A stretch of 64,000 bases of DNA from positions 3,162,001-3,226,000 of the forward strand of contig NC_022600.1 in the NCBI RefSeq assembly GCF_000484535.1. Reading direction: 5' to 3'. Within the stretch, counting starts at the first letter, position 1, and each line of letters opens with the position of its first letter. The notes below the pieces were generated by a model. The model did not search any database and had not been told where the DNA came from. It saw only the letters and a list, made by a program, of their open reading frames with translations. Positions 1 to 64,000 of this stretch are shown piece after piece. The translations under genes were made by a program, and so were the position numbers. Source of the DNA: Gloeobacter kilaueensis JS1. Its GTDB lineage: Bacteria; Cyanobacteriota; Cyanobacteriia; Gloeobacterales; Gloeobacteraceae.

Positions 1-1211
1 ATAACGACTTCTGTGACAACATCCAGAAGGATTCCACTCTGCGCATTGACAGCTAAATACTTTGCAATCGCCCTACCAAGCCATTCGACCACGGGAACAG
101 CGACTGCATCGCCGAATGCCTTTAGACCGATGTGTTGGGATGCTGGCAGCAGGAATCCGTCGGCCCCCTGCAATCTAGCGTACTCCCGGACGCTCATATA
201 GCGCATGTGTATCGTGCCGTCCGGCTGCACCGCGATCAGCACTTGCCGGCTACTGCCGCCTACCGGAGTGCGTAGGCACCCAGCGATCCCATCGTCGCGG
301 GTCTCTAGACAGACAAGGCCGGAGCGCATTCTCCGATAGGCTGTGAGGTAAACAATATTTCCTGACTGCCTGGCGTTGCGCTGCGCTTTATGCAGACGCT
401 CGCAACTGCCATTACGAACATAGGCTAGCTCCCGCTCTAATTCTTGCTGGTTGAACCACCGGTGATCAGCGTCGGTCTCCACAATGTCTGCTAGTGACTT
501 CGTCCGGCAATTCTTTAAAGATGGCAGCTGCATGAAGTGCCAGAAAAGATCAGGATTATCCAGGATCACCTTTAAGACGGCCCTGGTTCGACATGGGTGA
601 GACTGGGAGGCGACATCTAGCAACTTGTCGGTGCCAAGACCGTCACAGCGGGCTAGCAGCGCATTCTGGAACGCCGTTAGGTACACGCGTGGTCTGCTCT
701 GGGGCAGAAAATGCACCGCGTCGATGAGCAGTAGGTCGCAGGCGTAGCCCCGCTCGTTAAGCGAAGAGAGTACTGCTCGAATGTCCGCGCCGCAGTGGGA
801 GGTGAGCAAGCCGACCACATTCTCGAGCATGATCACCTTGGGTAATCTCCCTTTTTCGGCAAGCTGGTCGAGTACATTCAAAAACCTGTAGAAAGCACTA
901 CTGTGTTGACCAGCCAGACCTCTGCGTTTGCCTGCCAGCGACAGGTCGATGCAGGGAAAGGAGGCTGTGACAAAATCCACTCCAGGAGGAACGTCCTCTC
1001 CCTGCACTTGTGCCACGTCAGCTATCAGCAGATGCTCAGCCCTGAAATTATTTCGATAGATTTCTCCTTTTTCTGGATCGATGTCGTTAGCGAAGACGCA
1101 CTGGAAGCGCACTTCCTTCACCCGCTCAAGACCAAGCCGAACTAGGCCGATGCCACAGAAAAACTCGGCGAAGAAAATTTCGGGTTGCTGGCTTGATGGT
1201 GAGAGGTTCAT
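1..1211 (-). CDS. DNA (cytosine-5) methyltransferase, 3' end cut by the window edge
   Basis: Read on the minus strand from ATG at 1211, the frame stays open for 403 codons to the window edge, so the C-terminus is missing or nearly so. C5-methyltransferase motifs appear in order: motif I FAEFFCGIG (residues 14-22), a catalytic-loop PC at 86-87 followed by IDLSLAGKR, motif VI ENV at 130-132, and motif VIII QSRPRV near 171. The variable region (about 180-330) would hold the target-recognition domain, and a motif X-like GDAVAVPV lies near the end. It transfers methyl from AdoMet to cytosine C5 at a specific DNA site. A strong ribosome binding site GGAGGA sits 7-8 nt before the ATG. A small HTH gene lies upstream on the same strand. 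Whether it is an orphan methylase or part of a restriction-modification system cannot be told from this window. Confidence 0.9.
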   Translation of the reverse strand, partial: MNLSPSSQQPEIFFAEFFCGIGLVRLGLERVKEVRFQCVFANDIDPEKGEIYRNNFRAEHLLIADVAQVQGEDVPPGVDFVTASFPCIDLSLAGKRRGLAGQHSSAFYRFLNVLDQLAEKGRLPKVIMLENVVGLLTSHCGADIRAVLSSLNERGYACDLLLIDAVHFLPQSRPRVYLTAFQNALLARCDGLGTDKLLDVASQSHPCRTRAVLKVILDNPDLFWHFMQLPSLKNCRTKSLADIVETDADHRWFNQQELERELAYVRNGSCERLHKAQRNARQSGNIVYLTAYRRMRSGLVCLETRDDGIAGCLRTPVGGSSRQVLIAVQPDGTIHMRYMSVREYARLQGADGFLLPASQHIGLKAFGDAVAVPVVEWLGRAIAKYLAVNAQSGILLDVVTEVV

Positions 1212-1238
1212 GGTGGACTCCTCCAGGCTCGATCCCAG

Positions 1239-1260
1239 TGTATCGCGATATCGTGATACA
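1239..1260. promoter_or_regulatory. 22-bp near-perfect palindrome upstream of the methyltransferase
   Basis: The 22 bases from 1239 to 1260 form an inverted repeat with a single mismatched pair, centred on GATATC. It lies between the stop of the HTH gene (1263) and the start of the methyltransferase (1211), 28 bp upstream of the ATG. There is no T-run, so it is not an obvious terminator. A dimeric-repressor operator is the simplest reading, possibly for the adjacent HTH protein. This is inferred from position and symmetry only. Confidence 0.45.
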
Positions 1261-1262
1261 TG

Positions 1263-1532
1263 CTAGTGAGAAGAACGCCTACGGTACGGCACTTTAGTAG
1301 CGTCGCGTGATTGAAGATATTGGCGCACGGCTCCCCTGGTAGTAACCCAGTTGCGTCCAATTTTCTTCGCCTGAAGCCTGCCGTTAATCGCATACTTGCG
1401 CAGAGTATTCTGGGACAGACCGACCTCGGCGGCAGCTTCAGCTAAGCTTAGCCAATCTTCTATGGGCAGTTCACTTGAAGCGGAGTGCTCAGAATCCTGC
1501 TCTTCCATAGCGCTAAAAATAGCACCTTCCAC
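1263..1532 (-). CDS. Small helix-turn-helix (excisionase/MerR-type) DNA-binding protein
   Basis: An 89-residue protein. After an acidic N-terminus, residues about 28-75 form a winged-helix excisionase-type fold: WLSLAEAAAEVGLSQNTLRKY, then a stretch with NGRLQAKKIGRNWV and a basic tail. Proteins of this family bind DNA as small regulators or recombination directionality factors. It lies directly upstream of the cytosine methyltransferase on the same strand, separated from it by the palindrome at 1239-1260. That layout resembles a regulator controlling a methylase, but the protein is not a classical Cro-like C protein. The start could instead be the internal Met at residue 9. No integrase is visible nearby. 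Confidence 0.75.
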   Translation of the reverse strand: MEGAIFSAMEEQDSEHSASSELPIEDWLSLAEAAAEVGLSQNTLRKYAINGRLQAKKIGRNWVTTRGAVRQYLQSRDATKVPYRRRSSH

Positions 1533-1587
1533 TGTGAGAACACTACACGTAGAGAGATTGCAACTGATCGTCTGGAGCTGAGAAGTC

Positions 1588-4281
1588 CTACTGCACCCCG
1601 ACGCAGAAGCTGGCGTTGGCGGTGCCGCTACCCAGTGTCTGCTTGCAGGACCAGGCGTCGATCTTCGGTAGCTCCCGCTGCTGCAATTCGTCGCGAAAGG
1701 CGATGCGCTCAGCGATCTTCTTGATCTCGATCATCGCTTCAGGAGGGAGGCTGGTCCTGGCAAAGTCGAGCAATTCCTGGGCGTGGGCATCGTCGTTGAA
1801 GTTGTTGGCCACATTCGCCACGTAGGTGTAGCGGCTAAAGAACGCCTGCTTGGCTAAAAGCGGCTGCAGGTTGGCTTTTAGAAATTCCCAGGCCAACTGC
1901 GGGTGTTCGCCGACGTCGGCCACCCGGCGCACGAGGTTGGAGGCGGCTCCTGGCTCCAGTTCGTCGCCGAGCGAGAGGGCCAGAGTCTGCTGGGCCAGCT
2001 TCGGATCGAGGGCCGCTGCCATCGCCCCGTAGAACTGATTTTTTTCTTCGGTGCCGGTTGCCTTGAGTCCGAGATTGTGCAGCTGATCGTAAGTCTGCTG
2101 GTCCGCGTAGCGTCCGACGATGTGCAGCACCGCCGGGCGCAGGTTGCCGCTCAGGCTCTCGGGCGCTTTTAGAAAACTGGCAAAGCGCCGCTGCGCCTCG
2201 ACGATCACCGGCTCGTCGCCAAAGTCGCCCAGGGTAGTGAGCACGTCGTTGCGCAACAGCGCGTCCGTCTGGGGCTCTGCTGGTTGGGCCTGCCAGCCCA
2301 GCCGCTCGTAAAGCGGCTGCAACAGCTTGCGACCGTAAGCTTGAAAGGCGCTGCGGCCCGGTTTGCCCAGTTGCAGCTCGTCCAGGTTGCCCAAAGCATC
2401 GATCACCTGGGTCCAGAGGGCGACGTTGCTCTGGGGCTGCACCTTCTGGGCCAGGCTCAGATAGTCGCCCGAGGTCGCCCGTCCGGCTTTGACCAGCGCC
2501 CAGGTGTCGCTCAATAGATTCAACTGGTCGGCTGCCCGCAGCTCGTCGAAGGCGGCGCTCAGCGCCCTGCGATCGGCGTCGCTGTACTGGACCCGGTAAT
2601 AGCCAGTGTCTCCGGCGTTGAGCTTGAGGGGCACAGCACAGCTGTCGGCGGTGAGTGGAGCGCTCCTGCTGCCGATCAGGGTGGTCTGGGTCGGCGGATT
2701 GTCGCTGCCCTGCGTGTAGTTCACCGGTACCTGCCACAGCAAGGGTTTTGCGCTCGGATCGTGGATGGTAAAGCGCTCCTGGCTGAGGGTGAGCTGCTCT
2801 TTGCCCTGGGCGCAACCGCCCGCTTTTTGAACGCTCAGAACCGGGAAACCCGGCTGCTCGGTCCAGCTTGCCGCGATCGTGCCCACCGGTTGGCCGCTGG
2901 CGCGCTCCAGTTCCTGCCAGAGATCGGCGGTGGTGGTGCTGGAATATTTGTGGGCAGCCATGTAGCTACGGATGCCGCCCTTGAATTTTTCTTCGCCCAG
3001 GTAGCCCTCGAACATGCGGATGATCGATTCGCCTTTTTGATAGGTGATGTCGTCGAAGGCACTCGCCGCCTCCGCCGGGTCCTTGATCGGCTGCTGAATC
3101 GGATGGGTGGTGCTGCGCGCATCGGCTTCCATCGCCCGCTCCTTCGAGGCGTTCTCCCGCAGCCAGACCTGCCACTCCGGGTTGAAGTGATCGGTGGCCT
3201 TGTTCTCCATCCAGGAGGCAAAGCCCTCGTTGAGCCAGAGATTGTCCCACCAGGCCATCGTCACCAGATCACCGAACCACTGGTGGGAAACTTCGTGGGC
3301 GACGGTCTTGTAGATGTCTTCTTTTGTCTTCTGGGAGGAGCGGGCCGGGTCGTACAGTAGCACCGCCTCGTTGTAGGTGATACCGCCCCAGTTTTCCATC
3401 GCCCCGCTGAAGCCCCCCGGCACAGCGATCATGTCGAGCTTGGGCAGGGGATACTTCACCCCAAAATAATCGTTGTAGTAGGGCAGAATCTGCTTGAGCA
3501 CCCCCAGGGCGTAGCGGCCCTGTTCTTTTTTGCCCTCGGTGGTGAGCACACGGAGCTTGACGCCTTCGACCTCGTCGCTCACCGCCTCAAATTCACCGGC
3601 GCACAGAACGACCAGATAGCTTGCCATCGGCGGCGTGCTCAAAAAGCGCACGCGCTTATAGCCGCCTGTGAGGGGCTCCTCGCGCTCGACGGGCATATTC
3701 GAGACGGCAGTGAATGCCTGGGGCAAACTGACGGTGAGCTGGAAGCTGGCGCGAAAGACCGGCTCGTCCCAGTTGGGAAAGAGCCGCCGGGCGTCGGTCG
3801 ATTCCATCTGGGAGCCGAACATCAGTTTTTGCTGACCGTCGGGGGTCTGGTAGCGGGTGTAAAAAAGACCCTGCGCTGCCTGGTTCACCCGGCCTCGAAA
3901 GTCGAGGACGAGCTTGTGGCTGCCGGCGGCAATCGTCCTGGCAAATGTAAGAATGGCGGTCTGTTGTTTGTCGTCGATCTTGATTTTTGCAGGCAGCTTC
4001 AAATCGCTCAGGGCTGCCCTCGAAATCTGCAGTTCGAGGGCGTTGAGGGTGATCGTGCGCGTCGGCTTGCGCACGTCGATGTCGATGGTCTCGCTGCCCC
4101 TCACTGTCAATGTCTTTGGATCCGGCACCAGATTGATCGCGTAGTGCTTGGGCACGACAGCTTTGGGGAGCTGGCCGGGGGTCGTCTCAAAGGAGAACTT
4201 TGACTCAGCGGCAGCCGGGTGGCAGAGGGCGAGGGCGGCGATGAGCGACAGGCCGCCGCTGCAAAAAGTGCGGATCTTCAT
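1588..4281 (-). CDS. M1 family metallopeptidase (aminopeptidase N-like), exported
   Basis: An 897-residue zinc aminopeptidase that removes N-terminal residues from peptides. The start at 4281 gives a clean signal peptide (MKIRTFCSGG then a hydrophobic run ending PAAAES) and has GGAG upstream. An ATG at 4320 in the same frame would add 13 residues before the signal and is less likely. Visible catalytic motifs are GAMEN (293-297), the zinc site HEVSH (329-333) and the third ligand Glu352 in LWLNEGFA. The N-terminal beta domain precedes them and an ERAP1-like helical C-terminal half follows, giving the usual family length. Its signal peptide indicates a periplasmic or outer-membrane-side role in peptide turnover. 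It is monocistronic, followed by the HTH/methylase pair on the same strand. Confidence 0.93.
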   Translation of the reverse strand: MKIRTFCSGGLSLIAALALCHPAAAESKFSFETTPGQLPKAVVPKHYAINLVPDPKTLTVRGSETIDIDVRKPTRTITLNALELQISRAALSDLKLPAKIKIDDKQQTAILTFARTIAAGSHKLVLDFRGRVNQAAQGLFYTRYQTPDGQQKLMFGSQMESTDARRLFPNWDEPVFRASFQLTVSLPQAFTAVSNMPVEREEPLTGGYKRVRFLSTPPMASYLVVLCAGEFEAVSDEVEGVKLRVLTTEGKKEQGRYALGVLKQILPYYNDYFGVKYPLPKLDMIAVPGGFSGAMENWGGITYNEAVLLYDPARSSQKTKEDIYKTVAHEVSHQWFGDLVTMAWWDNLWLNEGFASWMENKATDHFNPEWQVWLRENASKERAMEADARSTTHPIQQPIKDPAEAASAFDDITYQKGESIIRMFEGYLGEEKFKGGIRSYMAAHKYSSTTTADLWQELERASGQPVGTIAASWTEQPGFPVLSVQKAGGCAQGKEQLTLSQERFTIHDPSAKPLLWQVPVNYTQGSDNPPTQTTLIGSRSAPLTADSCAVPLKLNAGDTGYYRVQYSDADRRALSAAFDELRAADQLNLLSDTWALVKAGRATSGDYLSLAQKVQPQSNVALWTQVIDALGNLDELQLGKPGRSAFQAYGRKLLQPLYERLGWQAQPAEPQTDALLRNDVLTTLGDFGDEPVIVEAQRRFASFLKAPESLSGNLRPAVLHIVGRYADQQTYDQLHNLGLKATGTEEKNQFYGAMAAALDPKLAQQTLALSLGDELEPGAASNLVRRVADVGEHPQLAWEFLKANLQPLLAKQAFFSRYTYVANVANNFNDDAHAQELLDFARTSLPPEAMIEIKKIAERIAFRDELQQRELPKIDAWSCKQTLGSGTANASFCVGVQ

Positions 4282-4367
4282 CGAGGACTCCGAGTAGGGA
4301 GGGTACCCGTGCGTGGGCATAGTCGCTCCTTGACGGTTGGAACTGTAGAAATGTTCCCATCTCCTGC

Positions 4368-4748
4368 TCAGGCGGCGGCCAATAGCTCGATGGGCAACCC
4401 GTCCGGATCGACGATAAAGGCGACCATGTAAGTGCGTTCACCGATCTGCTGCGGCCTCGGTTCAAGAAGGACCGGCACTCCAGCCGCCGCCAGCCGCTCG
4501 ACGGTGGCCGCTACATCGTCCACCAAAAAGGAGGTGTGGTAGTAGCCGGTGTAGTGTTCGTCGAGCCAGGCGTCGGGGGCCGGTTTTGGCTCTGGAATCT
4601 GAATCAGTTCGATCCGGCCCAGTGCCCCCGCAAGCCAGCAGGCGAGAGTCATGCCGGTTGTAAAGCGCTCCTCGACCTCAAAGCCCAGCAGGCCATAAAA
4701 GGCAATCGAGCGGAAGATGTCGGCGGTGCGAATCGAAACGTGGTGCAT
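4368..4748 (-). CDS. VOC (glyoxalase/bleomycin-resistance superfamily) protein
   Basis: A 126-residue protein with two beta-alpha-beta-beta-beta modules of the vicinal oxygen chelate fold. It starts MHHVSIRT, continues with IAFYGLLGFEVEERF and a mid-domain HTSFLVDD, and ends with VDPDGLPIELL. The His at position 2 or 3, the His of YYHTSF and the Glu of PIEL are placed as metal ligands in this family. The substrate is unknown; it could be a lactoylglutathione lyase-like isomerase or a dioxygenase relative. Its ATG overlaps the stop codon of the upstream gene by one base (TGATG), so the two are translationally coupled. Confidence 0.85.
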   Translation of the reverse strand: MHHVSIRTADIFRSIAFYGLLGFEVEERFTTGMTLACWLAGALGRIELIQIPEPKPAPDAWLDEHYTGYYHTSFLVDDVAATVERLAAAGVPVLLEPRPQQIGERTYMVAFIVDPDGLPIELLAAA

Positions 4749-5053
4749 CAGCGAATATCCAGCTTGGCCAGCAGAATCTCGGCTATGGCGTTGGCGACGA
4801 CGAACTCGCTGCAGGCGCTCATCGCAAAGTCGAAGTGGCGCAACTCGGCGAGCAGGGCGATGTGGATGGCCGAGACCAGATCTTCGCCCTCCAGGCGCTG
4901 GCGAATATAGACCTGGGCGGCGCGCTCGGCGATGGCCGGGTGGATGGCCTCGGCTAAAAATTCTCTGTCCAGCCAGGCGAGCAACTGGCCCCGCAACCAT
5001 TGCCCTTCCGCCTCGATGTCTGTGACCGGCGGCAGCCAGATATCCTGCACCAT
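4748..5053 (-). CDS. Conserved hypothetical protein, 101 aa
   Basis: A mostly helical 101-residue acidic protein with no signal peptide or membrane segment. It begins MVQDIWLPPVTDIEAEGQ and ends with a long helix around NAIAEILLAKLDIR. I recognise no catalytic motif. It overlaps the downstream VOC gene by one nucleotide, which marks it as the first gene of a two-gene operon. Function is unknown. Confidence 0.7.
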   Translation of the reverse strand: MVQDIWLPPVTDIEAEGQWLRGQLLAWLDREFLAEAIHPAIAERAAQVYIRQRLEGEDLVSAIHIALLAELRHFDFAMSACSEFVVANAIAEILLAKLDIR

Positions 5054-5138
5054 GCCCTCACTTTAACAGCCACAGGCCAGATCGCCCGGCGCACAGTTTC
5101 TCAAGGTAGGATGCTCTTGAGTCTTTGCGGAGAATCGC

Positions 5139-5429
5139 ATGGAGCAGCAACCGCCCCGCACCGGCTGGTTCGACGAGGCCAACGGCGTCACCAGGCTTTC
5201 TGAGTACTTCCAGCGCATGGAATCGTGGCAGCAGGCGATCGCCGACGGCAAGATCACCCCAGAAGAAATCCGCGATCAATCCAGCCGGGTGATTGCGCTT
5301 CTAAAAGAAGTCGAGCCCCTTGTCAGCGAACCCGAGCACCAGCTCATCACCGAGACACTCTACGAAATAGCGGTGCTGCAAGCGATGCAGGCTTCCGCTG
5401 TCGCCAGTTCCCTGCGCACCAGCCAGTAA
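5139..5429 (+). CDS. Hypothetical protein matching the C-terminal domain of the gene at 5902
   Basis: A 96-residue soluble helical protein preceded by GGAGA. Its core (WFDEANG..., then YFQRMESWQQAIADGKI, then ...LYEIAVLQAMQASA) lines up almost residue for residue with residues about 150-235 of the 249-residue protein encoded at 5902-6651. The same-strand neighbours at 5442 and 5902 follow with 12-13 nt spacers, so the three form one operon. Function is unknown. The pattern says the two domains act together: they are separate polypeptides here and fused in the third gene. Confidence 0.75.
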   Translation: MEQQPPRTGWFDEANGVTRLSEYFQRMESWQQAIADGKITPEEIRDQSSRVIALLKEVEPLVSEPEHQLITETLYEIAVLQAMQASAVASSLRTSQ

Positions 5430-5441
5430 GGAGCCCCGCTC

Positions 5442-5888
5442 ATGAAAGTGAAAGCTTATCAGATTCCCGATACTTCGCCGCAGTACCTGGCCACCTCGAT
5501 CGAGTCGTGGTTCCGCTCGGAGAATTTCGAGACCCAAAGTTTTGCTGGTCCTGAGAACACCTACATCGTCCAGGGCCGCAAGGACAACCTGCTGCGCTAT
5601 TTCCTCGGTCTTTCTGCCGCCCTCACCGTTACCGTCGGTACCCAACCGGACGGTGCGCTGACGGTGGCGATCGGTGCCGGTAGCTGGTTTGACAAGTTTC
5701 TGGCCGGTTTTGCCGGGGTCTTTTTGTTCGCTCCCCTCGCCTTCACCGCCGTCTACGGCGTCTGGAAGCAGGACAACCTCGAGAACAAACTCTGGGACTA
5801 CATCTCCCAGCGCCTGCCAGGGGCAGTCGAGGTACCCGTCACCATTCCTGACCCGCAGTTCCACCCGGTTCGACTGACCCCGTCTTGA
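5442..5888 (+). CDS. Hypothetical membrane-associated protein matching the N-terminal domain of the gene at 5902
   Basis: A 148-residue protein with a ribosome binding site GGAGC. The N-terminal part (MKVKAYQIPDTSPQYLA..., WFRSENFETQ, then VQGRKDNLLRYFLGLSAAL) aligns with residues 1 to about 125 of the 5902 gene product. A hydrophobic segment around residues 87-108 (FLAGFAGVFLFAPLAFTAVYG) probably spans or dips into the membrane. No enzymatic motif is recognised. It is the middle gene of the three-gene set. Confidence 0.75.
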   Translation: MKVKAYQIPDTSPQYLATSIESWFRSENFETQSFAGPENTYIVQGRKDNLLRYFLGLSAALTVTVGTQPDGALTVAIGAGSWFDKFLAGFAGVFLFAPLAFTAVYGVWKQDNLENKLWDYISQRLPGAVEVPVTIPDPQFHPVRLTPS

Positions 5889-5901
5889 GAGGAAAGCTTC
5901 G

Positions 5902-6651
5902 ATGCAGACACGTACCTACCAGGCTCCAGCCACCAGCGCCGAAGCGCTCGTCGAGAAAGTGCGCCAGTGGTTTTCTGACAACCACTACGAGACTCAGACC
6001 CTGCGCCTGCCAGGGGGCAGTCTGGTGGTGCAGGGCTACCGCGACGACATCTGGCGGGTAGCGGTCGGTCTGGCCGCTGCCCTCACCGTTCAGGTCAAGG
6101 CGCTGCCCGGCGACACCCTCGAAGTGACGATCGGCGGCGGTGCCTGGGGAGACAAGCTGTTTGTCGCGGGCATCGGCCTGCTGCTTTTTTATCCGCTGGT
6201 GCTGCCTGCCGCCTGGGGCACCTGGGAGCAGTACAAGCTCGATCAGGATATCTGGAAGGTGATCGAGGCGGATCTGCCGGGCGGGAGCACCACCGTCGAA
6301 CCTGCCGCCGTCACCGCCACCGATACTGCGGCTACTCCTCTGCCCGAGAGCTGGTTCAACGAGCAGACCAACGAGGTCTACTCGGTGCAGTTCTTTCAGC
6401 GCATGGAGTCGTGGCAGCGAGCGATCGCCGATGGCCGCATCGAACCGAGAGAAATCGAGGAGCAGGCCGAGCGGGTGACCAGCCTGCTCAAGCGCCTCGA
6501 AGCGACCCTGAGCGATAGCGCCCACGCCAAGCTGACGCAGGCTCTGGGCGAGCTGGCGGTGCTGCAGGGGATGCAGTCGTTTGCCCTGCTGCAGCACATC
6601 GACAGCCAGGGACCGGTTTCAGGCCCAGCCCCGCAGCCGGTAGACCAGTAG
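5902..6651 (+). CDS. Hypothetical two-domain protein: fusion of the two preceding gene products
   Basis: A 249-residue protein. Residues 1 to about 125 resemble the product of 5442-5888 (same YETQ, VVQGYRDD and GDKLF...GIGLLLFYP pattern with one hydrophobic segment). Residues about 150-235 resemble the product of 5139-5429 (shared FFQRMESWQ and ELAVLQGMQ). A Thr/Ala/Pro-rich linker of about 25 residues joins them. GAGAGGAAA precedes the ATG. The 3' end overlaps the convergent YdcF gene by 33 bp. The family is unknown to me. Confidence 0.75.
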   Translation: MQTRTYQAPATSAEALVEKVRQWFSDNHYETQTLRLPGGSLVVQGYRDDIWRVAVGLAAALTVQVKALPGDTLEVTIGGGAWGDKLFVAGIGLLLFYPLVLPAAWGTWEQYKLDQDIWKVIEADLPGGSTTVEPAAVTATDTAATPLPESWFNEQTNEVYSVQFFQRMESWQRAIADGRIEPREIEEQAERVTSLLKRLEATLSDSAHAKLTQALGELAVLQGMQSFALLQHIDSQGPVSGPAPQPVDQ

Positions 6652-7398
6652 ACCCACCCACTCCTTGAGGGCGAGGGTCGAATTGTCCATCGCCTCGGCG
6701 GTGGGCAGCCAGGTGAGCAACCAGTCGCTGACGATCGCGTCGCTGCGAAAGTCGGTCGCTGCCGGGATCACCTCAAAACCGGCGCGGCGGAAGATCGCCA
6801 CCGAGCGGGGCATGTGGTAGGCGCTGGTGACAAGCAAGATCCGGCGGACGGCCTGGGGCAAAAGCAGGGCGCTACTCTGCTGGGCATTCTCAAAAGTGTT
6901 CTGCGAGCCGGTCTCGACGAGCACAGCCTTTGCTGGAACACCGAATTCGCCGATCAAACGGCGCATGTACTGGGCCTCGGGCAACTGCCCCGGCTCGCTG
7001 TAGAAGGGCACATTGCCGCCGCTCATCAAGATGACAGGCGCTTTGCCTGCCCGAAACAACCGGGCGGCGTGCAGCACCCGGTCGCTCGCCTCGGCCAGTT
7101 CTACCCCGTCGTGCAGGCGGGTGGGCATCCGAACCGATCCGCCCAGCACGACGATCGCTTGGGCGGTCGGCAGCTTCGCAATCGGCCCACCGGGATACTG
7201 CGATTCGAGCGATCCGAGCAGGGCAGTGGAGACGAGGGGCGAGGCAAAGATCCCCAGCAACAAAAACACCGCACCGCAGAGTCCAATTGCCGTTTTGGGC
7301 CAGCGCCGCCCCAAGAGCGCCACGGCCACCACCAGCACCATGCTCAGCCCGATCGGATAGATAAAAGCCGGCAGCACCTTGCTCAGATAAAGAAACAT
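6619..7398 (-). CDS. YdcF/ElyC family (DUF218) membrane protein
   Basis: A 259-residue protein with two N-terminal membrane helices (residues about 10-30 and 36-58) followed by a Rossmann-like DUF218 domain. Typical features are AIVVLGGSVR, the Ser/Gly stretch ILMSGGN, the SQNTFENA motif and LLVTSAYHMPRS. Relatives such as ElyC act in envelope biogenesis and other members bind nucleotides, so a cell-envelope role is likely but the reaction is not established. It is convergent with the 5902 gene, overlapping it by 33 bp. Confidence 0.87.
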   Translation of the reverse strand: MFLYLSKVLPAFIYPIGLSMVLVVAVALLGRRWPKTAIGLCGAVFLLLGIFASPLVSTALLGSLESQYPGGPIAKLPTAQAIVVLGGSVRMPTRLHDGVELAEASDRVLHAARLFRAGKAPVILMSGGNVPFYSEPGQLPEAQYMRRLIGEFGVPAKAVLVETGSQNTFENAQQSSALLLPQAVRRILLVTSAYHMPRSVAIFRRAGFEVIPAATDFRSDAIVSDWLLTWLPTAEAMDNSTLALKEWVGLLVYRLRGWA

Positions 7399-7462
7399 CC
7401 AGACAGTCCCGACGCACCTGCCCCACAGCTTAGCAGGCTGACTGGAAGCGGTTTTCTAAGAG

Positions 7463-7483
7463 GCCGTCAATTTCCGGGGGGTG
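7463..7483. repeat. Left copy of a 21-bp perfect inverted repeat
   Basis: The 21 bases GCCGTCAATTTCC followed by six G and TG recur exactly, in inverted orientation, at 9536-9556. The two copies bracket a 2.1-kb segment containing only the oxidoreductase and AraC genes. This copy lies in the 193-bp gap between the YdcF gene and the oxidoreductase. Apart from this repeat I see nothing in that gap. Confidence 0.85.
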
Positions 7484-7591
7484 ATGCTGAAACAGCTCTA
7501 CGATACGAATCAGCTCTTAACTTGACAATGCCATAAGAGCTACAAATTGTAGGATTGTTCTGTCGCTTTTCAGTTTTTGTCACAAAGCCCT

Positions 7592-8530
7592 CTATTGAGC
7601 AACCGCGAGGACAATTTTGCCACGGGCTCGACCGCCCTCAGAAAGGGCAAGCGCCTGCTTGATCTCGGCAAATGGTAGCACCGTATCGACATGCGGCTTG
7701 ACCTTGCCGGCTTCGACAAGGTTCTTGATTTCGGTCAGATTCCTTGCACTCGGCAAGGTGAAGGACCGCGTGACACTAACGCCGTAGCGCTCGGCCTCGT
7801 TTTCCGGGAACGCCACCACAGTGACCATGAAGCCACCTTTTTTCAGAGTCTGGAACGCTCGCTGGAATATCTCGCCGCCCACCGTGTCGAATACGACATC
7901 CATGTCCTTGGCGGCCTGCTCGAAAAGCCCGCTGGTGTAGTCGATGAACTCGTCGGCACCTAGGCTGCGGACGAACTCCTCGTTCCGCGCCGAGGCCACG
8001 GCTGTGACGTGCGCGCCCTTCGCCTTGGCGAACTGTATCGCGAGCGAACCGACGCTGCCCGAGCTGTTGGTGATGAGGAGGCGCTGGCTGGCAGCGAGGC
8101 CGGCCACGTCGAAAATCGCCTGCCACGCGGTGGAGCCGGCCAGCGGCAGCGCCGCCGCCTGGACAAAGTCGAGATTGGACGGGGTGCGCACCATGTCCGC
8201 TGCCATCGCGACGGCGTATTCGGCGAAGGCACCGGTATGGACCATACCGAAGATGGCTTCGCCCTCCTTAAAGCCGTCAACACCGTCGCCTATCTTCTCG
8301 ATCGTGCCAACAAGCTCGCCGCCCATAGGAATGGGCAAGGTCATGCCCAGGCGTTGGCCGGCTCCATTTCGTATCTTCCAATCGACCGGGTTCACCCCTG
8401 CTGCACGGACCTTGATCAGCACCTCGCCGGACTGAGGCTCTGGCCGGTCGATTTCTTGGATCTGAACCACATCATTGGTGCCGTACTCGTGGATGAGAAC
8501 GGCTTTCATCTTTGAACTCATGATGACCAT
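7592..8530 (-). CDS. NADP-dependent zinc-less MDR oxidoreductase (quinone oxidoreductase-like)
   Basis: A 312-residue medium-chain dehydrogenase/reductase. The N-terminal GroES-like domain contains MKAVLIHEYG and AAGVNPVDWKIR, with no catalytic zinc Cys/His set. It is followed by a Rossmann domain in which NSSGSVGSLAIQFAKAKG replaces the usual GGxGxxG loop, then FDTVGGE. Such enzymes reduce quinones or enones with NADPH. An alternative start at MSSKMKA or MKAVL is possible. It is divergent from an AraC regulator 76 bp away, a common regulator/target arrangement for stress-inducible reductases. Confidence 0.88.
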   Translation of the reverse strand: MVIMSSKMKAVLIHEYGTNDVVQIQEIDRPEPQSGEVLIKVRAAGVNPVDWKIRNGAGQRLGMTLPIPMGGELVGTIEKIGDGVDGFKEGEAIFGMVHTGAFAEYAVAMAADMVRTPSNLDFVQAAALPLAGSTAWQAIFDVAGLAASQRLLITNSSGSVGSLAIQFAKAKGAHVTAVASARNEEFVRSLGADEFIDYTSGLFEQAAKDMDVVFDTVGGEIFQRAFQTLKKGGFMVTVVAFPENEAERYGVSVTRSFTLPSARNLTEIKNLVEAGKVKPHVDTVLPFAEIKQALALSEGGRARGKIVLAVAQ

Positions 8531-8606
8531 TTTTCAGTTATTGACGGATGTAGAATAGCAGCCTGGATACGCGACGTAACGCCAATCGGTATCGCGCAAA
8601 GGCCAA

Positions 8607-9365
8607 TTGTTGAAGCCTCCCTTTAGCATCTACCGCATCACGAAGCAGCGCAGCGATAGTCTGCCGCTTCACTCCCATCAGGAAGGGCAGCTGACCTATG
8701 CTGCGTCCGGCATGGTGCAGATCCACACTGACGCGGGCGTATGGATGGTTCCGCCCCAGCTTGCCGCCTGGGTTCCGCCGGACCTGCATCATCGGCTAGA
8801 AATAATGACCGACGCCGAACTCTGGATGGTCCACTGGCAGCCCTCGGCAGTACGAGCATGGGGACGCCAGGTCTCGCTGGATCGAGCCTTTGCGTTGTGG
8901 ATCACGCCCTTACTGCGTTCTCTGCTTAACGAAGCCGTTTCTACAGACCTTGAGGCGGAGAAGGCGGAGCTTGTCGTGCGGCTGATGCTCCATGAGCTTA
9001 CAGCCATGGAGGAGGCACCGACTTTCCTGCCGTTGCCGACGAGCCCAGTGGGCAAATGCGTGGCGGACCTTGCTCTCGCCGACCATCGCAACTTGCTAAG
9101 TCTAAGTGAGATCGCGTCGCGTTCAGCGACTTCCGTCCGGACCGTCACTAGACTGTTCCCTTTGGAAACCGGACTCACCCTAAAAGCCTGGCGACAACGG
9201 GCAAGAATCGTGTGGGCCATGGAACAGCTCGCACGCGGTCATGCACCTTCCCATGTTGCCAGGCAGACCGGCTACGCCAGCACTGCAGCGTTCTGTTCTG
9301 CTTTCCGACAAGTCACAGCGATGACACCGACCGCATTCATGAGCCGTGGTGCGGAGGTTCCTTGA
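8607..9365 (+). CDS. AraC family transcriptional regulator with N-terminal cupin
   Basis: A 252-residue regulator. The N-terminal cupin-like sensor has LPLHSHQEGQLTYA and a PPDLHHRLE stretch. The C-terminal AraC double HTH includes LSLSEIASRSATSVRTVTRLF and VARQTGYASTAAFCSAFRQ. No ATG is available: the frame is closed by TAA at 8577, and TTG at 8607 (or 8610) is the first usable start. It is divergent from the oxidoreductase at 7592-8530, which it probably controls through the 76-bp intergenic region. Both genes lie inside the 21-bp inverted repeat pair. Confidence 0.85.
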   Translation: MLKPPFSIYRITKQRSDSLPLHSHQEGQLTYAASGMVQIHTDAGVWMVPPQLAAWVPPDLHHRLEIMTDAELWMVHWQPSAVRAWGRQVSLDRAFALWITPLLRSLLNEAVSTDLEAEKAELVVRLMLHELTAMEEAPTFLPLPTSPVGKCVADLALADHRNLLSLSEIASRSATSVRTVTRLFPLETGLTLKAWRQRARIVWAMEQLARGHAPSHVARQTGYASTAAFCSAFRQVTAMTPTAFMSRGAEVP

Positions 9366-9395
9366 TTTGAGGCGGGGCTCGCCGAAGCGCAAGAA

Positions 9396-9410
9396 GGTTC
9401 TGTTGCAAAA
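9396..9410. mobile_element. Possible IS6-family terminal inverted repeat remnant
   Basis: GGTTCTGTTGCAAAA follows the AraC gene by 30 bp. This sequence closely resembles the terminal inverted repeats of IS6/IS26-type elements. No transposase or second end is seen, so at most this is a scar. It could be chance; only this one short match supports it. Confidence 0.35.
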
Positions 9411-9535
9411 ATAGTTTGTGATGAAACCGTCCGTGCCTGGTGCCGCAAGCTTGGACAGAGCTTCGCTAATCAAATGAGCTGTCGGACTTGCTGCTGCGGG
9501 AGCATCGTAGTAGGTCTGTCCCTGGAAAACTCGCC

Positions 9536-9556
9536 CACCCCCCGGAAATTGACGGC
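9536..9556. repeat. Right copy of the 21-bp perfect inverted repeat
   Basis: Exact reverse complement of 7463-7483. Its right end forms part of a 7-bp stem (9551-9557 with 9567-9573) that takes in the last codons and stop of nth. On the minus strand that hairpin is followed by AATTT, so it may double as a weak nth terminator. Confidence 0.85.
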
Positions 9557-9564
9557 TTCGATTT

Positions 9565-10272
9565 CTAGCCGTCCTGCACCGTCGCTGCGAGTTCAGCGCT
9601 CACGGGTGTGCCAGCCGTAAGGGCCAGACCGCCCGGACAATCGACCAGCAGTGGACAGACTGGGCAGCGGGGCGCTCCGGCGACGCAGCACTTGCGGCCA
9701 TGCTCCACGAGCAGGTTGTTCCAGCTGCGCCAGCTATGGCGCGGCAGACAGGCGATCAGATCCTGCTCGATCCGGCGCGGGTCGCTCGATGTGGTGAGGC
9801 CCAGAAGCTTCGAGATGCGCCGCACGTGGGTATCGACGGCCACCCCCTCGACGATCCCAAAGCAGTCGGCGAGCACGAGATTGGCGATCTTGCGGGCGAC
9901 CCCCGGCAGGGCAGTCAACTCGGCCATCGTCGCCGGTACCTGGCCACCGTGGCGCGAACAGAGAATCCGCCCAATGGCGATCAAGTTGCGCGCCTTGGTT
10001 GGCCCCAGGCCGGTCGGGCGCACGTACGGCAAAAGTTCCTCCTCATCGGCGGCGGCAAAGGCGGCTGCGTCCGGATAGCGGGCAAACAGCGCCGGGGTGA
10101 TCCGGTTGACCCGCTCGTCCTTGCACTGGGTGGCAAGGACGGTCGCCACCAGATACTCGAACGGGTCGCGGCTGGTGAGGCCCAGGCTCAACCCGTGGGG
10201 GTAGGCCGCCTCCAGGCGCAACAGCAGGCGGGCGGCGCGCGCTCGGCGCTCGTCTTGCAGGGTGACGGACAT
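9565..10272 (-). CDS. nth: Endonuclease III (base-excision DNA glycosylase/AP lyase)
   Basis: A 235-residue HhH-GPD glycosylase that removes oxidised pyrimidines and nicks at abasic sites. It shows the helix-hairpin-helix LPGVARKIANLVL with the catalytic Lys, the catalytic Asp in VDTHVRR, and a C-terminal [4Fe-4S] motif C-x6-C-x2-C-x5-C (CVAGAPRCPVCPLLVDC). The start at 10272 (MSVTLQ) matches the family N-terminus; upstream in-frame Met codons would add an unconserved leader. It is divergent from the Ser/Thr kinase gene at 10371, about 100 bp away. Confidence 0.94.
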   Translation of the reverse strand: MSVTLQDERRARAARLLLRLEAAYPHGLSLGLTSRDPFEYLVATVLATQCKDERVNRITPALFARYPDAAAFAAADEEELLPYVRPTGLGPTKARNLIAIGRILCSRHGGQVPATMAELTALPGVARKIANLVLADCFGIVEGVAVDTHVRRISKLLGLTTSSDPRRIEQDLIACLPRHSWRSWNNLLVEHGRKCCVAGAPRCPVCPLLVDCPGGLALTAGTPVSAELAATVQDG

Positions 10273-10370
10273 GACAATCGGGCGGGTGGAAACTCTCCAC
10301 AGGATGGCATACCGTGCAAGCAATCGCCCCAGAACGCTAGGATGATGGCGAACGATTCGGTCGTCTGGCT

Positions 10371-11768
10371 TTGAGTGCAGAGTTTGCGCACCGCGACGGT
10401 CTGGTCGGCCGCACGGTCGGTCGCTACCGCCTGACGGGAAAAATAGGCTCCGGCGGTATGGGTTCGGTCTACAAGGCCGTGCATATCGAGATCGAAGATC
10501 TGGTCGTCGCCGTCAAATTGCTCTCGCAGAGCTTGCTGGCCGACGATGGTCTGCGCCGCCGCTTCCGCGACGAGGCGGCGATCTGTGCGCGGCTGGGCGA
10601 GCGCAGCCCGCACATCGTCCAGATCCGCGACTATGGCATCCTCGAAGATCTCGACCTGCCGTATTTCACGATGGAATTTTTGCAGGGCCGCTCGCTCCAG
10701 GAGCGCATCTACGAGCGGGTACCGATTGAGCTCGCGATCTCGATTGCCTGGCAGATCTGCGAGGGATTGCAGGTGGCCCACGAGGCGGGCATCGTCCACC
10801 GCGACCTCAAACCGGGCAACATCTATTTAATCCGCGACCCCCGCCTGGGTGAAAAAGTCAAGATTCTCGACTTCGGCATCGCCCGGATCGTTCAGGACGC
10901 AGCGGTGGCGGCCCAGGGCCGGATGGCGACCCAGGGGTACCTGGGCACCCCCCAGTATTCTTCGCCCGAGCAGTTGCGCGGCCAGGGAGTCGATGGGCGC
11001 TCGGATATTTATAGCCTCGGGATGATCCTCTACGAACTTTTTGCCGGGGTCTGTCCGTTCGCCGTCGAAGATCAAAGCTTCGGCACCTGGTATCAGATTC
11101 ATACCGAAGCGCTGCCATCGACGATGAGCGCTGCCAACCCCCGCGCCCTGGTGCCCAACGCGATCGAGCAGGTGATCTTGCGCTGTCTGGCCAAAAAGCC
11201 CTCGGAGCGACCCGCAAGCCCGCTCGAAATCATCGAACAACTGCGCACGGCAGTCGAGCGGCCCGAGACGCGCATCGCCGCCTCCCTGCCCCTCACCCGC
11301 CCGCCTGCGACCGGCTTCGTTCTCGCTCCCGAGCAACTGGCCCGCCTTGAAAATCAGCTCGCAAAACTCGTGGGTCCCATCGCCCCCACCTTGATTCGCC
11401 AGGCGCTCGGGAGCGCCGCCAACGCGGGCGAACTGGTGGAATTGCTCTCTGCCCAGCTCAGCGAGAGCCAGCGGCAGGCGTTCAGTCAAAAAGCCCTCGC
11501 CCAACTGGCTGCCACCTCGACGTTGCCCTCGCTGCCGCCGACCGCCACCTCCCTGCCGCCCAATCCGCCCAGCCAGCCCGGCGTCGATCCGGCTTTTGTC
11601 CAGCGCTGCGAGCGCGAACTGAGCCTGCTGGTGGGTCCCATCGCCACTTTTTTGATCCAGAACGCCCTCAAAGGCGCACCCGCCAGTCCGGCTCACCTCG
11701 TCGATCGCCTGGCAGGCGAGATTGGTGACGAGCGCAAGGCCGCCCAGTTTCGCCAGAAATTGCTCTAG
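10371..11768 (+). CDS. Serine/threonine protein kinase with two C-terminal LVGPIA repeats
   Basis: A 465-residue cytoplasmic Hanks-type kinase starting at TTG. Kinase motifs are IGSGGMGSVY, the VAVK lysine, the catalytic loop HRDLKPGNIYL, DFG, and SPEQ in the activation segment. After residue about 310 there is no transmembrane helix or PASTA domain. Instead there are two copies of a roughly 55-residue helical repeat (about 323-378 and 408-464). Both contain a block of the form ...LxxLVGPIAxxLIxxAL followed by ...ELxxxLxxxL. They are joined by a Pro/Ser/Leu-rich linker. The repeat is probably a ligand- or partner-binding module; its role is not known. The gene ends 4 bp into the convergent sensor gene. 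Confidence 0.9.
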   Translation: MSAEFAHRDGLVGRTVGRYRLTGKIGSGGMGSVYKAVHIEIEDLVVAVKLLSQSLLADDGLRRRFRDEAAICARLGERSPHIVQIRDYGILEDLDLPYFTMEFLQGRSLQERIYERVPIELAISIAWQICEGLQVAHEAGIVHRDLKPGNIYLIRDPRLGEKVKILDFGIARIVQDAAVAAQGRMATQGYLGTPQYSSPEQLRGQGVDGRSDIYSLGMILYELFAGVCPFAVEDQSFGTWYQIHTEALPSTMSAANPRALVPNAIEQVILRCLAKKPSERPASPLEIIEQLRTAVERPETRIAASLPLTRPPATGFVLAPEQLARLENQLAKLVGPIAPTLIRQALGSAANAGELVELLSAQLSESQRQAFSQKALAQLAATSTLPSLPPTATSLPPNPPSQPGVDPAFVQRCERELSLLVGPIATFLIQNALKGAPASPAHLVDRLAGEIGDERKAAQFRQKLL

Positions 11769-12667
11769 CGAGTCTGCTGGTTGAGGAGCTTGAGGGCGAT
11801 CTCAAGACTCGCCTTCATCCGGTTGAAGGCGGTGGCGAGGGTGCCGATCTCGTCGGTCGAGTCCTCGCTGAAGCTGGCCTCCATCTGGCCGGTGCTCACC
11901 GCGTCGGCAGTTACGGCCATCCGACCGATGCGCCGGATCACCGAGCGCTTGAGAAGCGAGTTGACCACCAGCAACAGCAGCACGAAGACAGCCACCAGTG
12001 CGCCCATCACAAAGCTCCACGAGCGCCAGGCACTGGCGTAAACTTCGTCCACCGGTACCGAGATCGTCTGGGCCGCCACCACCGCCCCCAGCTTCCAGTT
12101 AAAGCCGTTCTCGCTGCCGTAGGTGGTGAGCAGACTCTTGGGAGCAGCGGCGGGCGTGCTGTGGCACTGCAGGCAGCTTTTTTCAGGAATTCGCAAAGGC
12201 CGCGAGATAAAAAAGACATCGCCCCCCGGCAGCGAGCGAAAGCCGGTCAATTCTTTGAGGGAACTATCTGCGGTGAAGCGGCTCACCAGCGCCGCCTCAA
12301 AATCGTCGGCCTTGTCGCGCAGGTTGGTCGGGTTCGGGGCCGCCTCCTTGTAGAGGAAGTTGTTGTACTTGCCGTTCTTGCGCACTCCTTCAAAGATCTC
12401 CGTCGCCGCAAAGCCGGAGGCGGTCTCGGAGATGAAGGTCGGCTCGGTGGCGGCTTTGCTCGCAAGCAGTGGTTTGACGCGGTTGTTGGTGTAGTTGCGC
12501 ACCGAGTTCATCGTCTCCAGCAGCACATCCGCCTTGGAGGTCACCTCGTCCTGGGCGCGCTGCTGCAGCACCAGCGAGAGAATCGAGCCACTGATCGCCA
12601 GAGCGCCGACAAAGATCAAAATCAAGATCAGGCTAAATTTCGTTCCCAGTTTCAGGTTTTTAAGCAT
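11765..12667 (-). CDS. Tll0287-like (DUF3365) heme-c sensor with HAMP domain, copy 1
   Basis: A 300-residue membrane protein. It has a TM helix at about 13-35, an extracytoplasmic Tll0287-like/PAS-type domain with a c-type heme motif CLQCH near residue 168, a second TM at about 222-243, and a cytoplasmic HAMP domain ending the protein. There is no kinase, cyclase or methyl-accepting domain, so any signal must pass to a partner. The start is at 12667 (MLKNLKLG), the position matching copy 2; longer in-frame extensions overlap the neighbour. It is nearly the same length and sequence as the gene just upstream, indicating tandem duplication. Confidence 0.85.
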   Translation of the reverse strand: MLKNLKLGTKFSLILILIFVGALAISGSILSLVLQQRAQDEVTSKADVLLETMNSVRNYTNNRVKPLLASKAATEPTFISETASGFAATEIFEGVRKNGKYNNFLYKEAAPNPTNLRDKADDFEAALVSRFTADSSLKELTGFRSLPGGDVFFISRPLRIPEKSCLQCHSTPAAAPKSLLTTYGSENGFNWKLGAVVAAQTISVPVDEVYASAWRSWSFVMGALVAVFVLLLLVVNSLLKRSVIRRIGRMAVTADAVSTGQMEASFSEDSTDEIGTLATAFNRMKASLEIALKLLNQQTR

Positions 12668-12750
12668 AGCGTCAACGCGGTTGCGTTCAGAAACGGTCCT
12701 ATTGTCCTGCCGGTCGATATCTACCGTCCAGCCAAAGATAAGTAGCGCAA

Positions 12751-13653
12751 TCAACGCGGCTGCTGGCTCAAAAGTTTGAGGGCAATTTCGAGGCTCGCCT
12801 TCATCCGGTTGAAGGCGGTAGCGAGGGTACCGATCTCGTCGGTCGAGTCCTCGCTGAAGTTGGCCTGCATCTGGCCGGTGCTCACCGCGTCGGCAGTTAC
12901 GGCCATCCGACCGATGCGCCGGATCACCGAGCGCTTGAGGAGCCAGTTGACCACCCACAACAGCACCACGAAGACAGCGGCGAGCATCGCCATCACCAGC
13001 GCGAGCGAGCGGCGGCTGTTGGCGTAGACCTCTTCTACCGGCACCGAAATGACCTGCGCTGCCACGACTTCGTGCAACTTCCAGCCAAAACCGTTGTCGC
13101 TGCCGTAGGTGGTGAGCATGCTCTTGGGAGCAGCGGCGGGCGTGCTGTGGCACTGCAGGCAGGAAGGACTGGAGACGGTCAGTGGACGGGCGACATAGAA
13201 GACATCGCCGCCGGGCAGGTCGCGAAAACCGGTCAGCTCCTTGGTATCCGGTTCGTTGCGGAAGCGCTCGACAATCGTTGTCTCAAAGCCGTCAGCCTTG
13301 TCGCGCAGGTTGGTCGGGTTGAGGGCCGCTTCTTTATAGAGAAAACTGCGGTACTCGTCGTTGGTGCGCAAATTCTCGAAGACTTCGGTCGCCGAATAGG
13401 CCGGTATCACCTCCGGGATAAAGACCGGCTCGGAGACGGCTTGCGCCAGAAGGAGGGGCTTGATGTGGTTGGAGGTGTAGTTGCGCACCGAGTTCATCGT
13501 CTGCAGGAGCACCCGCGTCTTGGCTGTCACCTCGTCCTGGGCGCGCTGCTCAAGCAAAAGTGACAGCAAAGTGCCGCTTGCCACCAGACCGATCGAAAAA
13601 ATCAACAGCAAAATCAAGCTGAACTTCAGACTGAGATTTAAGTTCTTGAACAT
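12751..13653 (-). CDS. Tll0287-like (DUF3365) heme-c sensor with HAMP domain, copy 2
   Basis: A 300-residue paralogue of the 11765-12667 product with the same layout: TM helix, heme-c domain with CLQCH, TM helix and a terminal HAMP. The HAMP/DEIGTLATAFNRMKASLEIALKLL tail is almost identical in both copies, while the sensory domains have diverged. The start MFKNLNLS at 13653 mirrors copy 1. Known relatives bind heme c in a PAS-like fold, so redox or gas sensing is plausible. It is divergent from the PhnD-like lipoprotein gene, with 204 bp between them. Confidence 0.85.
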   Translation of the reverse strand: MFKNLNLSLKFSLILLLIFSIGLVASGTLLSLLLEQRAQDEVTAKTRVLLQTMNSVRNYTSNHIKPLLLAQAVSEPVFIPEVIPAYSATEVFENLRTNDEYRSFLYKEAALNPTNLRDKADGFETTIVERFRNEPDTKELTGFRDLPGGDVFYVARPLTVSSPSCLQCHSTPAAAPKSMLTTYGSDNGFGWKLHEVVAAQVISVPVEEVYANSRRSLALVMAMLAAVFVVLLWVVNWLLKRSVIRRIGRMAVTADAVSTGQMQANFSEDSTDEIGTLATAFNRMKASLEIALKLLSQQPR

Positions 13654-13857
13654 GGCGCTGAATGGAGAATAACGACGGACTAGAAATATCGACGATTCTG
13701 CAAGAGGGTCTTTCACCTGTCCGCTATTGTCGTCGCATCTGTCTAATTCATAGGCCCGAACTTCAAAATTATTCAGCTCAGCGGCCCGTGCGCCCCTGCC
13801 TTCCTGCGACAGCGGCGGCAGTAAACTAAAGCTAAAAGCACGCTTTTGCAAAAACAA

Positions 13858-14736
13858 ATGTTCAAAACGGGGCTACGATTTTTATTGTCTCTGGCAACTT
13901 TGCTGCTGCTGGTTGCCTGCGGCAGCTCCGCCGATCGCGGCGGTAAACTCACGATCGGCACAGTCAGCTACAGCGAGGGCACCCAGGCGATCAAGCGCTA
14001 CGCCCGCTTCAAAGATTACCTGGCAGAAAAAGCCCAAAATTTTGTCGAACTCGATCCGGCCTACAACGAGCAGCGGGCGATCGAGCGCATCCGCAACCAT
14101 TCCTGGTCGCTGGTCTTTGCCCCGCCGGGGCTGGCGGCGATCGCGATCAAAGAGGCGCAGTACCAGCCTGTTCTTCCTCTGCAGGGGGTCGAGAACCGTC
14201 GCTCGGTTCTGGTGGTGCGCAAGGACAGTCCCATTCAGACGATCAAAGAGCTGGCCAACCACAGCGTCGCCCTGGGTCAAATCGGCTCCAGCACCAGCTA
14301 TTACTTTCCGCTCTACAACCTCTACGGCCTGACCCTCTCGGAACTGCTCTTTGCCCCGACGCCCAAGAGCGCCCTTGAATGGGTGGCAAGCGGCAAAGCG
14401 ACCGCCGGAGCCCTTTCTAAAGAAGAGCTGGACCGCTACGCTCCTGAGATTACCAGTGGCCAGTTTCGCGTCCTCGCCGCCGACGAGCACTTCGTCCCGG
14501 CGGGGGTGCTGCTCATCGGCCCCAACATCGAGCGCAACCGCCAGGACCAGCTCCGGCAAATTCTCAAGGACACCCCCAGCCCGCTAGCGCAAGAAGCCGG
14601 TTTCATTCCCAACGGCAGCCTGCCCGACTACAGCTACATGTTCTCGGTCGTCGATCGGGTGCGATCGATCTTTCCCGATGCCCCCGAGCCCGCTGAACTC
14701 AAACCGGCCCGCCTGTACGGCAACGCCCGTCCCTGA
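13858..14736 (+). CDS. PhnD/PstS-like periplasmic binding lipoprotein
   Basis: A 292-residue ABC-type substrate-binding protein with a lipoprotein signal (hydrophobic run ending LLLVACGSS, lipobox Cys near residue 20). It then has a type II PBP fold typical of phosphate/phosphonate binders: LTIGTVSYSEG, FAPPGLAAIAI, VVRKDSPIQTIKEL, and GSSTSYYFPLYNL as the anion-binding loop. No ABC permease or ATPase is nearby. Such orphan binding proteins often feed membrane sensors, and the two heme sensors are divergent next door, but the link is only positional. ATG at 13858 is chosen over a TTG 12 nt upstream; neither has a clear ribosome binding site. Confidence 0.8.
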   Translation: MFKTGLRFLLSLATLLLLVACGSSADRGGKLTIGTVSYSEGTQAIKRYARFKDYLAEKAQNFVELDPAYNEQRAIERIRNHSWSLVFAPPGLAAIAIKEAQYQPVLPLQGVENRRSVLVVRKDSPIQTIKELANHSVALGQIGSSTSYYFPLYNLYGLTLSELLFAPTPKSALEWVASGKATAGALSKEELDRYAPEITSGQFRVLAADEHFVPAGVLLIGPNIERNRQDQLRQILKDTPSPLAQEAGFIPNGSLPDYSYMFSVVDRVRSIFPDAPEPAELKPARLYGNARP

Positions 14737-14843
14737 AGGGCAGCGCAAACAATCTTAATTCTTCTCGTTAAAATCGAAACATTCGCCGGTCGTCTTCCGT
14801 CTGGGATAGGGTCGGCAGCGATGAAATTTTATGAGGAAAGGCT

Positions 14844-15368
14844 ATGGCAACAGCGAAAGTCGCGGTGCGCAAACCTTTGCGCTGGTTGCACTGGACGATG
14901 GCGATCTGCTACGCGATTTTGTTCACCGTCGGCATCTACATGGTCAACCTGCCGGAAGGGGTGAGCTACACGCCTTCACTGTTTGCCTTTCACAAGTCGA
15001 TGGGTGTTCTGGTGCTGTTGTTGTTGACCGCCCGCATTCTGCTTTTGATCCCGACGATTGGGCCGCCTCGGGGCAAGAACTGGCTGCCCACCGCTGCCCT
15101 GCACACGATTCTCTACCTGGCGATGATCGTCGTGCCGATTAGCGGTTACTTTTTCTCCAACACCAGTGGGCACGGCGTCGCTCTCTTTGGCCTTGCGCTG
15201 CCGACGCTGTTTGCCAAAAACAAGGCCATTGCCGAGCTGGCAGGCGATGTTCATGGCTGGCTCGCCTACACGTTTTTGGCCTTTATCGCGATTCATATGA
15301 TTGCCCAGCGCAGCTACTTGCTGGGCAGGTGGAAGCGGCTGACGCGGGGACGCGCCACCCGCGCTTGA
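14844..15368 (+). CDS. Cytochrome b561 family membrane protein
   Basis: A 174-residue integral membrane protein with four helices of the bacterial (CybB-like) b561 family. Candidate heme-b His ligands lie in LRWLHWTMA, AFHKSMGV, DVHGWLAY and AIHMIAQ. It would shuttle electrons between the quinol pool and periplasmic acceptors, or act as a superoxide:quinone oxidoreductase as described for E. coli CybB. ATG at 14844 has GGAAAGG upstream. It is convergent with the LuxR gene, which ends 7 bp away. Confidence 0.88.
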   Translation: MATAKVAVRKPLRWLHWTMAICYAILFTVGIYMVNLPEGVSYTPSLFAFHKSMGVLVLLLLTARILLLIPTIGPPRGKNWLPTAALHTILYLAMIVVPISGYFFSNTSGHGVALFGLALPTLFAKNKAIAELAGDVHGWLAYTFLAFIAIHMIAQRSYLLGRWKRLTRGRATRA

Positions 15369-15375
15369 AGGCGAT

Positions 15376-16158
15376 CTATCCAGAACGGGGCAGCAGGGCG
15401 ACCAGTTCTGCCCGCGACGAGATGGCGAGCTTGCGGAACATTCGCTTGAGCGCCTGTTTGACCGAATTTTCGGTGATCCAGATACTGCTTGCGATCTGGG
15501 CGTTGGTCAGACCCTGAGCGACGAGATTCGCAATCTGCCGTTCTCTTGCCGTCAGACCGTTTGCCGCCGCCGCGAGCGCTGGCGGTGTGAGGCGGGCGAG
15601 GCAGGCCGAAAGGTGAGCGCATAGAGCCGCCAGATCCGCCAGGTTTCGCTCATCGAAGGCTGGTCGGTTCTGCTCGCGGGTGAAGTGGACGAAGCCCAGC
15701 AACCGCCCCTCTCCCACGATCGGCCCCATCAGCATGTGGCCGTGGTCGAAGGCCGCAAAGCAGGCGCGGTAGAGTTCGCTCTGCCGCCAGTCGTCCGTTT
15801 GAGGCAGCATCTGATCGTGAGCCGGGGCGTGGCGATCGACCAGGGACTGCACGATCGGATCGAACGGCTGTCCTGCCTGGGCGAGGCGCTCGATGAGCGC
15901 GGCAAAATCCGGCGGCTGGCCCTTGTTCTTGAAGGCGGCAAAAGGGGGTGTAGCAAAAAGAGCGGTCTGCTTCAGCGCTGCCGTATCCGGATTGCCCTGC
16001 ACACCGGCCATCGTGTGGCCCTGCGCCTGATCTTGAACGTGTATTCCCCAGTGCTGCGCCTCAAAATAGCTCCCGGCCTCCGCCAGAAAGCATTGCCGAA
16101 GCGCCTGGAGGCTGTCTGCCCCGGCCAGCTTCACAACAAAATCGCGCAGCGCCGCCAC
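15376..16158 (-). CDS. LuxR family transcriptional regulator with GAF-like N-terminus
   Basis: A 260-residue protein. Residues about 10-190 are compatible with a GAF-type sensor domain (...LMGPIVGEGRLLGFVHFTREQ...). Residues about 198-258 form a LuxR HTH: LTARERQIANLVAQGLTNAQIA followed by VKQALKRMFRKL. It starts at GTG 16158, immediately after the purQ stop codon with no gap, so it is probably co-transcribed and coupled with purQ. No cognate kinase is adjacent and there is no receiver domain, so the signal is likely a small molecule bound by the N-terminal domain. Confidence 0.83.
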   Translation of the reverse strand: MAALRDFVVKLAGADSLQALRQCFLAEAGSYFEAQHWGIHVQDQAQGHTMAGVQGNPDTAALKQTALFATPPFAAFKNKGQPPDFAALIERLAQAGQPFDPIVQSLVDRHAPAHDQMLPQTDDWRQSELYRACFAAFDHGHMLMGPIVGEGRLLGFVHFTREQNRPAFDERNLADLAALCAHLSACLARLTPPALAAAANGLTARERQIANLVAQGLTNAQIASSIWITENSVKQALKRMFRKLAISSRAELVALLPRSG

Positions 16159-16857
16159 CTATACAACCGCCAGACTTTCGACCAGGCTCTCGAACAAGCG
16201 CCGCCCATCGGTTCCACCGCCCAGCAGCGGATCGCTCACCCGCTCCGGATGGGGCATCATCCCGAGCACATTGCCCGCCCGGTTGCAGATACCGGCGATA
16301 TTGCCCAGCGAACCGTTCGGGTTGGACGCCTCGTCTATCTCTCCTTCCTGGTTGCAGTAGCGCAAGACCACCTGGCGGTGTTCCTCAAGCTCCTGCAGCG
16401 TCGCCTCCTCCGCGTAGTAACAGCCCTCGCCATGGGCCACCGGCACCGCAATTACCTCGCCCTGCCGGTAGCCGCGTGTCCAGGGCAGATCGTTCCGCTC
16501 GACTCTAAGGGAGAGCCGATCGCAGACGAACTGCAGATTGCGGTTGCGAACCAGCGCGCCGGGCAACAATCCCGCCTCGGTGAGCACCTGAAAGCCGTTG
16601 CAGATGCCGATGAGCAACCGCCCCTGCCGGACATGCTCCCGAATTGCCTGCATCACCGGCGAGAAGCGGGCGATCGCCCCGCAGCGCAGATAATCGCCGT
16701 AGCTGAAGCCGCCGGGCAGAACGACCACCTCACAGTCGCTCAGGTCGGTCTCGGTGTGCCAGATCATCCGCGTCGGCTGCCCGAGTAGCCCCCGCGTCAC
16801 CGTGACCACATCGCGGTCGCAGTTGGAACCAGGAAAGACGACGACGCCAAATTTCAT
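16159..16857 (-). CDS. purQ: Phosphoribosylformylglycinamidine synthase subunit I (glutaminase subunit)
   Basis: A 232-residue class I glutamine amidotransferase that supplies ammonia to the PurL subunit in step four of purine synthesis. It begins MKFGVVVFPGSNCDRD, and carries the nucleophile Cys in GICNGFQ, the conserved GGFSYGDYLR, and the catalytic His/Glu in MMPHPERV. The length is normal for small PurQ. purS and purL are not in this window. The start at 16857 is fixed by the conserved N-terminus. Confidence 0.96.
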   Translation of the reverse strand: MKFGVVVFPGSNCDRDVVTVTRGLLGQPTRMIWHTETDLSDCEVVVLPGGFSYGDYLRCGAIARFSPVMQAIREHVRQGRLLIGICNGFQVLTEAGLLPGALVRNRNLQFVCDRLSLRVERNDLPWTRGYRQGEVIAVPVAHGEGCYYAEEATLQELEEHRQVVLRYCNQEGEIDEASNPNGSLGNIAGICNRAGNVLGMMPHPERVSDPLLGGGTDGRRLFESLVESLAVV

Positions 16858-17016
16858 GATTGTGCTCCCTCGCCAGGTCCAATCTACTGCACGGGCAGGC
16901 ATCCACGACAAAAGTCGGACCGGAGTAAAGATGTGTATTCAGGTAACTGAACAGCAGTCCGAGTTATATTCCTGCCCCGCAGCCCCCCTATCGCGTCATT
17001 GCTCAAGGGCAGAAGA
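16858..17016. other. Non-coding stretch at the GC to AT transition
   Basis: From the purQ start to the next plausible start codon I see no convincing gene, hairpin or repeat. It should hold the purQ promoter on the minus strand. Composition changes sharply here: purQ and everything before it is GC-rich, whereas from about 17.0 kb to 21.35 kb the sequence is AT-rich. This marks the left edge of an apparently acquired island. Confidence 0.5.
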
Positions 17017-17175
17017 ATGATGGATGCTAACAAGCTCAAAAGTGCTCTGGAGGCTGCCCAAATTCGAGAAGAAGCTTTACTAGAAACAGAAAACATACAA
17101 TTAACGATTAACTCCGACATGAATAAAAGCGCACAGGCTAACGCAGAAACTTCAATTTATATACTTATGTATTGA
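17017..17175 (+). CDS. Possible small 52-aa protein ahead of the histidine kinase
   Basis: A short open frame starting with two ATG codons and ending in TGA. It encodes an acidic helical N-terminal half (MMDANKLKSALEAAQIREEA...) and a short hydrophobic tail ILMY. Codon content resembles the AT-rich kinase gene downstream. The ribosome binding site is weak (AGAAG). It is 109 bp before the kinase start. It may be a genuine small partner of the two-component system or a spurious frame. Confidence 0.35.
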   Translation: MMDANKLKSALEAAQIREEALLETENIQLTINSDMNKSAQANAETSIYILMY

Positions 17176-17284
17176 TAAACGGCAAATGTGTATCTCAGAT
17201 CGCTACCGCAATCCAACCCGTGTACAAAAACTTACAGAACTTAGCAAAACTTTCTCCCCAAATTAGACGACTCAGTATACACTG

Positions 17285-18979
17285 ATGCACGAGCAAATAG
17301 GGGATGTTTGCCAGAAATTCCCCACTATAACTTTCTCAATCAACTCAAAGTTGGGTAGTATGGAACAGCGCCTCAAGTTAACACCAGGGAAACTTTTTAA
17401 CCATCTAAAATCAGGCAGGGCTTTATTGCGGCTACTAGCCTCAATGGGTATAGCAACGTTGATCATTTTCTTCCTAACTTACTCAAGTTACTTGAACTAC
17501 TGGAACAAGACAATTTATCGAATACAAACGGTAGATTTTAATATTCTTGCTAACTTACTTCCGACAAAGCTATCAATTATTCTGGCAAAAGGCGATAGGC
17601 AGCAGATTCAGAGCACTCTTAATAGTAACTATGGCCTTTTCGGCGTTATTGTGACTGATTGTCAAATCAGCCAAGTCACTTGCCCTAATCAGAAAATAAT
17701 TTATACAGCAAGCGGAAAATATGATTCAAACTGGAAACGGAATCTAACCGTCGAAAAACTTGATGGACATGTTTTCAATATTCTGACTAGCCCGCCACCA
17801 ATGCAGCCAGAATGGCATTATCCAAATCCTCGCGAAACCAGTATTCAAATTAATAAACAGGAGATTAGAGGAAAAATAATTGGACGAGTTTATTACCTGC
17901 GGAATCCACCGCCAAGTTTTTTAGAAGATATCTTAAAGTGGTTACAAGACGTCGGAAGTAGTAGTAGTGCCGTCCTTGTCTATAATAGTATCGCTTTAGC
18001 CTCTTTAATAACGAGTTTCGCTATATGGTTTGTTATTGAATTTCTGTTCTATCGATCCAATGTATCTGAACAGACCGCGTTGCATTATCAACAAAGAATG
18101 GTTGAAGAAAGAGAGGCAGCGGTAGCTGCTAGAGAAAAATGGCTTGAAGAAAAAATGCAGGTAGAGAAATACAAAGATTATTTTAACGCGGTTAAAGAAG
18201 TCATTGACTCCGATTTTGTATCAGTAGTCAATAATCTAACGCAGGAAATATCTGCAGTACTCTATCAAATGAAAGTTTGCGTGATGGACATTATCCATGA
18301 TCTAAAAAAAGCGCCACTTATAGAAAACAGAGATACTCAAAATGTTATAGATGCACTCAAGCGCATGAAAGAGGTTTTAACCGAGCCTAAAACCCAACAG
18401 GATTACGAAAAACTCATTCAACATCTCTCTGAAATAGATAAAACTGTCGAGACGATTATTTGGTCTATGGGAAACTTAAGTGGTTTCGTAGCTGAACCCG
18501 AATTGATTGACTTCAGCGATGAGATCCATAAATTTTATACGGATCTGCCGCCTCGAATCCGTGATAGCTATGATGTAAAATTTGAGATTCAAACTGACAG
18601 AAAATTACTGATACATTGTAATCCGCATCATTTGCGAAGCATAGTAAAAAATGCTCTCTATAATTCTTGTGGAGCTTTGGAAAAGCTGAAAGGGAAAGTT
18701 GAGGGTCAGGTGGTAATTACATGTCATGAGATGGAGCAGCAAGCTGCTGTTACTATTTCTGACAATGGAGATGGAATGCCTAGTAAAGTGTTGAAAAATC
18801 TCTACGAGACAGAAGAAGTTTTGAATTCCAAAGAAGGCAAAGGTATGGGTAGCGGTATTGTTCGTGCGTTCTTGAAACTGTATGGCGCACAGGTTAAAAA
18901 AGCAAACAAAAAGAAGCCAGAACGTGGCGCAACAGTAACTTTTCTTTTCCCACTTCAATCGAATATAGGTGAGGTATAG
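17285..18979 (+). CDS. Membrane sensor histidine kinase in an AT-rich island
   Basis: A 564-residue kinase. TM1 is at about 52-70, an extracytoplasmic sensor domain covers about 75-225, and TM2 is at about 236-257. A long coiled coil follows, then an H-box candidate VMDIIHDLKKAP. The C-terminal HATPase domain has the N-box HHLRSIVKNALYNS, DNGDGM and GKGMGSGIV. The H-box is an unusual variant and the dimerisation region is long, so the subfamily is not obvious. The start could be internal at MEQRLKL (17360). Five bases separate it from the response-regulator gene that IS630 interrupts, so the kinase is intact but its partner is not. Confidence 0.88.
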   Translation: MHEQIGDVCQKFPTITFSINSKLGSMEQRLKLTPGKLFNHLKSGRALLRLLASMGIATLIIFFLTYSSYLNYWNKTIYRIQTVDFNILANLLPTKLSIILAKGDRQQIQSTLNSNYGLFGVIVTDCQISQVTCPNQKIIYTASGKYDSNWKRNLTVEKLDGHVFNILTSPPPMQPEWHYPNPRETSIQINKQEIRGKIIGRVYYLRNPPPSFLEDILKWLQDVGSSSSAVLVYNSIALASLITSFAIWFVIEFLFYRSNVSEQTALHYQQRMVEEREAAVAAREKWLEEKMQVEKYKDYFNAVKEVIDSDFVSVVNNLTQEISAVLYQMKVCVMDIIHDLKKAPLIENRDTQNVIDALKRMKEVLTEPKTQQDYEKLIQHLSEIDKTVETIIWSMGNLSGFVAEPELIDFSDEIHKFYTDLPPRIRDSYDVKFEIQTDRKLLIHCNPHHLRSIVKNALYNSCGALEKLKGKVEGQVVITCHEMEQQAAVTISDNGDGMPSKVLKNLYETEEVLNSKEGKGMGSGIVRAFLKLYGAQVKKANKKKPERGATVTFLFPLQSNIGEV

Positions 18980-19629
18980 CGACAATGGCGCACTTTCTAT
19001 TAGTGGATGATGAGACAACTATTCGTCAACACTATCGCACTCTTTTGGAGCCGAGAGGCCATACCTGTGTTGAAGCGGGAAGTTATTCCGAGGCACTGGG
19101 ATATATAGAAGCGAGCGAATGCGGAGATCAATCTGCCTTCGACCTGATTATTTTGGACCATGACATAAATCCTAAATACGGGTCAGATCTCGTCCGAGAT
19201 GCACGGGAGATTCTGGGCTCCAACTGCTGCAAATATAACTTTATTGTTTCAACAGGCTTCCCGGATACGAATCTTGCAGTTATGTATAATCGACTCGGCG
19301 CACTGGGCCACTTCATAAAGCCTATTGATCGTCATATTGCAATGTTTTGGACAACTCTTGAAAGTGCTTTGAATGATGAGCGTCGAAGCATCCATACTGG
19401 AATAGAGCAATTAAAAAAACTGACCGCAACTCGTCAAGATGAAGTTGTTAAAACAAACATTGGCATCCACACAGCAGCAAGGGATAAGTATGGGCTGTTG
19501 CAAACCTGCGCGGACTGGTTAGAGCTACTTGCCAATGGTGAGCAATACGAACGATTAGACAGTGCTGTCACGGATTTGCGCTCATTACTCAGGCAAAGAA
19601 GCATCTCGCTACATGATTATTTCTATCTA

Positions 19630-20752
19630 CTAAGTAGGCGGAGGTTGAAATACAGCATATGATACAAGTGCTGCCTCTGCCAACTAACCATGCCCTATCA
19701 TCGCATCTACCTGACACCCCAGGAAGAAGACGACCTCCAAAAACTCAGCGACGACCTCACCGTTCCTCAGCGTGTACGCCAACGTGCTCAAACCGTACGG
19801 CTGAGTATGCATGGCATGACTGCACCTCAAATTGCTGCCTACCTCGGTTGTGCCCCATCTACAGTGCGCACTACCTTCCGCCGTTGGTGGGACCACGGCC
19901 TGCAGGGATTGTTCGAGGCTAAGGGTCGTGGTGCCAGACCGAAACTCGCAGCGGAAGACTTTGAGTTTCTCAGACAACAGATGCAGCAACACCCAAAAGC
20001 CTACAATGCGAGACACTTGGCTACTCTGCTTCAGCAGCGGGGGGTGCAAGTGCATCCAGACTATCTCAGGCAGGTTCTCAAAAAAAAAGATTCAGTTGGC
20101 AAAGAATAAGGCACAGCATTGTCAAACGCCAAAACCCAGAGCATAAGCAGAGCAAATCGAACGACCTGGAAACTCTAAAACTGGCTGAGCAAGAAGGTTT
20201 GGTGCATATCAAATATCTTGACGAGTCGGGTTTTAGCCTACCAAGTGTGATTGGCTATACCTGGGCAGAAGTCGGTAAGCAAAAACGGATCGAGCAGCCA
20301 AATCGTCGAGGCAAACGCATCAGTGTGCTTGGGATATATGCTCCGGGAGAAGCCTTCAACTATGGTGTGAGTTTGGGAAGCATAAAAAACGATGTGTATA
20401 TCGAGTTAATGGATTGGGAAGCGAAAAGAGCCGCCGAAAGACTGGCAGAGACTGGTCAAATAACAGTGATAGTGCAAGATAATTATTCAGTGCATAAACA
20501 TTGGCGGGTGAAAGAGCGATGGCCAGTATGGGAGAGGCAAGGGTTGTACGTGTTCTTTCTGCCAGTATGTTGCCCAGAGATGAATCGCATAGAGGAGGAA
20601 TGGCACCAGGTAAAAGCTCACCATATGAAGTGTCGTAGCTTCGAGATGGAGTATGAACTTGCGGAAGCAGTGATTGAGGCCATAGATGAGCGATATCTGG
20701 GCAAGGGGTTGCAGTGTGAACGTTATCTGTTTAATTGACTCCGTCTACTTAG
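19630..20752 (+). mobile_element. IS630-family insertion sequence, 1123 bp
   Basis: The element is bounded by 14-bp terminal inverted repeats CTAAGTAGRCGGAG (19630-19643 and the complement of 20739-20752, one mismatch). It carries one transposase in two overlapping frames. The left flank is TA, the target typical of this family; the right flank is AA, so the target duplication has one substitution or the end is slightly misplaced. It sits inside the response-regulator gene. Confidence 0.9.
19690..20738 (+). CDS. IS630-family transposase, two frames joined by -1 frameshift
   Basis: The first frame (19690-20109) encodes an N-terminal HTH (PQIAAYLGCAPSTVRTTFRRW). The second frame contains the DDE core: LDESGF, VQDNYSVHK and NRIEEEWHQVK. 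The frames overlap at a run of nine A residues (20080-20088). A -1 slip there gives a continuous protein of about 350 residues, the usual IS630 length. Programmed frameshifting at A-runs is known in this family, so the element may be active. Otherwise it is a single-base indel in the homopolymer. Confidence 0.88.
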
Positions 20753-21416
20753 AAGGTATGCAAGTATATGCTTATGACTCTCCAGTAATACGCAAAATTC
20801 TCTCTGATGAATATCAAAATATCGCTTTTAGGGAGACGGACGAAGCGTCTGTAGAGAATAGAAGCGTTGAGCCTTTCGTCGAAGAAATAATTCACGCTCT
20901 TCATGTATTTGATTCTACGGTTGCGCCAGAAGTAGCGGAGTACATTCGTTCAAAATTGCAAAGTCCGTCTACTCTTAGTGCTCGCGAAGACTTGGGTACT
21001 TCAGAATGGGATAGCGACCTCGACTTAAGCGATCTGACAATTGGTATTGCGGGTGGCCACCATAAAACGCGGGCAAATATTGTCGAGAGATTATTAAAAC
21101 TCGGAGTAGCGAGTTGCATTGAAGTTGCTCCATCTAGTGAGTCGTATTTGAGCAAATCTAAAGTTGCAGAAGCAATCAGGGATTGTGATCTAGTCGGCTT
21201 CATTACTGGCTATACTGGGCACGATCTCAGCTACATCCTTGTTTCACTCAATAGAACAGGTGCTTTTCGAGGCAGACTGATGAGATTGTCCTGTCGTGGT
21301 GTCTCGGGTGTAGTCAGAGAATTGACGGCAAAATTACAGCAAATGTTCTGATGCCGCTAGAGCTTTGTGTAACCTGATCGTCAAAGGAAAACGCTTGGCG
21401 TTTTTCTGAAATTAGA

Positions 21417-21830
21417 TTAAGGGCGGGCAAAGGAGAAGTTGGTGCGGCGGCGCTGGCCGAACTGGCTGCGCAGTTGGGCGCGCTGTTCGAGGGTGAGCAC
21501 GCCCCGGATGTGCATCAGGTTGTCGAAGCGGGCGCGTTCGAGCCGCTGGCGATAGACCTGCATCCGGTCGTACTGGGAGCGCACCTGCTCGTCGGGGGCG
21601 TCGCTGGTGTAGAGGTCCCGCAGTTGATTGAGTTGGGTGTTGAGGCCGTCGCGGATCGGAGCTGCCGACTGCTGATCTTCGCGGCGGATGTCCTGCAGCT
21701 GGCTGCGCTGGTCGGGGGTGAGGTTGAGACCGCGCAGGTCGAGGGATTCGGGGGGAGTCTGGGCGAAGGCAAGGGCGAAACTCGAACACCAACTGAGTGT
21801 GACCAGAAGCAGAAGCTTAAAATTGCACAT
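21417..21830 (-). CDS. Exported Spy/CpxP-like LTxxQ protein
   Basis: A 137-residue protein with a signal peptide (MCNFKLLLLVTLSWCSSFALAFA) and a helical mature part bearing two LTxxQ motifs, NLTPDQRSQL and VLTLEQRAQL, the signature of Spy/CpxP periplasmic chaperones. An Arg-rich C-terminus ends the protein. The start overlaps the anti-sigma gene by 14 bp. In this position (sigma, anti-sigma, Spy-like) it is likely an envelope-stress sensor or effector acting on the ECF system. Confidence 0.82.
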   Translation of the reverse strand: MCNFKLLLLVTLSWCSSFALAFAQTPPESLDLRGLNLTPDQRSQLQDIRREDQQSAAPIRDGLNTQLNQLRDLYTSDAPDEQVRSQYDRMQVYRQRLERARFDNLMHIRGVLTLEQRAQLRSQFGQRRRTNFSFARP

Positions 21831-22137
21831 CGTAGAGGCCGGTCTGGGGATCAACTGCAAAGAAAGTATCGGGTTCACGGAAGGCGAGGGTGGCTGTCTC
21901 GGCGGGTTTAGAAGCTTCGAGGATGGGACGCTGCTGTTGCTGTTGCTGCCAGAGGCCAAGGCTGCCCAGAAGAAGCAGAGCGAGGCTTGCCGCTGCGATG
22001 AGCGGCGGGCGGCGAAGATACCAGGGATGCACCGCCGGAGCGAGGGTGCGGGCAATAATGTGGTCTTCTAGATCGATCCCCGGCTCGGGCGGCTGGGGAG
22101 CGTTGTGGCGCAGGAACTCTTGTAGTGGGTCACTCAT
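21817..22137 (-). CDS. Putative membrane anti-sigma factor, 106 aa
   Basis: A single-pass protein. The cytoplasmic N-terminus runs from 1 to about 42 (MSDPLQEFLRHNAPQPPEP...), a TM helix covers about 45-62, a run of six Gln follows, then a short extracytoplasmic tail. There is no zinc-binding HxxxCxxC motif. Its ATG overlaps the sigma-factor stop (ATGA), so it is translationally coupled to it. Anti-sigma identity is inferred from size, topology and position rather than sequence motif. Confidence 0.7.
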   Translation of the reverse strand: MSDPLQEFLRHNAPQPPEPGIDLEDHIIARTLAPAVHPWYLRRPPLIAAASLALLLLGSLGLWQQQQQQRPILEASKPAETATLAFREPDTFFAVDPQTGLYDVQF

Positions 22138-22697
22138 AGCTCGATCCCCTGGGCGTAGAACCATTCGCGCAACTGGCGGCGCGCATAGAAGAGGCGGGAT
22201 TTGACCGTGCCAACCGGCACGTTCAATATTTTTGCAATTTCTTCCTGGGGCCGGTCCTGCAGGTCGTGCAGGACGACGACCAGGCGATGCTCGTCTTTGA
22301 GGGTCTGGAGGGCACGGGCGACCAGTTCCTCGCGGTCGAGGCGCTTGAGCGGATCTTCGCTGTGGGCCGCAAGCGGGAGCTGATCGATGGGGACGGCGAC
22401 GGGGCGGCGGCCCCGACGGCGGCGGGCATCCTGGCAACAGTTGACGGCGATGCGAAATAGCCAGGTCGAAAATTGAGAATCACCCCGGAAGGACGGCAGC
22501 GCCCGGAAGACCTTGACGAAAACTTCCTGGGTCAGATCGTCGAGTCCGTCACCGTCGCCCGTCATCTGAAAGAGCAGACCGCGAACCTTTGCCACGTAAC
22601 GCTGATAGAGTTCTCGAAATGCCTGACTGTCGGAGCGGCTTGCCCGCTGGACAAGCTGCTCATCGCTCACCTGTGTCACAGTTGCGTCCGCACGCAT
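22134..22697 (-). CDS. ECF (RpoE-type) RNA polymerase sigma factor
   Basis: A 187-residue sigma-70 group 4 factor. Region 2 includes YQRYVAKVRGLLFQ, DLTQEVFVKVFRALPSF and FSTWLFRIAVNCCQDARRR. Region 4 includes QEEIAKILNVPVGTVKSRLFYARRQL. It directs polymerase to stress promoters when released by its anti-sigma partner, which follows with a 4-bp overlap. The Spy-like third gene suggests an envelope-stress regulon. Confidence 0.93.
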   Translation of the reverse strand: MRADATVTQVSDEQLVQRASRSDSQAFRELYQRYVAKVRGLLFQMTGDGDGLDDLTQEVFVKVFRALPSFRGDSQFSTWLFRIAVNCCQDARRRRGRRPVAVPIDQLPLAAHSEDPLKRLDREELVARALQTLKDEHRLVVVLHDLQDRPQEEIAKILNVPVGTVKSRLFYARRQLREWFYAQGIEL

Positions 22698-22784
22698 CGA
22701 AACCCTCTTGTACCCATCTACTTAGACTGGCCTTCTGCCCTTGGGGTTCAACGATCCAGGCCGCTTGCATATAGAATCCTGGGT

Positions 22785-23099
22785 TCAAAGATAGGTGAGC
22801 AAAAACAGGTTCAACAGTCCCAGGGCAAGGGCGAGAGCGAGGATGAACCACCAACGGGCCGTCACCAGTTGCAGGCCACTGAGGGCAGAGATGTCTTCGC
22901 CCCGCCCGCGCCGTTCCTCGCGGTAGCCGGGAACAAAGAGCAAAGCAAGGCCAAGCACCAGGGCCGCCGGACCAAAGATACTCGTTCGGATATAAAAGGA
23001 ACCCTGACTCTGGCGGTTGTACCAGCTCCAGCCGATAAAACCGACGCCAATCGCCGCGATTAGCGCGCCACCCAGCAATTTTTTGGTCCGCTCGTCCAT
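22785..23099 (-). CDS. Small membrane protein of unknown function
   Basis: A 104-residue protein with three predicted TM helices: about 8-25 (GGALIAAIGVGFIGWSW), about 40-58 (FGPAALVLGLALLFVPG) and about 84-103 (WWFILALALALGLLNLFLL). It starts MDERTKK. An ATG at 23117 would add six residues. A TATAAT hexamer on the same strand at about 23127-23132 would make that longer start almost leaderless, so 23099 is preferred. The function is unknown. Confidence 0.68.
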   Translation of the reverse strand: MDERTKKLLGGALIAAIGVGFIGWSWYNRQSQGSFYIRTSIFGPAALVLGLALLFVPGYREERRGRGEDISALSGLQLVTARWWFILALALALGLLNLFLLTYL

Positions 23100-23266
23100 C
23101 CGCGTCGCACCTGACATCCGAGGCAATTATAGTGCCCGTCTTACAATTGCTGCGCTGACTTTCAACCGCAGGGCCGCCGTTTGCCCGGCGTTAGTCGTAG
23201 AATATGGCGAGCGCCTCCCGGTTTGTTCGGGCTTCAAGAAGGCCGCTTTTCTTTCAAAAACTGCCT

Positions 23267-24670
23267 ATGTCCAGCTTCTCGGATACAAAGATTCTCGCTC
23301 CGGCTGTGGGCGATCCGCTGACGCTCATCGGCAATACGCCGCTGGTGGAGCTGACAAAATTCGATACTGGTCTTTGCAGGCTCTTCGTCAAGCTCGAAAA
23401 CCAGAACCCCGGCGGTTCGATCAAGGACCGGATCGGTCGCTCGATGATCGAGGCGGCGGAGCGCGAGGGCCGTCTCAAGCCGGGGGGCACCCTCATCGAG
23501 GCGACGGCGGGCAACACTGGCCTGGGTCTTGCCCTGGTGGCCGCGAGCCGGGGCTACCGGCTGATTCTCGTCATTCCCGACAAGATGGCCCAGGAAAAGG
23601 TCTTCCACCTGAGAGCCCTCGGTGCCCAGGTGGTGATGACCCGTTCCGACGTCGGCAAGGGCCACCCCGACTACTACCAGGACAGAGCGGAGCGCCTGGC
23701 ATCCGAAATTCCCGGTGCCTTTTACGTCAACCAGTTTGCCAACCCGGCCAATCCCCGCGCCCACGAGGAGACGACCGGCCCCGAAATTTGGGAACAGGTA
23801 GGCCACGACCTTGATGCGGTGGTCTGCGGCGTCGGTTCTGGCGGCACGATTACTGGCCTCGGGCGCTATTTTCGCCGGGTCGCTCCCCACGTCCAGATGG
23901 TTCTAGCCGATCCAAAAGGCTCGATTCTTGCTGATTACGTGCGCACAGGAACAGTCGGTGAGGCCGGTTCCTGGGCGGTAGAGGGCATCGGCGAAGATTT
24001 TATCCCGCCGCTGTCGGACCTGTCGCTGGTGAGCGAAGCCTTCGTCATAAGCGACGCCGAGAGCTTTGTGACCGCCCGCGAACTGGTGCGGCGCGAGGGC
24101 ATCTTAGGCGGCTCCTCCTCCGGTACGCTGCTGGCGGCGGCCCTGCGCTACTGTCAGGCCCAGAGCACGCCCAAACGGGTCGTCACCTTTATCTGCGACA
24201 GCGGCAACAAGTACCTCTCCAAGATGTACAACGACTTCTGGATGGCGGACCAGGGCTATCTTACCCGGCCACCGGCGGGCGACCTGCGCGATTTGATTTC
24301 CCGGCGGCACGACGAAGGGGCGACCCTCAGCGTCGGTCCCGACGACACACTGCTTACCACCTACAACCGGATGCGCCTGAGCGATGTCTCGCAGCTGCCG
24401 GTGCTCTCAGGGGATCGGGTGGTGGGCATCGTCGATGAGTCGGATCTGCTGCTTGCCGTCTACAAGCGCGACTGTCAGTTCACAAGCCCTGTGACCATGG
24501 CGATGACCAGCCACCTTGAGACCCTTGCCCCCGACGCTCCCCTCGAAGCGCTCCTGCCCATCTTCGATCAGGGTTACGTCGCCATCGTCGTCGAGGGTGA
24601 GCGCTTTTTGGGCCTCATCACCCGCATCGACATGCTCAATTACCTGCGCCGCAATACGAGTCAACCATGA
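23267..24670 (+). CDS. Cystathionine beta-synthase with C-terminal CBS pair
   Basis: A 467-residue PLP enzyme condensing serine and homocysteine to cystathionine. Fold-type II features are IGNTPLVEL, the PLP lysine in NPGGSIKDR, the Asn loop ATAGNTG, and the phosphate-binding GVGSGGTITG. Two CBS domains occupy about 325-460 (SDVSQLPVLSGDRVVGIVDE and YVAIVVEGERFLGLITRID) and probably regulate the enzyme. ATG 23267 is chosen; an ATG at 23204 would add 21 residues. It overlaps the next gene by 4 bp (ATGA), forming a reverse-transsulfuration operon. Confidence 0.92.
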   Translation: MSSFSDTKILAPAVGDPLTLIGNTPLVELTKFDTGLCRLFVKLENQNPGGSIKDRIGRSMIEAAEREGRLKPGGTLIEATAGNTGLGLALVAASRGYRLILVIPDKMAQEKVFHLRALGAQVVMTRSDVGKGHPDYYQDRAERLASEIPGAFYVNQFANPANPRAHEETTGPEIWEQVGHDLDAVVCGVGSGGTITGLGRYFRRVAPHVQMVLADPKGSILADYVRTGTVGEAGSWAVEGIGEDFIPPLSDLSLVSEAFVISDAESFVTARELVRREGILGGSSSGTLLAAALRYCQAQSTPKRVVTFICDSGNKYLSKMYNDFWMADQGYLTRPPAGDLRDLISRRHDEGATLSVGPDDTLLTTYNRMRLSDVSQLPVLSGDRVVGIVDESDLLLAVYKRDCQFTSPVTMAMTSHLETLAPDAPLEALLPIFDQGYVAIVVEGERFLGLITRIDMLNYLRRNTSQP

Positions 24671-25833
24671 GTGATTCTTCTAACCGCCCCTACAATTTTG
24701 ACACTCGCGCCATCCACGCCGGTCAGGAGCCGGACCCGGCCACCGGCGCAATTATGACGCCCATCTACGCCACATCGACCTACGTCCAGCAGAGCCCCGG
24801 TGTTCACAAAGGCTACGAGTACTCCCGCAGCCAGAACCCGACCCGCGCCGCCTACGAGCGCTGCGTGGCGGATCTCGAAGGCGGCAGCCGGGGCTTTGCC
24901 TTCGCCTCGGGCCTTGCGGCGATGGCGACGATTCTCGATACCCTCGAAAGTGGCTCCCACATCGTTGCGATGGATGACCTCTACGGCGGGTCCTACCGGC
25001 TCTTCGAGCGGGTGCGCCGCCGCTCGGCGGGCCTCGATTTTAGCTTTGTCAACCTGGCGGACCCAGCAGCGCTCGAAGCCGCCCTCCGCCCCGAGACCCG
25101 GCTCATCTGGGTGGAGAGTCCGACCAACCCGCTCCTCAGGCTGGTGGACCTCAAGGCGGTGGCCCAGGTTGCCCGCGAGCGCGGCATTCTCACCGTCTGC
25201 GACAACACCTTCGCCTCCCCCTGGGTGCAGCGCCCGCTCGAATCGGGCATCGACCTGGTCGTCCATTCGGCCACCAAGTACCTGAACGGTCACTCGGATA
25301 TCGTGGGCGGCATCGTCGTCGTGGGCGACAACCCGGCTCTCGCTGAACAGCTCGCTTTTTTGCAGAACGCCGTGGGAGCGATCGCCGGTCCCTTCGATAG
25401 CTTTCTTGCCCTGCGCGGCCTCAAGACTTTGCACCTGCGCATGGAGCGCCACTGCGCCAACGCCCTCACCATCGCCCGCTGGCTCGAAGAACAGCCTTTT
25501 ATCGAAAAAGTGATCTACCCCGGCCTGACGAGCCATCCCCAGCACGCTCTCGCCTGCCGCCAGATGCGCGGCTTTGGGGGCATCGTCACGGCCATCCTGC
25601 GCGGTGGGCTGCCCGCCTCGCGCCGCTTCCTGGAGCGCTGTCGGCTGTTTGCCCTTGCCGAGAGCCTGGGGGGGGTCGAGAGCCTCATCGAGCATCCGGC
25701 AATTATGACCCACGCCTCGATTCCGCCGGAGCGCCGCGCTGAACTGGGTATCGACGACGGTTTGATTCGCCTTTCGGTCGGCGTCGAGGACGTGGACGAT
25801 CTCATCGGCGATCTGCGCACAGCAGCGGGCTGA
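24667..25833 (+). CDS. Cystathionine gamma-lyase/synthase family PLP enzyme
   Basis: A 388-residue Cys/Met-metabolism PLP enzyme. Characteristic stretches are NFDTRAIHAGQEPDP, YEYSRSQNPTR, the cofactor-contact DDLYGGSYRLF, the PLP lysine in HSATKYLNGHSD, and SLGGVESLIEHP near the C-terminus. Co-translation with cystathionine beta-synthase favours the lyase direction, making cysteine from cystathionine, over gamma-synthase. The two reactions are not separable by motif alone. Confidence 0.92.
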   Translation: MSDSSNRPYNFDTRAIHAGQEPDPATGAIMTPIYATSTYVQQSPGVHKGYEYSRSQNPTRAAYERCVADLEGGSRGFAFASGLAAMATILDTLESGSHIVAMDDLYGGSYRLFERVRRRSAGLDFSFVNLADPAALEAALRPETRLIWVESPTNPLLRLVDLKAVAQVARERGILTVCDNTFASPWVQRPLESGIDLVVHSATKYLNGHSDIVGGIVVVGDNPALAEQLAFLQNAVGAIAGPFDSFLALRGLKTLHLRMERHCANALTIARWLEEQPFIEKVIYPGLTSHPQHALACRQMRGFGGIVTAILRGGLPASRRFLERCRLFALAESLGGVESLIEHPAIMTHASIPPERRAELGIDDGLIRLSVGVEDVDDLIGDLRTAAG

Positions 25834-25960
25834 CGGACGACCGGATCTATCTTGTGACGGACGTTCCAGTCAACTGAGCGACTTAGATTGGGACGGCGAC
25901 AAAGTACCGCATCAGTGTGATTTGGGGTAGCACCGCGATGTCGGCAGCGGTCGGGGGCGC

Positions 25961-26767
25961 ATGGTCAATCTTCGCCGAATCCTGGATCGAGGAACGCTTC
26001 TGCAGATCCTGGTATTGACCGCAGCAGCGGTGGTCGTCGGGGCTTTTGGTCTCTGGCTTGGTAGCTGTACAGGCTGGCTATTGCCGGTGGCGGCGAGTGC
26101 TGAGGCGCAGGCTGTCGATGGCTTGTTTCGGCTGGAGTTGACGCTCGCGGCGATAGTCGCCGGTTCGGTTCTGGCCCTTGTCCTCTATATGGCGATTGCC
26201 TTCAGGCGGGCGGGCGAAGATACCAGTGACGGTCCGAATATTCAGGACAACGAGCGGCTGCAGCAGCTATGGACGTTGCTCCCGGTGGTGCTGGTGGCGT
26301 TTTTGACGGTGTACGGCTATCAGGTCTACCGCCAGCTCATCGTCACCACTCCCCTCAACTTTGGTCACGCCCACCCACTGGTCGCCCCAGAAGCACAGTT
26401 GTCCAGTGGTCCAGCCCCGATTCAGATCGAGGTGGTCGCCCACCAGTGGGGCTGGACGTTCTTCTACCCCGGCCACCCGGCCAAGAGCGAACTGCACCTG
26501 CCCGCCGGTCAGCAGGTCAATCTCACGATGCGCTCCGAGGACGTAATTCACGGTTTCTGGATACCCGCTTTTCGGCTCAAGCAGGACGTGATCCCAGGCC
26601 GGACGATCCCCTTGAACTTGCGGCCCCTGCGCGTTGGTCGCTACGTGCTCGAATGCACGCAGTTGTGCGGTCTTTACCACGGAGCGATGCGCGCTCGGGT
26701 GGTGGTCGAGCTACCCGAGGACTACGAGCGCTGGCTCGATTCGACTCCAGGAGCAAGCGGACGATGA
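25961..26767 (+). CDS. ctaC: Cytochrome c oxidase subunit II with CuA site
   Basis: A 268-residue protein with two N-terminal TM helices (about 12-38 and 52-78) and a periplasmic cupredoxin domain. The CuA motif is complete: ECTQLCGLYHGAM has both Cys, the His and the Met, with the upstream His in DVIHGF. The electron-entry Trp cluster is QWGWTFFY. This subunit takes electrons from a soluble donor such as cytochrome c or plastocyanin-type proteins. It overlaps subunit I by 4 bp. Confidence 0.94.
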   Translation: MVNLRRILDRGTLLQILVLTAAAVVVGAFGLWLGSCTGWLLPVAASAEAQAVDGLFRLELTLAAIVAGSVLALVLYMAIAFRRAGEDTSDGPNIQDNERLQQLWTLLPVVLVAFLTVYGYQVYRQLIVTTPLNFGHAHPLVAPEAQLSSGPAPIQIEVVAHQWGWTFFYPGHPAKSELHLPAGQQVNLTMRSEDVIHGFWIPAFRLKQDVIPGRTIPLNLRPLRVGRYVLECTQLCGLYHGAMRARVVVELPEDYERWLDSTPGASGR

Positions 26768-28419
26768 CGAGCCTTGCCGGTCAAAGTAGCGAGGAGCGCC
26801 AGCCCGTCACTGGCAGCAACTGGCGTGTCTACTTCAGCTTCAGCACCGACCACAAGGTGATCGGCATCCAGTATCTGGTGACCACCTTCTGCTTCTATCT
26901 GGTGGGCGGTTTGATGGCGATGTTGATTCGGGCGGAACTGGCGACGGCGAACCTCAATCTCGTCTCCCCCGCCACCTACAACGGCCTGTTTACCCTGCAC
27001 GCGACGATCATGATTTTTTTGTGGGTGATCCCGGCCTCGGTCGGGATGGGCAACTATCTGGTGCCTCTGATGATCGGGGCGGAGGACATGGCCTTTCCGA
27101 GGCTGAACGCAGCGAGTTTCTGGATCATCCCGGTAGCGGGGCTGCTATTGCTGTCGAGCTATCTATTGCCTGGAGGACCGGCCCAATCCGGCTGGTGGTC
27201 CTACCCGCCTGTCAGTCTGCAGGCGGCTCCCGGTCTTTTGCCTGCAGGCGAACTGATCTGGATCGTGAGCGTCGTGCTTTTGGGCATCTCGTCGCTGCTG
27301 GCTGCCTTTAACCTGATGTCCACCATCCTTGCGATGCGGGTGGAGGGGATGACGCTGTTTCGGATGCCGGTGTTTGTCTGGAACATGCTGGTCGTCTCGA
27401 TGATGACCCTGCTGGGGGTGCCGGTGCTCACCGCCGCTCTGGTATTGCTTGCCTTCGACCTGACGGCGGGAACGGGCTTTTTTAACCCGGCAAGAGGCGG
27501 CGATCCGCTCGTCTACCAGCACATGTTCTGGTTCTACTCGCACCCTGCTGTCTACATCATGTTCTTACCGGCGGCGGGAATGGTGAGCGAAATCCTGCCC
27601 ACTTTCAGCCGCGAGCCGCTCTTTGGCTACCGGACGATCGTGATCTCCACAGTGGCGATCGCGGTGATCGGCTTTTCGGTCTGGGTGCATCACATGTTCG
27701 CCTCCGGTACCCCCGATTGGGTGCGTCTGTTCTTTATGGTCACCTCGATGACGATCGCCGTACCTACCGGTCTCAAAGTCTTCAACTGGATAGCGACGAT
27801 GTGGCGAGGCCGGTTGTGGCTCACCGCACCGATGCTCTTTGCGATGGGCTTTGTGGTCATGTTCGTGATGGGCGGGGTGACCGGGATCATGCTTGCCACA
27901 GTACCGGTAGATATTCATGTCAGCAACACCTACTTCGTCGTTGCCCACCTGCACTACGTTTTGTTCGGGGCAAGCGTGCTCGGGTTGTACGCGGGTATCT
28001 ACTACTGGTTTCCAAAGATGACGGGCCGGATCATGAGCGAAGCGCTGGGCAAGCTGCATTTCTGGCTGACGATCGCGGGGCTGAACCTGGCGTTTTTGCC
28101 GATGCACGCAGTCGGGCTGCTTGGGATGCCCCGGCGGGTGGCGGTGTATCTTCCTGAATTTCAGAACCTGAACGTGTTTATCAGCCTCGGGGGCTTTTTG
28201 CTGGGCATCTCGACGCTGCCTTTTATCTTCAACGCCGTCTTCAGCTGGCTGGTGGGCAAAGAAGCAGGGGACGATCCCTGGCGCTCCCACGGTCTGGAGT
28301 GGCTGACCAGCTCACCCCCGCCCGTCAAAAATTTCACCGCACCGCCAAAGATTACCGCTGGTCCCTACGAGTACGGCATCCTCGGCAAGGGGGCCGGTCC
28401 TGTCGATCCGTCCAGGTAA
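26764..28419 (+). CDS. ctaD: Cytochrome c oxidase subunit I (A2-type heme-copper oxidase)
   Basis: A 551-residue twelve-helix subunit. Heme and CuB ligands are visible: LHATIMIF, the Tyr-crosslinked CuB His in YSHPAVYIM, HH in VHHMFASG, and the paired His of AHLHYVLFG. The YSHPxVY form in place of GHPEVY places it in the A2 class. The K-channel Lys lies in VPTGLKVFNW. The start MTSLAGQ at 26764 overlaps the subunit II stop. No subunit III follows in this operon; the next gene is a stress-protein-like ORF. Confidence 0.94.
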   Translation: MTSLAGQSSEERQPVTGSNWRVYFSFSTDHKVIGIQYLVTTFCFYLVGGLMAMLIRAELATANLNLVSPATYNGLFTLHATIMIFLWVIPASVGMGNYLVPLMIGAEDMAFPRLNAASFWIIPVAGLLLLSSYLLPGGPAQSGWWSYPPVSLQAAPGLLPAGELIWIVSVVLLGISSLLAAFNLMSTILAMRVEGMTLFRMPVFVWNMLVVSMMTLLGVPVLTAALVLLAFDLTAGTGFFNPARGGDPLVYQHMFWFYSHPAVYIMFLPAAGMVSEILPTFSREPLFGYRTIVISTVAIAVIGFSVWVHHMFASGTPDWVRLFFMVTSMTIAVPTGLKVFNWIATMWRGRLWLTAPMLFAMGFVVMFVMGGVTGIMLATVPVDIHVSNTYFVVAHLHYVLFGASVLGLYAGIYYWFPKMTGRIMSEALGKLHFWLTIAGLNLAFLPMHAVGLLGMPRRVAVYLPEFQNLNVFISLGGFLLGISTLPFIFNAVFSWLVGKEAGDDPWRSHGLEWLTSSPPPVKNFTAPPKITAGPYEYGILGKGAGPVDPSR

Positions 28420-28432
28420 GAGTCGAGGAAAG

Positions 28433-28990
28433 ATGGAAAATCCTCAAATTCGCGGCATCGCGACATTCAGCGACAGACAGCAGGCCGAGGGGGCCGTTGC
28501 CCGCCTGCAGCACCTGGGCTTCGACCCCGAGCGGTTCGTGGTCGTCGATTCGGCGGAATCTCTGGGCAAAAAGCTGGCCGAGGGGGAGGTGCGCGACGAG
28601 ATCGCCCACCTGGCAGGCTCAGCACTTTTAGGCGGACTTGCGGTCGGGGCGGCGGTCGGGGCAGGTGGCGGGTTGCTCGTCGCCGTCGCCGCTCTGTGGC
28701 TGCCCAAAATTCAACCCGGACCCGTGCTGAGCGGTGTGTGGATTGCTGCAGCGACGAGCCTGGCCGGGGCAATCGTCGGAGCGGCAACTGGCAGCCTCGC
28801 TGCTGCCCTGGCCAACCTGGGCATCCCCAATACGAGGGCAGAAGCTTACCGGCAGGCGATTGCCTGGGGCGGGGCAGTGTTGTTGATGGACGACACGCCC
28901 CGCAGGATCCGCCGGGCCCGGCGGGCTCTCAAAGTAGCGGGCTTTTCGCAGGTCGATAAAATCCTCGAACCTGGCAGCTCAGTGCTCTAG
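28433..28990 (+). CDS. YflT/GSP17M-like protein with glycine-rich hydrophobic core
   Basis: A 185-residue protein. The N-terminal about 45 residues (IRGIATFSDRQQAEGAVARL then LGFDPERFVVVD) match the general-stress 17M/YflT type alpha-beta module. Two Gly/Ala-rich hydrophobic segments follow (about 63-90 and 98-130), resembling glycine-zipper membrane segments. The C-terminus has a second alpha-beta module. It lies 13 bp after ctaD and 17 bp before the NADH dehydrogenase gene, so it belongs to the oxidase operon. Its function is not established. Confidence 0.72.
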   Translation: MENPQIRGIATFSDRQQAEGAVARLQHLGFDPERFVVVDSAESLGKKLAEGEVRDEIAHLAGSALLGGLAVGAAVGAGGGLLVAVAALWLPKIQPGPVLSGVWIAAATSLAGAIVGAATGSLAAALANLGIPNTRAEAYRQAIAWGGAVLLMDDTPRRIRRARRALKVAGFSQVDKILEPGSSVL

Positions 28991-29007
28991 ACCCTACAGG
29001 AGGCTCT

Positions 29008-30341
29008 ATGCGCTCATCTCAGCAACCGACGTTGATCTTAGGCGGCGGTTTTACCGGTCTATTTGCGGCCCTACACCTCAGCCACCGCAACTATCCCCGA
29101 CCAATTATCTTGATCGACGACGCAGAGCGCTTTGTCTTCAAACCGCTCCTCTACGAGTACCTGAGCGGTGAGATGAGCAGCGATCAAGTCTGTCCGCTTT
29201 TCAGTGAATTGCTCGAACACCGGGGCGTGACCTTTGTTCAAGGCTGCGTGAACAATATTGACCTCACCGGACGGCGTGTCCGGCTGGCAGAGGGAACGGA
29301 GTACGGCTACGAGTACCTGGTGCTGGGTCTGGGAAGCACGACCGGCTACTTCGGTGTGCCGGGAGCCCAGCAAAACACTTTCGCTTTTCGGACCGGCGAG
29401 GACGCACTGCTGCTTGCCCGTCACCTGCGCGATTGCCTGCAGCGGGCGAGCCAGACCAGCGACAGGGCTGAGCGGCGCAAGCTCCTGAGCGTCGCGGTTG
29501 TGGGCGGCGGACCGAGCGGTGTCGAGCTGGCGGCTACCCTCGGAGATCTGCTGCCCCAGTGGTACGAGCCCCTGGGAGGCGATCCGCGCGAGTTGCAGAT
29601 TGTACTGATCAACCACGGCAAGATGCTCCTCGAAGGCGACATCAACAGCAAGCTGCGCTCAGCCGCGACAGAGGCGCTGGCCAGCCGCCGCGCTCCCGTC
29701 CGGTTGCAGCTGGTACGGCGGTGGTCGAGGTGCAGCCGGGCCAGGTGGCCCTTCAGCCCGCAGACCAGGATCAACTTCGGTGGCTGGCAGCCCAGACCGT
29801 GATCTGGACTGCTGGGACCGCCACACCGGAACTTGTCCGCGCACTGCCGGTGAGCGAGCACAACCGCGACCATCGCGGCCAGTTGCGCGTCAACGAGGCG
29901 CTGCAGTTGCCGGAATACGCCGAGGTTTTTTGCGGCGGCGACTGCGCCGTCGATTACCAGTCTGCTGCTCACAACGGCCATCGCCAGGACTACGAACCGC
30001 ACGAGGCGGACCGGAACAAAAGCCACGGCCAGGCCAGACCGCTCCCTTCCACTGCCCAGGTCGCCTACCAGCAGGGTGCCGGTATCGCCGAGAATCTGGT
30101 GCGCCTGGCGGAAGGCAAACCGCTGCAGCCGGTGGCTGTCAACTTGCGAGGCTCGCTTTTGAAACTGGGCCTGGGGGAGAGCGCCGCCGAAATCTACGAT
30201 CGCATCGAGATCAAGGGCAAAATTGGCCACCTGATCCGCCAGGGAACCTATCTGGAGCTGTTGCCCGACATCAGCCACGACTTTAAGGTGACCCTCGAAT
30301 GGATCACAGACGGCATCCTCTCGCGCTTTGCCGGTAGCTGA
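29008..30341 (+). pseudogene. Type II NADH dehydrogenase with a mid-gene frameshift
   Basis: The first frame starts at 29008 with the FAD-binding LILGGGFTGLFAAL, then FVFKPLLYEYLSGEM, and the NAD-binding VAVVGGGPSGVELA. Homology to the intact paralogue at 38563-39816 then jumps to another frame near 29690-29715 and continues to 30341 (VIWTAGTATPEL, EVFCGGDCA, AQVAYQQGAGIAENL). The change of frame fits the loss of one base. As read, it would give a truncated protein ending at 29802 without the C-terminal membrane-binding part. Either it is a recent pseudogene or there is a sequencing error. It is the last gene of the CuA oxidase operon. Confidence 0.85.
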
Positions 30342-30352
30342 TCCACCTGCTC

Positions 30353-30760
30353 CTACGTCTCAACCACCTGGGTCGAGAGGCCGCTCAGGGTACCCTTTCG
30401 GTTGCGACCGACTATGTAGATGTCAGCCTCCGTATCGCCTACCCGGTACACCTGCACATCGTTCAAGTTCTGCTCGATCGTCTGAACGAGGTGCCGGAAG
30501 CGGGCGGCTGTCTGCTGTTCCTCGGGGCCGTACCAATCTTCTTCGCGGCAGGCCGAGCTGAAGAACTCTCGAAGGGCCAGCTTTCTTACACGCATCCCGG
30601 TAGCATGGCCGGTGCGCTTCAACAGTTGGGCAGAATCGATCGTCGCAACCGGCCAACGGAGGGCACGAAAAGGCGCTTCCGACTCACTGATAAATATGAG
30701 CCCAGCAGCGGCCTCCTGCAAAAGCGCCGCTGGATCGTCGGCGGATTGTTCCTCGCTCAT
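30353..30760 (-). CDS. nuiA: Nuclease A inhibitor-like protein
   Basis: A 135-residue acidic protein starting MSEEQSADD. It shares the NuiA pattern: an N-terminal helix, then ISESEAPF, an FF...W stretch (REFFSSACREEDWYGPEE), and a C-terminal DVQVYRVG...ADIYIVGR...LSGLSTQVVET. NuiA inhibits the sugar-nonspecific NucA nuclease in Anabaena by inserting its C-terminal region into the active site. No NucA gene is in this window, and many NuiA-like proteins have no known partner. Confidence 0.8.
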   Translation of the reverse strand: MSEEQSADDPAALLQEAAAGLIFISESEAPFRALRWPVATIDSAQLLKRTGHATGMRVRKLALREFFSSACREEDWYGPEEQQTAARFRHLVQTIEQNLNDVQVYRVGDTEADIYIVGRNRKGTLSGLSTQVVET

Positions 30761-30824
30761 CGTCAACTTGATACTTTTGAGGCCAGGATAATGCAATTGC
30801 CTGTATCTGACGACGGAAGCTCTC

Positions 30825-31427
30825 TTGAACCTCTACCTCATCCGCCACGGCGAGACGCGCCTCAGCGAAGAGCGGCGCTTTTGCGGCAGTACCGACCCGC
30901 CTCTCAGCACCACCGGCGTGAGCAACGTCGAAAAACTGGCCCACTGGCTTGCTGCCCACCAACCACTGCCCGACATCGTGTTTACAAGTCCCCTGCAGCG
31001 CGCCCGCCGGACGGCTGAACTGCTAGAACCTCTCTGGCCCGCTGCAACCGTCCAGGTCGAACCCAGGGTAGCTGAGACCGACTTTGGGGCGTGGGAAGGA
31101 TGGAGCGGCGATCAGATCCAGCAAGAAGACCCGGCAAGATTTGCCCGCTGGATGGCGGACCCCCTTTCCTTCCAGCCGCCGGGCGGCGAATCGGTGGCTG
31201 AGCTTCTTGTCCGGGTGGAATCTTTTTTGAACGAATTGCTCGCTCGTCCTGCCGATAAAAACGTCGCCATTGTCTGCCATGGTGGTGTGATTCGAGCATT
31301 TTTGCTCGTGGCTCTGGGATTGCCTGCGCACCTGTTCTGGCACTTCAATCCCCCCTGGGCTTCGGTAAGTCTCCTGCAAATGAGTGATCCAATTCGCAGG
31401 CTGCACTTTCTCGGTCAGCGTGGCTAG
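30825..31427 (+). CDS. Histidine phosphatase family protein (phosphoglycerate mutase-like)
   Basis: A 200-residue branch-1 histidine phosphatase. It has the phospho-acceptor motif LIRHGET at the N-terminus, a second Arg in TSPLQRARRTAELL, the Glu in ETDFGAWEGW, and the second His in VCHGGVIRAFL. It most resembles CobC/alpha-ribazole phosphatase and broad-specificity phosphatases. The exact substrate cannot be assigned. The start is TTG at 30825, because the RHG motif requires an N-terminus here and no ATG is available. Confidence 0.88.
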   Translation: MNLYLIRHGETRLSEERRFCGSTDPPLSTTGVSNVEKLAHWLAAHQPLPDIVFTSPLQRARRTAELLEPLWPAATVQVEPRVAETDFGAWEGWSGDQIQQEDPARFARWMADPLSFQPPGGESVAELLVRVESFLNELLARPADKNVAIVCHGGVIRAFLLVALGLPAHLFWHFNPPWASVSLLQMSDPIRRLHFLGQRG

Positions 31428-33273
31428 ATCATCAATTCAGCCCCTGGAGTCGCGCTCACCCGTCATCTTTGCGACCTGCGTAACCTCATACACCCGCTGC
31501 CCACAATAACGAGATGTAAAGTGTTTTGCGCATTACCGACTTGTCCCTGAAGACTCTACCTATAATGCGAGCGCCACACTTGCCCCGGTGATATCATGCT
31601 TTTCCATCGCACTGCTGCCCTGTTGAGCATTGCTACTCTGCTTATCCAGGCCCAGGTTCTTTCTGCCCCGCTGCCGGTTGTTGCCGTAAAGAGCTCACCG
31701 CCAGTGGTGCCCTCCTCGGCTGAACGACTCAGTACAGCTCGCAAGCAGTACGGCCAGTTGCCTGTGAGCTTCGAGCCGAATGTCGGTCAAGCACCTGCTG
31801 CTGTGCGCTTCCTTGCTCGTACAGGCGGTTATAGAGTAGCCTTGCTGCCCACAGAGATGCTGTTTGCTTTCCAGTCCGCTACACCAGGCTTGACTAAAGA
31901 CAAGGGCGCACTCCAACCGTCCCACTTGAGCACAAAGACAAAGACAGCACTCGTGCAGATGCAACTGGTGGGAGCAGATAGCCAGGCACAGCTAGAAGGA
32001 ATCGACGCTCTACCGGGTAAGGTCAACTATCTAAAAGGCAACGACCCGAGCCAGTGGCGCACTGATGTGGCAACTTATGGTCGTGTGAAAAGCAAGAGTG
32101 TGTATCCTGGCATCGACTTGATTTACCACAGCGAGTATGGGCAGCTGGAGTACGACTTTGTAGTAGCACCCCATGCTGACCCTGGACGCATTCGTTTACG
32201 ATTCAGTGGAGCAAAGCGCGTTTTCATCGACAAGCAAGGTGGGCTGGTGGTCGAGAGCGAAGCAGGCCAGATGCGGCAGCTGCCTCCAACAGTCTATGAG
32301 TACGACTCCGGCAACAAGAGACAACTGCAGGGACGGTATGTGCAACTAAACCATCAAACGGTTGGCTTTTCGGTAGTCGGTCACAACCAGAGTAGAAAGC
32401 TGGTTATCGACCCCGTTCTGGCTTACTCTAGCTACCTTGGAGGCGGAAGTTTCGAGAGTAGTTACGGCGTAGCGGTGGACGAAGCAGGTAACGCTTATGT
32501 AAGTGGGTATACCTTTTCAGCTGATTTTCCGACTACATCCGATGCACCACAAACTCAATCTAGTGGTGACTACGAAGCTTTTGTGGCAAAGCTGAACGCA
32601 ACAGGAACTGCCCTGGTCTACTCTACTTATCTGGGAGGAGGAGGCTCCGATCTCAGCTATGGCGTAGCGGTAGACAGAGCTGGCAATGCTTACGTAAGCG
32701 GACTCACTCAATCAACCAACTTCCCGACCACAACCGGCGCGCTGCAGACCCAATTGAGGGGTCCAGAGGACGTATTCATAACCAAAGTGAATGCAGCGGG
32801 TACTGCTCTGGTCTACTCTACCTATCTGGGAGGCAGCGACTACGATTACAGCTATGGTATAGCTATTGATACTACCGGTAATGCCTACCTGACTGGAAAT
32901 ACTAGTTCGCCTGACTTCCCGACCACGTCTGATGCAGCTAAAACTCAATTGAGCGGTGCCGGAGACGCATTTGTAACGAAGCTGAACGCGACTGGAACTA
33001 CTCTTACGTACTCTACTTTCCTAGGAGGTAAAGACATCGATATTGGCAACAGTATAGCAGTGGATAGAGCAGGTAACGCTTACGTAACTGGACTCACTTA
33101 CTCAACTGACTTTCCAACAACATCTGATGCGCCGCAAAGCCAGTTTGGTGGAGGGGACTACGATGCATTTGTGGCGAAACTGAGTGCAGCAGGTACTGCT
33201 TTGGTCTACTCCACCTATCTAGGAGGCAAGGGTAGGGACGAAGGCTTTGGCATTGCGGTGGACAGGACGGCTA

Positions 33274-34569
33274 GTGCAGGTGGGCTGAGTCAGTCTGGTA
33301 GTTTGTAGGCAGGATTTCGGTAACCACTCATGCCTGGACCCAAACCACCCGCTCTGGTACTTGCTGAAGATGTCCGCTCAGCTCTGCAGAAATTCTCAAC
33401 CAAACACAGCACCCCCCAACAGCTAGCCTGGAGAGCCAAACTCATTCTTGGTTGCGCCGACGGCCTCAATAACTCCCAGGTGGCACACGCTCACGACACG
33501 GACCCCGATGCCGTGCGCTTTTGGCGCAGCCGCTGGCTGGCTGTTGCGGCCATCCCACTGCCAGATCTCAGCATTGAGGAGCGACTGGCCGATGCCCCCA
33601 GAGCAGGCAAGAAGTCTGCTATTAGCCCGGAGCAGTTTTGTCAGATTGTCGCTCTAGCGTGTGAAGCGCCAGAAAAATCAGGCCGCCCGATTACTCAGTG
33701 GTCTGGCAGCGAAATCGCCAAAGAAATCGTGGCCCGTGGCATCCTGCCTTCAATTTCGCCGCGTCATGCCTTGCGCCTACTCAAAAAGGGGATCTCCAAC
33801 CCCACCGCGTCCGGGGCTGGCTCACCGCGCTAAAAGACGAGAACTTTGAACCTAAAGTGCAGCACATCTGCGCACTTTACCAACAGGCACCCGCCCTGCA
33901 AGCGGCGGGAGAAGTAGTTTTCAGCAGTGATGAAATGACCGCAGTGCAAGCACTGGAGCGTCTGCATCCAGACAAGCCAATGCGGCCAGGAGCGCCTGAG
34001 AAGCAGGAGTTTGAGTACATTCGTCACGGCACGCTGTCTCTGATTATTCATCGGGAGGTGGCCAGTGGCCAACTTGTCGCGCCGTTTGCCGCTCCCACCC
34101 GTGCAGAAGAAGACTTCGCTCTTTCTTTGGTGCTGGCGATGGGCACCCGTCCTGAGGCTGTGCGCTGGCACTTTGTGGTGGACAATCTCAACATTCATCA
34201 GTCTGAGTTGCTGGTGCGGTTAGTCGCTGCTGTGGAGGGTAGCTCTGAGAAGTTGGGGCGCAAAGGCAAAAGCGGCATCCTCAAGTCGATGGCCAGCCGA
34301 CAGGCATACCTGAGCGATCCGAAGCACCGAGTTGTTTTGCACTACACACCCAAACATGCCTCCTGGCTCAATCAAGTCGAGATGTGGCTATCGATCTTGG
34401 CACGCAAAGTGCTCAGGCGTAGCTCGTTCCGCTCAGTTGAGGAGTTGCGCGAGCGGGTGTGGGCCTTTATTGAGTATTACAACCTGGAATGGGCGAAGCC
34501 GTTCAAGTGGACCTACCAGGGCAAGCCTTTGCAGGTATGAACTACCAGCTCTTTTCAGCCCATCTGCAC
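33274..34569 (+). mobile_element. IS630-type insertion sequence, about 1296 bp, TA target duplication
   Basis: Imperfect terminal inverted repeats of about 29 bp (22 matches), beginning GTGCAG and ending CTGGTAGT, lie at 33274-33302 and the complement of 34541-34569. Both ends are flanked by TA, consistent with IS630/Tc1-type integration; the surrounding CTAG is also shared. The element is unrelated in sequence to the IS at 19630. Confidence 0.88.
33330..34540 (+). CDS. IS630-family transposase, two frames with a probable -1 shift
   Basis: Frame one (33330-33833) supplies the HTH half ([19 protein letters not shown] and ...[16 protein letters not shown]). Frame two supplies the DDE half: [22 protein letters not shown] and [14 protein letters not shown] -1 slip at CAAAAAG (33782-33788) produces the continuous family-typical [14 protein letters not shown] junction and a protein of about 400 residues. 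The slippery run is shorter than in the first IS, so mutation rather than programmed shifting is possible. Confidence 0.83.
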
Positions 34570-35338
34570 TAGCGCATACGTGGGTGGATTTACCACTTCA
34601 ACCAATTTTCCAACGACGCGTGACGTGCGTCAGCGCAGGTATGGTGGTGGTAGCGGCTTAACGGAAGGCGACGCGTTTGTGGCAAAGCTGAACAAAGCAG
34701 GCAAGACCTTGGTCTATTCCACTTACCTGGGAGGAGACAGTTCCGATTTCGGCTACGACATAGCTGTAGACAATCTGGGTAACGCCTACGTAAGTGGCTC
34801 TACCACCTCAAACAACTTTCCATTGGTTAACGAAATCTACTTCACCCTTAACGGCTTTGCAGGCTTCCTCAGCATATTGAACGCTACAGGCTCCGGCTTG
34901 ATTTTTTCTACTCTCCTTCCAGGCAACGTTGACTTTATTAGCGTAGCGCTGGACAGTACCGGCAATGCTTATGTAAGTGGGGAAACTGTGTCGCCGAGCT
35001 TCCCGATCACTCCCGGTGCCGTACAAGCAACACTCAATGGTGGAGACGATGCTTTCATCACCAAAATCAATCCTTCCACACCGCTTGTTACTGGCTTTTC
35101 TCCTGCTTCCGGTCCAGTGGGAACAGCAATTACCCTCACCGGCACGGGCTTTTCTAAGACTTCTTATGTCTACTTCACCAACGGCAAGAAGGCTCCCTTC
35201 ACCATCGTCTCGGACACCCAACTGGTCGTCACTGTTCCAACTGGGGCGACGACGGCCAAGATTGATGTTTACGTGCCCTTCGGTAAGGCGCAGAGTCCCA
35301 CTGCCTTCACTGTCACTCCCTGAAGACGCAAAGGCGGT

Positions 35339-35950
35339 TTAACCTTGCACTGCTGGCGATTGCCACAGGTACAGAAGCGCGAAGAGAATCAACCAGATTA
35401 CATCGACGAAGTGCCAGAAAAGCGAGGCGGCACTCAGGCCGAAGTGCTTCTCGGGGGTATAGAGCCCAGCGACGAACGAGCGGGCGAAGACACCCAGCTG
35501 GAGCAGGATGCCCACCAGGACGTGCAGGCCATGGAAGCCGGTGAGCAGATAAAAGGTCGAGCCGAACTGGCCGGTGGTGAGGCCAAAGGGCAGGCTGCGC
35601 CACTCGATCGCCTGACCGAGTAAAAAGTAGCCCCCCATCGCCGAGGTGAGCAGGAGCAAGCCCCGAAAGAGCGTGAGATTGTTGCGCTCGAGGGCTTTTT
35701 CAGCAAAGAAGATGACAAAGCTGCTGGAGACGAGGACGACGGTGTTGATCGCCGGGCGGATCACTTCGAGGCCGTCCACCCCTGCCGGGAGCCAGCGCGG
35801 GCTGGTGAGTCTCAGGGCAACGTAGGCAGCGAAGAATACAAAAAACAACATGCTCTCGGAGAGCAAAAGGATGGTGACGCCGAACATGCGATTGTCCGGC
35901 TCCTCGTGGTGGGCAGAAGCGATCGGGGCAGGTTGGGCAGGGGTATCCAT
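35339..35950 (-). CDS. ctaE: Heme-copper oxidase subunit III
   Basis: A 203-residue five-helix subunit III (short type). Helix features include FGVTILLLSESMLFFVFFAAY, the Glu in FFAEKALER, the paired His FHGLHVLVG, and FWHFVDVIWLILFALLYLW at the end. It is the last gene of a six-gene minus-strand operon and begins 4 bp after subunit I. It stabilises subunit I and assists proton uptake. Confidence 0.92.
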   Translation of the reverse strand: MDTPAQPAPIASAHHEEPDNRMFGVTILLLSESMLFFVFFAAYVALRLTSPRWLPAGVDGLEVIRPAINTVVLVSSSFVIFFAEKALERNNLTLFRGLLLLTSAMGGYFLLGQAIEWRSLPFGLTTGQFGSTFYLLTGFHGLHVLVGILLQLGVFARSFVAGLYTPEKHFGLSAASLFWHFVDVIWLILFALLYLWQSPAVQG

Positions 35951-35954
35951 ATAT

Positions 35955-37613
35955 TTATTCGGAGGCGGTGGGCTGGGCAGGCGTCGGCTCGATCAGGCCG
36001 TAGCCGTAGGGCATACCGGTGACGACCGGGATCTTGGCAAAATTTTCGACCGGCGGCGGCGAGGGGATAGTCCACTCTAAGCCGAGGGCGCGCCAGGGAT
36101 TGGCCACCGCCCGCTTGCCCCGCGTCCAGGAGATGACGACGTTGAAGATAAAAGGCAAAGTCGAGACCCCGAGTAAAAAGCCGCCGATGCTCGCTACGAC
36201 GTTGAGCGGCTGGTACTGCGGGTCGTAGGAGGCCACCCGCCGGAGCATCCCCAACAGGCCCAACTGGTGCATCGGAATAAAGAGCAGATTGAGACCGATA
36301 AAGTTGAGCCAGAAGTGGATCTTGCCCCAGTTCTCGTTGAGCATTCTGCCTGTCATCTTCGGAAACCAGTAGTAGATGGCGGCGTAGATACCGCTCACCG
36401 TACCGGCGTAGACGACGTAGTGAAAGTGGCCGACGACGAAGTAGGTGTTGTTGACGTGAATATCCACCGGCACCGAGGCGAGCATGACGCCCGTGATCCC
36501 GGCAAACAGAAACATGGCGACAAAGCCGATGGCAAAGTGCATGGCGGCAGTGAGGCGCAATTTGCCGCCCCAGATCGTGGCCGTCCAGCTGAAGACCTTG
36601 ATGCCGGTGGGCACAGCGATCGCCATCGAGGTGATCATAAACAAGATTCGCATCCAGTTCGGGGTGCCGCTTGCGAACATGTGGTGGGCCCAGACCAAAA
36701 AGCTCAAAGCAGCAATCATGATGCTCGAAATCGCCACCACCTTGTAGCCAAAGAGCGGTTTGCGGGCAAAGACCGGCAGCACCTCCGAGACGATGCCAAA
36801 GGCGGGCAGGATCATTACGTACACCGCCGGGTGCGAGTAGAACCAGAACAGGTGCTGGTAGAGAATCGGGTCGCCGCCTTTTGCCGGGTTAAAAAAGCCC
36901 GTGCCAAATTCGAGATCAAAAAATAGCAGGACCACGGCTGCCGTCACCGACGGAATGCCAAAAAGCTGGATGATCTGGGCGGAGAGAGTGGTCCAGACAA
37001 AGATCGGCATCCGAAACAGGGTCATCCCCGGAGCCCGCAGCCGAAAGATCGTCGCCACAAAGTTGACCGCCCCCAGGATCGAGGAGATGCCGTAGATGGC
37101 CACACCGACAATCCAGACCGCCTCGCCGTTTATCAGGCTGCCGGAAGGGTTCTGGAGGCTTACGGGCGGATAAGACCACCAGCCTGCCTGGGCGGCTCCG
37201 CCGGGGACAAAAAAACCCGCCATCAACAACAGCCCTGCCGGAGGCAACATCCAGAAACTGACGGCGTTGAGCCGGGGGAAAGCCATATCCCTGGCTCCGA
37301 TCATCAGGGGCACGAAGTAGTTGGAAAGCCCCACCAGCGACGGAAAGATCCAGCCAAAGATCATCAAGGTGCCGTGCATGGTAAATAGACCGTTGTAGAG
37401 CGAGCGGTCCACCAGATCCGAGGGCGGGGTCATCAGTTCTCCCCGGATCACCATCGCAAAGAGCCCTGCAAACAGATAGGCAATAAAAGAGGTCACCAGA
37501 TACTGGATGCCGATCACCTTGTGGTCGGTACTGAAGCTGAAGTAGACGCGCCAGTTGGCCGGGGGCTGGTGGGGCTTGTTGCTTCCGAGATTGCCGTCGG
37601 ATAGTTCGACCAT
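35955..37613 (-). CDS. Alternative terminal oxidase subunit I (A2-type)
   Basis: A 552-residue heme-copper oxidase subunit I. Ligand motifs are MHGTLMIFGW, YSHPAVYVM with the CuB His/Tyr pair, AHHMFASGTPNW and GHFHYVVYAG. The K-channel Lys is in VPTGIKVFSW. It is a diverged paralogue of the 26764 gene, with the same YSHPxVY A2 signature. Because its subunit II lacks CuA, it should accept electrons from quinol rather than cytochrome c, as proposed for cyanobacterial alternative respiratory terminal oxidases. Confidence 0.92.
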   Translation of the reverse strand: MVELSDGNLGSNKPHQPPANWRVYFSFSTDHKVIGIQYLVTSFIAYLFAGLFAMVIRGELMTPPSDLVDRSLYNGLFTMHGTLMIFGWIFPSLVGLSNYFVPLMIGARDMAFPRLNAVSFWMLPPAGLLLMAGFFVPGGAAQAGWWSYPPVSLQNPSGSLINGEAVWIVGVAIYGISSILGAVNFVATIFRLRAPGMTLFRMPIFVWTTLSAQIIQLFGIPSVTAAVVLLFFDLEFGTGFFNPAKGGDPILYQHLFWFYSHPAVYVMILPAFGIVSEVLPVFARKPLFGYKVVAISSIMIAALSFLVWAHHMFASGTPNWMRILFMITSMAIAVPTGIKVFSWTATIWGGKLRLTAAMHFAIGFVAMFLFAGITGVMLASVPVDIHVNNTYFVVGHFHYVVYAGTVSGIYAAIYYWFPKMTGRMLNENWGKIHFWLNFIGLNLLFIPMHQLGLLGMLRRVASYDPQYQPLNVVASIGGFLLGVSTLPFIFNVVISWTRGKRAVANPWRALGLEWTIPSPPPVENFAKIPVVTGMPYGYGLIEPTPAQPTASE

Positions 37614-37615
37614 CG

Positions 37616-38533
37616 CTATTTGCCTCCGGTAGGGGATGCTCGCTTGATCGGCGGCTCGACGTGGGGAACGACCGGCCAGCCGCTGGAGAAGGCCCGCTTT
37701 GGCTCCTGGGTTTCGACGGGCGGGGGCTGGGCAAGTGGGCCGGTCTGTCTGCCGGCGGCAGCGCCCGCAAGCCAGCGCCCGTAGTCGGCGGGTGCATCGA
37801 CGATGACATCCGCCTCGTTTGCACCGTAGTAGGTGCCGCTAAATTGAGAATCGTGCAGCCGGTAGCGGCCAGGCCGGGTGGGCGTAAACATCATGTCGAT
37901 CGTCCGGGCCGGTACGATGTCCTGCTTGACTCGAAATTCGGGCACATAAAAGCCGTGCAGCACATCCGCTGAGCGCAACTTGAGCCGGACGCGCCTGCCT
38001 GCTTCAAGGTGCAGCTGGCTGCTTGTCACCCCAGCGTCGGGGTAGTAAAACGACCAGGCCCACTGGCGACTCATCACCTCGATGACGATGTCCGGCTTAC
38101 CGGCAATCGGTGGTGCGGCTGCGAGGGCGGGTTCGCTGCTGCCGGGCAGGTGCAGATGCACCAGTTGCATTGGGCCAAGAATGCTCATGCGCTTGTAGAT
38201 GTCGAAGCTGTAGACCCCGAGATAGATCACCAGCACCACCGGGATCGCCGTCCAGAGAATTTCAAGCCGGGTGTTGCCCTCGATGGGCTCAGCGTCGCTA
38301 AAGTCTCCCTTCGCAGCGCGGGAGAAGAGCAGCGAATAGAGGAGCGCCCCCTCGATGCCAAAGAAGATAAACGCGCCGATCGTCGCTAAAAGACGAAACA
38401 ACTCGTCGATCAGCCCGGCCTCGACCGTCGCCTGCACCGGCAGCCAACCGGGCGATTGGCTGCCCACCCAGACACTCAGAGCAGAATCGACAGCGACGAT
38501 GGCGGCGATGATCAGGAGGTTCTTGAGCGGCAT
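37616..38533 (-). CDS. Subunit II of an alternative (quinol-type) oxidase, CuA ligands lost
   Basis: A 305-residue subunit II with two N-terminal TM helices and a cupredoxin domain. Where CuA-type enzymes have ExCxxxCxxxHxxM, this protein reads HDSQFSGTYYGANEA: both Cys are Ser, the His is Tyr and the Met is Asn. The domain is otherwise normal (QWAWSFYY, VLHGFYVPEFRVKQD). A Pro-rich C-terminal tail of about 50 residues follows. Loss of CuA is the hallmark of quinol-oxidising relatives such as CyoA and of cyanobacterial ARTO. The gene is 2 bp upstream of subunit I. Confidence 0.9.
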   Translation of the reverse strand: MPLKNLLIIAAIVAVDSALSVWVGSQSPGWLPVQATVEAGLIDELFRLLATIGAFIFFGIEGALLYSLLFSRAAKGDFSDAEPIEGNTRLEILWTAIPVVLVIYLGVYSFDIYKRMSILGPMQLVHLHLPGSSEPALAAAPPIAGKPDIVIEVMSRQWAWSFYYPDAGVTSSQLHLEAGRRVRLKLRSADVLHGFYVPEFRVKQDIVPARTIDMMFTPTRPGRYRLHDSQFSGTYYGANEADVIVDAPADYGRWLAGAAAGRQTGPLAQPPPVETQEPKRAFSSGWPVVPHVEPPIKRASPTGGK

Positions 38534-38562
38534 GGCCCTATCCGGGTGGGGTGGACTGTCAA

Positions 38563-39816
38563 CTAGCTAAGACTGCCGGCGCGGCGAAAAACCTCGTCAC
38601 TCAGCCATTCGGTCGTCACCTTGAGGTCGTGGACGGGGGTAGGGAGCATCTCAAGATAGGTGAGTTGGCGAATGGCGTGGCCGAGGTGGCCCTTGATCTC
38701 GTACTTGTTGAAGATCTCAGCCGCCGCTTCGCTCAGGCCCAGCTTCATCAGCGTACCGCGCAAGAAGACGTGCTCGGGGTTAGGCACATCGCCTGCCAGG
38801 ACGTTTACCAGATTGTGGGCGATCGACTTTGCCTGCTGGTAGGCAACCTGGGCCAGGGCAGGCTCGCTCTTGTGCAACGTCACGCAGTCGCCCCCGGCAA
38901 AAACCTCCGGATAGGCCAGCAGGTGCAGCGTCGGGGTGACAAAGGGCTTGCCGTGCTTGTCGCGCTGCTCGTCGGGGATGGCCAGATCTTTTAAGAGCGG
39001 ATGGTTGGCAGTACCCGCCGTCCAGATGATCGTGCCTGCCTCCAGCACGGCGGTCTCGCCATCTTTTTTGTACTCGACCTCGCCGGGCCTGACAGCGCTC
39101 ACCGCCGCCCCACTCACCAGTGCGACCGGGACAGCCCGCCGCTGCATCGCTTCGAGGGCAGAGTTGCGCAGGTGAGTATTGGCATCGCCTGCGAGAATTT
39201 CCGTTCCCCGGTTGAGCAAAGTGATGCGGACCTCCTCGCCCCTGCCGCCCAGCTCCTTGTAAAGCTGAGGCAACCAGTCGGCGAGGGTGAGCCCCAACTC
39301 GAGACCGGAGGGTCCGGCTCCGATCACCGCCACACTAAGGAGACTGGCCCGCAGCTTGGGATCGTCGGTCTGGCTTGCTTTTTGCAGTTGCTGGCGCAGG
39401 TGAGTCTGCAGGGCAATCGCCTCGCGGGCGGTGCGAAAAGAGAAGGCATTTTCTTCTGCCCCCGCTATACCGAAGTACCCGGCGACGCTGCCCAGGGCAA
39501 GCACCAGGTAGCGGTAGTCGTAGTGCAGGCCCGAGGCGAGTTCGACTTTTTTAGCCGGCAGGTCGATGCGGGTAACAGTATCGCTGATAAAGGTAGTACC
39601 GCTACCTGCCAGCAGTTCGTCGTAGCTGGGCCAGACCTGCTCAGGGCTCATCTCGCCCACCAGAAATTCGTACAGCAGTGGCTTGAAGACAAAGCGCGCA
39701 TCTTGATCGATGAGCACGATCGGCTGGTTGTAGCGCAGGTGGCTCAGATACAGAGCCGTAAACAGGCCGGTGAAGCCACCGCCGACGATGACCGTGGGTT
39801 TAGTCGCTGTGTCCAC
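38563..39816 (-). CDS. Type II NADH dehydrogenase (NDH-2)
   Basis: A 417-residue single-subunit flavoprotein passing electrons from NAD(P)H to quinone without proton pumping. FAD site: TVIVGGGFTGLFTALYL; NAD site: VAVIGAGPSGLELGLTL; second FAD contact: EVFAGGDCVTL; then QVAYQQAKSIAHNL and an amphipathic C-terminus. The GTG start at 39816 is preceded by AGGAG at 6-nt spacing, which decides it over upstream in-frame codons. It sits inside the alternative oxidase operon, so NADH, quinone and O2 form a short respiratory chain. It is the intact paralogue of the frameshifted copy at 29008. Confidence 0.91.
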   Translation of the reverse strand: MDTATKPTVIVGGGFTGLFTALYLSHLRYNQPIVLIDQDARFVFKPLLYEFLVGEMSPEQVWPSYDELLAGSGTTFISDTVTRIDLPAKKVELASGLHYDYRYLVLALGSVAGYFGIAGAEENAFSFRTAREAIALQTHLRQQLQKASQTDDPKLRASLLSVAVIGAGPSGLELGLTLADWLPQLYKELGGRGEEVRITLLNRGTEILAGDANTHLRNSALEAMQRRAVPVALVSGAAVSAVRPGEVEYKKDGETAVLEAGTIIWTAGTANHPLLKDLAIPDEQRDKHGKPFVTPTLHLLAYPEVFAGGDCVTLHKSEPALAQVAYQQAKSIAHNLVNVLAGDVPNPEHVFLRGTLMKLGLSEAAAEIFNKYEIKGHLGHAIRQLTYLEMLPTPVHDLKVTTEWLSDEVFRRAGSLS

Positions 39817-39847
39817 TAACAACTCCTGTAGAGAAACCGATAGACAC

Positions 39848-40447
39848 TCACTTGATCGAGCGCAGCGGAACGCCCTGCCGCAACAGGTTGCCCGCCGTAT
39901 TGTGGATGGCGAATTCGGCTGCCATCTGGGCTCCGAGGGTGCCATGAAAGTAGAGCACAGCGATTACCGCCACCCCCGCCGCCAGATAGCTCCACTGCAC
40001 CTGCCGGGACTGGTCCTTGCGCCACCGGTAGCGCTGGAGGCCGCGCCAGAGCGTCAGGCCCACGATCGCAAACAACAACACCACACCGCCGACGCCGTGC
40101 CAGAGCATCGTCTGGTAGGCCGTCAACCCCCAACTGCTTTTGAGATCGAGGGGCGGCTGGGCGAGCATGATCTCGAAGAAACCGGCGCTCACGGTAAAAA
40201 ACGTAATGATTGCTGAGCCCAGCAGGTTGTACCAGCCTACGTCGAAGAAGTTGGAGCGGTTGGCGGCAAAACCAAAGATCTTGATGAGCGGCTTTTCGAT
40301 CGGAAACAGCACCCCGGCAATATCGAAGACGATAGCGATGATAAAAAGCCCTAGCGTCAGATGCACCAGATTTGGATGGATCGGGATCGCGTAGGGCAGG
40401 CCGTTTGCCCCCACCGAAAAGCCCAGTTGATCCGCCGGTGGATTCAT
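39848..40447 (-). CDS. DUF2231-like membrane protein, paralogue 1
   Basis: A 199-residue protein with four TM helices. Conserved features are IPIHPNLVHLTLGLFIIAIVFD (two His in the first helix), YNLLGSAIITFFTVSAGFFEI, and MLWHGVGGVVLLF with a further His. The His pattern would suit heme b binding, but that is inference. It overlaps the preceding gene by 4 bp (ATGA) and precedes NDH-2 by 31 bp, so it belongs to the alternative oxidase operon. Confidence 0.82.
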   Translation of the reverse strand: MNPPADQLGFSVGANGLPYAIPIHPNLVHLTLGLFIIAIVFDIAGVLFPIEKPLIKIFGFAANRSNFFDVGWYNLLGSAIITFFTVSAGFFEIMLAQPPLDLKSSWGLTAYQTMLWHGVGGVVLLFAIVGLTLWRGLQRYRWRKDQSRQVQWSYLAAGVAVIAVLYFHGTLGAQMAAEFAIHNTAGNLLRQGVPLRSIK

Positions 40448-40938
40448 GGCGCGGCTCCATTGCGGGTGGCCTCGACCACCGGTACGGTATGCAGGCCGTA
40501 GACCCAGACCAGCCGCGCGCCGAGCAGCACCTGATAGCTGACCAGGCCCACGAGCAGTACCCCCACACCCAGATAGACCGGTGAAATCTTCAGCGGATTG
40601 CGCAGCCGCAGAATGCCGCGCCAGGCGGTCATCGCCACGACGATCGCCGAGAGCGACCAGCCAATCAGCGTGTGGGTCTGCAGGACAGGTTTTACCGCCT
40701 CGTAGGGCTGGGCGAGCGCCGCCTCGAACTGGCCAAAGATAATCGCAAAGAAGATCGCCACCGAGGCGACGACCATATTCCACCAGCTCACCTCAAGCAG
40801 GCGACGCTTGCCGGTAAAGTAAGCGATCAGATCGCACAGAACCGCGAAGACAATCATCGCGATCACGAAGTGAACGATGATCGGATGGATCGTATCCGGG
40901 TACGGCAGATTGTGGTCGTTCAGATGCAGATCCGGCAT
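40444..40938 (-). CDS. DUF2231-like membrane protein, paralogue 2
   Basis: A 164-residue four-helix protein, shorter than but related to the next gene. It has TIHPIIVHFVIAMIVFAVLCD in helix 1, WWNMVVASVAIFFAIIFGQFEA in helix 2, LQTHTLIGWSL with His in helix 3, and a final helix ending VWVYGLH. The start MPDLHLND at 40938 is the first Met consistent with the fold. It is the first gene of the six-gene operon 40938-35339; the 214-bp gap upstream probably carries the promoter, though I saw no clear box. Confidence 0.82.
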   Translation of the reverse strand: MPDLHLNDHNLPYPDTIHPIIVHFVIAMIVFAVLCDLIAYFTGKRRLLEVSWWNMVVASVAIFFAIIFGQFEAALAQPYEAVKPVLQTHTLIGWSLSAIVVAMTAWRGILRLRNPLKISPVYLGVGVLLVGLVSYQVLLGARLVWVYGLHTVPVVEATRNGAAP

Positions 40939-41152
40939 CGTCCCCCCTGACCGATGGCAACTGCCACCGGTGAGCAACATCTGACTGGAAGTCCTCAGCA
41001 GGCTCATTGTCCTGCCTTGGAGCACCGATGAGCCAGTAAAGTTTGGGTTGTTAAACGCGGAACTTACAGCCACCCGCTGGTTGACTGGTGCTTGTATCCT
41101 CTTAGAAGCCAGTCGCTTCTGTCAAGGCAAGTTGTGGATTGCCAGCGCGGAT

Positions 41153-41653
41153 TCAGCCCTGCTTGCCTTGCCGCAGGGCTGCGAGCGCCTCGGGTAGAGC
41201 AATCGCCGCCGAGGCGAGGGAGGCGACCGTCGCCACCTGGCAGTAGGCACAGAACGCCTTGTTCTCCTGCCACTCTTCGCGGGCCAATTCCAGACACACC
41301 CCGGCGTCGATCAAAGTCTTGGCGGCGGTCAGCAGCGGCAACAGGGGCCGGGTCCGCGCCCGATCCGCACCGCCTGCGCCGGCCAGGATCGCCGTAAGCG
41401 CGTAGTTGGCGATCATAAAAAGACCGTCGGGGGTCTCAAGGCGCTTGTAAGCGTAGTCGGAAGCATCGACCCGGTCGGAGTCGAATCCGGGTACAGGTGG
41501 ATCGGGCAGGTGGCGAACGATGCCGGTCTGATAGAGCGAGACGATCTTGCCCATCGTTCCCGCCAGCAGCGATAGCCCGATCACCCACCGGCGGCGGTTG
41601 AGGTCGGGACTCTGCCCGTGGCGCAGTTCGTTGCTCAGTTGCCGTGGCTGCAT
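41153..41653 (-). CDS. VKOR-like thiol-redox membrane protein
   Basis: A 166-residue protein with an N-terminal TM helix (RRWVIGLSLLAGTMGKIVSLY) followed by GIVRHLPDPPVPGFDSD. A central helix pair follows, then AKTLIDAGVCLELAREEWQENKAFCAYCQVATVAS with a CxxC (CAYC) plus an upstream Cys. This resembles the active-site helix of vitamin K epoxide reductase family proteins, which reoxidise periplasmic disulfide carriers. It is shorter than typical VKOR and has no fused thioredoxin domain, so assignment is to the family level only. Confidence 0.68.
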   Translation of the reverse strand: MQPRQLSNELRHGQSPDLNRRRWVIGLSLLAGTMGKIVSLYQTGIVRHLPDPPVPGFDSDRVDASDYAYKRLETPDGLFMIANYALTAILAGAGGADRARTRPLLPLLTAAKTLIDAGVCLELAREEWQENKAFCAYCQVATVASLASAAIALPEALAALRQGKQG

Positions 41654-41758
41654 CGCTTCGTCCTCGCTGTGCTGCGTTTGCCTGCCACTCCATCGTTGGC
41701 CAAACAGTCCCCGCCTGTCGTCTGACCGGCGGACTACTTCCCGGCAGAAGTTGCTTCT

Positions 41759-43258
41759 TTAATTCATGAGCGGGCGCAGATGTTTGAGGCGGGGCAGATC
41801 AAAGATGTGGGCGTCCGCTGCCTCCACCCGCAACAGGTGATGCACCAGCAAAAAGCCGACGATCGTCCAGGTCTGGTAGTAGCGGGCCTGCTGGCCGGTC
41901 CATAGCCCCGTCGGGCCGTCGAAGTACTCGGCCCACTTTTGTTTGGGCAGCCGGTAGAGCAAATCCTGGTAGGTCTGCTCCAACAGCTGCAGCGCAGGCT
42001 TCAATCGGGCCGTAGATTTGCTGGGGTGGCGGAGGATAGCGAGAGCCAGATACCACAGCAGGCAGGGCCAGTGCCCGCCATTGTGGTAGCACCAGGGCCG
42101 GTTTTTAGGATCGAAGCCTGTGACGCTGCGCCACTTTTCGCTGTCGAGGGGCGGGTGACAGATGCGCAGGGGCATCTCGGCCACCAGCTCAGTCTGGTTG
42201 TGGACGACGAGCTGAAAGAGCGACTGCTGCTGGGCACTGCTCAAGATGTCAAAGATCGCCCCCAGGCAATTGCCCAGGGTAAAAAAGCGAAAGTCGGGCC
42301 TGCCGGTGCGGATGTTGCCGATAAGATAGCCGCCCTTCGGTCCCAACCAGAGCTGCAGCCAGTGGGGGATCGTCTCGGTCTGGATGTTGTACTCGTTTGC
42401 AATCTGATCGCCGTACTGCTCGGTGGGCCGGCGGCGCAGCACCTGAATGCTGCTGGTATTGACCCAGTAGTACTTGAGCAGGTAGTGGCGCAACCGGTGG
42501 GCCCAGCGGATCGCCTGCTGCAACTGCTGGCGCTGCTCGCTGATAAACGCTTTCTCGGCGTGGTGGACAGCCGGATGGCCTCCCTCCAACAGTCCCTTGG
42601 CCTCCAGATCGACGCGAATCAACTCCGCTGCGCTCACCAGTGCCCCGTACAGCAGCGTCTGGACTTCGAGGGGGATGCCCCAGACATCGAGCGGGCGGTC
42701 CACCATGAACGCCCCGTCCGGTACCAACAACGTCGGCGCGTCCCGAAACCCCGGCTGCAGCACCAGCCGCAAAAAGCGCTGCAGTCCGGCCTGGACGTGG
42801 GGCTCGCTCGCCCACTGACGGTCCTTTGTGCGCTGGACGTAGGTGTGGGCGAGGATGGGCCACCAGAGCGTCGCATCCACCGAAGTGACCCGGCCAATCG
42901 CCCGCTGGCCGTAATCGGCGACGAGGCGTCCCTCGCTTTCAAAGAAGCTGGTGGGGAAGATGCCGCTCGTCTGCTGGTGGGTGCTCTGCAGCTTCAAGCA
43001 GGTCTCAAGAAAGTGCCGGACGATCGCCCCTTTGCCCTCGATGAGCAAATAGACCATCACCGGCACATTGTCGCGGATAAAAACCTCGGTATAGTTCAGG
43101 TCGTGAACGACAGTCTTTTGATCGCCTTTGGCCTGGGGAATGGCGGCGAGCGCCCCGGCAAAGGCTCCATCGACGACGGCGAGCGCCCCTTCGTAGAGCA
43201 GTTCGCGGGCAGACTGGACAACCGAACGCTCGAAGGCAGTGTCAGTTTTTTCGCTCAT
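41759..43258 (-). CDS. GH100 alkaline/neutral invertase
   Basis: A 499-residue cytosolic glycoside hydrolase cleaving sucrose to glucose and fructose. GH100 landmarks are HDLNYTEVFIRDNVPVMVYL near the N-terminus, VTSVDATLWWPIL with the catalytic acid Asp, DRPLDVWGIPLEVQ, RPWCYHNGGHWPCLLW, and WAEYFDGPTGLWTG with the probable Glu nucleophile. There is no signal peptide. The length is normal for cyanobacterial InvA/InvB. Neighbouring ROK glucokinase and glycogen phosphorylase suggest shared sugar metabolism but are not in the same operon. Confidence 0.94.
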   Translation of the reverse strand: MSEKTDTAFERSVVQSARELLYEGALAVVDGAFAGALAAIPQAKGDQKTVVHDLNYTEVFIRDNVPVMVYLLIEGKGAIVRHFLETCLKLQSTHQQTSGIFPTSFFESEGRLVADYGQRAIGRVTSVDATLWWPILAHTYVQRTKDRQWASEPHVQAGLQRFLRLVLQPGFRDAPTLLVPDGAFMVDRPLDVWGIPLEVQTLLYGALVSAAELIRVDLEAKGLLEGGHPAVHHAEKAFISEQRQQLQQAIRWAHRLRHYLLKYYWVNTSSIQVLRRRPTEQYGDQIANEYNIQTETIPHWLQLWLGPKGGYLIGNIRTGRPDFRFFTLGNCLGAIFDILSSAQQQSLFQLVVHNQTELVAEMPLRICHPPLDSEKWRSVTGFDPKNRPWCYHNGGHWPCLLWYLALAILRHPSKSTARLKPALQLLEQTYQDLLYRLPKQKWAEYFDGPTGLWTGQQARYYQTWTIVGFLLVHHLLRVEAADAHIFDLPRLKHLRPLMN

Positions 43259-43333
43259 GAACCGGGGTGGGTTGCAGAAAATATAGTATGTCCAGTTTTA
43301 CCACGCCCTGCCGCTGCTGTTGGGGCACGGCCC

Positions 43334-44704
43334 TTAAATCTGGGACGGATAGCGCCAGCCACCGGAGGCAGCGTCCACGGGCGGATCGAAGGCGGCAGGC
43401 TCTTTCCAGGCATGGACGATGCGGCCATTTAATTCAACCCAACAGGAAGCCTGTCCGCCTGGCCCTTCCTTGTGGCAGAAGACCGCCGGATAGCCCCAGC
43501 GCCGCAGCGCCGCAAAAAGGGCGAGGGTGCCCGTAAGATGGGCCTCGGCTGCCGGCAGCCCGAGCAGACGAATTCCCCAGCGGATGCCCCTCACGATCCG
43601 GTGGCAGGGCAGGTGCGCCGGCGGGAGCACACCCGGTCGGGCCGCAATCTGGTCCAACAACTGGCGAACCGGGGTGCCCCGGCGCAAGCGGGTACGCAGC
43701 TGCCAGAGGTGGGGCCACTCGCGCCACAGATCCGCAAGCACACCGGGCCGGTACAGCTGTCCCAACAACCGCTCCCAGCCCAGATGACCGCGCTCAGGCA
43801 CGATCGCGAGTTCCCAGCGCCGGAGTGTGCCCGGTGTCGGCTCGCTCAGATCTAAAGTGTCAGTCCACGGATCGCAGCGCTGCAAAAAAAGCTTGACCGT
43901 GCGCTCGCAGCCCAGGACAGCCGCCCGTTCGAGCACCGTCCGGCGCGTCAGGCCGAACTTGCGCACCAGCAGCCGCAGATCGAGCAGGTCGTGGGCCTTG
44001 ATCTGCCAGCGATCGAGCGACCAGCAGCGGTTGAGGACCAGGCCGATGAGCAGCGAATCTGTCGGATCGAGCACCCAGAAGCGGCTATCCTCCCAAGCTT
44101 GCAGGTGCGCCCGCTGCCAGGCTTGCTCTGTGATCCGCTGCTGGAGATGATGCCAGGGCGTATAGGTGTGCAAAATGCGGTGGTGGACATCCAGCTCGAT
44201 AAGACCGTCGGCGCTGAGCAGGTGCAGCGCCACATGGTTGCACGGCTGCATCACCTCGCGCTGGTTCCAGCTCTCGCTCCAGCCCAGCCCCTGGGCCAGA
44301 CGCGACGCCTCGCCTATCTGTTCTGGCTTGATTAAAATATCCACATCCTGAAAGTAACGCTGGCCGGGCAGATCGTAGATGCACTCCGCCAGATAAAAGC
44401 CTTTAAAAAACAGCACCGCGATCCCGGCTTTTTGCCAGGCGCGCACCAGCGGCAGCAACATCGCCTTGAAGTGCAACTGGCGGGCCGCCGCCTGCATGTA
44501 GTCGCCGCGCAGGGCGGCGCGGGCCGGATGGTTCTTTGGTAGAGAGCTAAAGGCGTAGGCGCTCAGGTGCTGATCCCGCAAGATCGCAATCTGCTCCTCG
44601 TTCACCGTCCCATCCGTCAAAAAACGCTCCACTGCCCCCGTGCTCCTTTGGGGCAAGGCAGCGGACGGTGCCGGAGGACCGGAGATAGTCGAGAAAAAAG
44701 ACAC
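43334..44704 (-). CDS. Nucleotidyltransferase-like protein fused to a degenerate B2-type domain
   Basis: A 456-residue protein. Residues about 85-260 form an uncharacterised nucleotidyltransferase fold: VLFFKGFYLAE, YFQDVDILIKPEQIGEA with the paired Asp, and LIELDVHHRIL. Residues about 360-440 resemble the transglutaminase-like B2 proteases of lasso-peptide clusters (TGTLALFAALRRWGYPAVF, then SCWVELNGRIVHAW). The catalytic triad positions appear changed compared with the B2 protein at 44801: Cys to His, His to Ser, Asp to Ala. It follows the B2 and PqqD genes on the same strand, so it should act with them. Confidence 0.75.
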   Translation of the reverse strand: MSFFSTISGPPAPSAALPQRSTGAVERFLTDGTVNEEQIAILRDQHLSAYAFSSLPKNHPARAALRGDYMQAAARQLHFKAMLLPLVRAWQKAGIAVLFFKGFYLAECIYDLPGQRYFQDVDILIKPEQIGEASRLAQGLGWSESWNQREVMQPCNHVALHLLSADGLIELDVHHRILHTYTPWHHLQQRITEQAWQRAHLQAWEDSRFWVLDPTDSLLIGLVLNRCWSLDRWQIKAHDLLDLRLLVRKFGLTRRTVLERAAVLGCERTVKLFLQRCDPWTDTLDLSEPTPGTLRRWELAIVPERGHLGWERLLGQLYRPGVLADLWREWPHLWQLRTRLRRGTPVRQLLDQIAARPGVLPPAHLPCHRIVRGIRWGIRLLGLPAAEAHLTGTLALFAALRRWGYPAVFCHKEGPGGQASCWVELNGRIVHAWKEPAAFDPPVDAASGGWRYPSQI

Positions 44705-44800
44705 GATAGCAGGCGGGAGGGAAGCTACAAGTATCCTAGCTTGCTTTTACTTGCTTGCTGTGAAGCTTTTTTCAAATACAGGCAAATCGTGACAAAGCAC

Positions 44801-45208
44801 CTATATTTGCCTGGGCAATTTGAGCAGGGGCGGCGTCCGGCTCGCCACATCGGCGGCGTCGTTGAGTACGCACTCGCCGTAGCACACCCAGGCATGGCCC
44901 AGCGCGCCCGCCCAGCCAATCTGCAGGCGCGCAGCGATCCCCTGGGCGCGCAGCCAGCCGTAAAGAGCGATCGAGCGGTGCAGACAGCGCGCCTGAGCGG
45001 GATGGTAGCGGGCAGCCCAGGCCAGGGCCGCGCTGCGCCGATGGATCTGCTGCAACTGGTGGTCACTTAAAGCTGGAAGGGGAAAGACAGGTTCTGCCTC
45101 CGCCAGAGCTGCAACCGCCAGGGCGTGCAACCGCCGATCGACGCGCCCGAGGGCGAGCAGTGCCCAGGCGCGCAGGTACCAGCACTCCAGTCGGTTGCGG
45201 ACGCTCAT
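44801..45208 (-). CDS. Lasso-peptide biosynthesis B2-like transglutaminase-fold protease
   Basis: A 135-residue protein with the B2 signature: ARCLHRSIALYGWLRAQG (Cys75), GALGHAWVCY (His105) and a VLNDA Asp (117), forming a Cys-His-Asp triad. In lasso-peptide pathways this enzyme cuts off the leader peptide presented by the PqqD-like B1 protein. It overlaps the PqqD-like gene by 4 bp. No asparagine-synthase-like lasso cyclase is in the window, so the final product class is uncertain. Confidence 0.85.
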   Translation of the reverse strand: MSVRNRLECWYLRAWALLALGRVDRRLHALAVAALAEAEPVFPLPALSDHQLQQIHRRSAALAWAARYHPAQARCLHRSIALYGWLRAQGIAARLQIGWAGALGHAWVCYGECVLNDAADVASRTPPLLKLPRQI

Positions 45209-45498
45209 GAACGGGGAACGAGAATGCCACGGGCAGTCAGCTCGCAGAGCATCGCCTGCAGGTCGCGCTCAAGTTGTTCAGGCTCGACCTCGTACTCGGC
45301 GAGGACGCGCTCGACACCCGCCTGGGGCTGGCCGCTGCACAGCCCTTCCCACAGGTAGATAGCCGTCTCGTTGAGGGCGTAGTAGTTGCCGGTCGAGGCG
45401 TGCAGCAAGATCGCCTCGTCGCCCACCTGGCGGTAGAGCACGTCAGCTGCGATCGTAAAGGCTGGACCTTCTGAAGAAGACATCTTGGCAATGTTCAT
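45205..45498 (-). CDS. PqqD family (RiPP recognition element, lasso B1-like) protein
   Basis: A 97-residue winged-helix peptide-binding protein. Typical elements are VLYRQVGDEAILLHASTGNYYALNETAIYLWEGL followed by the C-terminal helices with LEYEV-like spacing (VLAEYEVEPEQLERDLQAMLCEL). Such RREs bind the leader of a precursor peptide and hand it to the B2 protease, whose gene overlaps by 4 bp. The start may be MNIAKMSSS or the Met six residues later. Confidence 0.88.
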   Translation of the reverse strand: MNIAKMSSSEGPAFTIAADVLYRQVGDEAILLHASTGNYYALNETAIYLWEGLCSGQPQAGVERVLAEYEVEPEQLERDLQAMLCELTARGILVPRS

Positions 45499-45535
45499 GG
45501 GGGGATCGATCTAAAAGAAGCTGTCAACCGTCATT

Positions 45536-46150
45536 CTACCGATTGGCAAGGGGCGATTCTACCGACTTCATAAACTCTAGACATTCGTCGAACGGTTCCA
45601 CTTCGAGGCGAGCGCTTAGATAGAGCGGATGGCGAGGCTGACCGCTGCGGGTGCGGCCCAGGCAATAGAGCCTGCTCCCTGCGATCAAATTCAGAACTGA
45701 GCGGTTGCGGTTTTGCAAACTGCCCCAGTTGCCCCAGGCGAGGATCACCGGTCGTTGCGGCTGGCAGGCGGCGAGGAGGTACAGGTCGTTGTCAGGACCG
45801 ACCGGATCAGGGGTACAGGTGAGTCCACGGGGATCGCTGCTGCGCCAGGCAAACAGGTTGAGGACTTCCAGCGCGCCGTAGCCCCAGGTTCTAGCAAATG
45901 CCAGGCAGCGGCGGAGTGTCGGGTCGTCGCGGTGGGCATCGGCGGTGCTCGGGTTTAAAAGTACAAATACCAGCAGCGGACGCTCCTGATCCCAGCGCCG
46001 CCAGAGGCGGTAGCGGTAGGCTCCGCTCGCATCGAATACGGCTCCACCTTCGATCACCTGCTCGCTCCAGCACCCGAGGCCGCCTGCAATGCACGGCAGG
46101 GCAGCCTGGACGATATCATAGGGCTGCTCTGTGTTTTCGAGAAGACTCAT
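45536..46150 (-). CDS. DUF1643 domain protein
   Basis: A 204-residue protein. The DUF1643 core includes GAVFDASGAYRYRLWRRWD, LVFVLLNPSTADAHRDDPTLRRC, GYGALEVLNLFAWRSSDP and ILAWGNWG. Its biochemical function is unknown. The ATG at 46150 overlaps the start codon of the divergent TPR gene (both use the CATG at 46148-46151) and has no ribosome binding site. A GTG at 46057 with GGAG upstream is a credible alternative that begins just before the conserved core. Confidence 0.8.
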   Translation of the reverse strand: MSLLENTEQPYDIVQAALPCIAGGLGCWSEQVIEGGAVFDASGAYRYRLWRRWDQERPLLVFVLLNPSTADAHRDDPTLRRCLAFARTWGYGALEVLNLFAWRSSDPRGLTCTPDPVGPDNDLYLLAACQPQRPVILAWGNWGSLQNRNRSVLNLIAGSRLYCLGRTRSGQPRHPLYLSARLEVEPFDECLEFMKSVESPLANR

Positions 46151-46787
46151 GCAAAAACGGCAAGTGTCAGGCTGGGTAAGCCTGCTCAGTGCGGTTTTCC
46201 TGGCGGCAGCTGCTGCGCCCTTGCTGGCCCAACAGGCGGTGGACAAGGGACCGGGAAGTACCTTTAACAATCCGCAACAGCAACAGCAAAAGCCCAGCGA
46301 AGATCCAGCCGCCCAGGATGAACTCAAGCGCAAGGTCGAGGAGGCCGAAAACCACAACAAGGCTGTCGCTGCCAACAACAAGGGCGTCGAACTGCAAAAA
46401 GACGGCAAAAATGCCGAGGCGGTCGAGGCGTTCCGGGAGGCGCTGACGGTAGAGCCGGGGTACGAACTGGCGCGTCAGAACCTGGCGGCGGCTCACTACA
46501 ATGTGGCGGGTGAGGCTGTCAAACAGAAGAAGTGGGCCATCGCCGTCGAAAACTTCGAATCTGCCCGCACCTACGACAAGGGGATGCGCGAGCGCACCAC
46601 CTCGCCGCTCGCTGCCTCCTACAACAACCTGGCTGCCGAGCAGGTCGATGCAAAGCGGCTCGACGATGCAGTGGCGTCGATGGAAAAGGCTGCCGAACTC
46701 GACAGCAAGTACACCCCCGAGCTTGAAAAACTCAAAGCCTACCGCGACTCGGTTGCTGCTCAGCAAAAAGGCGGCAAGAGCAAATAG
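46149..46787 (+). CDS. Exported TPR-repeat protein
   Basis: A 212-residue protein with a signal peptide (MQKRQVSGWVSLLSAVFLAAAAAPLLAQ), a Gln/Asn-rich segment (NNPQQQQQKP), a charged coiled coil, and then about three TPR units (NNKGVELQKDGKNAEAVEAFREAL and AYDKG/ASYNNLAAEQVDAKRLDDAVASMEKA type helices). It is probably a periplasmic scaffold for protein-protein interaction; the partner is unknown. The start at 46149 gives the cleanest signal sequence; a GTG at 46131 would add six residues. Confidence 0.82.
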   Translation: MQKRQVSGWVSLLSAVFLAAAAAPLLAQQAVDKGPGSTFNNPQQQQQKPSEDPAAQDELKRKVEEAENHNKAVAANNKGVELQKDGKNAEAVEAFREALTVEPGYELARQNLAAAHYNVAGEAVKQKKWAIAVENFESARTYDKGMRERTTSPLAASYNNLAAEQVDAKRLDDAVASMEKAAELDSKYTPELEKLKAYRDSVAAQQKGGKSK

Positions 46788-46857
46788 GCGCGCTGCTTCC
46801 CCGGTCGGGGGCGGGTGGGGCGTCTATGATTGAAAAGTTTGTATCAAAGGATGCCGC

Positions 46858-48486
46858 TTGCAACTTCCGCGTGCCGTCGATTACGCGGCCACCCTCGACG
46901 AGCGTACCAAGCGGTTGGTGATGGGAGCGGTGCTCCTCGCTCTGTTTCTGACCTCACTGGATCAGACTGTCGTTGTCGCCGCCCTGCCCAAGATCGTCGC
47001 CGATCTGGGGGCGCTGGATCTGCTTGCCTGGACTTCGGCGGCTTACCTGCTCGTGAGTACAGCGATCCTGCCCATCGCGGGCAAGCTCTCGGATCTCTAT
47101 GGCCGCAAGATCATCCTGCTTTTGGGGATCACTGAATTTCTTTTTGGTTCTTTTTTGTGTGGGCTGTCGCCTACCATGCTGGCGCTGGTCTGCTTTCGCG
47201 GGTTGCAGGGTTTGGGAGCCGGGGTGATTATGGCCGTTGCCCTCACGATTCCCGCTGATCTGTACGTACCGGCGGATCGGGCCCGCCTCCAGGGGCTGAT
47301 CGCCGCTGTCTTTGCCCTGAGCAGCATCGTCGGGCCGCTTTTGGGCGGTGTACTCACCGATACCCTGAGCTGGCACTGGATCTTCTTTATCAACCTGCCT
47401 TTTGGCACGCTGGCGCTGTTTTTTATCCTGAGCTTTATGCCCCGCCTCGACAGTGGTCTTAGCCGCAGCATCGACTTTGCTGGGGCGCTGTTGCTGCTGC
47501 TGACAGTCGTGCCCCTGCTCGTCGCCCTCAGTTTCGAGAACCACTCCTGGATGTCACTGCTCAAATTGGGCCTGTTGGCGGTGGCCGCCGTCGGCCTGGC
47601 TGCTTTTATCGGGGTCGAGCAGCGGGCCAAGGAGCCAATTTTGCCCCTGTCGCTCTTTCGCATCCCCGTCTTCAGCCTGCTCTGTGCGATCTCGGTGCTC
47701 ATGGGCTCGGTCTTTATCATCGCCATCTTGTTTTTGCCGGTCTTTCTGGTCAACGTCCAGTCGGCGACGGCCACCCAGGCCGGTGCCGCTTTGATCCCCG
47801 AATCCCTCGGCCTGATGGTGAGTTCCTTTATGACCGGCAACATCGTCCAGCGCACCGGGCGCTACAAGGCGGCGATGCTGGCCGGGCTTGTGCTGATGGG
47901 CTCGGGCTTCTTTTTATTGAGCTGGATCGGTCCTGCCACCAGCGCCCTTCAGATCTGGGTGGCTCTTGCCGTCTTCGGCCTCGGAGCCGGGGCGACCTTT
48001 CCGCAGCTCAACCTCGCCCTGCAAAATGCCGTTCCGTTCAAAGATGTGGGCGTCGCCACCGCCGGACGGCTCTTCTTCTCCCAACTGGGCCAGACGATCA
48101 GCGCCGCCGTCTACGGCTCGCTGTTGGTCGCCTGCTTGAGCACCGCTCTGACCGCCAACCTCGCACCCATCGCCCAGCACCTGCCTGCGGATCTGGCCAT
48201 TCATCTCACGCCAGAACGGCTGCGCAACGGCGGCAGTGCCGTGACAGGCGAGCTGGCTGCCCTCAGATCCCGCCTGGCCCCACCGCGCTTCGATGCCGCC
48301 CAGCGCCGGCAGGTTACTGCCGCTGTCGAAACGGCGATCAAGCACGCCTTCGCCGAAGGGATTGCCCGCGTCTACCGGGCCGGATTGCCCCTCGCCGCTG
48401 TGGCCCTGCTCCTGGGCCTGCTGGTGCCCGAATTGCCCCTGCGGCGCAGCAACAGCCCGGACCCGTCCCAGCCACTCAGCGAATAA
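46858..48486 (+). CDS. DHA2 (EmrB/QacA-type) MFS drug exporter
   Basis: A 542-residue 14-helix major-facilitator transporter driven by proton antiport. Family features are FLTSLDQTVVVAALPKI in TM1, the motif-A loop GKLSDLYGRKII, and the antiporter motif-C region LSSIVGPLLGGVLTD followed by WHWIFFINLPFG. A long periplasmic-type loop precedes the last helix. The start is TTG 46858 with AAAGGA upstream; the adjacent ATG is in another frame. No regulator is adjacent. Confidence 0.91.
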   Translation: MQLPRAVDYAATLDERTKRLVMGAVLLALFLTSLDQTVVVAALPKIVADLGALDLLAWTSAAYLLVSTAILPIAGKLSDLYGRKIILLLGITEFLFGSFLCGLSPTMLALVCFRGLQGLGAGVIMAVALTIPADLYVPADRARLQGLIAAVFALSSIVGPLLGGVLTDTLSWHWIFFINLPFGTLALFFILSFMPRLDSGLSRSIDFAGALLLLLTVVPLLVALSFENHSWMSLLKLGLLAVAAVGLAAFIGVEQRAKEPILPLSLFRIPVFSLLCAISVLMGSVFIIAILFLPVFLVNVQSATATQAGAALIPESLGLMVSSFMTGNIVQRTGRYKAAMLAGLVLMGSGFFLLSWIGPATSALQIWVALAVFGLGAGATFPQLNLALQNAVPFKDVGVATAGRLFFSQLGQTISAAVYGSLLVACLSTALTANLAPIAQHLPADLAIHLTPERLRNGGSAVTGELAALRSRLAPPRFDAAQRRQVTAAVETAIKHAFAEGIARVYRAGLPLAAVALLLGLLVPELPLRRSNSPDPSQPLSE

Positions 48487-48513
48487 AATACCTCCAGCCC
48501 GCCCGTCTCACCC

Positions 48514-49239
48514 GTGATTGCCGAGCAGAGTACATTTCCCCGGACCCTCGCCGTCGATATCGGTGGCAGCGGCATCAAGGCATTGGTGCTCGCTGCCGAC
48601 GGCTCGCCGCTCACAGAGCGGGTGCGGGAGGCCACTCCCCGGCCCGCTCCCCCCGAAGCGGTCGTTGCCATTATTCAAAAACTGAGCAAAGCCCTCGGCC
48701 CCTTCGAGCGCGTCTCAGTGGGCTTTCCGGGCGTGGTGCGCAATGGCCGTACCCTCACCGCCCACCTGCACCCCGACTGGATCGGCTTCCAGTTCGATGC
48801 CGTCCTTGCCCAAACCCTCGGCAAGCCGGTGCGGGTGGCCAACGACGCCGACGTGCAGGGGCTGGGAACGATCGCGGGCCGGGGGGTCGAACTGGTGATC
48901 ACCCTCGGTACTGGCCTGGGCTCCTCACTGTTTGCCGACGGCAGACTGTTTCCGAACCTCCAGCTTGCCCACCAGCCTTTTTTAGAAGGCAAGACCTACG
49001 AGCAGCACCTGGGCAACCCTGCTCTGCAGGTGAAGGGCAAAAAGAAATGGAACCAGGCGCTTGCCCTTGCCCTCACCAACTTTGAGGCGCTCTTTGGCTT
49101 TGATGCCTGCTACATCGGCGGCGGCAACGCCCTGTACGTCAAGCTGGACCTGCCGCCCCACATTCAGATCAGCTCGAACATCAATGGCCTTTTAGGCGGC
49201 ATCGCCCTCTGGCGGGATTCAGTAGACGAAGCCAGGTAA
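48514..49239 (+). CDS. ppgK: ROK family glucokinase (polyphosphate glucokinase-like)
   Basis: A 241-residue ROK kinase. It has the N-terminal phosphate loop LAVDIGGSGIKALVL, the catalytic-base Asp in VANDADVQGLG, VITLGTGLGSSLF, and the glucose-contact LAHQPFLEGKTYEQHLG. The short length and the TYEQHLG type sequence match polyphosphate-dependent glucokinases; the lack of the ROK zinc cysteines also fits. It phosphorylates glucose, possibly that released by the neighbouring invertase. The start is GTG 48514, 27 bp after the exporter. Confidence 0.85.
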   Translation: MIAEQSTFPRTLAVDIGGSGIKALVLAADGSPLTERVREATPRPAPPEAVVAIIQKLSKALGPFERVSVGFPGVVRNGRTLTAHLHPDWIGFQFDAVLAQTLGKPVRVANDADVQGLGTIAGRGVELVITLGTGLGSSLFADGRLFPNLQLAHQPFLEGKTYEQHLGNPALQVKGKKKWNQALALALTNFEALFGFDACYIGGGNALYVKLDLPPHIQISSNINGLLGGIALWRDSVDEAR

Positions 49240-49274
49240 GTGAGGTTTTGGGGGTTGGAAATCAGAAGGGGAGG

Positions 49275-50042
49275 TCAAAGGTAGAGGTAGCGGTCTTTAA
49301 GCGATCGTAGTTTCGCAAAGAGCGCCACCGGCGAATGCTGGCCCGTACAGCGCTGCAATTCGGGACTCTGCCAGCGCAGGAACGGATTGGTCGAAAGCTC
49401 CAGGCCGATCGTCGAGGGAATCGTCGCCTCTTCCCGCCGCCGCAGGTGTTCGACCGCTGCCAGGCGTTCGGCGAGGGCGGCGTTGCCCGGTTCGACGCTA
49501 TGGGCAAAGCGCAGATTGCCCAGGGTGTACTCGTGGGCGCACCAGACGCGGGTCGATTCTGGCAAACTCGCAAGCCTGGCAAGCGAATGCTGCATCTGAG
49601 CAGCTGTGCCCTCGAAGAGGCGACCGCAGCCACCGGCAAACAGGGTATCGCCACAAAAAAGATCGCCGCTGCGCTCGAAATAGTAGGCGATGTGACCCAG
49701 GGTATGGCCAGGGACGAACAGGACACGCCCCGGCTCGCCTGCAAAGTGGACAGTATCGCCATCCGCCAGCTCGACATTCTGGCCGGGGATGCGGCCCCGG
49801 TCCTGGGCTGAGCCATAAATCTGCAGCTCAGGAAAGGCTTGTAGCAGTTCATGGTTGCCGCCCACGTGATCGCCGTGGTGGTGCGTATTAAAGATGGCCA
49901 CCAGGCGCAACCCCCGCCGTTCAAGGGCGCGCAGCACCGGAGCCACTTCTGCAGGATCGACGACAGCGGCGGTGCCCGTGGCGGCATCGCTCAGCAAAAA
50001 AATATAGTTGTCCTTCAATGCCCGGATTCGTTCTACCTGCAT
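49275..50042 (-). CDS. gloB: Hydroxyacylglutathione hydrolase (glyoxalase II)
   Basis: A 255-residue metallo-beta-lactamase fold hydrolase that releases D-lactate and glutathione from S-lactoylglutathione. It has the dinuclear metal motif THHHGDHVGG, LFVPGHTLGHIAYY, FCGDTLFAGGCGRLFEG, and the C-terminal HAGH segment with CAHEYTLGNLRFAHSVEP. The N-terminus MQVERIRALKDNYIFLL is the family standard. It is divergent from the glutaredoxin gene. Confidence 0.94.
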   Translation of the reverse strand: MQVERIRALKDNYIFLLSDAATGTAAVVDPAEVAPVLRALERRGLRLVAIFNTHHHGDHVGGNHELLQAFPELQIYGSAQDRGRIPGQNVELADGDTVHFAGEPGRVLFVPGHTLGHIAYYFERSGDLFCGDTLFAGGCGRLFEGTAAQMQHSLARLASLPESTRVWCAHEYTLGNLRFAHSVEPGNAALAERLAAVEHLRRREEATIPSTIGLELSTNPFLRWQSPELQRCTGQHSPVALFAKLRSLKDRYLYL

Positions 50043-50099
50043 CGGTCGTTCCTGCCGGCTGCGTTAAGATCAAGTATTGATGGCCAGGAGCGTTGAACC

Positions 50100-50435
50100 A
50101 TGTCCCAGTCCGTTCAAGAAAAGATCGATTCTTTAGTCAAAAATAACAAAGTGCTCATCTTCATGAAGGGCACCCCCCAGTTTCCGCAGTGCGGCTTCTC
50201 AGCAGCCTCTGTCCAGATTCTCTCCTCCCTCGGCTATCCGTTCGAGGCAGTCAACGTGCTCGAAGATTTCGAGATCCGCCAGGGAGTCAAAGAATACGCC
50301 AACTGGCCGACGATTCCCCAGGTTTACGTCGATGGCGAATTTATCGGCGGCTGCGACATCTTGATCGAGATGCACAATCGCGGCGAATTGAAGCCGCTCG
50401 TCGAGCAGGCTTTCGCGGGCGAAGCGGTCAAGTAG
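50100..50435 (+). CDS. grxD: Monothiol (CGFS) glutaredoxin, Grx4 type
   Basis: A 111-residue glutaredoxin with the active site QFPQCGFS, the cis-Pro segment [19 protein letters not shown], and the usual [10 protein letters not shown]-like helix. CGFS glutaredoxins carry [2Fe-2S] clusters and deliver them or sense iron, commonly in complex with BolA. The BolA-like gene on the opposite strand overlaps its 3' end by 8 bp. Confidence 0.95.
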
Positions 50436-50712
50436 ACAACTGGCGCGAGCGCCACTGCTCGGGGGTGAGGGTGGTAAGGGCGAGCGCGTGGATGCTCAGG
50501 CCCATCTCGCCCGCGAGCGCCTCGTAAACCAGTCGGTGCTGCCGCAGCATCGAAAGTCCGGCAAAGCGCTCTGAGACGACCGTCACGTCGTAGTGGCCTC
50601 CCCCGTTTGACCCGGCGTGACCGGCGTGAAAGCGGGTGCGGTCCTCGACGCTGACGCAGCTGGCAGCGAGGCGCTCTTCGAGGACTTTTTTGATCTGTTC
50701 TGCTGTGATCAT
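50428..50712 (-). CDS. BolA family protein
   Basis: A 94-residue BolA fold protein: [15 protein letters not shown], a variable loop with the metal-ligand-type residues [34 protein letters not shown] with the invariant His, and [14 protein letters not shown] at the C-terminus. BolA proteins pair with CGFS glutaredoxins in iron-sulfur trafficking. The start at 50712 is the first Met consistent with the fold. Confidence 0.9.
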
Positions 50713-50968
50713 CTTTGTATTCTCTCGTAGCGGCCAGGTCGCTGTCGAATGGGGCTGCATCTGCATAAGCGAAGCTACAATGGGTCTAATCTCATCTAAA
50801 GTGTCTGGGCACCTGTTTGTAGCAGGACGTTTTTTCTGTATTACATAGTGCATCCTGGCGCTGTGGCGCTATTCACACTATCGAAATTTCTGGAGGCCGG
50901 CGGAAGCTTTTCTGGAAGCATTCAGAACGGTTGCAGGCAGGCTATCCAACTATCGCTTACCCGCTCAT

Positions 50969-50984
50969 CTACCGAGTACGGTAG
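50969..50984 (+). promoter_or_regulatory. Hairpin abutting the ribosome binding site of the 50999 gene
   Basis: CTACCG (50969-50974) and CGGTAG (50979-50984) form a perfect 6-bp stem around AGTA. The ribosome binding site GGGAGGA follows at once and the ATG is at 50999. The stem could modulate translation or be an operator half-site pair. The rest of the 286-bp gap between the BolA gene and this one shows nothing else I can support. Confidence 0.35.
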
Positions 50985-50998
50985 GGAGGATTCTTTCC

Positions 50999-51287
50999 AT
51001 GCATTATTCTCATCGAGGCAGCCGCGATACGCTCAAGGCGATGGGCCTGCCGAGCAAGAATCTGCGCTGGGAGCAGCAGCGGCTCTACGTCATCGATCGC
51101 TGCAACAAGGTACACGTTGCCCAGATGTTTCCGAGCCTTTATCAGGAGTGCCTGCAGGAGGCGGCGATTCTGCTCAATCGGCTTGAACTGGAGCGCAAGC
51201 GGCTCATCCACCCGGATCAGTGGGGGCCGGGGCTGAGCAGCGAGAACGCCGATTTTCCGATTCTGGTGCGCCTGCTACGTCTGGGCT

Positions 51288-51307
<20 letters not shown>
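50999..51307 (+). CDS. Hypothetical protein, 102 aa
   Basis: A 102-residue soluble basic protein with a strong ribosome binding site (GGGAGGA). It is helical in the middle ([28 protein letters not shown]) and has no recognisable domain. Its 3' end overlaps the convergent glycogen phosphorylase gene by 20 bp. I cannot assign a function. Confidence 0.65.
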
Positions 51308-53879
<2,572 letters not shown>

Positions 53880-54051
53880 CGTCGTCCCCTCCATAAATGT
53901 CGTCTGCAATACGAACCGCTCGGCCTCTATCGCTGAGTAAAACACAAATTTTCCGGTGCGTTTATGGGCGGGCGCAGATGATCCTGGACGCCCAAAAAAC
54001 CATCTTGGTACCGTCTCGGCTAGCCTGTAGGGCAGAATCCGGCTCCTGGTC

Positions 54052-56190
54052 ATGGTCACGCGGCTGCGCACCCAGTATCTGTTCTTCTTTGCCCTGGCGG
54101 CGGTGGTGCCGGTGCTGGTACTGGGGATTGTCGAATTTTCGCTCCTCCAGCGCGATGTGCCGGAGCGCGAACAGCGGGTGCTCGATGAAAACCAGCGGCT
54201 GGCGGACCTGCTCGCCGCCAACCTGCGCTACCAGCTCAATCTTGTCCTCGACCCGGTGCAGCGGGCGGCAGGCTCAAGCGCTGCACCGACGAGCCGGCCC
54301 ACCGGCGGCACACTTTCGCAGTGGATGAGCACGACGCCCCTTTTTCGCCATCTGTTGCTGGTCGAGCGCCGCCGGGTGGTGGCCAGTGCCCGTTCGACCC
54401 TCTGGCTGGGCCGCCTGTTGCCTCCTGCTGCTCTACCTGGGCCTGGCAACCGGCCCGCTGCTGTTTTTTATTCGCCGATGTTTCCTTCGCTCTACGACGG
54501 GGCACCGCTCGCGGCGGTGGTGGTTGCTTTTCCCGATTTCTCCCGGTCGGCCTTAGTCGGCCTGCTCGATCTGAACGTGCTCGACAGCCAGCTGCAGGTC
54601 CAGGCCACTCCCACCCGCCGGGTGGCCATCGTCGATCAGACCGCCCAGGCGCTGGCCTTCGCTGCCCAACCCCGAACGGTACCCATCGGCGCAGACTTGA
54701 GCCGCCTCGCCCCAGTCAAAGCCGTACTCCGGGGCCATCGCGGAACGCTGCGCTTACCAGAAAGCGGGGACCTGGCGGCCTTCAGCCCGGTGAGCGGCAC
54801 CAGCTGGGGGGTAGTCGTCAACAGCGCGGCCTCCGAAGCCCTGGTCGGCCCCTTCGCCAACAACCTGCCGGGCTTTGGGGCGGGCCTCGGCCTCACCGCC
54901 CTCGCAGCTGTCGGCTTCGCCTACTGGCTGAGCGAGCGGATCAGCCGCCCCCTGCAGCAGTTGAGCGAGCGGATGCAGGGGCTGGCGCTCGGCAATTCCC
55001 TCGATCCGCCCCCTACGTTGCTGGCCCCGGCAACGGCCCTGGAGGTGCAGGTATTGATCGACTCGTTTCGGACGATGCGCCAGCGCATCGGCAGCGAAGC
55101 TGCCGCCAACCGCCGGCTCGTCGCCAACCTGAGCGCTGAGAAGGGCAAGCTGGAGCTGATTATCGAGTCGATCACCGAAGGGGTACTGGTCTACGAGGAG
55201 TCAGGCCAGGTGATCACCGCCAACAGCGCCCTCTGGACACAGCTCGACAGCGCACCGGCCACCCTCACCGACTGGCGGGCTCTGCCCCTGCGCGACGCCC
55301 TCGGTGAGACTCTGCCGAGCGAGCGGAGCGTCCTGGCCCGCGCCGTCCGCCTCGGTAGCCCCGAGAGCGCCCTCTACCGGCTCGCCCGCCCCGGTTCGCC
55401 CCTGCGCATCCTCCAGATTGCCGCCGCACCTTTGCGCATCCCAGAAGGCAGCATCATTGGCGGTGTCGCGATCGTGCGCGATGTCACCGCCCAAAAAGAA
55501 AGCGAAAGACTGCGCGAAGATTTTGTCGCCACCCTCACCCACGACCTGCGCACGCCGCTTCTGGCTGCCGTCCAGACCCTTGGCTTTACCCTCGAAGGCC
55601 AGTACGGCCCCCTGAGCGACGGCCAGCAGCAGATCTTGCTCGCCGTGATCGAGAGCCACCGCGAGCTTCTGGGCCTGGTCGAAAGTTTGCTCACTATCTA
55701 CCGCTACGAGGCAGGCCGGATGCGCCTGCGCAAGGAACCGACCGATCTTGTCGCCCTCACCGCCAGTTGCCTGGAAGAGGTGGGCACCCTCGCCACTGCC
55801 CGCAAACTCAGCCTCAGCCTCGATGCCCCGAACCATCTGCCTCCCGTCCCCTGCGATCGCCAGCAGTTGCGCCGGGTAATCATCAATCTTGTAGACAACG
55901 CCCTCAAGTTCACCCCCACCGGTGGCCGGGTCGAGGTGCGCCTTCTGTGTCAGGATGCCGGCGTGCAACTGAGCGTCCGCGACACGGGCCGGGGCATCGC
56001 CCCCGAAAAGCAGGCGGCTCTCTTCGTGCGCTTTGCCCAGGCCGACAGCTACAGCACCGGCACCGGCCTCGGCCTGTACTTGTGCCGCCAGGTGATCGAG
56101 GCCCACGGCGGACGCATCTGGGTGGAAAGCGAGCCAGGACTGGGTAGTACCTTCGCCTTCGACCTGCCCCTCAATAGCCCTTCTGGCTGA
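54052..56190 (+). CDS. Membrane sensor histidine kinase (extracytoplasmic sensor, HAMP, PAS, HisKA, HATPase)
   Basis: A 712-residue hybrid-free kinase. TM1 is at about 10-30, a Cache-like extracytoplasmic domain runs to about 275, and TM2 is at about 280-300. A HAMP follows ([21 protein letters not shown]). A PAS domain lies around 365-475 ([22 protein letters not shown]). The H-box is [20 protein letters not shown], and HATPase boxes are [24 protein letters not shown] and [18 protein letters not shown]. It is divergent from glgP across a 172-bp gap. No response regulator is adjacent. Confidence 0.92.
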
Positions 56191-56233
56191 TCAGGATTCG
56201 AGCTACCAGAAGCTTTGTGAGCATGTTGATATT

Positions 56234-57013
56234 TCAAAGGGCATCTGGATCGACGCCCAGGGCTCTCAACCTTGCTGCTAAATTGGCGGCTCGTTGCTCG
56301 GCTTGCTGAGCGCGTTGTTCAGCCTGTCGGGCAAGTCGTTCGGCTTGCTCAGCCCGCTGGCGCTCTTGCTCCACATCGGTAGAAATCCATTCACCCCGCG
56401 CATCGTACCAGCGCAACCACAGGCGCTCCACCCCAGCAAATTTTCCCTGCCACAGCCCCAGACCAATCCCCAACGTTCCGATCCAGAGGCGGTCATCGGA
56501 CAGTTCCCGGTACTGCTCGCCTTCCAGCCGAAACAGCCTATAGCTATTTGCCTCGCGGTTAAAGAGCACGTAGTACGGCACCCGCAAAATGCTCTCGTAC
56601 ACTTCCCACTTCGAGGGCGGCTGCCGGTCTCGCAGTGTCTCCCCCTGGTCTTCTTCAAGGGTGCCAGGCGAGAGCAATTCGACCACTACGATCGGGGCAC
56701 GTCCCTCGCGCCACAGTACGTAGCTGAGCCTGCCGGCATCGACGAGGCGCGGCACCCCGACCACCGCAAACCAGTCGGGCCGCTTGTAGTAGCTGGTGTT
56801 GAGCGAGTCGTAGTAGAGGTTGAGGTCGGTGGCACAGAAGACCTGCTCGGGCGGGTAAGTAGTGGGCCGAAAAGTCTGGCTGAGCAGCTGCGGTTGCCAG
56901 TGATGAAACTCGTCAGGCAAGCCAGGCTCCTCGGGATTTTCGCTCGGTAGATCGTACATCGAGGGCAAAGGCGGGAGCGGCGAGGGGGTGAAAACTGGCT
57001 TATAGACAGTCAT
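56234..57013 (-). CDS. Uma2 family (DUF820) restriction-endonuclease-fold protein
   Basis: A 259-residue protein. The PD-(D/E)XK-type core includes CATDLNLYYD, RPDWFAVVG, PIVVVELLSPGTLEED and WEVYESILRVPYYVLFNRE. The C-terminus (about 215-259) is a repetitive coiled coil built of AEQAERLARQ/AEQRAQQ units ending LRALGVDPDAL, as in many cyanobacterial Uma2 proteins. The family is abundant in cyanobacteria and its role is unsettled. The start MTVYKP at 57013 is used; a longer in-frame start would add 23 residues. Confidence 0.9.
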   Translation of the reverse strand: MTVYKPVFTPSPLPPLPSMYDLPSENPEEPGLPDEFHHWQPQLLSQTFRPTTYPPEQVFCATDLNLYYDSLNTSYYKRPDWFAVVGVPRLVDAGRLSYVLWREGRAPIVVVELLSPGTLEEDQGETLRDRQPPSKWEVYESILRVPYYVLFNREANSYRLFRLEGEQYRELSDDRLWIGTLGIGLGLWQGKFAGVERLWLRWYDARGEWISTDVEQERQRAEQAERLARQAEQRAQQAEQRAANLAARLRALGVDPDAL

Positions 57014-57167
57014 CGGACACCTGTTTGAAGATTTTGTGTTTTTCGCCCGTTCCCTCACTTTAGCCCCGTCTGTCCCGGTCATTCGCCCTCGCCAACCTTT
57101 AGACTAAAAAACGCGATACCTGCTCCCCATCCTTCGTTCACACACCTTCGTCGTTCAGGGGGACAAT

Positions 57168-58850
57168 ATGCGATTTTCTTTGCGCGGGGCGCTCTGCGTC
57201 CTGATGCTGGTCTTTGTGTTCTTTTGCGCATCTGCCTATGCTGCGCCTACGACTTTCAACATCAACTGCGGCGGAGTGCCCTATCAGAACAAGAGTTCTG
57301 ACGGTCAGACCTGGCACTGGAGCGGCGACGTTGACTACAGCGGCGGCACGACCTACGAGAATGCTGTGCCGATTGCAAACACGGCGAACCCGTACCTCTA
57401 TCAGACCGAGCGCTACGGCAGCAGCTTCAGCTACAACGTTCCGCTGCCGGACGGGACGTACACGCTCTCGCTCAAATTTGCCGAGACCTACTTTACCCAG
57501 CCAGGTCAGCGCAAGTTCAACGTGACAGCCGAGGGTCAGACGCTTTTGAGCAACTTCGACATCCTGGCAGCGGCGGGGGCGAATACGGCGATTACGAAGA
57601 GCTTCACCGTAAAAGTCACGGGCGGCAGCCTGAATATCGGCTTTAGCGGCGTGGTCCAGAACGCCAAGATCGACGCGATTGCGATTAGCGGCGGTCCGAG
57701 CGCTCCCACTTCCGAGCCGGGGGAGTTCAGTGCTTACCTGACGCCCTATCCGGCTATGCCGACCGCGAGCAGCCTCACCACGCAGCAGATCTTCGAGAAC
57801 ACCCTGAGCAGTGCGGCTCCGGTTTCCACCAGCGACGCTGAACTGCGCCAGGCGATCATCGCCATGTACCAGTCAGTGGGCATCGATCTGTCTTTGTCCT
57901 CTGACAAGCTGGCGGCCCTCGAACCGGTGGATTATTCCCTCGCCACGCCTCAGCCGCTGAGTGGCAGCTACCAGCAGCCTCTCAGTAGCGACGCGCCCTT
58001 CTATCACAAGATCCCGGCGAACAGCCCCAAAGTCGCCCTGCCGCCAGGTTACCTGAGCACGCTCCAGTACGATCTGATCGACCAGGCGAACGGCGGCGAC
58101 GGCATCGGCGTCGGGGTGACAGCCCCAGTAGATGGCAGCGCCTACTCCCAGACCGTGGCGAGCGTTAACTATCCCAGCAGTACCTATACGCTCACGACGA
58201 TGCCGGGGGCCTTGAATTACCTGGCAAAGCCAGGAGATTACGACGGGCACCTGGTCTTCATCGATCCGGTGGCCCAAAAATCACTTTCTTGCTACCACAC
58301 GACCAGCGGCAATGCCCAGGGCAAAGCTGCCGACTACGCCTGTCTTTATACGCCCGGCGCTTTTCGCCTGCCTTTTTTGGGCGACAGGGGAGGCACGAAC
58401 GCCGCTCAGATCTTTGAGCTGGGCTACACCGTCCGTCCAGGTGAAGTGACCGATGCGAGCAAGCCCATTCCCCACGCCCTGGGGGGCCCTTTCAGACGCA
58501 CCTGGAAGGCGATCGTCTACCCGGCCCGCGCCACCGACGCAGACGCCAATACCAGCCCCAATGCCAACGGCCTCATTCCCTACGGTGGGCTGGTGCAACT
58601 CGATCCCGCCCTGAATTTGAAAGCGCAGTACCCGGATCTCCCGCTCCCTGCCTTTCGCATCCTGGAGGCGATGCAGAACTACGGGCTCTATCTGGTCGAT
58701 GGCGGCGCTTACAGCGACTTCAATATCCATACCGCTGCCAGCGGAAACGAACTGGCTCCCTACGGCAGCGTCCAGGCGATCGAAGCGCAGATCGACTCGG
58801 TTCTCGCTCAGCAAAAGCTCTACGTCGTGCCGCCCCTTGTAAAGCGCTGA
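57168..58850 (+). CDS. Secreted malectin-domain protein
   Basis: A 560-residue protein with a signal peptide ending SAYA. Residues about 28-175 form a malectin-like carbohydrate-binding domain: FNINCGGVPY, TERYGSSFSYNVPLPDGTYTLSLKFAETYF, and GQRKFNVTAEGQTLLSNFDI, closing with FSGVVQNAKIDAIAI. The rest (about 180-560) is a long domain with Ala/Pro/Tyr-rich sequence and stretches such as LGGPFRRTWKAIVYPARATDADAN that I do not assign. It probably binds extracellular polysaccharide. There is no operon partner. A weak hairpin (58907-58930) follows the gene without a T-run. Confidence 0.82.
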   Translation: MRFSLRGALCVLMLVFVFFCASAYAAPTTFNINCGGVPYQNKSSDGQTWHWSGDVDYSGGTTYENAVPIANTANPYLYQTERYGSSFSYNVPLPDGTYTLSLKFAETYFTQPGQRKFNVTAEGQTLLSNFDILAAAGANTAITKSFTVKVTGGSLNIGFSGVVQNAKIDAIAISGGPSAPTSEPGEFSAYLTPYPAMPTASSLTTQQIFENTLSSAAPVSTSDAELRQAIIAMYQSVGIDLSLSSDKLAALEPVDYSLATPQPLSGSYQQPLSSDAPFYHKIPANSPKVALPPGYLSTLQYDLIDQANGGDGIGVGVTAPVDGSAYSQTVASVNYPSSTYTLTTMPGALNYLAKPGDYDGHLVFIDPVAQKSLSCYHTTSGNAQGKAADYACLYTPGAFRLPFLGDRGGTNAAQIFELGYTVRPGEVTDASKPIPHALGGPFRRTWKAIVYPARATDADANTSPNANGLIPYGGLVQLDPALNLKAQYPDLPLPAFRILEAMQNYGLYLVDGGAYSDFNIHTAASGNELAPYGSVQAIEAQIDSVLAQQKLYVVPPLVKR

Positions 58851-59023
58851 ACGCCCTCTGTGAGCCGGTTCTCTTCTGTCACAAATACAGGAGCCGAAAC
58901 GCTCTACTGCCCTTGAGGAGGACCGGGCAGACAGAAATAAAAGTTAATAGTGAAAATTGGCTGATGCATTGCATAACTTGCACTTCTCGCAACTAATACT
59001 CATCACAACAACAGAACTGGCGA

Positions 59024-60118
59024 GTGACGATGGTAAAGATTCACGTTTACCTACCGGACGATCGACGGCAGGTAGGAAGGCTGCAATTAGTTGACGATAA
59101 TGATGAGATAATTACGGGACCATTCCCTGTGCTTGGTAAGGCAGATAATCAGGCGGCAGCAGCAAATGGCAATCCGTCACGAGATCCGCTACGGAAAAAT
59201 GGGGATACACCCCTGGGAACTTACCGAGTATCCGAAGTGCGGCCCACAGATAATGAACATTATCCTAACCACTCCTACGGTCCATACGGTTTTCTGCCCT
59301 TGATTGCTGTGAGCGGCCAAGCGTTGCACGCTGCACAAAACGGACGGGCAGGTTTGGGAATTCATGCAGGCGATCCCGGAACTGGTGGAAAATTGAGACC
59401 TACTTATGGCTGTCTTCGGCTTTTCAACGATAACCAAAAACAGCTTGTTGCTGCTCTAAAAAATGAAGGTTTGCCATGCGAGTGCATAGTTGAATCCACA
59501 TCGAAGCCATCTTCAATAACCTTTTTACTTGAGAGTGAAGTTTATAGCGTTGGAGAAGACGATGGAGATGTGCCGAGCGAACCTGCAGAGGCTGTTGCTG
59601 CAATTGCAGCTTTAGAAGCATTCAGCTTTATACGTTCTCCATTTAGCATCGACGCGCCGCTCAAAAAGAATAATTCGCGCTTGACTCCGCAACTCTTTGA
59701 TAGATATCTTGACTCGAGAGAGCGGACACTTCTTTCTGGGCTTGGTGTCTACGCTATTGATGCTCAGAGCAAGTACGGGATCAATGCGACATACATTGTC
59801 GCTCATGCCATTGTAGAAACTGGCTGGGGTACGTCCAGAATCTGCATAGAAAAGAACAACTTGTTTGGCTGGGGCGCATTTGACGGCACGCCCTACCAAA
59901 GTTCCAAGGGCTTTCCAAGTCGGGAGATATGCGTCGATTTTGTGATGGGCAAAATCAACAGCCTGTACCTGGATCCCGCTGGTCGATACTACAGGGGTGC
60001 AGTACTTGGTAATAAGGACCATGGGATGAATGTTTACTATGCGTCCGACCCGAACTGGGGAAGAACAATCGCAGCAGTGGCTGAGAGAATTGAGAGATTT
60101 CTCGATTCACAAACTTGA
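59024..60118 (+). CDS. L,D-transpeptidase-like domain fused to a glucosaminidase, no signal peptide
   Basis: A 364-residue protein. Residues about 5-155 match a YkuD/L,D-transpeptidase-type fold: DTPLGTYRVSE, GLGIHAGDPGTGG (His114), and LRPTYGCLRLFND (Cys130 in the YGCLRL motif). Residues about 215-362 match the GH73-type glucosaminidase domain of bacterial autolysins: ATYIVAHAIVETGWGTSRICIEKNNLFGW with the catalytic Glu265. It starts MTMVKIHVYLPDDR, with no signal peptide or TM helix, so both wall-acting domains would be made in the cytoplasm. It precedes the gasdermin-like gene by 155 bp on the same strand and shares the island's lower GC content. Confidence 0.83.
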   Translation: MTMVKIHVYLPDDRRQVGRLQLVDDNDEIITGPFPVLGKADNQAAAANGNPSRDPLRKNGDTPLGTYRVSEVRPTDNEHYPNHSYGPYGFLPLIAVSGQALHAAQNGRAGLGIHAGDPGTGGKLRPTYGCLRLFNDNQKQLVAALKNEGLPCECIVESTSKPSSITFLLESEVYSVGEDDGDVPSEPAEAVAAIAALEAFSFIRSPFSIDAPLKKNNSRLTPQLFDRYLDSRERTLLSGLGVYAIDAQSKYGINATYIVAHAIVETGWGTSRICIEKNNLFGWGAFDGTPYQSSKGFPSREICVDFVMGKINSLYLDPAGRYYRGAVLGNKDHGMNVYYASDPNWGRTIAAVAERIERFLDSQT

Positions 60119-60273
60119 GAAAGCGTTCAGGTAGCAAATTAGGCCAGTTGAATTATCCGTTAGCGAATCGATATGCGAAGTAAGTCCTCCATTGCTCGAG
60201 GCAATCTATCGAATCCAGCCCTGGTGGTGCATTTCAAGGTCAATGTTCTTCTCAACTTAACGAGGTCTTCGGT

Positions 60274-61722
60274 ATGTGCAAAGACGGCTCCGTGAATTTT
60301 CTCCAATCAGTTGGCTACAATGTAATTCGCTATCCTAGCGAAAAGTTTAAACCACTTCAAGTTCTTGTTCGAGTTCCTAATCGCAATCGGGTTATTGAAC
60401 TAATTGGGCCAGTAACAGACCTTATCTCTGCTGGCCCTACAGCACCTGAGCCCAAAGAGTTAGATGGTGCTGATGTGAGTGGGAAGCAATCAGATAAATT
60501 TGAACTCAGCTTTGGTCTTGGGATACTGAGAGATCTACTCAAGACTTTAGGAGTAGGAGCGATAAATCTGAGCACAGCTTTCTCAAACTCAAAAGAGATT
60601 CAATTCGTCTACCAAAATGTCAAGCTAGACTCACTCATGACTACTAGTGCCGCCAGCTACTTAAAAGCCTGCAAACCAGACGTAAGCAGCGAGCTGTTCG
60701 ATCAAATGGATGAAGAGGGAGAAGCCTATTGCATCATCGAAACGTTAAAGTCCAATAGCTTCTCGGTCAGAGCTTTTCGTGATAATGGGTTCAGCGCAAG
60801 CATTGATCTGAGCGTCCTTCAGGAAGCTTTAGCTTTCACTCCTGGCATTAGCATTTCCGGCAACGATGAGCTTGTTACCTTCTATAAAGGTGATAGTAAT
60901 CTCGTCTTTGGATTCAAAGCTATCCCATTTTGGGTTGCCATTGACTCTGCTGGCTTGCCATACTTCAAGATCGAGTACTCCTCGGCTCCTACCTCAGATG
61001 TGCTTGAGGGTATTCAAACTGATCGTGGTAACCAGAGCGAGCAACTGCTACTCGATACCGTAGTATTGAGCGAAGATCTACTGCTTGTAAAGCTAGACAA
61101 CGGCCTGGATCGACCTACACTGAGAGAAATGGCCCTGCCTCCAGCATCTACCCTTATATCTTCTGCAGCCTCTCCTTTTGGAAGTGCTGAGTCTACTAGG
61201 ACTTCTGCTGAGGGCGTTTTTGACGATCTACACCAAGATCCGGATGACTCTGAGCAAAAGTCTACTCCTATAGTTGGAGTTGAGGTTGAGGCTGTGCGTC
61301 CCTGGCGAGTTGCTAAGTGCCTTGAAGTTCTGCGAGGGCAGATCAACTCAAAATTTCCTAGACGTGACAAAGATAGCGATGGTTGTATCGGTGATGCCAG
61401 CCATCAAACACGTAATTCAGATCACAACCCTTGGGTAGTTGATGGGGGTATAGGTGTAGTAACTGCCTGTGATGTCACTCACGATCCCGCCCATGGCTGC
61501 AATGCCGGAACAATTGTACAAGCACTTTGGCAAAGTCGTGACCCGCGTATTAAATACATTATCTGGAATAGACGAATTGCTAACTCTTCACCAATTGGTG
61601 GGGTTGAAGCATGGACCTGGAGATCCTACACCGGCTCCAATCCTCACACTGAGCACTTTCATCTCTCTGTTAAGTCCGAAAAAGACAGATACGACTCGAC
61701 GACGTTATGGTCGATTACCTGA
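60274..61722 (+). CDS. Bacterial gasdermin-like pore-forming domain fused to an M15-like peptidase
   Basis: A 482-residue protein. The N-terminus MCKDGSVNFLQSVGYNVIRY then PSEKFKPLQVLV matches bacterial gasdermins, where an N-terminal Cys is palmitoylated. The domain continues with AINLSTAFSNSKEIQFVYQNV (about 97-116) and closes with GDSNLVFGFKAIPFWV (206-221), about 235 residues in all. A flexible Ser/Asp/Glu-rich linker runs from about 240 to 340. Residues about 342-470 look like an M15-type peptidoglycan peptidase of phage-lysin kind: GDASHQTRNSDHNPW, VVTACDVTHDPAHGC, NPHTEHFHLSV, with candidate metal ligands His384, Asp400 and His463. GAGG precedes the ATG. There is no signal peptide. The subtilisin gene follows after 41 bp. 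Gasdermin assignment rests on pattern memory, not a search. Confidence 0.72.
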   Translation: MCKDGSVNFLQSVGYNVIRYPSEKFKPLQVLVRVPNRNRVIELIGPVTDLISAGPTAPEPKELDGADVSGKQSDKFELSFGLGILRDLLKTLGVGAINLSTAFSNSKEIQFVYQNVKLDSLMTTSAASYLKACKPDVSSELFDQMDEEGEAYCIIETLKSNSFSVRAFRDNGFSASIDLSVLQEALAFTPGISISGNDELVTFYKGDSNLVFGFKAIPFWVAIDSAGLPYFKIEYSSAPTSDVLEGIQTDRGNQSEQLLLDTVVLSEDLLLVKLDNGLDRPTLREMALPPASTLISSAASPFGSAESTRTSAEGVFDDLHQDPDDSEQKSTPIVGVEVEAVRPWRVAKCLEVLRGQINSKFPRRDKDSDGCIGDASHQTRNSDHNPWVVDGGIGVVTACDVTHDPAHGCNAGTIVQALWQSRDPRIKYIIWNRRIANSSPIGGVEAWTWRSYTGSNPHTEHFHLSVKSEKDRYDSTTLWSIT

Positions 61723-61763
61723 TGTGACTTTTTTAAGTTTGCCTATGTTGTTATGGAGGAGGA

Positions 61764-63215
61764 ATGATGGAATCGGAAGCACTGGCAAAAGCTCGCATGG
61801 TTGTTCATAATCGTTACGGTGCTGATTTAGAGAGCAAGGCAAGTGATGCTTTCTGTATTGTGCATGGTCTGCCAACTGTAGCCACTGAGGCTTTTTTTGA
61901 GTCGGCTGTGGCGAGTACAGCAAGTATACCCTTAGAAGCGCCAGCGGCAGTGATCGAATTCGCCCATAGTTCTGAGGTCGTTGCCGAACGCTCACAAGCA
62001 ACTGATGCTATACGCAACAGCCCTACCTGGGACCAAATCAAAGAAACAATAGCCGAACTTAATCAGTTCGAGGAACTGCCTCTGCGAGCAACACAGTTGC
62101 TGCGCGACAGGAGCATTCGTTCGAGCAGGGAGAACTTCTACAGAACGATTGGAGTGATGCGCGGGGCGATCGAGCGTGGAGCACGCGCCTTCATCCAGCC
62201 CGGTACATCAAGCCTGAACACATATGCCTCGGCACGTACAAGCGAAGTGTGCTGGTTAAATCGCACCATTCTTACCTGGGCCGACCTGCGAGTTCTGTCG
62301 GAACTCGCTTCGGATCGCAGCATTGAACAACTTGACCTACCCCGGCAGCTAACTGCCGAGGTGAGCATACCTGGATTGCCTTCAAAGGCACCTGAATTTC
62401 GTCTGTCGTCTGGACGAACCGGTAAAGGAATTATCGTTGCTGTTATTGATTCGGAAGTTGCTCTTCAGCATCCCGCTCTCGTCGGTCGTGTGATTCAAAA
62501 ACGCAATTATTCGCGCGAACCCTGGGGAAATCCCGATGCTCATGGAACAACTGTTGCAGGAATTATTGCCGCTCAATCAGATCAATACGACGGAATCGCG
62601 CCAAATGCAACAATTTACAATTACAAGGTTCTTGCGACCAATCGCTTCTCAAATGGGAACGATTTTTATGGCAATCTTGCCATTCAATCTGCTCTGGAGG
62701 ACGGAGCCCATATTGCGAATTGTTCTTGGGGTGCTGGACCGATTAGCGACGGCCGATCTCGCGAGGCCAGAGCTTGTAACGCTGCGTGGCAATATGGACT
62801 TACCATAGTCAAGAGTGCTGGAAATAATGGTCCTACTGCAGGCAGTTTAACCTCTCCAGCGGATGCGGAAGGAATTATTGTTGTTGGAGCTACTGACGAA
62901 ACAGGTGTTACTGTTCAGGATTACAGTAGTCGTGGTCCGCTCAAGAATGGTGAGCATCGTCCGCATCTAGTGGCAGTAGGTGGAACCACTCTGCGCGGAG
63001 TCGATGGTTGTACTGTAGGTGGAGACTTCGGAGATTGCGGGTATGGAACCAGTTTTGCTGCTCCCTATATAACTGGTCTGATTGCGCTTCTACTAGAAGG
63101 CGAACCAGACCTAGAACCCGACCAATTACGCACTAAATTGTTACATTTGTGTAATCCATTAAGAGCACACAGCTTAGATGTTGACGGAGAAGGATTTCCG
63201 CTTCTGCCACTTTAG
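61764..63215 (+). CDS. Subtilisin-like (S8) serine protease with N-terminal prodomain
   Basis: A 483-residue S8 peptidase with all catalytic residues: Asp229 (VAVIDSEV), His260 (DAHGTTVAGIIAA), oxyanion Asn354 (SAGNNGPTAG) and Ser430 (GYGTSFAAPYITG). Residues about 85-205 form a prodomain-like region including SEVCWLNRTILTWADLRVL and IEQLDLPRQL. A leading segment of about 85 residues is unassigned. There is no signal peptide, so it should act in the cytoplasm. GGAGGAGGA precedes the ATG. It follows the gasdermin-like gene by 41 bp, in the position where bacterial gasdermins usually have their activating protease. It overlaps the convergent inhibitor-like gene by 4 bp. Confidence 0.9.
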   Translation: MMESEALAKARMVVHNRYGADLESKASDAFCIVHGLPTVATEAFFESAVASTASIPLEAPAAVIEFAHSSEVVAERSQATDAIRNSPTWDQIKETIAELNQFEELPLRATQLLRDRSIRSSRENFYRTIGVMRGAIERGARAFIQPGTSSLNTYASARTSEVCWLNRTILTWADLRVLSELASDRSIEQLDLPRQLTAEVSIPGLPSKAPEFRLSSGRTGKGIIVAVIDSEVALQHPALVGRVIQKRNYSREPWGNPDAHGTTVAGIIAAQSDQYDGIAPNATIYNYKVLATNRFSNGNDFYGNLAIQSALEDGAHIANCSWGAGPISDGRSREARACNAAWQYGLTIVKSAGNNGPTAGSLTSPADAEGIIVVGATDETGVTVQDYSSRGPLKNGEHRPHLVAVGGTTLRGVDGCTVGGDFGDCGYGTSFAAPYITGLIALLLEGEPDLEPDQLRTKLLHLCNPLRAHSLDVDGEGFPLLPL

Positions 63216-63550
63216 GGTGACAGCCGATCGACATTGATGGCATGTGGCAAATCGAGAAACTCTACTCTGTCAAAGCTGGCCAAATTTTTAATTGTATGTG
63301 CTGGGACACGCGCCAGAATTGTGTGATTAAGCCAGGCAGTTGATGTCACTTCTCCTCCCGACCGCCGGATGGTTTCTTCAATAGGGTCAACTATTTTCTG
63401 GAAAGCTTCACGCGACTGTGCGATCCGATCGCTTCTCGAGATGCCTTCTACTTTGGGCTCATGCACCTTCAACTCCAAAACCAGGTCGAGCATTGCTGAA
63501 CTATCAGCTTGCTCCAGCCACGCCTCCAACTCAGCTGCAATCTTTTGCAT
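63212..63550 (-). CDS. Stand-alone prodomain/inhibitor-like protein for the adjacent protease
   Basis: A 112-residue protein. Its C-terminal half (TSTAWLNHTILARVPAHTI then NLASFDRVEFLDLPHAI) aligns well with the prodomain of the neighbouring subtilisin (SEVCWLNRTILTWADLRVL then LASDRSIEQLDLPRQL), and the preceding SREAF segment also matches SRENF. Subtilisin prodomains are potent inhibitors of their own protease, and free-standing I9-type homologues exist. A dedicated inhibitor is therefore the likely role, by inference. It is encoded on the opposite strand, tail to tail, with a 4-bp overlap, so it has its own promoter from the right. Confidence 0.75.
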   Translation of the reverse strand: MQKIAAELEAWLEQADSSAMLDLVLELKVHEPKVEGISRSDRIAQSREAFQKIVDPIEETIRRSGGEVTSTAWLNHTILARVPAHTIKNLASFDRVEFLDLPHAINVDRLSP

Positions 63551-63615
63551 AACCGACGAACCTCATCTCTATCAGCTGCAATCTATACAAACATAGTAGC
63601 CTTTTTACTACGAAT

Positions 63616-64000
63616 GTAACTGTTCAGGTGCTGGTTTCCGGGATCAGTGACGGTTGAGCAAAACCCCCATGATAGGTTGCCTGCAACGCTCGCACGAAAA
63701 ACTCCATCGCCGAGCGGCCCTGCCGCCGACACGATTGGATCACACTCAACAAGTCCGCCGTCTGGGCATACCCTGCCTGCGACCGGCTTCCTCCCGACAC
63801 TTTGCGCCGGGTCACAGCCAAGCGTAAGTTCCGCTCCGACAGATTGTTGTCCGGACGCACCGCCGGATTCGACAAAAACTGCCACCACTGCCCAGCGCGC
63901 TCCTGCAACGAGCGCAGCAGTTTGCTCCCTGCATAGGCTGCTTTCGGTTGCCAGGTGCGGATCGCCTGCTCCACCCGCACCCGAAACTGCTGCCCCCAAC
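63616..64000 (-). mobile_element. IS66-family element, cut by the window edge
   Basis: The inner end begins with GTAAC at 63616, in keeping with IS66 termini that start GTAA. The transposase frame then fills the rest of the window. The other end and accessory tnpA/tnpB genes are outside the view. It borders the gasdermin/protease island on the right. Confidence 0.8.
63624..64000 (-). CDS. IS66 family transposase (TnpC) C-terminus, partial
   Basis: The frame is open from the window edge to TGA at 63624, giving about 125 residues of the C-terminal part. Typical IS66 sequence is seen: WGQQFRVRVEQAI, LSNPAVRPDNNLSERNLRLA with the final acidic residue of the DDE set, RRKVSGGSRSQAGYAQTADLLSVIQSCRRQG. 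The N-terminus lies outside the window. No frameshift is visible in the part present. Confidence 0.9.
   Translation of the reverse strand, partial: WGQQFRVRVEQAIRTWQPKAAYAGSKLLRSLQERAGQWWQFLSNPAVRPDNNLSERNLRLAVTRRKVSGGSRSQAGYAQTADLLSVIQSCRRQGRSAMEFFVRALQATYHGGFAQPSLIPETST

Follow-up and report, generated by a model that had tools for sequence, protein, structure and literature searches.

A bacterial gasdermin joined to a predicted endolysin domain, encoded beside an S8 protease gene in Gloeobacter kilaueensis

Bacterial gasdermins (bGSDMs) are relatives of gasdermin, a pore-forming protein of human cell death. The bGSDM systems characterized so far carry a gasdermin that ends in a short inhibitory peptide and act with a caspase-like protease. 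They protect against phage (PMC10989679, PMC9612521). Gasdermin domains fused to proteases have also been reported (PMC10584675). In Podospora, the fungal gasdermin HET-Q1 is cleaved by the S8 protease HET-Q2 (PMC10989679). Phages themselves combine a membrane pore with a wall enzyme in their holin-endolysin cassettes, and Johnson and Kranzusch saw an analogy in those bGSDM operons that have links to potential cell-wall-degrading effectors, adding that the C-terminal domain of gasdermins is still to be tested for other functions, e.g., after cleavage (PMC9612521). Recombinant N-terminal gasdermin D is also reported to make an added phage endolysin more active against Pseudomonas aeruginosa (PMC11748493).

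We analyzed a stretch of 64,000 nucleotides, hereafter the window, from the genome of Gloeobacter kilaueensis JS1, which consists of one contig of 4,724,791 bases. A sequence-only reading had placed four adjacent genes in a less GC-rich island at positions 59024-63550, and this description holds. All four frames are intact and open over 4.5 kb, and the island genes have a GC content of 0.45-0.50 versus 0.59 for the window. The features are as follows.

59024..60118, + strand: gene for a YkuD (L,D-transpeptidase-fold) and glucosaminidase protein of 364 aa (Pfam YkuD 1.7e-6, Glucosaminidase 1.5e-18)
60274-61722, + strand: gasdermin-endolysin fusion gene, 482 aa
60274..60942, + strand: gasdermin pore-forming domain (fusion residues 1-223), assigned from PADLOC, NCBIfam and PDB matches
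60943..61143, + strand: candidate retained inhibitory tail (fusion residues about 224-290), weakly like the Gloeothece bGSDM tail
61144..61293, + strand: linker with the DxHxDP motif (fusion residues about 291-340; motif residues 318-323 at 61225-61242)
61294..61719, + strand: predicted endolysin peptidase domain, M15-like/clan MD (fusion residues 341-482), assigned from AlphaFold, Foldseek, profile and invariant positions
61764..63215, + strand: subtilisin-like protease of the S8 family, 483 aa, with an extension at the N-terminus and a region resembling a prodomain (Pfam S8 1.1e-44)
63212..63550, - strand: small S8-prodomain-like protein, candidate protease inhibitor (BLASTP match to the S8 protein)
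63624..63998, - strand: IS66 transposase at the island border, continuing past the window end (Pfam DDE_Tnp_IS66 2.5e-7; 477-aa ORF in the flanking genome)

The S8 gene starts 41 bases downstream of the fusion gene on the same strand, and the gene for the small protein, on the opposite strand, converges on the S8 gene and shares 4 bases with it. On the upstream side, 155 bases lie between the YkuD-glucosaminidase gene and the fusion gene, and the former may be separate from the rest of the module. The earlier description of its product as a second wall hydrolase is supported: besides the Pfam matches, both the YkuD His/Cys motif GIHAG..YGCLR and the glucosaminidase Glu motif VETGWG are present. 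Hydropathy analysis detected no signal peptides or membrane segments in the island proteins; the malectin protein encoded upstream, unlike them, has a hydrophobic N-terminus. Promoter and terminator scans stayed near chance level, and no sensor gene was recognized among the island genes. Likewise, an NLR-like ATPase and a CARD-bearing trypsin gene, which would mark a CARD-NLR gasdermin system, are absent among the island ORFs. An empty site indicating recent gain of the island is not demonstrable, as the upstream malectin gene has only distant homologues in sister genomes.

Residues 1-223 of the fusion are, judged by sequence, a bacterial gasdermin, close to the first 235 or so residues proposed beforehand. 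The PADLOC bGSDM model matches with an E value of 6.6e-55, the NCBIfam model prok_gasdermin with 147 bits (cut-off 100), and the bGSDM structures 8sl0 and 7n51 in the PDB match residues 1-224 with an E value of 1.6e-28. The protein begins with MCKD, placing Cys2 at the usual bGSDM lipidation position, where a cysteine is invariant in all five aligned bGSDMs. In an AlphaFold model of the full-length fusion the gasdermin half has a pLDDT mostly below 50, this being a single-sequence region with no gasdermin relatives in the alignment. With its gasdermin domain carrying an N-terminal Cys, its adjacent protease gene and its presumably cytosolic location, the locus resembles described bGSDM systems. 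It differs in that the protein continues into an endolysin domain, where characterized bGSDMs end in a short inhibitory peptide, and in that the protease is an S8 enzyme and not of the caspase-like type. For a bGSDM-protease system this architecture is new. In the literature searched by title, abstract and passage, whose coverage is incomplete and leaves room for an earlier mention of the locus, we found no bacterial gasdermin joined to a wall hydrolase or endolysin. To that extent the architecture is undescribed, as had been supposed, but a link of bGSDM operons to wall-degrading effectors had already been noted (PMC9612521).

Residues 341-482 had been read as an M15/phage-lysin peptidase. 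This stands for the fold, the metal ligands and the endolysin family, but the nearest solved relative is VldE and not VanY, and no Pfam model, M15/VanY models included, matched at E<=1. AlphaFold, run with 57 relatives, gave a pLDDT >90 over most of the domain, and a Foldseek search against the PDB returned VldE MT3 entries as its top five matches (probability 1.00, E values of 4e-3 to 9e-3, best 4.4e-3). Independently of Foldseek, a sequence profile of the domain also found VldE as its best match (E 0.003). VldE is an L-Ala-D-Glu endopeptidase of the LAS fold with the zinc ligands H301, D308 and H375 and the catalytic H373 (PMC11667670). Four residues of the fusion, H384, D400, H461 and H463, are invariant in 58 sequences, and the fusion keeps every invariant position. 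By motif alignment, H384, D400 and H463 would be the metal ligands, and H461 would correspond to VldE H373. The VldE fold and profile matches, together with the invariant HxH, H384 and D400, are the grounds for labeling residues 341-482 an M15-like, clan MD endolysin domain with predicted catalysis. By analogy, its cut site is most likely L-Ala-D-Glu. The MT3 domain of VldE (Spr1875) thus offers the nearest solved fold, the best profile match and a shared set of HxH and His/Asp zinc ligands; VldE differs in being a pneumococcal wall-remodeling enzyme, and it is only 18-21% identical in the aligned part. A Foldseek search against viral models gave a phage tape-measure protein as the best match (E 4.9e-3), which fits the MT3 name but carries no weight in the assignment.

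The relatives of the domain are phage endolysins and bacterial proteins, to which it is about 44-65% identical; a protein of Novosphingobium shares 65% of residues with it and one of a phage 54%. Among viral contigs, at least 591 stretches code for relatives. In Glutamicibacter phage Montesquieu the gene lies directly before a gene annotated as holin, the copy on phage contig L006 is fused to PG_binding_1, and prophage-like copies were also found. Most of the phage genes examined encode extra C-terminal parts.

About 115 residues join the gasdermin domain to the wall-peptidase domain. Within them, residues 216-290 weakly resemble the tail of the stand-alone Gloeothece bGSDM, with a score that was reached by 7 of 500 shuffles; compared with the tails of three other cyanobacterial bGSDMs, they showed no significant similarity. 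The fusion may have retained an inhibitory tail or may lack one, and the earlier proposal that linker and enzyme had replaced it is not established, given the resemblance to one of four stand-alone tails. The endolysin domain might alternatively be mainly a bulky C-terminal cap that silences the gasdermin, as in animal gasdermins, with any enzyme activity being incidental. It sits where animal gasdermins have their repressor domain, and the likeness to a retained tail is weak. We nevertheless regard this as quite improbable, since all positions invariant in the 58 sequences are kept, metal ligands included, and a second wall hydrolase adjoins the fusion.

Ahead of the endolysin domain, residues 318-323 read DLHQDP, a pattern (DxHxDP) that precedes this domain in five of the seven bacterial, non-phage copies (the fusion, L003, L004, L008 and L009), whereas all 53 phage endolysins lack it. 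Shuffled linkers yielded the pattern in 82 of 100,000 cases, a figure that serves as a guide only, as the pattern was spotted before it was counted. The comparison suggests that the fused part derives from a bacterial effector of the DxHxDP type and not straight from a phage. The motif could be a processing or docking site. For production of a free endolysin from an internal start at Met286 (61129), no good ribosome-binding site was seen.

The assignment of the neighboring protein as an S8 protease was confirmed. In addition to its Pfam match, the PADLOC 'subtilase' model fits over the full length (residues 2-481, E 1.1e-151) and the triad motifs are intact (D229, H260 and S430). Its N-terminal 217 residues have no relative in 243 other cyanobacterial genomes. 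The small protein had been taken for a homologue of the protease prodomain. This relationship is upheld by BLASTP (26% identity to S8 residues 114-199, with an E value of 3e-5 for that single comparison), but Pfam inhibitor models (I9) did not match, and it is the weaker part of the reading. Its AlphaFold model, with a pLDDT of 43, is uninformative, and plasmids yielded no credible homologues. It is perhaps a protease inhibitor that restrains S8.

Conserved synteny of gasdermin and S8 genes was found in none of the related genomes searched: sister Gloeobacter have no gasdermin, and none of the gasdermins found in other cyanobacteria has an S8 gene beside it. The expectation of a shared gene order is in part contradicted. 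Of the bGSDMs in other cyanobacteria, that of G570 has caspase and CHAT genes as neighbors and that of G602 a phage-lysozyme gene, a C39 peptidase and a caspase. S8 genes related to the one in the island pair with other wall enzymes and toxins; on a Nostoc plasmid, an S8 protein 34% identical over residues 99-481 is encoded near a lysozyme-PG_binding-YkuD protein. These neighborhoods, as well as a caspase-domain gene about 10 kb downstream in the present genome, would suit a scenario in which S8 and the small protein form an independent pair and some other protease encoded in the genome, e.g., a caspase-like one, activates the fusion. We hold this to be decidedly unlikely in view of the 41-base gap on a common strand, the low GC content common to both genes and the full-length fit of S8 to a model from a defence library. 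As no such synteny was found elsewhere, the case for coupling is made by this one locus, the PADLOC subtilase model and the HET-Q1/HET-Q2 precedent, from which we infer the coupling. The Podospora pair shares the adjacency of gasdermin and S8, with the cleavage known there being presumed here; the fungal system lacks a wall hydrolase and serves allorecognition, not phage defence.

Gasdermins proved rare among the cyanobacteria searched, with a bGSDM in 2 of 386 cyanobacterial genomes, the present one included, in 4 of 218 genomes of one cyanobacterial family (two of them fragments) and in 2 of 42 genomes of another (one already counted). None was found in 24 other nearest relatives, and sister Gloeobacter (four genomes in the genus) are without a gasdermin. 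The family holding the Rhodopseudomonas locus gave 1 in 300 genomes, and the phylum of that locus gave none in 399, in a scan whose control also produced no signal, so that absence is not proven by this count. Among the bGSDM genes surveyed, only the present one has a frame that stays open past about 330 aa. Neither a second gasdermin-endolysin fusion nor a second gasdermin-S8 pair turned up in the genomes searched, and scans of viral contigs with a gasdermin alignment and with the S8 and YkuD proteins returned none. Absence from sister Gloeobacter and from every other genome searched, with an IS66 element at the island border, would be expected of a recent chance fusion of little function, confined to one genome beside a transposon. 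Such an origin is highly improbable in our view: the frames are open over 4.5 kb with intact catalytic positions, and there are no signs of decay, unlike in the truncated, decayed gasdermin found elsewhere (L005).

We think it probable that the locus encodes a suicide-lysis module gated by a protease, whose cut would free pore and lysin together. At rest, the fusion would be cytosolic, having no signal peptide or membrane segment, with its gasdermin half autoinhibited as in the family, and S8 would be held back by its own prodomain and perhaps also by the small prodomain homologue. Upon a trigger, S8 would cut the fusion within the 224-340 region, and the Cys2-lipidated gasdermin half would, as in other family members, form large inner-membrane pores. 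These pores would let out the released endolysin domain and, as a protein of its own, the YkuD-glucosaminidase, and both would cut peptidoglycan. A single protein would thereby do the work of phage holin and endolysin, resulting in fast lysis, most likely as abortive infection. Compared with the phage cassette, whose endolysin family it shares, the module would use a gasdermin pore, a single polypeptide and presumed proteolytic control. As for the narrower proposition that one cut activates two effectors, an N-terminal pore and a released C-terminal lysin that leaves through it, we see the chances as evenly balanced.

The suicide-lysis module is supported because the gasdermin and endolysin identities are accompanied by retention of the invariant catalytic positions and by an S8 gene 41 bases downstream, because export signals are absent and HET-Q2 cuts HET-Q1, and because phage copies of the endolysin domain lie beside a holin gene, are fused to PG_binding or are prophage-like. 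It is further supported by the wall enzymes near the G602 bGSDM and the Nostoc S8 and by the endolysin relatives in EAD1-trypsin loci. It is weakened by the lack of a second fusion or gasdermin-S8 pair, the lack of a sensor gene and the 155 bases that set the YkuD gene apart.

Lysis could also release toxins or particles, or act in development, rather than in phage defence. LypABC, an immune system of the CARD-NLR-like kind, was reported to drive release of gene transfer agents, with its lytic effector stated to be unknown (PMC13236601). We consider this unlikely, as no particle or toxin genes were recognized in the island and the characterized bGSDM systems defend against phage (PMC10989679, PMC9612521).

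Should one cut indeed activate two effectors, the C-terminal fragment of this gasdermin would be lethal in its own right, and the fusion would be a holin-endolysin protein that is natural and self-contained. The fusion would also show how a walled bacterium finishes lysis after pore formation. A single gene with a single protease makes two questions raised in PMC9612521 directly testable, the function of the C-terminal piece and the link to wall effectors.

The endolysin domain also occurs in CARD-NLR-like loci of alphaproteobacteria, beside EAD1-trypsin and trypsin-endonuclease proteins. These loci resemble the present one in a domain up to 65% identical, in part in the DxHxDP motif and in adjoining proteases. 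They differ in that tests of three genomes and two plasmids turned up no gasdermin and in that the domain is often joined to a second, lysozyme-like part. The layout of the trypsin-endonuclease protein is like that of LypC of LypABC, and the endolysin-lysozyme proteins are candidates for the lytic effectors of LypABC-like systems. In Sinorhizobium, an N-terminal part without assignment precedes the endolysin domain, which lies at the C-terminus of a 553-aa protein.

The endolysin domain of the fusion protein also occurs in EAD1-trypsin/trypsin-endonuclease loci of Alphaproteobacteria, at the following positions:

L002:9848-11185, endolysin domain
L003:9944-11287, endolysin domain
L004:7628-8755, endolysin domain
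L009:6956-8311, endolysin domain
L010:3030-7444, endolysin domain

These endolysin-domain proteins are candidate lytic effectors of systems resembling the CARD-NLR-like immune system LypABC. At L010, on a Sinorhizobium plasmid, a 553-aa protein (5783-7444) carries the domain C-terminally, and its N-terminal part is without any match. Just ahead of the domain, a DxHxDP motif is common to L003, L004, L008, L009 and the window (61225-61242), and it was present in none of 53 phage endolysins.

The endolysin-domain proteins of the alphaproteobacterial loci frequently have a second, lysozyme-like part. Phage endolysins of the same family at L029, L031, L033 and L035 show C-terminal apparent transmembrane segments, which replace or accompany the wall-binding domain.

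Another cyanobacterial genome (G602; L026:6455-12024) has a bacterial gasdermin (bGSDM) gene and, divergently oriented, a phage-lysozyme gene with an apparent frameshift ahead of the region for PG binding; next come genes of the C39 peptidase and caspase types. In G. kilaueensis itself, a caspase-domain gene and an alpha/beta-hydrolase-like gene lie downstream of the island, about 9-12 kb beyond the window end (L027:12437-15965). At L005:1492-1947, a bGSDM cut to 151 aa precedes a frame with pentapeptide-like repeats; this is a decayed gasdermin.

Two cyanobacterial plasmid clusters (L012:3369-9769 and L013:4473-9469) combine an S8 protease, a PrcB-like protein and lysozyme/YkuD; L013 adds a ribonuclease-domain protein, and L012 includes small proteins that share similar acidic, leader-like N-termini. 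In a cluster on a Rhizobium plasmid, a small YkuD protein (L014:6995-7576) adjoins large unannotated proteins.
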